Source: a virus. From it: a stretch of 24,137 nt of DNA. The translations under genes and the position numbers were made by a program. How positions within the stretch are numbered: the first letter of the stretch is position 1; the number at the start of each line of letters is the position of its first letter. The notes below the pieces were generated by a model. That model made no database searches and was not told the DNA's origin. It was given only the letters and a program-made list of their open reading frames with translations. Positions 1-24,137 of this stretch are shown one piece after another. The stretch is from the IMG/VR virus record IMGVR_UViG_3300031539_000309, positions 1 through 24,137 of that record; one strand, 5' to 3'.

Positions 1-128
1 CGCGACCCCGGGAATACATCCGGCCAACGGACAAGTTCTACCGCTGCCGCATCACCGTGGAGGTGTTGCCGGACAAGCGAGGCAGGCCCGTGACGCGAAC
101 GGCGGAGGCGCTGGGCCTGTGCAAGTAG
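1..128 (+). CDS. C-terminal end of an unidentified protein (partial, 5' truncated)
   Basis: An open frame enters from the left edge and stops at TAG 126-128, leaving about 41 residues. The visible end contains YIRPTDKFYRCRITVEVLP and finishes AEALGLCK. Codon use and direction match the next gene, and a purine-rich AGGAGAGG lies between this stop and the next start, so it probably belongs to the same operon. I do not recognise the family and the missing N-terminus prevents a functional call. Confidence 0.55.
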   Translation, partial: RPREYIRPTDKFYRCRITVEVLPDKRGRPVTRTAEALGLCK

Positions 129-155
129 GAGAGGACGCCAGAAAGGGGAAGGGCG

Positions 156-476
156 ATGACGACGGAAACTAAGCAGACATGGCGCTGGTGGGTTCGGCAC
201 GAAGCCACAGACAGCCAGTTAGACGAGCACCGCAGGGCTTATGACAAACTCACAATCGAACACGGCACACTAAAGGCCGAGGCCAAGCGGCTGCGGGACA
301 CGCTGGCGGTAGTCGTGGACTGGATAAACGCCGAGTGTGCGAGGGGGCCGGACCAGGAACCCATCGGCTACGTCGTGCCCGACTGTCGCGGCATCGTCGA
401 GCGCATCGGCGACGTGCTCGATGGAAAGCCAGACCCGGCTACGCTGGCGAACGAGGAGGGGAAGGCCGATGACTAA
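156..476 (+). CDS. small hypothetical phage protein with coiled-coil-like middle
   Basis: The predicted product is 106 residues. The start ATG follows a purine-rich GAAAGGGGAAGGG stretch that can act as ribosome binding site. Residues about 20-60 are rich in charged and Leu residues (LDEHRRAYDKL, LKAEAKRLRDTL) and look like a short coiled coil; the C-terminus is acidic. Its stop lies inside the start of the next gene (8-nt overlap, ATGACTAA), indicating translational coupling. No domain is recognised; its place among small accessory genes upstream of the virion genes fits a phage early or middle protein of unknown role. Confidence 0.7.
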   Translation: MTTETKQTWRWWVRHEATDSQLDEHRRAYDKLTIEHGTLKAEAKRLRDTLAVVVDWINAECARGPDQEPIGYVVPDCRGIVERIGDVLDGKPDPATLANEEGKADD

Positions 477-792
477 ACCCCGTCGCATTCAGCGTAAGCG
501 GACGAAGGGCTGGCGCATGCCGCCGAACACGGTCAGCGTGGCGAGGCCCGGTTTCTGGGGTAACCCGTTCCGAGGACCGAGGGCACTCCACCTCTACCGA
601 CTAGTCTGGTGGCGGCGGTGGAAAGATTTGGAGCGGGCGGGCGTGTCTGTGTTCGGTATCTTCTGGCTGCAAGCGCTCTTATCGGAATGGATACGGCGCT
701 TGCCCGAACTGCGCGACAAGGATTTGGTCTGCTGGTGCGCGCTGGACGAGCCGTGCCATGCGGACGTGCTGTTGAAACGGGCGAACGAGTAG
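469..792 (+). CDS. DUF4326-like small phage protein
   Basis: The predicted product is 107 residues from ATG 469, preceded by GAGGAGGGGAAGG at good spacing and overlapping the previous stop; the same frame is open further upstream but lacks such a site. It shows the hallmark blocks I associate with DUF4326: KGWRMPPN near residues 13-20, RPGFWGNPF near 26-34, and the C-terminal LVCWCALDEPCHADVLL near 86-102 with Cys88, Cys90, Cys96 and a His. The family is common in phages and bacteria; its biochemical function is not established. The conserved Cys/His cluster suggests metal binding or a catalytic thiol, which is inference. It lies in a run of accessory genes. Confidence 0.8.
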   Translation: MTKPRRIQRKRTKGWRMPPNTVSVARPGFWGNPFRGPRALHLYRLVWWRRWKDLERAGVSVFGIFWLQALLSEWIRRLPELRDKDLVCWCALDEPCHADVLLKRANE

Positions 793-802
793 GAGGCGGG
801 TG

Positions 803-1213
803 ATGAGCAAGGGACGGACGCTGTGCATGAACCCTGACATTCCGAGCCCCAAACTGTGCAAGAGGCTGAAGGCAGCCGGGTATCCGCAAGAGAATAGCAC
901 TTGGTATTGGTCGCCGGATAGCGAGACCGGCGAAATGGAAGTTTGTATGCTGGCCGACCCCGAAGACGGTGAGTTTGCCGCCCCCACCATCGGGGAAATG
1001 CTGGACTACATTCGGCAGGGAGGATATGCGTTTGCGTATCGTGTAGCAGAAGCCCTAGACCTGTTTCCACTCGGTTGGGGTGGATTATCTCCAACGGGAG
1101 CGGGAGCGCAGGCACTGTTAAGCATGACCGCCGCAGCCCTGGCCGCAGCCCTGGCCGCAGCCCTGGCCGAGGCGAAGGAAAAGCAAGCGGCCGAGAAAGA
1201 GAGCGACCGCTAG
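803..1213 (+). CDS. hypothetical phage protein with Ala-rich repeat tail
   Basis: The predicted product is 136 residues. ATG 803 is chosen because AGGAGG (791-796) sits 6 nt upstream; a GTG at 800 is possible but too close. The N-terminal two thirds (KLCKRLKAAGYPQ, STWYWS, APTIGEMLDYI) resemble a widespread unnamed phage protein family that begins with a 'lys-leu-lys-x-x-G-ϕ-P-Q' segment and has an APTxxELL block. Residues 111-122 are three copies of AALA, encoded by an exact 12-bp tandem repeat, followed by a charged AEAKEKQAAEKESDR tail, so the C-terminus is probably a helix. Its TAG overlaps the stop codon of the convergent reverse-strand gene. Function unknown. Confidence 0.72.
   Translation: MSKGRTLCMNPDIPSPKLCKRLKAAGYPQENSTWYWSPDSETGEMEVCMLADPEDGEFAAPTIGEMLDYIRQGGYAFAYRVAEALDLFPLGWGGLSPTGAGAQALLSMTAAALAAALAAALAEAKEKQAAEKESDR
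1133..1168 (+). repeat. three exact 12-bp tandem repeats inside a coding gene
   Basis: The unit GCAGCCCTGGCC occurs three times without mismatch at 1133-1144, 1145-1156 and 1157-1168. It encodes Ala-Ala-Leu-Ala three times in the C-terminal helix of the 803-1213 product. Because the unit is a multiple of three, changes in copy number keep the frame. Confidence 0.95.
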
Positions 1214-1536
1214 GCTTCCGCCTTGGCGATTGCGGCGCGGGCTCGACAGTCGGCGCGCACAAGCGGCACGGCCACCTTGTCGGGAATCTCCACCCCTTCG
1301 CGGCCCGCAAGTGCAAGGGCCTCTCGGTATTCCTTCAGCGCCGCCACCAAGTCGTGGTGGGCGTTGCAGGCGCGGACGATAAAGGCGGCGTTGGCTTTGC
1401 ATATCTCGTGAGGCCATGATCTGTCGCAGTAGGCCACCGGGTGGGGTGCCTCATCCTCGGTCTGCACAACGCCGCTCACCACTTCAAGGCCCCACGCCTT
1501 CCACGGTGTCGCTGTGTGCTTCGCTTGCTCTTTCAT
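1210..1536 (-). CDS. small conserved phage hypothetical protein (reverse strand)
   Basis: The predicted product is 108 residues from ATG at 1536, which is preceded on the reverse strand by AGGAGGTGGGATT, a strong ribosome binding site; the frame extends 14 codons further but without such a site. The pattern TATPWKAWG near the N-terminus, ANAAFIVRACNAHHDLVAAL in the middle and ARAAIAKAEA at the end is typical of a very common phage protein family of unknown function. It is the second gene of a reverse-strand pair with 1565-1807, and its stop overlaps the stop of the + strand gene ending at 1213. Confidence 0.82.
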   Translation of the reverse strand: MKEQAKHTATPWKAWGLEVVSGVVQTEDEAPHPVAYCDRSWPHEICKANAAFIVRACNAHHDLVAALKEYREALALAGREGVEIPDKVAVPLVRADCRARAAIAKAEA

Positions 1537-1564
1537 AATCCCACCTCCTGCCCCCCTGCCCTTG

Positions 1565-1807
1565 TTAGGTGCTGGCATAGCCCGCTAATCCAAGCGCGCG
1601 GTCTTCAGCAACTTCTCGAACCGCCCGCTCAAAATCTGCCCATGTGGGCGACGGTAGCAAGCGGGCCTTGACATCGGAGTAGCACTCCTCACAAAGTTCA
1701 TAGTTTTGTGTTCGCCGCCGACGGCGCCTAGTGATGCACACCATCGGCCAGGCGTTCACACGCTTACACGCCAGACACTGCATCGAGCATTTAATGGTCT
1801 CGCTCAT
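1565..1807 (-). CDS. small zinc-finger-like protein (reverse strand)
   Basis: The predicted product is 80 residues from ATG at 1807, preceded on the reverse strand by GGAGGTGGGACG. Two CxxC pairs are visible (Cys11/Cys14 and Cys39/Cys42, with Cys7 and Cys24 nearby), separated by a six-Arg run, which suggests a small zinc-binding and possibly nucleic-acid-binding protein. This is inference from the motif; no named family is recognised. It is 28 bp upstream of the 1210-1536 gene in the same direction and probably cotranscribed. A longer start at 1843 is open but has no good ribosome binding site. Confidence 0.72.
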   Translation of the reverse strand: MSETIKCSMQCLACKRVNAWPMVCITRRRRRRTQNYELCEECYSDVKARLLPSPTWADFERAVREVAEDRALGLAGYAST

Positions 1808-1916
1808 CGTCCCACCTCCAAAGAGAGAGGGCCGCGCGGACACTGTGGACGAGTGACGAGCCCGAAGGCGGGTCTCTCCAGCGCCGCGCGGCCCCTATTT
1901 CCGTGTGTGTGGTCAT
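1791..1916 (-). CDS. possible small ORF overlapping the zinc-finger-like gene
   Basis: A 41-codon reverse-strand frame starts at ATG 1916, after GAGAGGCG, and stops at 1791 inside the next gene, a 17-nt overlap that would permit translational coupling. A second overlapping frame (1804-1944, 46 codons) ends in an ATGA overlap with the same gene. Neither product resembles anything I know, and only one of them can be the real gene, if either is. Confidence 0.2.
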   Translation of the reverse strand: MTTHTEIGAARRWRDPPSGSSLVHSVRAALSLWRWDDERDH

Positions 1917-2253
1917 GGGTTCGCCTCTCGTCCGCTTCCACCATACCGCGCCGACGGCCAGAAGCAAGAAGAAAATAAAAAACTTTTTTCGCCCCCAGCG
2001 GTTGTAGGTTGCCGCCGGTCGCCCACCAGATACGGGAAAGCCGCCAGAAGGCCATTGTGCATAACTTTCACGCGCCGCGCAGCAAGTCGCCGCCTCAAAA
2101 CACTTGACACGCCCGGACGATGATGTTATAATACCACGCGTGAAGCAGGAAGCCCACATCCACAATCCGCAGGACGCGAAAAAGCAACAGCCTACCGCGG
2201 AAGGTAGCCCCCTGCCCTCCCCTGAAGATAAGGCCCCTGCGGAGAAGATACCC
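1808..2253. other. divergent non-coding region with AT-rich tract
   Basis: This 446-bp stretch separates the reverse-strand pair from the rightward virion operon. It contains an AT-rich run around 1970-1990 (AAATAAAAAACTTTTTT), a single DnaA-box-like TTATGCACA on the reverse strand (2056-2064), and the consensus promoter at 2104-2132. Long frames cross it on both strands, but their composition is not convincing as protein. On the reverse strand, about 1930-1990 could encode a short hydrophobic segment (FFIFFLLLAVGAVWW followed by KR), but there is no start with a ribosome binding site. Confidence 0.5.
2104..2132 (+). promoter_or_regulatory. perfect consensus sigma70-type promoter
   Basis: TTGACA at 2104-2109 and TATAAT at 2127-2132 are separated by exactly 17 bp, an exact match to the housekeeping bacterial promoter in boxes and spacing. 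It points toward the rightward packaging and virion genes. Expected transcription start is about 2138-2140. No operator-like palindrome overlaps the boxes that I can see. This implies that host RNA polymerase transcribes the late module, at least from this site; no phage-type promoter was noticed. Confidence 0.88.
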
Positions 2254-2553
2254 ATGCCAGCCTGCATCCGGGCCTCGCTCTGCGGTGTGGACTCGCGGGG
2301 CCGTGCGCTGTGGGAGATTGAAACCACGCCCCTTGCTCGGTTCCAGACAGGAACGGACCTGCCTGCGCTCCTGGCGGATGCCATGAAGGATTGGCCTCTG
2401 CTGGTGGGGAGTGTTTCGCTGGCCGTGGACGCGGCCGTGGAACGCGCGAACAAGCGAATCAAGGAACTGACCCCCGCTCCCACGAGGCAGCCCGGCGATC
2501 CGGTAACGCCCGCGGCCTTCGATGAAATGGCTGGAGAGGCCGGACGAGAATGA
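2254..2553 (+). CDS. hypothetical protein, first gene of the rightward operon
   Basis: The predicted product is 99 residues if translation starts at ATG 2254, which has GGAGAAG 6 nt upstream. The frame is open back to 2104, and a GTG at 2140 falls almost exactly at the expected transcription start, so a leaderless 137-residue form is possible; the extra N-terminal segment would be rich in Gln, Pro, Glu and Lys. The body contains WEIETTPLARFQTGTDLPALL and a helical AVDAAVERANKRIKEL. No family is recognised. It overlaps the terminase small subunit gene by ATGA, which suggests a role linked to packaging or simply coupling. Confidence 0.62.
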   Translation: MPACIRASLCGVDSRGRALWEIETTPLARFQTGTDLPALLADAMKDWPLLVGSVSLAVDAAVERANKRIKELTPAPTRQPGDPVTPAAFDEMAGEAGRE

Positions 2554-3110
2554 AGCCAGATAACGACAAGCCCCAGGGCGTAGCCCACACAGGGGAAGCC
2601 CGCAAAGCGCCCGCAAAGCCCAGGGGTGTCACCGACAAGACGTGGCGGCTGATGAATCCGAAGCAACGGGCCTATTTCGCAAGTTTCGTCCAAGATGGAA
2701 ATGCCCTAAAAGCCTACTTGGGTGCGGGTTATGTTCAGAGCAGAGACGGACATCCGCAAGACTGGCTCAGGCGACGAGCCTACCAAGTGCGCAAGGGGAA
2801 GGCTATAGTAAAGGCTTTAGTAGAGTATGAGGAGCATCGAGCAGACCTTGCAGAGGCTCAGGCGTCCTTTTCGTTGGACTGGATCGTGTCGGAGCATGAG
2901 CGGATCATGGCGGATGCACACGCGAAGGGTGATTTGGCCGTAGAAACCCGCAACCTGGAGTTGATAGGCCGGACTCGCGGGGTTTACGTGGAGTCTGTGG
3001 CCGTGGATGTGGGTCGGATGCGTGAATACTCGGAGGCAGAGCGGTTGGAGGGGTTGCGGCTGTCGCGGCTGCTGCTGACGGATGGGGGTCCCGGGCCGTC
3101 CGGGCCATAA
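2550..3110 (+). CDS. terS: terminase small subunit (Terminase_2-like)
   Basis: The predicted product is 186 residues. The segment LMNPKQRAYFASFVQDGNAL (residues about 34-53), then AYLGAGY and an RAYQVRKGKAIVKALVEYEE helix, is the typical N-terminal helix-turn-helix DNA-recognition module of phage terminase small subunits. The following ADLAEAQASFSLDWIVSEHERI and ETRNLELIGRTRGVYVE fit the central oligomerisation region of the same family. These proteins bind the packaging site and stimulate the large subunit. The N-terminal 25 residues are charged and disordered, and the C-terminus ends in GGPGPSGP. ATG 2550 overlaps the upstream stop. The large subunit gene lies 1.66 kb downstream, separated by four or five small genes, a wider gap than usual. 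Confidence 0.85.
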   Translation: MKPDNDKPQGVAHTGEARKAPAKPRGVTDKTWRLMNPKQRAYFASFVQDGNALKAYLGAGYVQSRDGHPQDWLRRRAYQVRKGKAIVKALVEYEEHRADLAEAQASFSLDWIVSEHERIMADAHAKGDLAVETRNLELIGRTRGVYVESVAVDVGRMREYSEAERLEGLRLSRLLLTDGGPGPSGP

Positions 3111-3176
3111 GGGGGAACTCCGATAGATAGCCAGCGAGAAAGTGTATCGGACGAGGTTTTAGGGAGTCAGACTCCT

Positions 3177-3479
3177 GTGGCGCCAGAGCCACTGCGCCAC
3201 CCGCGCGACGATAACCAGGGCGATTCAGCGCCCCAGGAGCCTGCCGACGCCCCGATTGTTGAACCTGGGGCAACCTCGCAAGCCTCCGAGCCTGTTAGGG
3301 CGGTGGATGCGCTGACAGGAGGCGAACAGGAGGCCGAGCCTGTCGAGGGTGCTAGGATGTTGGAGGTTTGCTCAGGGTGTGGGACTCGGTTCAGTTCCGA
3401 TACGTGTCGGGCCTGCCCGGTCTGCCTCCGCGCCCTGGACCACAACTCAAAGCAGGAGCCCGTCGAGGCTGAGGCATAG
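3177..3479 (+). CDS. small protein with C-terminal zinc ribbon
   Basis: The predicted product is 100 residues from GTG 3177, with AGGGAG 10 nt upstream. The first 60 residues are Pro/Glu/Ala-rich and probably disordered. A zinc-ribbon-like cluster follows: Cys65-x2-Cys68 and Cys77-x2-Cys80-x2-Cys83. The frame is open upstream to the stop of the terminase small subunit, so the true start could be earlier at a non-standard codon (an ATA at 3123 lies after GGGGGA) or later at ATG 3357 after GAGG. No named family; a structural zinc site is inferred. Confidence 0.55.
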   Translation: MAPEPLRHPRDDNQGDSAPQEPADAPIVEPGATSQASEPVRAVDALTGGEQEAEPVEGARMLEVCSGCGTRFSSDTCRACPVCLRALDHNSKQEPVEAEA

Positions 3480-3486
3480 CCAACGT

Positions 3487-3519
3487 CCGATAATGTGCAG
3501 AATGTTGCGCTGTTATCGG
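3487..3519. repeat. 7-bp inverted repeat before the 3536 gene
   Basis: CCGATAA (3487-3493) and TTATCGG (3513-3519) are perfect inverted copies separated by 19 nt, just upstream of the AGGAGG ribosome binding site (3525-3530) of the next gene. There is no T-run, so it is not a terminator; a weak mRNA hairpin or a binding site is possible. Confidence 0.4.
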
Positions 3520-3535
3520 CCATAGGAGGCCAGCA

Positions 3536-3796
3536 ATGCGGTTCGAGCCTTTGGGCGTGGGCGGCATACCACGGGTAGGGGGTGGAGGCGTGAGGTTGGC
3601 GAGCGGCGAACAGGTCGAGATTGGATTCTATGGAACGCCAGGCGCGATGGTGTTGTGCCGCGACGGGAAGCCCCTGTTGACTGCCAACGGTGAGCAAGTG
3701 GGTCAAATGGGTGTTGTGAAGAGGGGGGGGTCGGATGAGGTCGAAACCCCCCAAGGGGGCGGGGTCGAAGTAATAATCATGTCCCCCTTTGAGTAA
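3536..3796 (+). CDS. small Gly-rich hypothetical protein
   Basis: The predicted product is 86 residues, and its ATG follows AGGAGG at 6-nt spacing, so the start is secure. The sequence is rich in Gly and Val with alternating hydrophobic residues (GGGVRLASGEQVEIGF, GAMVLCRDGKPLLTANGEQV), suggesting a small all-beta protein. No family recognised. It lies between the two terminase subunit genes. Confidence 0.65.
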   Translation: MRFEPLGVGGIPRVGGGGVRLASGEQVEIGFYGTPGAMVLCRDGKPLLTANGEQVGQMGVVKRGGSDEVETPQGGGVEVIIMSPFE

Positions 3797-3845
3797 CTGG
3801 TTTTGGGACGCTGTTAAGATAGGCAATCTACTGGAGGGTGAGCGG

Positions 3846-4097
3846 ATGGCGGAGCAAGACGAAGATTCTGGTGACGGGCGACATACGGCGACCGAGGCGT
3901 TGCGGGCGGGTTTGCTGCAGGAAACGGGCGAGGGGCTGTCGACGGCGGACTTGAGGTGGAGGTTTGAGGAGGCCGCCGCCAGGGTGGCGAAGATTATCTT
4001 CCGCCGCATTGAGAACCGCGAGCGGCCCTCGGCCGAGTTACTCGGGCTGACTACAGCAATCTGCGAGTATTTCACCGCGATAGAAGGGCCGGATTGA
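3846..4097 (+). CDS. small hypothetical helical protein
   Basis: The predicted product is 83 residues from ATG 3846, preceded by GGAGGGTGAG (3833-3842). A TTG start at 3789 inside the previous gene is open but unsupported. The N-terminus is acidic; residues about 38-83 (LRWRFEEAAARVAKIIFRRI and SAELLGLTTAICEYFTAI) are predicted helical and amphipathic. No family recognised; position among packaging genes only. Confidence 0.65.
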   Translation: MAEQDEDSGDGRHTATEALRAGLLQETGEGLSTADLRWRFEEAAARVAKIIFRRIENRERPSAELLGLTTAICEYFTAIEGPD

Positions 4098-4112
4098 GAT
4101 AGGCAAGGTGCT

Positions 4113-4331
4113 ATGAACGCTTCCGCGGAGTCCCTGATGCGACGTGACCTTACGCAGGAGCGGTGCCTGGCATGCCTAATGACGTTTGACTCGGCGGCTA
4201 TCATAGATTGCCCCGGGTGGAGTTGCTGGGACTGCACTTATCGTTGTGTGTGTTCGCACTTTGAGCGGGGGGTTACTCTCTCGCGAGGTGCCTCGCCTAA
4301 GCATCACCGTCGCTGGGTCAACTCATGGTGA
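4113..4331 (+). CDS. small Cys-rich hypothetical protein
   Basis: The predicted product is 72 residues with seven Cys: Cys18-x2-Cys21, Cys33, Cys38-x2-Cys41 and Cys45-x-Cys47, plus a basic C-terminus with HHRR. The arrangement suggests zinc binding. Only a weak AAGG precedes the ATG. It is the third small Cys-rich product in the first 4.4 kb. Codon use is less GC-biased at third positions than in neighbouring structural genes, so I hold it with moderate confidence. Confidence 0.5.
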   Translation: MNASAESLMRRDLTQERCLACLMTFDSAAIIDCPGWSCWDCTYRCVCSHFERGVTLSRGASPKHHRRWVNSW

Positions 4332-4443
4332 AGGGCCTGCAGGCAATGGGAGGTTCCGATGTCTGAAGCGGACCCGAAGGATGAGCGGACAAACTGAATA
4401 GTCCCGACGACTCCGGTTGATCCCCGGAGGAATCGTGAGATTC

Positions 4444-4480
4444 AAGGCCGTGTGGGGCCACACCCTCGCACGGCCTTTTT
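4444..4480 (+). terminator. intrinsic-terminator-like hairpin upstream of the large terminase
   Basis: AAGGCCGTG (4444-4452) pairs perfectly with CACGGCCTT (4469-4477), giving a 9-bp stem with a 16-nt loop, and the 3' arm runs into TTTTT (4476-4480). GTGTGG (4450-4455) and CCACAC (4458-4463) can form a competing hairpin within the same region. It lies in the 174-bp gap between the 4113-4331 gene and the next gene. It may reduce transcription into the terminase, or act as an attenuator: a short RBS-led frame (4435-4509) reads through it and ends in an ATGA overlap with the next start. Confidence 0.7.
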
Positions 4481-4505
4481 CGTCGGGGCGTAAGGGGAGC
4501 GGTGG

Positions 4506-4760
4506 ATGAACGATTCGCTGGAACTCGCGAGCACGGAGGACTTGGTGGACGAACTTTTCCGCCGCCACGATTACGGCGTGGTTTGCGCGGGTCGGCCTTC
4601 CAAGGATGGTTCCGAAAACGAGTGGTTGCTTCGGTGGAGCGGGCCGGTCCATGCGTGTATGGGGGCGGCTATGCACATGACGGCCTCGCTTACGAAGAAA
4701 ATGTCGGACGCCAGCGAGAACGTGAACGAGGTCGCTGGGGACGAAGAAGACGCGGAGTAG
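4506..4760 (+). CDS. small acidic hypothetical phage protein
   Basis: The predicted product is 84 residues from ATG 4506, with AAGGGGAGCGG just upstream. It begins LASTEDLVDELFRRHDYGVV, a pattern seen in many small phage proteins with a 'LxxxLxxRxxxxV' helix, then KDGSENEWLLRWSGPVHACM, and ends in the acidic EVAGDEEDAE. The function of such proteins is not known. It ends 6 nt before the terminase start and is probably translated from the same message. Confidence 0.68.
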   Translation: MNDSLELASTEDLVDELFRRHDYGVVCAGRPSKDGSENEWLLRWSGPVHACMGAAMHMTASLTKKMSDASENVNEVAGDEEDAE

Positions 4761-4766
4761 GGCAGA

Positions 4767-6389
4767 ATGACTGAGTTGGAGCCGAAAGACCTGGCAGCGA
4801 TTGACCCTGCGTATTGGGCGGATCTGAACAAGATTCGGCTCGGAACGGGGGTTTTCACGCTTGAGGGTCACGGCTACCAGTTGGAGCCGATGCAGAGTCA
4901 AGCGCGTCGGACGTGCTACATGAAGGGCACGCAGGGCGGGTTCACCGAACTTGAAATTCTGAAAGCCTTGCACGGAATGATTCACGGCATGTATCCGCAA
5001 GGCGTTCTCTACATCATGCCCACGGCGGACGACGTTGGGGAGTTTTCCAAGAGCCGGTTCAACCCGCTGATTCAGGCCAACCGGAAGGCGATAGGACAGT
5101 TTGTGAAGTCCCAGAAGCGGGGGACGGACACGGCTTCCTTGAAGAAGATTTTCAATGCGTGGCTGTATCTTCGCGGGGCGCGGTTGACGCAGCAAATTGG
5201 CGTCGGTGACGGGGAGAAGGAATCGCCGAAGTTGCGGAGCATCCCGGTTGACCGCGTGGTGTTCGACGAGTTGGACCTCATGGATGAGACCGTGATAGCG
5301 AAGGCCCGTGGTCGGATGGGTCACTCGAACGTGAAAGAGGAGGTTTTTATCGCCAACCCGACCTTGCCGGGTTTCGGCATCGACAAGGTGTTCCAGACTT
5401 CCGACCAGCGGCACCTGTTCCGGTATTGCTCTTGCGGGGGGTGGACGTGCGCGGAGGCGAGTTTCCCCGGCTGCGTGAAGGAACGGCCGGACGGCACGGG
5501 GTATATCGCGTGCGAGAAGTGCGGGAAGCCCGTGGGGATAGAGAAAACCGAGTGGGTTCCGGCGGTGAGGGAGAACACGGCGTTCATGCAGGGGTATCGC
5601 TGGTCGCAGTTGTCGAGCACGTTCAACGACCCGGCGGAGATTCTGGCCGAGTTCAACGACCCGCCGCAAGGGAACCTGGGCGATGTTTACCGTCTGCGGC
5701 TGGGGCTGCCCTACGTCGCGGCCGAGGACAAGTTGTCGGTCGGCGTCGTGAAGGAATGTTGCGGGTCGGATTTGATGTTGACCCGTCACCCCGGCCCGTG
5801 CGCGATGGGCGTGGATGTCGGCAAAATCAAGCACGTGGTCATCGGGACGCGGACGGGGCGCGAACGATACGACATTCTCAAGGTGGCGACGCTCTCGAAG
5901 TGGGAAGACATTCACGACCTAGCCCAGCGGTTCGGCGTCAAAAGCGCTGTCATCGACCTTCGGCCTTACGAGGACGCGGCCCGTAGTTTCCAGGATGCCG
6001 AACCCTACCGCATTTATCTGTGCGAGTATGGCGAGAACCGGGCGTTTGGCGCGGACTACAACCAGGAGACTGGGATTGTCCGGGTCAACCGGACGGAGAT
6101 TTGCGACACGACGCACCGGATTGTTTCGGAGAAGCGCGTGGAGTTGCCGCGGACCTGCCCGGAGATAGATGAGTTCGCCCGGCAACTGTGCAACGCCGCA
6201 AAGGTGCTGGAGACGAACAAGCGGTCGGGAACGGCGATTTACCGATACCGGACGATTGGTAGCGGCGGCGACCATTACCGGCACGCCTTCAACTATTTCG
6301 TGCTGGCCGCCAGCGGGTCGAAGATTGCCCGCGTCGGTGCGACCAGGAACCGGCAGACGAAGGCCCGGAACGACTTTGCTCTTGCGTAG
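4767..6389 (+). CDS. terL: terminase large subunit, GpA-like
   Basis: The predicted product is 540 residues, the packaging motor ATPase and genome-cutting nuclease. N-terminal ATPase: a variant P-loop MKGTQGGFTE at residues 52-61, placed like the KSARVGYSK loop of lambda GpA, and a Walker B VVFDE at 164-168. A Cys cluster (Cys221, Cys223, Cys228, Cys236, Cys249, Cys252) follows, as in the zinc-binding insertion of GpA-type enzymes. C-terminal nuclease acids are likely Asp350 (MGVDVGK), Asp397 (AVIDLRP) and Asp502 (GDHYRHAFNYF). Length is close to the family range. The start has only a weak upstream site, so coupling with the 4506-4760 gene is likely. It precedes a small Pro-rich protein and the portal, the usual order. 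Confidence 0.92.
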   Translation: MTELEPKDLAAIDPAYWADLNKIRLGTGVFTLEGHGYQLEPMQSQARRTCYMKGTQGGFTELEILKALHGMIHGMYPQGVLYIMPTADDVGEFSKSRFNPLIQANRKAIGQFVKSQKRGTDTASLKKIFNAWLYLRGARLTQQIGVGDGEKESPKLRSIPVDRVVFDELDLMDETVIAKARGRMGHSNVKEEVFIANPTLPGFGIDKVFQTSDQRHLFRYCSCGGWTCAEASFPGCVKERPDGTGYIACEKCGKPVGIEKTEWVPAVRENTAFMQGYRWSQLSSTFNDPAEILAEFNDPPQGNLGDVYRLRLGLPYVAAEDKLSVGVVKECCGSDLMLTRHPGPCAMGVDVGKIKHVVIGTRTGRERYDILKVATLSKWEDIHDLAQRFGVKSAVIDLRPYEDAARSFQDAEPYRIYLCEYGENRAFGADYNQETGIVRVNRTEICDTTHRIVSEKRVELPRTCPEIDEFARQLCNAAKVLETNKRSGTAIYRYRTIGSGGDHYRHAFNYFVLAASGSKIARVGATRNRQTKARNDFALA

Positions 6390-6401
6390 AGGAGGTGCGA
6401 C

Positions 6402-6599
6402 GTGGCCGGACTATTCTCGAAACCGAAAAGCGTGAAGCCGCCGCCGGTTCCGCCACCGCCGGTAATACCGGAGGCCGGGCCTGAGACGGAGGACTGGGCG
6501 GCCAGGGCAGCCCGGCGACGGGCGGGGTTCCGCAAGACCATTATCACGGGCGCCTTGGAGCCGATGCCGACGGGCGGAAAAACACTGTTAGGCGGATAG
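6402..6599 (+). CDS. small Pro-rich protein preceding the portal
   Basis: The predicted product is 65 residues from GTG 6402, preceded by GGAGGT at 5-nt spacing. The pattern is: short N-terminal MAGLFSKPK, a proline run near residues 13-20, then a basic RAARRRAGFRKTIITG and a terminal GGKTLLGG. Proteins of this size and ending commonly sit just upstream of podovirus-type portal genes; their role is not established. It ends 1 nt before the portal ATG. Confidence 0.78.
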   Translation: MAGLFSKPKSVKPPPVPPPPVIPEAGPETEDWAARAARRRAGFRKTIITGALEPMPTGGKTLLGG

Positions 6600-6600
6600 C

Positions 6601-8265
6601 ATGTTCGATACTGCTGAAGAAATCATCGGCCTTCGTGACCGGGAACGAACCGACCAGGCGACTTTCCGCTCGATGTGGCAGGAGACGGCGGACCTGGTTT
6701 TCCCGCGCGAGAACCAGATTACCTCGACCTCCGAGCCGGGGACAAGCCGGACGGCGGAGATTTACGACACCACGGCCAGGTTCGACTCTAAGGACATGGC
6801 ATCCGATATGTCGTCTGCGATTATCGCGGCTGGACGAGAGTTTTTCGGTTTGGGCGTGCAGGACCAGGACTTGATGAACGTCGAGACCGTTTCTCGCTAT
6901 TTGTCCTTTGCGACGGAAGTGTTGCACGAAGACATGCTTGGCTCCAACTTCATGCTTCAGTTCAACGAATCGCTGCGGTCGCTTCACGTTTTCGGGACGT
7001 GCAATCTCTTTACGGAGTGGGGGTTTGTCAGGCCCAAAGAAGAGGAGCGCCAAGAAGGCGGGTTGAACTATAAAGACTTCGACATCGCCATGTATCAGAT
7101 TTTGGAGAACGCCGAAGGCCGGGTTGACAACATGATATTGTCGTTCATTTTGACGGCCCGGCAATCTGCGCAGAAGTTTGGCGTGGACAACCTTGGCGAC
7201 CTACTCAGGAAGGCGTTGGAAAAACCCGAAACGCAGAACGAGCCGTTTGAGTTCATCCATTACGTCGGGCCGCGAGAGGACGGGAACCCGCGCTTTGCGG
7301 ATAGCCGCAATATGCCTTTCAGGTCGGTGTTTGTCGATGTCAAAGACAAGTTGATTGTGGAGGAAGGGGGGTTCAGGGAGTTCCCCTTTGCCGTGGCACG
7401 CTGGTCGAAAAGTTCGAGCGAGAAATACGGTCGCGGCATAGGAACGGAAATTCTTCCCGTGGTCAGAACCATCCAGCAGGTATGGAGGGATTTTGTCGAG
7501 TGCGGCAACCGGCACAACAATCCGCCCAGAGAGGTACTGGATACATTTGAGGGCATCGTGGACATGACGCCGGGCGCAACCAACTTCGTCCAGGAAATGG
7601 GCAGCATCAAAGCCGTAGAGGGTGGGTTGCTCGGCAACTTCCCAATCAACGAGAAGGTGATGGAGTTTTTGCAGGGGATTATCCACAAGGCGTTTTTCCG
7701 AGACATTTTCGCCCAGTTGATGAATTTGACGGGCGATCGGCGCACCACCGTCGAAATCCGCGAGAGGATAAAAGAGGGGCTGCGCAGGCTTGCGTCACCG
7801 ATGGCTCGGATGCAGGCCGAACTTCTCGACCCGACGATTACGCGGTCGTTGCTTCTGGAGATTCGGAACGGAAAGTTGCCACCTCCACCGCCCGAACTGG
7901 CAGGTCAGGAGTTGACCATCGAATACAAGGGCGAACTGGCCCTTGCGCTCAGGGACCAGCAAGCCAAGGGGTTCCTGCAATTCGCCTCCGTCCTCTCCGA
8001 GGTGGCCGCCTTCTATCCTGGGGCCATTGACATACTGGAATTTGATGACGGCTTGCGCGACGTAGCCAGGTCGCAGGGGGTCAAGACAAGGCACATCGCC
8101 ACTGACGAATCCGTTGCCGCGAAGCGCGAGGCTCGGCAGCAACAGATGGCAGCCCAGCAAGCGTTGGAGTTGGGCGCGGCGGCGGCTCAGGCAGCGGGGC
8201 AGACGAGCAAGGCGCCGGAGGAGGGTAGCCCCGCCGCCGAGGTTATGGCGGCGCTGAAGGAATAG
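6601..8265 (+). CDS. head-to-tail connector (portal) protein
   Basis: The predicted product is 554 residues, a usual length for podovirus portals (T7 gp8 is 536). It matches the 'bacteriophage head to tail connecting protein' family: the N-terminus has LRDRERTDQATFRSMWQETA, then ARFDSKDMASDMSSAI, LRSLHVFGTCNLFTEWG and, further on, EKYGRGIGTEILPVVRTI. Twelve copies are expected to form the ring at one capsid vertex through which DNA enters and leaves and to which the tail attaches. The last 60 residues are Ala/Gln-rich and probably flexible. It follows the 65-residue gene by 1 nt and is followed by the 47-residue basic protein. Confidence 0.93.
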   Translation: MFDTAEEIIGLRDRERTDQATFRSMWQETADLVFPRENQITSTSEPGTSRTAEIYDTTARFDSKDMASDMSSAIIAAGREFFGLGVQDQDLMNVETVSRYLSFATEVLHEDMLGSNFMLQFNESLRSLHVFGTCNLFTEWGFVRPKEEERQEGGLNYKDFDIAMYQILENAEGRVDNMILSFILTARQSAQKFGVDNLGDLLRKALEKPETQNEPFEFIHYVGPREDGNPRFADSRNMPFRSVFVDVKDKLIVEEGGFREFPFAVARWSKSSSEKYGRGIGTEILPVVRTIQQVWRDFVECGNRHNNPPREVLDTFEGIVDMTPGATNFVQEMGSIKAVEGGLLGNFPINEKVMEFLQGIIHKAFFRDIFAQLMNLTGDRRTTVEIRERIKEGLRRLASPMARMQAELLDPTITRSLLLEIRNGKLPPPPPELAGQELTIEYKGELALALRDQQAKGFLQFASVLSEVAAFYPGAIDILEFDDGLRDVARSQGVKTRHIATDESVAAKREARQQQMAAQQALELGAAAAQAAGQTSKAPEEGSPAAEVMAALKE

Positions 8266-8269
8266 CACC

Positions 8270-8413
8270 GTGCCCAAGAAGATGAAAAGGGCGCTGAAGG
8301 CGAGAGCCAAAAAGAGGTTCGGCTCGACGACTAGCAAGAGGGCCAGAAGGTATATCTATGGGGCGATGCGCAAAAGGGGTTGGAAGCCGAAGCGGAGGAA
8401 AAGAAAAAGATGA
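8270..8413 (+). CDS. very basic 47-residue protein
   Basis: A short frame starts at GTG 8270, with AAGGA about 8 nt upstream inside the end of the portal gene, and ends in a TGA that overlaps the next ATG (ATGA). Twenty-four of 47 residues are Lys or Arg; the middle contains RARRYIYGAMRKRGW and the end is KPKRRKRKR. Short Lys/Arg-rich products with a 'RYIYGxMRKxGW' core occur at this place in related phages as far as I recall. The charge suggests DNA or RNA binding, perhaps inside the head; this is inference. Confidence 0.68.
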   Translation: MPKKMKRALKARAKKRFGSTTSKRARRYIYGAMRKRGWKPKRRKRKR

Positions 8414-8634
8414 CGCCGGACGAGCAGAAGAAAATCGCGGCGGATTACCGGACCGCCTTTCACGGCCCGCAAGGTGAACGGGTCTTGAAACACCTGGCAA
8501 ACCACTGTTTCGAGGACCGCAAGACATACGTGGAGGGCAGTCCCGATAAAACCGCCTTCAACGAAGGCAGGCGTTCGGTATTGCTGGGAATACGGAACAT
8601 GCTGAAAGTGAACCCTAACGAAGGAGGAGCCTAA
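8410..8634 (+). CDS. Bbp19-like structural protein
   Basis: The predicted product is 74 residues from ATG 8410, preceded by GGAGGAAAAG and overlapping the stop of the basic protein; a start at 8380 is open but lies upstream of this site. The patterns DYRTAFHGPQGERVLKHL and GSPDKTAFNEGRRSVLLG are the two signatures I associate with the Bbp19 family, named after a Bordetella phage BPP-1 protein and found between portal and scaffold genes of podoviruses. It is considered structural; its exact position in the virion is not known to me. Confidence 0.82.
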   Translation: MTPDEQKKIAADYRTAFHGPQGERVLKHLANHCFEDRKTYVEGSPDKTAFNEGRRSVLLGIRNMLKVNPNEGGA

Positions 8635-8636
8635 AG

Positions 8637-9479
8637 ATGGCTGAACCAGGAGAAGGCGAAGGAGGCGGAGAAGGCGCAGGCATTGGGGTCGTGGATGCGG
8701 AAGGAAACTTTCAGGAAGGATGGCGGGACAGTCTCGATGAGGGTATCAGGGGCGAAGCGTGCCTCGACAGGATCAAAACCCTCGGAGACATGGCGAAGTC
8801 TTATGTATCCGCCCAGAAGACGTTCGGGGCGAACAGGGTGGTCGTGCCGGGCGAAAAGGCCACGGACGAGGAATGGGATGCGTTCTACACGGCGGGGGGC
8901 AGGCCCGGTGCGCCAGAGGGATACAACCTGCAACGGCCGGAGGATTTGCCGGAAGAACTTTTCGACGAAGCGATTGTGACCGAGGCCAAGACGCTTTTTC
9001 ACAAAATCGGCCTGAATCAGAAACAGGCCGACGCGCTTCTGGCGTTCGACGCGACGCGGGCACTGGCGGGAAGAAAGGCCGGTGAGGATGCCGAAACGAT
9101 GCGCGTGAAGGAAACGGGCGACGCGCTTCGCAAGGATTGGGGTGTCAACTACGACCGGAACGTGCACTTGGGCAACGTGGCAATCGAAATGGGGGTGGAT
9201 GGTAACGCGGAACTGAAGGCCCGCGTCGTGGGGCGATTCGGCAACGACCCGGACTTTATCCGGTTCGCGTCTGCCATAGGCGCGCAGTTCGACGAGCACA
9301 AGATTGTCCACCAGTCCCAGTCTGCAAGGGAAACGGCCGGGCAGTTGGATACGAAGATTCAGGAAGCGATGGCATCGGAAGCGTACAACGACCGCAAGCA
9401 CCCGCAGCACAAGTCGCAGGTGGCGCTTGTGACGGAACTGCATAAGAAAAAAGCAGCAGCATCAGGGGGACAATCGTAA
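8637..9479 (+). CDS. capsid assembly scaffolding protein
   Basis: The predicted product is 280 residues. The N-terminal 20 residues are Gly/Glu repeats and acidic, followed by GWRDSLDEGIRGEACLDRI, LGDMAKSYVSAQKTFG and VPGEKATDEEWDAFYTAGG, a run typical of podovirus scaffold-like proteins. The C-terminus is helical and ends in a basic KKKAAASGGQS, as expected for a scaffold that contacts the coat protein. It would direct procapsid assembly and be released before packaging. Position directly upstream of the major capsid gene supports the call. The ATG follows AAGGAGGAGCC. Confidence 0.88.
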   Translation: MAEPGEGEGGGEGAGIGVVDAEGNFQEGWRDSLDEGIRGEACLDRIKTLGDMAKSYVSAQKTFGANRVVVPGEKATDEEWDAFYTAGGRPGAPEGYNLQRPEDLPEELFDEAIVTEAKTLFHKIGLNQKQADALLAFDATRALAGRKAGEDAETMRVKETGDALRKDWGVNYDRNVHLGNVAIEMGVDGNAELKARVVGRFGNDPDFIRFASAIGAQFDEHKIVHQSQSARETAGQLDTKIQEAMASEAYNDRKHPQHKSQVALVTELHKKKAAASGGQS

Positions 9480-9511
9480 GACCCCCCGCAACCGGATAGA
9501 AGTGGGATAAC

Positions 9512-9530
9512 CCGAACGTAACCCGTTCGG
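9512..9530 (+). promoter_or_regulatory. hairpin between scaffold and capsid genes
   Basis: CCGAACG (9512-9518) and CGTTCGG (9524-9530) form a perfect 7-bp stem with a 5-nt loop in the 168-bp gap before the major capsid gene. No T-run follows, so it is more likely an mRNA processing or stability element than a terminator. The same gap has a 26-codon basic frame (9540-9620) without a good ribosome binding site, and no clear promoter. Confidence 0.45.
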
Positions 9531-9647
9531 TTCCCAAAGATGGCGGTAGCCCGCCCGCCCACTCAGCGCATGAGAGGGAAGCCCCCTAACCGGACAACCT
9601 TTCCGAAGCGGATAAGTTGAATCGCGCAACACGGAAAGGAGCCGGTG

Positions 9648-10607
9648 ATGGCTATTACACTGAGTGGGGGCATCCCCACGTGGTTTGTTGATCAAGTCAA
9701 AGGCACGCTTTACCACGTCTGTCAGCAGAGGGACTCCCGGTTTGCCAAGGCTGTGCGGGTCGAACCCGTCCTAAGCGCTGCGGCCAAAGGGTTCGACATG
9801 ATGGGCGACTTGTCGCTCGTCGAGAAAACGGGCCGCAACGTGGACACCCCCACGGTTGACCCGACGACCCAAAGGCGTTGGGTTCAGACCACGCCGTATC
9901 ACAACGCGGTCCTGTGGGACAAAGACGACGACCTCCAGACGCTCCTCGACCCGATGTCGGACTTTGCCACCGCGCTTCGGCGGGCCGTCAATCGGAAGAA
10001 GGACGACATCATCCTTGCATCCTTTGATGCAACGGTCACGTCTGGCAGGCGTCTCGGAAGCACGATCACCTGGGCGGCCCAGAGCGGCAACACCAAGTAC
10101 ACGGAGTCGTCCGGTGGGCGAACCATTCCCTTCGATTGCTCCGAAGGCAATTGCGATGCGTCCCAGGTGGGCATGACGGCGGAAAAGGTCCAGTTGATAA
10201 GAGAGTATTTCACCAAAAACGAGGTGGACGAGGGCACTCCGCTGTGGTGCGCCATCTCACCGCGTCAGAAGACCAGCCTGCTCGGTCAGCAAGAATACAG
10301 CAGCGGCGACTACAACACGACCAAGCCGTTGGCGACAGGCGAGATCATCTGGAATTGGCACGGACTCAACTGGATCGTGAGCAACAAAATCGTCAAGGGC
10401 ACCACCAACGACGTGGACGGCAGCGACGACGTGTATGAGTGCTGGGCCTGGGCGGGCGATGGAATCATTCTCGGTGTGCAGGACGACATCACGGTTGAGA
10501 TGTCCATACGCGATGACCTGTCTTACTCACAACAGATTTACGTCCATATGAATCTGGGCGCCATGAGGCACGACGAGGACAAGGTTCTCAAGGTTGAGTG
10601 TCAGTAG
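9648..10607 (+). CDS. major capsid protein (Phage_capsid_2-like)
   Basis: The predicted product is 319 residues from ATG 9648, with GGAAAGGA about 7 nt upstream; GTG 9645 is less well placed. The run FDMMGDLSLVEKTGRNVDTP, then RRWVQTTPYHNAVLWDKDD, LLDPMSDFATALRRAVNRK and ISPRQKTSLLGQQEYSSGDY follows the pattern of a podovirus coat protein family (Phage_capsid_2 in my recollection), which has the HK97 fold. It forms the icosahedral shell. A short insert near residues 155-170 carries FDCSEGNC with two nearby Cys. Position after the scaffold supports the assignment. Confidence 0.88.
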   Translation: MAITLSGGIPTWFVDQVKGTLYHVCQQRDSRFAKAVRVEPVLSAAAKGFDMMGDLSLVEKTGRNVDTPTVDPTTQRRWVQTTPYHNAVLWDKDDDLQTLLDPMSDFATALRRAVNRKKDDIILASFDATVTSGRRLGSTITWAAQSGNTKYTESSGGRTIPFDCSEGNCDASQVGMTAEKVQLIREYFTKNEVDEGTPLWCAISPRQKTSLLGQQEYSSGDYNTTKPLATGEIIWNWHGLNWIVSNKIVKGTTNDVDGSDDVYECWAWAGDGIILGVQDDITVEMSIRDDLSYSQQIYVHMNLGAMRHDEDKVLKVECQ

Positions 10608-10653
10608 GAACGGGCGAAAGTGCCTGACGCCTCCGAAATCGGGCACGAATCTA

Positions 10654-10668
10654 GCGGGGTAATCCCGC
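10654..10668 (+). promoter_or_regulatory. small hairpin before the post-capsid gene
   Basis: GCGGG (10654-10658) pairs with CCCGC (10664-10668) around a 5-nt loop, ending just before the AAAGG ribosome binding site of the next gene. It is short and could be chance, but it occupies the same relative place as hairpins before the neighbouring structural genes. Confidence 0.3.
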
Positions 10669-10684
10669 AGAAAGGATGTGGAAG

Positions 10685-11497
10685 ATGGCTATTCTACAGA
10701 AGCCAGCGTTTCAGGCAGGTATTCTGAATGGGGAAATTACGGAACCCTATCAGAGCATCTACGAGGACAGCACGACCCAGAACTGGATGCTCGGCACGAA
10801 GTTGGAGTTTCCAACGCAGGGTCGCGTGTTTCGTTACGCCAAGGCGGGCGGGTCCCCCCTGGTGCAGGCGCGTATGAACCAGAGTGGCGTTACCGCCACC
10901 ACCTACTACACCGCGATTGTGCAGGACGGATACCCGCGGACTGTGGGCGACAAAGACATCACGGTGCTGGTCACTACCGGCGCGATTGCAGGGACGGCGA
11001 CCGGCTATGCCGAGAACGCCTTCTCCGGCGGGTGGTTGAACTGCAACAAGGTGTCTCCGGCCGTTCTGGGGGACATCTACTACATCCTGGCGTCGAAGAT
11101 GGTTGACGAGACGCACATCGACCTGAAGTTGGCGACGCCCTGGCGGAACACGATGTTGGCAACGGGTGAAGTCACTTTGACGTGCAGCAAGTTTTACGGC
11201 AGCCTCGTATTCGCCGCCTACGATGCTACGGCTCCGGCGAACGGCGTTGCGCTGTGTCCGGTAGCCGCCAACGAGTTCTACTGGTCGCAGACCAAGGGAC
11301 CTGCCCCGCTGCTGGTGGATGGGTCGGAAACCTATGACATCGGGTGCATGATCTCTTGCCCGGTGACGTTGGGGACTGCCGGTGATGCCGGTCATCACGA
11401 ACTCACAACTGCCGAAGTCTTGCGGCAGCCGTGGGGTGTCTGCATGGAGATTGCAACGGACGGTGAGCCGGGCCTCGTGGACCTGATCCTTGAGTAG
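10685..11497 (+). CDS. virion structural protein next to the capsid gene (putative decoration or minor capsid protein)
   Basis: The predicted product is 270 residues from ATG 10685, with AAAGG 9 nt upstream; ATG 10676 lies on top of that site and is rejected. The segments NWMLGTKLEFPTQGRVFRYA and KAGGSPLVQARMNQSG resemble a group of podovirus proteins encoded immediately after the coat gene and with beta-rich composition. Such proteins are usually listed as structural or capsid-associated; a decoration role is inference. No transmembrane or signal segment. Confidence 0.7.
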   Translation: MAILQKPAFQAGILNGEITEPYQSIYEDSTTQNWMLGTKLEFPTQGRVFRYAKAGGSPLVQARMNQSGVTATTYYTAIVQDGYPRTVGDKDITVLVTTGAIAGTATGYAENAFSGGWLNCNKVSPAVLGDIYYILASKMVDETHIDLKLATPWRNTMLATGEVTLTCSKFYGSLVFAAYDATAPANGVALCPVAANEFYWSQTKGPAPLLVDGSETYDIGCMISCPVTLGTAGDAGHHELTTAEVLRQPWGVCMEIATDGEPGLVDLILE

Positions 11498-11521
11498 TTG
11501 GGCCAAGAAAACGGAGGGCAA

Positions 11522-11542
11522 GGGGGACCGCAAGGTTCCCCC
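11522..11542 (+). promoter_or_regulatory. GNRA-capped hairpin before the beta-helix gene
   Basis: GGGGGACC (11522-11529) pairs with GGTTCCCCC (11534-11542), with one bulged T, around a GCAA loop that fits the stable GNRA class. It sits in the 74-bp gap between two structural genes. A C-rich segment, not a T-run, follows, so it is probably an mRNA stability or processing element, possibly a weak pause site. Confidence 0.5.
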
Positions 11543-11571
11543 GGCCCCTCCCAAACGGGAAGGAGTTGGAG

Positions 11572-13398
11572 ATGAGTTGGAAAAAGACGAAAGCACTGAT
11601 TGGACTGTTGCTGGTCCTGGCCTTCGTCGGCCGGGTTGAGGCCGTGCCGATTGCTCAGGCCGAGGAACGGCTTGGCAACTACACCGGCCCCTCCAGCGGC
11701 ACCGCGCAGGACGACAACGTGAAAGCGTCCCTCGACTTGCTGCACAGCAAGGTCGGCGGGAGCGTGGACAACATCGGCACTGGCAACGTGTTCTATGTGG
11801 ACTCGAACGTGGCGAGTGAGGGTGCAGGGACCAGTTGGATTGGCGCCAAAGACACCCTCGACGAAGCCGTTGATTTATGTACCGACAACAACGGCGACGT
11901 GATTTACGTGGCTCAAGGCCACAACGAGAACTGGAACTCGACCGACTCGGCGAACCTCGACGTTATCGGGATTACCGTCATCGGTTTGGGAACCGGCACC
12001 AACCGTCCGCGCTTCGATTACGATACCGCGGACGCCGAACTGGTCATCGGTGCGGCGAACGTCAAGATTTACAACCTGACGTTTCAGCCCGGTTTGACCG
12101 CGGTGGTTCACGCCATCGAGGTTGAGGCGGACGCCGACGGTTCCATCATCGACAGTTGTGAGTTTCTAAGCGGCGAGTCCGAAACCGACGACGAGTTCAT
12201 CGACGCCATTCAACTCGCCACGGCTGCCGACGACATGATTATCAGCAACAACGTCGCTACCGAAGTGACGGCGGGCGCCAATACGTGGCTCGATGCGTCC
12301 ACGGGCATTGTGGACAACCTGGTTGTCATCGGCAACCGCGTTTGGGGCATTTATGCCGAGGGCGGGCTTTACAGCAACAAAGCCTGCACCCAATGCTACA
12401 TTGCCGACAACGAAGTGACCAACCTCAGCACCGGCATTGCGGCGATTACGTTCTCCGGCAATGCCACCGGCACGCTCGTCAACAACTACGCTTCCTCGGA
12501 CACGCCCGGGACCATCATTGACCCGGGCTATATGCAGCAAACCGGGAACGTGGAGACCGACGAAGGTGCCAACGAGGACGCCGACCAGGCCCCTGCTTGG
12601 TTTGGGGCGGCTGCCGGTACGGGCGCTTATCCCATCAACGTCGAGGACGATTCGCTCATTGCGAAGATTCTCACGATGGACAATACGGGCGTGGCGACGA
12701 TTGCCGATTTCAGCAATGCCACCATGTCGCTGGAAGCGCTCAACGTTGACCTGGATGCGATTCTGGCGGACACGGGAACTGACGGTGTTGTGCTTGCCGC
12801 CGATGCGATTACCGCCGCCAAAATAGCGGCTGATGCTATCACGAACGCGGAAATCGCCAACGATGCTATTGGTGCTACGGAAATCGCGGATGCGGCGATT
12901 GACGCTGCCACCTTTGCGGCTGGTGCCATTGCCGCAGCAGGCATCGCCGACAACGCCCTGGATGCAGCCACGTTTGCGGTAGCCATCAAGCCGCCGCAGG
13001 TAGTGCTCAAAGCCAATGCCGACCTGACCGGCTACGACGATGCTGTCTGGTTTACCGTCACCGGCGACGTGCTGGTTCGGATTGTCGGTGTGGTAGGCAG
13101 TACGGGGATTACGTCCTCGTCCGGCACGACCGCCTTCACGCTCGGAACAACTGAGGATCCCGATGCGATTATCGCGTCTACGGTGGTTGACAATGGGGAT
13201 TTCGCCGCGACGGACGTATGGGTGGACAACAACCCGGAGGACGATGCTCAGGTAATGACCGCCACCGAATGGATTGTTCTCGGTGGCGGCGCCGACATCA
13301 CCCTATTCAGGGATGTTGACGACATAGCCGCTGGAACCCTGACGTTGTATTGCTACTGGGTTCCGCTCAGCACAGATGGCGCGGTGGTGGCGGGACCG
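11572..13398 (+). CDS. exported-looking right-handed beta-helix protein with decapeptide repeats
   Basis: The predicted product is 609 residues from ATG 11572, with AAGGAG 6 nt upstream; the stop codon is 13399-13401. Residues 1-24 look like a Sec signal peptide: Lys4, Lys5 and Lys7, a hydrophobic core at about 8-20 (ALIGLLLVLAFVG) and a VEA cleavage site. From about 73 to 340 there is a parallel beta-helix pattern beginning NVFYVDSN and continuing with TVIGLGTGTNRPRF, VKIYNLTF and VVIGNRVWGIY. Residues 409-468 are six 10-residue Ala-rich repeats. The last ~130 residues form a beta-rich domain (TVTGDVLVRIVGVVG, GTLTLYCYWVPLSTDG) that I recall from many environmental phage proteins. It could be a spike, fiber or head-fiber component, or an exported protein; the signal peptide argues against a simple tail spike. 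Confidence 0.72.
12796..12975 (+). repeat. six 10-codon repeats in the beta-helix gene
   Basis: Six consecutive 30-bp units encode degenerate decapeptides: AADAITAAKI, AADAITNAEI, ANDAIGATEI, ADAAIDAATF, AAGAIAAAGI and ADNALDAATF. Ala is first in each, position 5 is Ile or Leu, position 10 is Ile or Phe. The DNA units have diverged at third positions, so the repeat is old and kept at protein level. They probably form a fibrous helical or beta-roll stalk between the beta-helix and the C-terminal domain. Confidence 0.9.
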
Positions 13399-13422
13399 TA
13401 AGGCTTGAGTTGCAGATGTGTC

Positions 13423-13471
13423 TGGAAAGGGCGGGGGTTCCCTTCTCCGCTCTCGCCCTTTCCACATTTTT
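13423..13471 (+). terminator. Rho-independent terminator after the beta-helix gene
   Basis: TGGAAAGGGCG (13423-13433) pairs perfectly with CGCCCTTTCCA (13454-13464), an 11-bp stem with a 20-nt loop, followed by CA and TTTTT (13467-13471). It lies 22 bp after the stop of the beta-helix gene and just before tail tubular protein A, marking the end of the capsid block. Some readthrough is needed for tail expression unless a promoter, not visible to me, lies further on. Confidence 0.85.
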
Positions 13472-13481
13472 GGGGTGAGCG

Positions 13482-14048
13482 ATGGCATACAGCGAAACCC
13501 TTATCGTCAACCTCGCCCTGGCGCGGATAGGGGCGAAGCGCATCAGCGACCTGGCGGCCGGCACATCCCTGGAAGCCATCCAGGGACGCACGCATTACGA
13601 GCACACGCGGGACGCCCTTCTTCGCTCTCACCTTTGGCGGTTCGCGACGGCGCGGGCCGAGTTGTCCGAAGATACCGACACGCCGGATTTTCAGTGGGGC
13701 CACCAGTTCATTCTGCCCGCCGACTTTCTGCGCGTGGGCACTCTCTACAACACAACGGCGTCGTATGCCGTGGAAGGCCAGCGTTTGCTCACGGATGATT
13801 CGGCGGTTGACCTGGTTTACATCAGGAAGGTGGCGAACCCCACCGAGTTCGACCCCCTGTTTGTCGAGGTGCTGGTCCTCAAGTTGGCGATGGCGATGGT
13901 GATGCCGCTGGCGCAAGACAAGGTGCTCAGGCGGGAGATTCAAGACGAACTGGCGGGCGTGATGTCTAAGGCCCGCGTGGTCAACTTGCAGGAAATCAAC
14001 ACGGTTGGCCGCGACGACCGGAATACTTGGCTCGACGCTAGGGTTTGA
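13482..14048 (+). CDS. tail tubular protein A (T7 gp11-like)
   Basis: The predicted product is 188 residues, close to T7 gp11 (196). Typical pattern: N-terminal ETLIVNLALARIGAKRISDL, then RDALLRSHLWRFATARAEL, FILPADFLRVGTLYN and a C-terminal helical DELAGVMSKARVVNLQE. This adaptor protein forms a ring between the portal and the tail nozzle. The ATG follows GGGGTGAGCG. It begins 10 nt after the terminator T-run and is followed by tail tubular protein B. Confidence 0.9.
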   Translation: MAYSETLIVNLALARIGAKRISDLAAGTSLEAIQGRTHYEHTRDALLRSHLWRFATARAELSEDTDTPDFQWGHQFILPADFLRVGTLYNTTASYAVEGQRLLTDDSAVDLVYIRKVANPTEFDPLFVEVLVLKLAMAMVMPLAQDKVLRREIQDELAGVMSKARVVNLQEINTVGRDDRNTWLDARV

Positions 14049-14050
14049 TT

Positions 14051-17000
14051 ATGCCCAATGTGGCGGTAACGAGTTTCAATAACGGGGAAGTCACTCGGCA
14101 CATCGACGCGCGGGGTGACGTGGAGAAATATGCGTCCAGTTGCCGCACGCTGGAGAACATGCTGCCCTTGATTTACGGCGACGCGGCACGGCGGCCCGGC
14201 ACGAAGTATATCGCCACGGCGAAAAACAGCCCGCAAGGCGTCCGCCTCGTCCCCTTCATTTACTCCTCCGAAATCGCCTACATGTGCGAATTCGGCGACC
14301 TCTACATTCGGTTCTATCACGACGGTGCGCCGCTGCTGGATGTTGGCGGCGTTCATGTCGAGACCGCTTCGCCCTATCTGGTTGCCGATTTGCCGCAACT
14401 GCAATACCGGCAGATTGCCGACACGATGTGGCTGGTTCACCCGAACTACGCGCCGCAGAAACTGACGCGCACGACTGTGACCTCGTTCTCGCTGGATGAG
14501 ATTGTGTTTGAGAACGGGCCGTTCCTCACCCGAAACGACATCGCCGAGGAAGATGACGTGACGATGACATCGAGCGTGACGACGAAAGCCGCCACTGGAA
14601 CATTGACGGCTTCCGCCGCCACGTTCGAGAACGAGCACATAGGGGCGCTGTGGAAACTTGTTCAGCCGCGCGCCAACACGGTCGTCACATTGGGCATCAC
14701 TGCGATTGACGAGAGCGACGAGTTGGCCGTCAAGGGCACGTTTACTTTCACGACCCACGGCACCTGGACAGCGACGGTGGTGTTGAAACGCAGCGCGGAC
14801 GGAGGGACTACGTGGGACGCATACCGGACCTGGATTGGCGTAGATGATAAGAATGTCTCGTTTGCGGGCACCGAAACCGAGGACGATATTCTGTATCGAA
14901 TCGACGTGACCGCCTGGACGAGTCACACGACCGCCACAGCCGACTTGTCTGTTGATTTGTCCACGCAGGATGGCATTGTCCGCATTGACGGCATTGCCTC
15001 TCCGACAGTAGCGAACATCACGGTCCTGTCGGCCCTGGCATCCACGAATTCCACGACGCGGTGGGCGGAGGGCGCTTGGTCGCGCGTTCGCGGGTATCCC
15101 ACGGCTATCACGTTCTTCGAGAGCCGCATCATCTACGGCGGGACCGACTACGAACCCCAAACCCTTTGGCTGAGTGCCACGGACGATTACGAGGATTTTG
15201 AGGCCGGGGTGAACGACGCGGACTCGTTTTCCGTGACGCTGGCCGCGACGAACCGGATTCGCTGGATAGAAGCCCTGGAAACCCTGGCTATCGGCACGTC
15301 CGGCGACGAGTGGCGCGTGTCGTCTGACAAACTTGACTCGCCGCTCACGCCCACGAACTTCGGCGCGAAGATACAGTCCACCTACGGCGGGAAGGACTTG
15401 CAGGCCGTCCGGGTCAATACGGCTGTCCTGTTCGTGGATTATGTCGGGCGGAAAGTCCGCGAGTTCACGTTCAGCGCCGACCAGCAGAAGTATGTGGCCC
15501 CGGATCTTACGGCCCTGGCCGAGCACATCACCGAAAGCGGCATCGTCAGCCTCGCCCACCAGAAAAGCCCCGACTCGATTCTCTGGTGTGTCCGGGCCGA
15601 CGGAACGTTGCTCTCGATGACCTACGAGCGCGAGCAGAACGTCGTGGCCTGGGCGCGGCATCTGGTCGGGTTGACGCAAACCGAATCTACCGACGTGGAC
15701 CTCACGGTGATTTCGGCGGTGGACGCTTGGGGCAATATCGTCACTGGTTCCGGCGGCAGCCTCGGAGTCATGCTTTATGACCAAGCGTATCAACAGATTC
15801 TTCGGACGCGCAGTCCACCTTATAGTTTTACTTACCACGTTCACCAGGACATCAACGGCAACTTCTATACCGGGCAGAAAGCAGCCGGTGCCGGCACCCC
15901 GGTCAAACTAAACCCGCAACTTGAGGTTGTCACCGACTGGCCCGCTTACACGAACTGGGGGACGAGTTCATCATATTATGTGTATTCAGTCCGACCCACA
16001 CACGACGGGGAATACGTTTACGTTGTGAGTCAACACGGCTCCTACATCGCAGTTACGAAGTTGACGGCGGATACCGGCGACCTGGTGTGGCGGCAGGTGA
16101 GCGCAGGCTATACCGCTCCACCCTACGACATTGGCGTGTTAAGCAACGGTGACGTTATCGTGCCGAACTGGATTCACTATCCGGCGAGCATCTTTTTCCC
16201 CATCATCCTGGCCTCGGCGGACGGAACGCGCGTCTCGAACTATTACGACGCGACTTCATTGACCAATCGCGGCGGCGGGGGGAACTATCGCATCTGCGTT
16301 GTGGAATCAATTGGCAAGTGGTTCACGTGTGGAGTCAACCGAGCAACGGACGAGGTTCGCGGCGCTGTCATGGCGTTTCATCTGGGAGACACGTACCAAC
16401 TAAACAAGGCGTGGAACTTTGACCCCGTGCCGGGGAACGGCACGAATACTTGCCTGGGCGTGGTCTATAAGGATGGCTACGTTTACGCCGTCGGGAACCG
16501 CGTCGTTTACGGCGGTGGCTATGCCTGCGTTTGGAAAATCAACGCCGAAACCGGCGCGTTGGTGGCCAGCGCCGACCTGGGGTTCGGTCTGCAAGACATC
16601 TTCTTGAAGAACGACCTGACCCTCGTGGCGGTGCGCGAGAGCAACACCGACACCTGGACGGAACTCACCGACGACTTGGTAGTTATCAGCCAGACGGATA
16701 GGGACGTGGCCCCCGTCACCAACCAGACCATCTGGCGGGCGGAAGCCGTGCCGGACCCCATCTTCTATCCCGGCGCTCCGACCGTGAACATCCTTTACGC
16801 AGAAGCCACCGGCGCGGTCGAGAGCGTGGCGACCATCCCCGGAGATACCGAGGACGAAGTATGGATTTCCGTCCTTCGGACTGTCAATGGTTCGACGGCG
16901 CGCTATATCGAGCGGATGCAGCCGCGCACGTTTGACGAACAGGCGGACGCCTTCTTTGTCGATTGCGGAATCATCTATGACGGCGACCCCACAGACACCT

Positions 17001-17470
17001 TCACGGGGCTAGACCACCTTGAAGGCGAAATCGTTGCCGTTCTCGGCGACGGAGCGGTGTTTGCCACTGAGGAGGTGAGCGGCGGCGCCATCACGATTGC
17101 AAACGAAGTGTCCAAGGCAGCCATCGGGTTGCCGTTCAGGTTCACCCTGAAACCGATGCGCCTCGACCAGTTATACGCGAACGCCCCGCGCGGCGCGAGC
17201 AAAGGCAGTTTCAAGAAGATTGCCGAACTCGTGATTTCGTTCCTGGACACGCTCAATGCGAAGTACGGAACCTCGGCGGACGAACTGTTTCCCATCGAGT
17301 GGCGAACGACGGAGGCGCACGACACGCCGCCGGCACTTTACACCGGCGACATAGTAGTGCCGTTCGACGGGGGGTTCGACCCGGAAGACCCGATAGTGAT
17401 TTCCGGGGAAGACCCATTACCTTGCACTGTCCGGGCCATCATCGCCCGGCTGGACGTCGTAGGGAGGTAG
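14051..17470 (+). CDS. tail tubular protein B (T7 gp12-like) with propeller-like insertion
   Basis: The predicted product is 1139 residues from ATG 14051; T7 gp12 is about 794. The N-terminus has TSFNNGEVTRHIDARGDVEK and GDAARRPGTKYIA, typical of the podovirus tail nozzle. Residues about 165-330 are a beta-sandwich-like segment, and 340-540 carry AITFFESRIIYGGT and MTYEREQNVVAWARH. The usual continuation GAVESVATIPGDTEDEVW appears only near residue 920, then RYIERMQPR, FTGLDHLEGE and a conserved C-terminus. Between them, about residues 545-905, lies an inserted repeat region with PQQ/propeller-like motifs (KLTADTGDLVW at 670, KINAETGALV at 829). Six copies should form the lower tail tube where fibers attach. 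Confidence 0.9.
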   Translation: MPNVAVTSFNNGEVTRHIDARGDVEKYASSCRTLENMLPLIYGDAARRPGTKYIATAKNSPQGVRLVPFIYSSEIAYMCEFGDLYIRFYHDGAPLLDVGGVHVETASPYLVADLPQLQYRQIADTMWLVHPNYAPQKLTRTTVTSFSLDEIVFENGPFLTRNDIAEEDDVTMTSSVTTKAATGTLTASAATFENEHIGALWKLVQPRANTVVTLGITAIDESDELAVKGTFTFTTHGTWTATVVLKRSADGGTTWDAYRTWIGVDDKNVSFAGTETEDDILYRIDVTAWTSHTTATADLSVDLSTQDGIVRIDGIASPTVANITVLSALASTNSTTRWAEGAWSRVRGYPTAITFFESRIIYGGTDYEPQTLWLSATDDYEDFEAGVNDADSFSVTLAATNRIRWIEALETLAIGTSGDEWRVSSDKLDSPLTPTNFGAKIQSTYGGKDLQAVRVNTAVLFVDYVGRKVREFTFSADQQKYVAPDLTALAEHITESGIVSLAHQKSPDSILWCVRADGTLLSMTYEREQNVVAWARHLVGLTQTESTDVDLTVISAVDAWGNIVTGSGGSLGVMLYDQAYQQILRTRSPPYSFTYHVHQDINGNFYTGQKAAGAGTPVKLNPQLEVVTDWPAYTNWGTSSSYYVYSVRPTHDGEYVYVVSQHGSYIAVTKLTADTGDLVWRQVSAGYTAPPYDIGVLSNGDVIVPNWIHYPASIFFPIILASADGTRVSNYYDATSLTNRGGGGNYRICVVESIGKWFTCGVNRATDEVRGAVMAFHLGDTYQLNKAWNFDPVPGNGTNTCLGVVYKDGYVYAVGNRVVYGGGYACVWKINAETGALVASADLGFGLQDIFLKNDLTLVAVRESNTDTWTELTDDLVVISQTDRDVAPVTNQTIWRAEAVPDPIFYPGAPTVNILYAEATGAVESVATIPGDTEDEVWISVLRTVNGSTARYIERMQPRTFDEQADAFFVDCGIIYDGDPTDTFTGLDHLEGEIVAVLGDGAVFATEEVSGGAITIANEVSKAAIGLPFRFTLKPMRLDQLYANAPRGASKGSFKKIAELVISFLDTLNAKYGTSADELFPIEWRTTEAHDTPPALYTGDIVVPFDGGFDPEDPIVISGEDPLPCTVRAIIARLDVVGR

Positions 17471-17473
17471 GCC

Positions 17474-18334
17474 ATGACGATTTCCAACACCACAAACCGA
17501 ACCTCGGCGGACGGAACGAACACGGTCGGCCAATCGGTCCCGTTCCTGTTCCCCGTCACGGCCACGAGCGACGTTGTAGTGAAGACGCGCGTGGCGGCCA
17601 CGGGTGTTGAAGCGACCTTGGTCGAGACGACCAACTACACCGTTGTCCTAGCCAGCGGCGAGGGCGGTTGGGTTGAGATGGTCACGGCGGTTGCCACGAC
17701 GAGCGAAATCCATATCATCCGGGCCACGCCGCAAACGCAGACGACCGACCTGGCGCAGGGGGGCGCGTTCAGCGCGGAAACCATCGAGGCGGCGATGGAC
17801 AAGTTGACGAAGTTGATTCTGGACCTCGCCATCAGCCGGATTATCCGTATGCCAGACACGGACGCTGCGCTCACGATGGAGTTGCCGACCGCGATTGACC
17901 GTGCGAGCAAGTATCTGAGTTTCGACGCGAGCGGAAACCTAACCGCAACGGCTCTGGCCGACGCGACTGCGTTATCCGCCAGCACGCTCGGCGAATCAAT
18001 CCTAGCCATAGCGAGCGAGGCGTTGTTCAAGGCGCTGGTGAACCTGGAAATCGGCACGGATGTTCAAGCATACAGCGCCTTGTTGACTGCCATCGCTGCC
18101 ATTACGCCGACCAACAGTTACTTCATCGTCGGGAACGGCACGACGTGGGTGCGGGAAACCGGGGGCACGGTCCTCGCCTCGCTTGGCATCAGCACATTTA
18201 TCCAGACGCTTCTCGACGACACGACTGCGGCGGCCGCCGTGACTACTCTAGGTCTGCCGAGCGTCGCCGATTACCTCTTTTACGAAAACGCTGCACTGGC
18301 GTATGACAACGAAGCACTAACCTGGGTGGCATAA
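17474..18334 (+). CDS. tail fiber protein with T7-fiber-like N-terminus
   Basis: The predicted product is 286 residues; ATG 17474 follows GGGAGG inside the end of the previous gene. The N-terminal 150 residues (PFLFPVTATSDVVVKTRV, then TTDLAQGGAFSAETIEAAMD and KLTKLILDLAISRIIRMP) match the tail-attachment domain of T7-type fibers. The rest has short fiber repeats such as PTNSYFIVGNGTTWVRETGG and LASLGIS. At 286 residues it is much shorter than T7 gp17 (553) and lacks an obvious receptor-binding or enzymatic tip, so it may be an adaptor for another protein, perhaps the product of the next gene. Confidence 0.82.
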   Translation: MTISNTTNRTSADGTNTVGQSVPFLFPVTATSDVVVKTRVAATGVEATLVETTNYTVVLASGEGGWVEMVTAVATTSEIHIIRATPQTQTTDLAQGGAFSAETIEAAMDKLTKLILDLAISRIIRMPDTDAALTMELPTAIDRASKYLSFDASGNLTATALADATALSASTLGESILAIASEALFKALVNLEIGTDVQAYSALLTAIAAITPTNSYFIVGNGTTWVRETGGTVLASLGISTFIQTLLDDTTAAAAVTTLGLPSVADYLFYENAALAYDNEALTWVA

Positions 18335-18344
18335 GGAGCACGTG

Positions 18345-18731
18345 ATGGCCGACGCGAAAGAGAAAACGGTAGCGCTGTTGAGTACGACTACGGTTGGGAC
18401 CAACCTGGCCACGACAGGCGAGACAACCATTTACACCGTCCCGGCGGGCAAGACGTGCATCTTGTCCCATGCGTGGCTGAAGGCCAGTGCCGATGTCGGC
18501 GGCAGCCTGGATTTCACCATCGGGCAAGACACGGCCGAGACGGACTTCGTGGGGACGACCGCCGGTGACAATCTGGACAACGCCAACGATGTTATTCTCA
18601 TCGCGCCCGTGCCATCGGCGACTCCTACGATGCAAAAAGCGTATGCGGCCGGGACGGTTATCAAGTTCAAGGTGACGGTTGCTGGTAATGCCGTGACTGG
18701 GACCGTGTACCTGTTTGGGTTCCTATTCTAA
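18345..18731 (+). CDS. small beta-rich virion-associated protein
   Basis: The predicted product is 128 residues; ATG 18345 has GGAG 6 nt upstream (GTG 18342 is too close). Alternating hydrophobic strands are visible (TTIYTVPAGKTCILSHAWL, DVILIAP, TVIKFKVTVAGNAVTGTVYLF), a jelly-roll-like small domain without signal peptide. I recall similar short proteins next to fibers in environmental phages, with no known function. A fiber tip, decoration or carbohydrate-binding role is possible and not proven. Confidence 0.65.
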   Translation: MADAKEKTVALLSTTTVGTNLATTGETTIYTVPAGKTCILSHAWLKASADVGGSLDFTIGQDTAETDFVGTTAGDNLDNANDVILIAPVPSATPTMQKAYAAGTVIKFKVTVAGNAVTGTVYLFGFLF

Positions 18732-18732
18732 A

Positions 18733-19152
18733 ATGAACCTGCGCAACGCAACTGAGGCGGACCTGCGCTTCGTGGCGGAACACAGCATCAGCCACGGGCC
18801 AAAGGAGTGTCCGTCGAGCATCGACTTTGTTTACGCACTCGAACACGATGGCGACCTTTTGGGCGTCGGGGGTATCAAGTTGCTGAACGCGACAACGGCG
18901 TGGGCCTGGTTTGACCTGACCGAGTATGCCCGCCACCACATGAAGGACACCTATCGGGTCATTCGGGACTGGATGGAGAAGTTGATGAAAACCCACAACC
19001 TGACGCGGTTGATGGCGGCTGTCGAGTGCGACTTTGGGGAAGCGATTCGGACGGCCGAACATCTCGGTTTTCACATAGAGGGCGTCATGGAAAACTTCTT
19101 TGGTGACAAGTCGGCATACTGTTACGCCAAATTCGCTGGAGGGACATCCTAA
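18733..19152 (+). CDS. T7 gp13-like protein with acetyltransferase (GNAT) fold
   Basis: The predicted product is 139 residues, matching T7 gp13 (138). It opens with MNLRNATEADLRFVAE, the usual start of GNAT-fold proteins, followed by VYALEHDGDLLGVGGIKLL, a central helix WMEKLMKTHNL, and GEAIRTAEHLGFHIEGVME, which fits the conserved GNAT end. In T7 the homologue is needed for virion morphogenesis; whether it has acetyltransferase activity is unknown. ATG 18733 is 1 nt after the previous stop with no clear ribosome binding site, so coupling is likely. It ends in TAATG with the next gene. Confidence 0.82.
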   Translation: MNLRNATEADLRFVAEHSISHGPKECPSSIDFVYALEHDGDLLGVGGIKLLNATTAWAWFDLTEYARHHMKDTYRVIRDWMEKLMKTHNLTRLMAAVECDFGEAIRTAEHLGFHIEGVMENFFGDKSAYCYAKFAGGTS

Positions 19153-19661
19153 TGGCTCCCATGCTGCCGTGGATAATCGGTGCAGGCGTCGGGATGCAGG
19201 CGATCGGAACCTTGCAGGCAGGTCAAGCCGCCGCCGCCGAAGCCAAAAGCCGCCAGGCAATGGCCGAATACAACGCGAAGGTGGCCGAGCAGGAAGCGAA
19301 GGCGGCGGAAGCGCAGACCCAGTTTCAGCAGAAACGGCAGGCCGAAGCGGCACTCCGCCAGCAAGGTCGGCTCCGCGCAGGGCTAGGCGCGGCTGGCGTC
19401 GTGACAACCGAAGGCACGCCGTTGATGATCCAGGCCAAGCAAGCCGCCGAAGCGGAACTTGAGGGTCTGATGATTGGCTATGAAGGGCAGATTCGCGCGG
19501 GCCGTGCCCGGAGCCAGGCTGCGTTGGACCGTTTGCAGGGCAGCATTTACGGCCAGCGGGCGAAAACGGCGTCGCGGGGCGGATTCATGGGCGCGGGCAC
19601 GTCGCTTTTGACGGGGTTCGGTGAAATGGGCTTGATGTATAAAAAAGGATACCTCCCCTGA
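19152..19661 (+). CDS. internal virion protein, T7 gp14-like
   Basis: The predicted product is 169 residues. The N-terminus is hydrophobic with Gly spacing (LPWIIGAGVGMQAIGTLQAG), then a long Ala/Glu/Gln coiled-coil-like region (about 28-75), GRLRAGLGAAGVVTTEGTPL, a helix with IGYEGQIRAGRARSQAALD, and a Gly-rich hydrophobic end GFMGAGTSLLTGFGEMG. This order fits the small ejection protein that enters the outer membrane in T7-like phages. GGAGGGA lies 9 nt upstream. The stop and start overlap its neighbours on both sides, marking a tightly coupled cassette. Confidence 0.82.
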   Translation: MAPMLPWIIGAGVGMQAIGTLQAGQAAAAEAKSRQAMAEYNAKVAEQEAKAAEAQTQFQQKRQAEAALRQQGRLRAGLGAAGVVTTEGTPLMIQAKQAAEAELEGLMIGYEGQIRAGRARSQAALDRLQGSIYGQRAKTASRGGFMGAGTSLLTGFGEMGLMYKKGYLP

Positions 19662-21424
19662 TGGCTAAATTCCCCATACGTTACGCGGAGAAGGAACCCC
19701 CGGCGGTGGGTCCGAGCGTGCGCGGCCAGTTGGACGTGCGCACGGGGGGCGTCGAGGCGGGGGAACAGTTGGCGCGGGCGGGCGGGCGACTGGCAGCCTT
19801 TGCCAGCAAAATCAAGGAGGCCGAGGATGTAGTGGGCTACGCCCAGACGAGGTTGAAGGTGGATGGCCTCAGAGATGCTTATCTGAGCGCGCTGCAAACC
19901 ACGACAGACCCAGAGGCCATCGCTGCGCTGCAGACAAAAGCCGAAGCGGACATGACAGAGGCCGCCAGCACCGAACGGGAGCAAGTGTATAGCCTCTCGC
20001 AGATTTCCAACATTCGGGGGGCGACGATACAAATCACCACGACGCGCCGGGCCAAGGACGCCGAGATTGCGGGCAAGACTGCCTTGCAGGCGTTTCTGGA
20101 AAAGGGCGACAGGGAAGGATACGGCGAAACGATAGCGGGCTTGGTGGAATCGGGAGCCATGCTGCCAGCAGAGGCGGTTATCGGCCTCCAGCACTTCGAG
20201 ACGAACTCGGTTTTGGCGCAAGTTGACAACCAACTGGCGAGCGACGACCCGGCGGAGTGGCAGGATGCTAGGGACAAACTTGAGGGTTTGCCCGTAGAGG
20301 ACATGACCGAGGAGCAGTTAGCCGACCGGAAGCGATGGTTGTCGGCTGTGGAACAAAAACGCAAAGCCAGTTCCAACGCCGCGGTCATTGGCATCATCGA
20401 CACGCTGGATAAGAACAGGGAACTTCCCCAGGAAGAGCGGATACCGCTTGGCAAAGAGTTGAAAACACAAATCCTCGGCGCGGGACTCTCGCCGGAAGCG
20501 ACATGGATTTTCACGGAGCGCATCAATGATTGGATGGAAGGCAAAGACACAGAGAGTAACCCAGCGGTGTGGTCGGACCTGTTTGGGGCCGCTCGCGGGT
20601 TGCACATCAATTCCACGCCGGAGGACGTAGCGGGTGTCAGACAACGCCTAATCGACGCCACGAGTACGGGTCAACTATCGTGGACCGACGCGAAATATCT
20701 TAGGCAGATGCTAGAAGACCTTGTGGGAGAAGCAGAAGCATACAATGTCAACTATGCTGTCGAGCAGGGCGAACGGCACGGCAAAGACCCCGTGGTATTG
20801 CACCGTGCGCTTATATCAGAGATGCGAGCGAAGAAAATACCACTTGACAAGATTATTGAAACCAGCGCGAGGCTAGAGGCAACGCTACCGGATATGCCGC
20901 CGAAGGACACATTCGAGCGCAGGTGGATTGAGCAAACGCTTGGGGTGCTGGAAAGCGACCGTTATCGGAAGTCCGGGGAGGCCATTGATTATGTCCTGTC
21001 GAGATTGGGGCCGGATTGGGCTACCGTTTCGCCACGCGCTGTGGAAATCTTCAAGAAAAAGTGGCCGGTATATTTCTGGCATTATCGGTCTGACGAAGAA
21101 AAGGCGGCTCTTTTGGACAGGACCAGGAAACTTGAGACCTCTTGGTTGTGGACGGATGGCCATGTGATAACGCCCGGAGAGGACATCACCGAAGGCGACC
21201 GGGAGTTGGCGGTGCAAGCCGCCCCGTCCGGGCCACTCACACCGGAGCAGGTTCAGAAGTTCGAGAATCTCTTGGAACAGGAAGGCAAGATTTTACCGAA
21301 GCCGCCGGAGCCTGCCGCTGGCGCGGTTGCCCCGCAAGTGGGGCCGGAAAGTCTTGAGGGGTGGGAAGACCTGGCGGCCGAACAGCAGGCAGAACTGAAA
21401 CTGCGATGGGAACAATCCAGGTAG
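19661..21424 (+). CDS. internal virion protein, T7 gp15-like (by position and composition)
   Basis: The predicted product is 587 residues, soluble and almost all helical, without membrane segments or Cys clusters. The N-terminus (AKFPIRYAEKEPPAVGPSVR, then AGEQLARAGGRLAAFASKI) resembles the start of other podovirus internal proteins; the remainder is long helices such as ATIQITTTRRAKDAEIAGK. T7 gp15 is 747 residues and forms part of the periplasmic DNA-ejection conduit. The name rests mainly on position between gp14-like and gp16-like genes. The last 60 residues are Pro/Glu-rich and disordered. Its ATG overlaps the upstream stop by one base. Confidence 0.72.
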   Translation: MAKFPIRYAEKEPPAVGPSVRGQLDVRTGGVEAGEQLARAGGRLAAFASKIKEAEDVVGYAQTRLKVDGLRDAYLSALQTTTDPEAIAALQTKAEADMTEAASTEREQVYSLSQISNIRGATIQITTTRRAKDAEIAGKTALQAFLEKGDREGYGETIAGLVESGAMLPAEAVIGLQHFETNSVLAQVDNQLASDDPAEWQDARDKLEGLPVEDMTEEQLADRKRWLSAVEQKRKASSNAAVIGIIDTLDKNRELPQEERIPLGKELKTQILGAGLSPEATWIFTERINDWMEGKDTESNPAVWSDLFGAARGLHINSTPEDVAGVRQRLIDATSTGQLSWTDAKYLRQMLEDLVGEAEAYNVNYAVEQGERHGKDPVVLHRALISEMRAKKIPLDKIIETSARLEATLPDMPPKDTFERRWIEQTLGVLESDRYRKSGEAIDYVLSRLGPDWATVSPRAVEIFKKKWPVYFWHYRSDEEKAALLDRTRKLETSWLWTDGHVITPGEDITEGDRELAVQAAPSGPLTPEQVQKFENLLEQEGKILPKPPEPAAGAVAPQVGPESLEGWEDLAAEQQAELKLRWEQSR

Positions 21425-21428
21425 GCTA

Positions 21429-24137
21429 ATGCCAACCGCACTTGAAGAACTTGAGCGGCTGAGAACGGAACAGGGCGACGAGCCGGTGTCCGTGTCTCCT
21501 GCGATGGGCGCGCTCCAGCAGTTGCGCGACGAGCAAGAGCCGCCTGCGCCCCGCGAGGCCCCCGACGACGCGGGAAAGCGGGCTAGGGAGGCGCAGCAGT
21601 TTGCCGTTGACCAAGGGGTTTCGCTGGACATGGCGAACGACTTGAATGCCCCACCTTCTGCTGAGGATGAACTTCCAAGTTTTCTCACCCAACTTGTGCA
21701 GGCCCCCTACCATGCTGCGAGACGGATTGCGGGCGGCACATTGGAAACCGGACAGTTGGTTGAGCGGGGGTTAGCCCACACGGTTGCCGACATCCCGGCC
21801 ATGCTCATGGAAAGTCCCAAGGCTCGCCTCGTAAGGGTGGGTTCCATTGGCCCCAACCTTTTGGAGCAAGCCGGAATCCTGTCGCCGGAGATTGCGGGTT
21901 GGATGCGCGAGAAGGCGCTTCCGTTGCTGGCAGGTTCCGTTTCAAGACTGGTGCCGACGCCGGGGGCGCAGACAGACGTGGCCTCCGGGCTGTTGCGGCT
22001 TGTGGGGAAAACCCGCGAGGCCGACGTTTTAGACAAAGTGCAGGCGATGGCCGCCAAAAAGGTTCGGGTCAAGGCGAATGTTATCACCGAGGGCTATGTG
22101 AAGTATCTGCTCGCTGGTGGGGCTGTGGATTTGAGCATTGAGCAGACCAAACCTTACCTGTCGGAAACGCCGGCCGAGTCCGTGAAGGCCGTTTTCACCA
22201 ACCCACAACTCTTGGCCGAACGGGTTGGTGGGATGATTCCCTACATGGTCGGAACGGTCGCGCTTGCTATAGCGACCAAGGGGGCAGCCGCGCCGTTCAT
22301 AATGACTTACCTTGTGGAAGGTGAAGGCGCGCGCCAAGACATGCCCGAAGATGCGAGTCCGGCTGAAAAAGCAGATATTTCGCAGATTGTTGGGTTTATC
22401 AACGGTGCTATTGAGATGTGGCAGGTGTCCAAAATACTTGAGTTTGTCGGCGGCAAAGCGGCACAGCGGGCGTTCGCCAAGAAAGCGACCGCAGCCGCCG
22501 TGAAGAACTTGGCCGCGTCCGAGGCGGCAAAATCGGCATGGGCCAAGGGCGCGTCTGTCGGAATACAAGCAATCCGGCTAGGCGCCATCGAGGGCGGGCA
22601 AGAAGTCATTCAGCAGGCCAACCAGGAACTCGCTTCTAGCGGCATCACGGGTGAACCGCTGGACCCCGGTTTGTGGGAGCGAATGTTGGAGGCTGGCGGC
22701 GTAGCCGCCGTCGCGTCCGTGTTGACGGGCGGGTTATTCAGGGCGGGGCAGACAACCCTTGGTGTGAAGGCGAGGGGGGTTGAGCCAGGAGCGCCACCTG
22801 CTGAAATCTCGCGGGCCGAAACACCTCCGCAGCCCGTGGAAGGGGTGCGCCCGACGGAGGCACGCGGGGCGGAGGTCGTAACGCCCGAGCCGGGCGCGCC
22901 CGCAGAAGCCCCTGCCGAGCCAGGGCTATTGCCGGAAGGCGCGGAACCCAAACCACCAGAAACCACGTCCATCAAGCAAGCCGTTATGGAGGCCGAACGC
23001 GAAGAACGCGAGGCCCAGCCATTGCCGGAACCGACCCCGCAGACGCGGCAACAGTGGGTCGATGAGGCCAAGCAGCGCGTTGAGGCTGACCCGGAACTCC
23101 CGCAGCGGTTGGTGCAGAAACTACGCGAGCAACCTTTGGCCTTGAATCCGGTAGAGGTCGCTGTGCTGCAAAATCATCGGCGCACACTGAAAAACGCCTA
23201 TCAGGAAGCCACGGAGAACCTGTTTGCTGCTTCTGAAACGGGGGACGCTGCGGCCAAGACCGAAGCGCAGGCGACCGTAGATACCTACAATGACAGACTG
23301 GACGCGCTCGATGTGGCGACGCAGGTTGCGGGAACCGCGTGGGGGCGCGCTGGCGTTGCCCGTCAAATCGAACTAGCCCAAGATTATTCGCTGGCAGGCA
23401 TGGTGCGACGACGCCAAGCGGCCAAGGGCGGAACGGCGTTGACCGACGCCGAACTGGCGAAGATCAAAACCGAACAGGAACGATTGGTCGCACTCGAAGC
23501 GGAGTTGGCCGCAAGAGAAAAGGTGGTCGCGGCACGCGAAGAAGCCGCCAAAACAGTGAGGGCAAAAGGGCGCATCAGAAAAGTCTCGTTAGCCGGGCCG
23601 AAGACCACCACCATCCGTCCGGCCGTGCGAGCGTTTGGTGCAACCAACCGAGTGTTCACAAGGGAGCGGCATGATGCGGCCTTGGCAAGTCTGCGGAGCA
23701 AGGCGGGCAGGCTGAATGTTGGCGTGGACGTTGCGGCAATGGCCGACTTGGTGAAGGTCGGGGGATTCTATTTTGAGGGGGGTATGCGCAAGTTCGAGGC
23801 GTGGGCGTCGCAGATGGCAGAATCTTTGGGGGACTTGGCTGCTCAGGCGCGCCCGCACTTTGCCGAAATATGGAAGCGGATACATGCCGAGCGATTGGCC
23901 GACGTGCAGGAAAACATCGCGGCGAAATACAATCGCGCCCAAGAGGCCGGTGTCGAACCGCGCGGCCTGACGACCGATATTCAGGAACTTTTCCAGGTTT
24001 ACACGGCGCGCGATATGTCGCGCGACGATGCGGTTGCGGCGGTCCACGAGTTTATGCAAACCTTGGACCCAGACATTACACTCCGCGAGACAATGGACGC
24101 CATTTCGGGGTATGGCAAGTGGCGGTTGCTGGACAAA
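21429..24137 (+). CDS. large internal/ejection protein with polyvalent-protein-like C-terminal part (3' partial)
   Basis: An uninterrupted frame of 903 codons runs from ATG 21429, 4 nt after the previous stop, to the window edge. Residues about 264-300 form a hydrophobic segment (RVGGMIPYMVGTVALAIATK); Gly/Ala-rich helices up to about 440 include AIEGGQEVIQQANQEL. A Pro/Glu linker covers about 450-514. After a charged coiled coil near 680-710, ADLVKVGGFYFEGGMRKFEAW and LRETMDAISGYGKWRLLDK resemble segments found in large polyvalent phage/plasmid proteins. Position fits the T7 gp16-like ejection protein, the largest, membrane-crossing part of the conduit. No transglycosylase motif is seen in the part available; further domains may follow beyond the edge. 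Confidence 0.78.
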   Translation, partial: MPTALEELERLRTEQGDEPVSVSPAMGALQQLRDEQEPPAPREAPDDAGKRAREAQQFAVDQGVSLDMANDLNAPPSAEDELPSFLTQLVQAPYHAARRIAGGTLETGQLVERGLAHTVADIPAMLMESPKARLVRVGSIGPNLLEQAGILSPEIAGWMREKALPLLAGSVSRLVPTPGAQTDVASGLLRLVGKTREADVLDKVQAMAAKKVRVKANVITEGYVKYLLAGGAVDLSIEQTKPYLSETPAESVKAVFTNPQLLAERVGGMIPYMVGTVALAIATKGAAAPFIMTYLVEGEGARQDMPEDASPAEKADISQIVGFINGAIEMWQVSKILEFVGGKAAQRAFAKKATAAAVKNLAASEAAKSAWAKGASVGIQAIRLGAIEGGQEVIQQANQELASSGITGEPLDPGLWERMLEAGGVAAVASVLTGGLFRAGQTTLGVKARGVEPGAPPAEISRAETPPQPVEGVRPTEARGAEVVTPEPGAPAEAPAEPGLLPEGAEPKPPETTSIKQAVMEAEREEREAQPLPEPTPQTRQQWVDEAKQRVEADPELPQRLVQKLREQPLALNPVEVAVLQNHRRTLKNAYQEATENLFAASETGDAAAKTEAQATVDTYNDRLDALDVATQVAGTAWGRAGVARQIELAQDYSLAGMVRRRQAAKGGTALTDAELAKIKTEQERLVALEAELAAREKVVAAREEAAKTVRAKGRIRKVSLAGPKTTTIRPAVRAFGATNRVFTRERHDAALASLRSKAGRLNVGVDVAAMADLVKVGGFYFEGGMRKFEAWASQMAESLGDLAAQARPHFAEIWKRIHAERLADVQENIAAKYNRAQEAGVEPRGLTTDIQELFQVYTARDMSRDDAVAAVHEFMQTLDPDITLRETMDAISGYGKWRLLDK

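Follow-up and report, generated by a model that had tools for sequence, protein, structure and literature searches.

In known short-tailed phages the tail nozzle gates the DNA, and fibres or spikes recognise the host. The 24 kb virus record analysed here (24,137 nucleotides, in the following the window) encodes a nozzle which, according to an initial annotation, is about 350 residues longer than T7 gp12 and is followed by an unusually short fibre gene. We asked what the additional part of this protein is, where comparable parts occur in related nozzles, and whether it might contact the host.

The long protein is a tail nozzle

The reading frame begins with an ATG at 14051, codes up to 17467 and is uninterrupted until the stop codon that ends at 17470. 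In a profile search it matched the tail protein family phrog_376 with E=1.9e-200, and the match to this nozzle family was significant in both the N- and the C-terminal part. The Carin1 tail nozzle (PDB 8ck1) was matched with E=6e-89 over the stretches 7-537, 920-980 and 981-1137. When the predicted nozzle model was compared to known structures using Foldseek, the best 14 matches were phage nozzle or tail-complex structures, T7 among them, and Carin1 was found with E=6e-40 and a TMt of 0.71. The gene order adaptor, nozzle, fibre is present as well. We conclude that the product of this 1139-residue reading frame is a T7 gp12-like tail nozzle. The genes of this region are:

13482-14048, plus strand: adaptor (tail tubular protein A), 188 aa (phrog_394, E=1.7e-44)
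14051-17470, plus strand, stop codon included: tail nozzle protein (tail tubular protein B), 1139 aa (phrog_376, 8ck1, Foldseek)
17474-18334, plus strand: short tail fibre, 286 aa, with a T7-type N-terminal attachment domain and without the long distal part of most relatives (phrog_1640, E=1.9e-18, residues 1-115)
18342-18731, plus strand: 129-aa protein, in relatives often found after proteins that end in a YEN..YEN-type tail

Between the major capsid region and the adaptor lies a further gene (11566-13401), whose product of 611 aa has a signal-peptide-like N-terminus and a beta-helix-like look. Among the loci fetched, only L021 carries a close homologue (58%). This protein is a second candidate for host contact or decoration.

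An insert of 382 residues divides the nozzle core

The initial annotation had placed one extra block at about residues 545-905 (15680-16770) and had suggested looking for a continuous gap in podovirus homologues at this place. Such a gap was found, with slightly wider borders. The contig L002, whose nozzle is 60% identical to that of the window, passes from residue 537 to 920 with three residues between them, and the Carin1 nozzle passes from 523 to 527 where the window nozzle has the insert. In one alignment the junction 537|920 was free of an insert in 18 of 18 nozzles, and most nozzle homologues join the two positions directly. Since L002, Carin1 and the 18 aligned nozzles are without it, the insert is not conserved nozzle core. 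Removing it leaves a normal core of 757 aa, and the insert therefore accounts for the excess length over T7 gp12 that had been noticed. The domain names used for the core parts below are by analogy with T7 gp12 (PMC6702177).

14051-15661, plus strand: first part of the nozzle core, residues 1-537, with N-terminal platform strands, tip domain and propeller blades to MTYEREQNVVAWARH (alignment to L002 and 17 other nozzles)
15662-16807, plus strand: insert, residues 538-919 (382 residues), putative beta-propeller module (gap in homologues, PQQ_2/BamB, Foldseek, L027)
15662-15709, plus strand: start of the insert, LVGLTQTESTDVDLTV (sequence comparison with L028)
16058-16090, plus strand: PQQ/propeller-like motif KLTADTGDLVW, residues 670-680 (inside the Pfam PQQ_2 match)
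16535-16564, plus strand: PQQ/propeller-like motif KINAETGALV, residues 829-838 (translation)
16808-17467, plus strand: last part of the nozzle core, residues 920-1139, with blade 1 strands and platform (alignment to L002, Carin1 and others)

A search of viral contigs for the insert recovered an identical contig and the distant homologue L027, and nothing else. The former, L001 (9157 bp, 100% identical), includes the entire insert and may not be an independent assembly. Close relatives were found neither in phages, plasmids and genome_contigs nor in two samples of about 390 genomes each, and the single weak match outside viral contigs (L215) did not stand on inspection. The first residues of the insert do recur. 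L028 has LVGPSPVVESSVDLSV at the equivalent place, identical to the window in 9 of 16 residues, ahead of a different module. The likeness of the two starts (window 15662-15709; L028 from 6600; LVG..ES.VDLxV), with unlike modules behind them, suggests that both inserts begin with a common linker and that the modules were exchanged behind it.

Windowed GC and codon use had been proposed as a test of recent acquisition. The GC content of the insert is 57.9% compared to 60.3 and 60.8% in the flanks. Some of the AT-richness that had been pointed out thus exists, but it is weak and stays within the range of the record (13th percentile of equal-sized coding windows). The codon-use distance of the insert was exceeded by 30% of equal-sized windows. 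Because GC lies in the range of equal windows and codon use is ordinary for the record, recent acquisition is not indicated. Other origins were tried and rejected: similarity of the insert to the nozzle's own propeller, as expected of a duplicate, was not significant (best E 0.22); an intein does not fit a segment that begins with L and has no C-terminal HN and no Pfam intein match; an intron does not fit a reading frame that is intact across 1139 codons. Several relatives show nozzle gene splits at three sites and duplicated N-terminal segments, and such signs would be consistent with passengers, either mobile or neutral, that a surface loop tolerates (intein-like, intron-like or recombination debris). 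We consider this hardly credible, given the lack of intein ends in the window insert, the unbroken frame, the composition like that of the flanks and the adhesion-type families from which the modules come.

The insert resembles beta-propellers

Both PQQ/propeller-like motifs that had been read from the translation are present. In Pfam the insert matched PQQ_2 with E=7e-4 (19.8 bits, cut-off 27.6) and in NCBIfam BamB with E=0.0086 (14.8 bits, cut-off 285.2), and up to E=10 no other family of these two collections was matched. Since both scores lie under the curated cut-offs, we do not file the insert as a member of the PQQ_2 or BamB family. AlphaFold2 ran on the insert without a useful alignment, and confidence was low: a two-sequence model of the insert reached a pLDDT of 41 and a pTM of 0.41, and in the full-length nozzle run the insert stood at a pLDDT of about 30. 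The model with pLDDT 41 has several four-stranded meanders in a row (106-148, 209-251 and 262-308 in insert numbering). When this model was searched with Foldseek, all or nearly all of the best 50 PDB matches were propeller proteins, at a TM of about 0.2-0.4, among them 1l0q (YVTN), BamB and YncE. Along the sequence we counted, partly by eye, about seven DG-x-VY-type turns (561, 602, 652, 699, about 749, 808 and about 857) spaced by roughly 41-57 residues.

Of the proposal that the block is a beta-propeller, the affinity to propellers was borne out by three weak but concordant lines (PQQ_2, BamB and fold search), while the closed multi-blade ring was not, the models having a pLDDT of about 30-41. 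On these models the insert is probably a propeller of about seven blades, and its blades would presumably close to a ring. BamB/PQQ-like and YVTN propellers are its best profile and fold matches. In contrast to the BamB/PQQ-like proteins, the insert scores under the family cut-offs and sits in a phage nozzle, and the likeness implies no cofactor or BAM function. The low model confidence, the weak profile E-values and an ungapped repeat test that was not significant would also be compatible with an all-beta fold of another kind or with a region of degenerate repeats, and the matches would then reflect generic beta-meander similarity. Against this, Pfam, NCBIfam and the PDB fold search agree on the fold and the turns recur along the insert, and we judge such a reading to be distinctly unlikely.

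Related nozzles carry unlike modules at three core positions

Viral contigs and genomes were surveyed for nozzles, which fell into 135 clusters; 117 of these were spanning. Variable tip aside, all but about two (L021 and L191) of the inserts of at least 180 residues in these 135 clusters lie at three core positions:

Site A: core residues 54-65 (nozzle cluster survey)
Site B: core residues 537-541, the site of the window insert (nozzle cluster survey)
Site C: core residues 592-605 and a little beyond (nozzle cluster survey)

At site B the contents differ widely. L027 has the distant propeller-like homologue of the window insert (tblastn E=0.002 over about 100 residues; the contig ends soon after). 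L032 has a repeat insert of about 455 residues that matches Pfam GLUG with E=7e-7, L028 an insert of 591 residues with repeats that are of GLUG type by resemblance only, and L207 and L204 carry smaller inserts. L046 was first counted near this site and then reassigned, as its sequence puts the insert after blade 1. In L026 the nozzle ends four residues past WARH and its remainder is a separate reading frame; the two halves are separated by a tailspike-like gene (PF12708, E=4e-19), which has a Shine-Dalgarno-like site of its own. Core 537-541 is therefore a fixed junction at which the conserved carrier holds exchangeable domains, with propeller-like inserts in the window and L027, GLUG-type inserts in L028 and L032, and a separate PF12708 gene in L026. 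Judged from sequence, the window junction is a module site for unlike adhesion-type domains or gene splits.

L026 has a tailspike gene of pectate-lyase type at the site B junction, L042 has one next to its split nozzle, and propeller folds include glycosidases and lyases. Both observations would fit an enzyme, a propeller-type glycosidase or lyase that degrades surface polysaccharide en route to the membrane. We regard this as very unlikely for the window insert, which matches no enzyme family of Pfam or NCBIfam even at E=10 and, by eye, has no Asp-box motif; most of its best fold matches are propellers of the binding type (YVTN, BamB and YncE).

At site C, L013 has an insert of 329 residues with a LamG domain (PF13385, E=9e-22). 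In four further loci the nozzle consists of two reading frames with serine-rich stretches. The split lies at about core residue 600 and the two frames differ (L115 5995-10240, L122 1-4240, L125 5989-10585, L149 5995-10645). Serine/proline/alanine-rich repeats occur at the end of the first reading frame and in the second, and in L149 a reading frame of 88 aa lies between the halves.

At site A the nozzle itself begins at about residue 65 in six loci (L031 4135-9862, L034 4962-9252, L037 4965-8962, L042 5001-9215, L098 4986-9335 and L134 5995-9460). The N-terminal segment of 58 residues is found there on one or two separate upstream reading frames, usually one long GLUG-type and one short. This arrangement looks as if the platform strands were supplied in trans.

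Some features lie apart from the three sites. The nozzle of L022 (3274-5898) has about 136 extra residues with a carbohydrate-binding-type look after core residue 91, a fourth insertion place. Single in-frame stop codons occur in the otherwise continuous nozzle frames of L032 (6177-6179) and L021 (7348-7350), and the one in L021 adjoins an insert of 240 residues at about core residue 375.

The sites probably flank the blade where fibres dock

In T7 the C-terminal domain forms the platform barrel together with three strands contributed by the first 45 residues, and the fibre dock joins the end of the propeller to the platform (PMC6702177). In phage SU10 both entry and exit of the chain are in blade 1 of the propeller, which lies far from the axis and carries the dock for short fibres (PMC9509320). 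The predicted model of the window nozzle has strands at 498-504, 510-515, 520-526 and 531-537, then the insert, then strands at 921-929, 936-945 and 948-956. By analogy, site B would follow the last full blade (blade 7) and precede blade 1, and sites A and C would lie at the entry to and the exit from blade 1. The published topology together with the strand order of the model thus places all three sites beside the outward blade where fibres dock, and by the same analogy the insert would be oriented outwards.

Modules tend to go with absence of the usual fibre

The short fibre gene reported downstream of the nozzle was confirmed. The fibre has 286 aa in the window and 274 aa in L028, and other untruncated ones have 296-858 aa, which makes these two the shortest. 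For the wider comparison, whole records were scanned using an alignment of the T7-type fibre N-terminus; the short fragments L027 and L095 were left out. This N-terminus was detected in all 18 clade members that lack a module and in 3 of the 20 that bear one (window counted; Fisher p=4e-8). Shared ancestry may explain much of this relation, because the tree offers no more than two independent pairs that are informative (both pointing the expected way, 2:0), and an absent fibre can be a gap, since virus records may be incomplete. The module bearers with a fibre are the window, L028, where it lies several kb from the nozzle, and L013, where it is cut by the contig end.

Proteins of the 129-aa family often follow directly after fibres or short anchor proteins with a repeated C-terminal motif of the type V-x-YEN-x(2)-V-x-YENE-x-V (window 17474-18731, L034 6312-7144, L037 4965-5699, L117 8247-10871, L031 4135-5001, L017 7432-8207). 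The 129-aa protein may be a partner of this tail, either capping it or docking on it.

The fibre gene of the window is kept, immediately after the nozzle, and in T7 and SU10 the fibres dock on extensions beside blade 1 (PMC6702177, PMC9509320). The insert might thus be a structural or docking domain that makes no host contact and holds the short fibre or another appendage, or stabilises the nozzle between its subunits; the 129-aa neighbour and the YEN-type tail of the fibre do suggest further appendages. We consider this rather unlikely, as the modules at the site are unlike one another (propeller-like, GLUG-type repeats), a tailspike-like gene stands there in L026, and in most relatives with a module there is no such fibre that could dock.

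A proposed propeller-type module for host contact

At a probability of about two in three, we propose that the insert is a propeller-type adhesion module, displayed six times on the outside of the nozzle, which binds the host surface and supplements the shortened fibre. The idea of host contact gains support from the adhesion-type modules at this junction and two others and from their association with loss of the T7-type fibre. As a graft, the module would occupy the loop that leads from blade 7 to blade 1 in the seven-bladed propeller of the nozzle itself. A hexamer with a central DNA channel is assumed for the window nozzle from its relatives (PMC6702177). Since nozzles of related phages have six subunits, each tail would expose six modules, on its outside and close to where the fibres dock. 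They would bind a sugar or protein of the host surface and supplement or replace the distal part of the fibre, which in the window is reduced to little beyond its attachment domain. We speculate that binding at the nozzle could link host recognition with the opening of the channel gate. It could act directly on the gate, because gate opening in T7 needs displacement of the propellers or of whole protomers (PMC6702177). A nozzle-type protein has been reported to bind a host receptor (PMC7241545), and a point mutation in one to change host range (PMC10904470). Since module-bearing relatives have mostly lost the usual tail fibre, host recognition has probably been taken over by the nozzle itself.

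Insertions in nozzle-type proteins are known already, on the tip side (crassvirus muzzle, PMC10172136; SU10 nozzle domains). The nozzles of T7 gp12, Carin1 and P-SCSP1u have the same fold as the window core, which aligns with Carin1 (8ck1) over the full length and with T7 by fold. However, Carin1 has no domain at the insert junction, and the published T7 and P-SCSP1u nozzles consist of platform, fibre dock, propeller and tip only (PMC6702177, PMC10575957). The crassvirus muzzle (phi-crAss001 gp44) is also a nozzle-type propeller enlarged by inserted domains thought to contact the cell; its insertions lie between blades 2 and 3 and in blade 3, at the tip side, and have an unknown 'crass fold' (PMC10172136), whereas the window insertion lies beside blade 1 and has propeller affinity. 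In SU10 an extension of blade 1 is the dock for the short tail fibres (PMC9509320), a short tryptophan-bearing loop that holds a separate fibre, while the window has a putative folded adhesion-type domain in the same chain. Modular tailspikes and fibres, with a conserved anchor and an exchangeable distal domain, likewise swap unlike adhesion-type modules on a conserved carrier, but here the nozzle itself serves as carrier, and its gene in relatives is divided around the module. In the open papers (subscription literature lay outside the search) we found no account of exchangeable adhesion modules beside blade 1 or of nozzles split around them.

A broader reading, which we put forward tentatively and at somewhat less than even odds, is that this clade moved host recognition from fibres to the nozzle. 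It would have used exchangeable modules (propeller, GLUG-type repeats, LamG) at three sites around blade 1, or cut the nozzle gene there and kept the module as a separate protein. In one sub-group the 58-residue platform strands would be carried on separate GLUG-type proteins and supplied in trans, and the nozzle fold would then be completed by receptor-binding proteins. The split nozzles make completion of the nozzle fold by strands of another protein testable. Should the nozzle indeed contain recognition modules, one polypeptide would govern both host range and channel gating, and the usual searches for 'tail fibre' genes would miss the determinant of host range. The tolerant sites would then show where natural nozzles accept whole domains.
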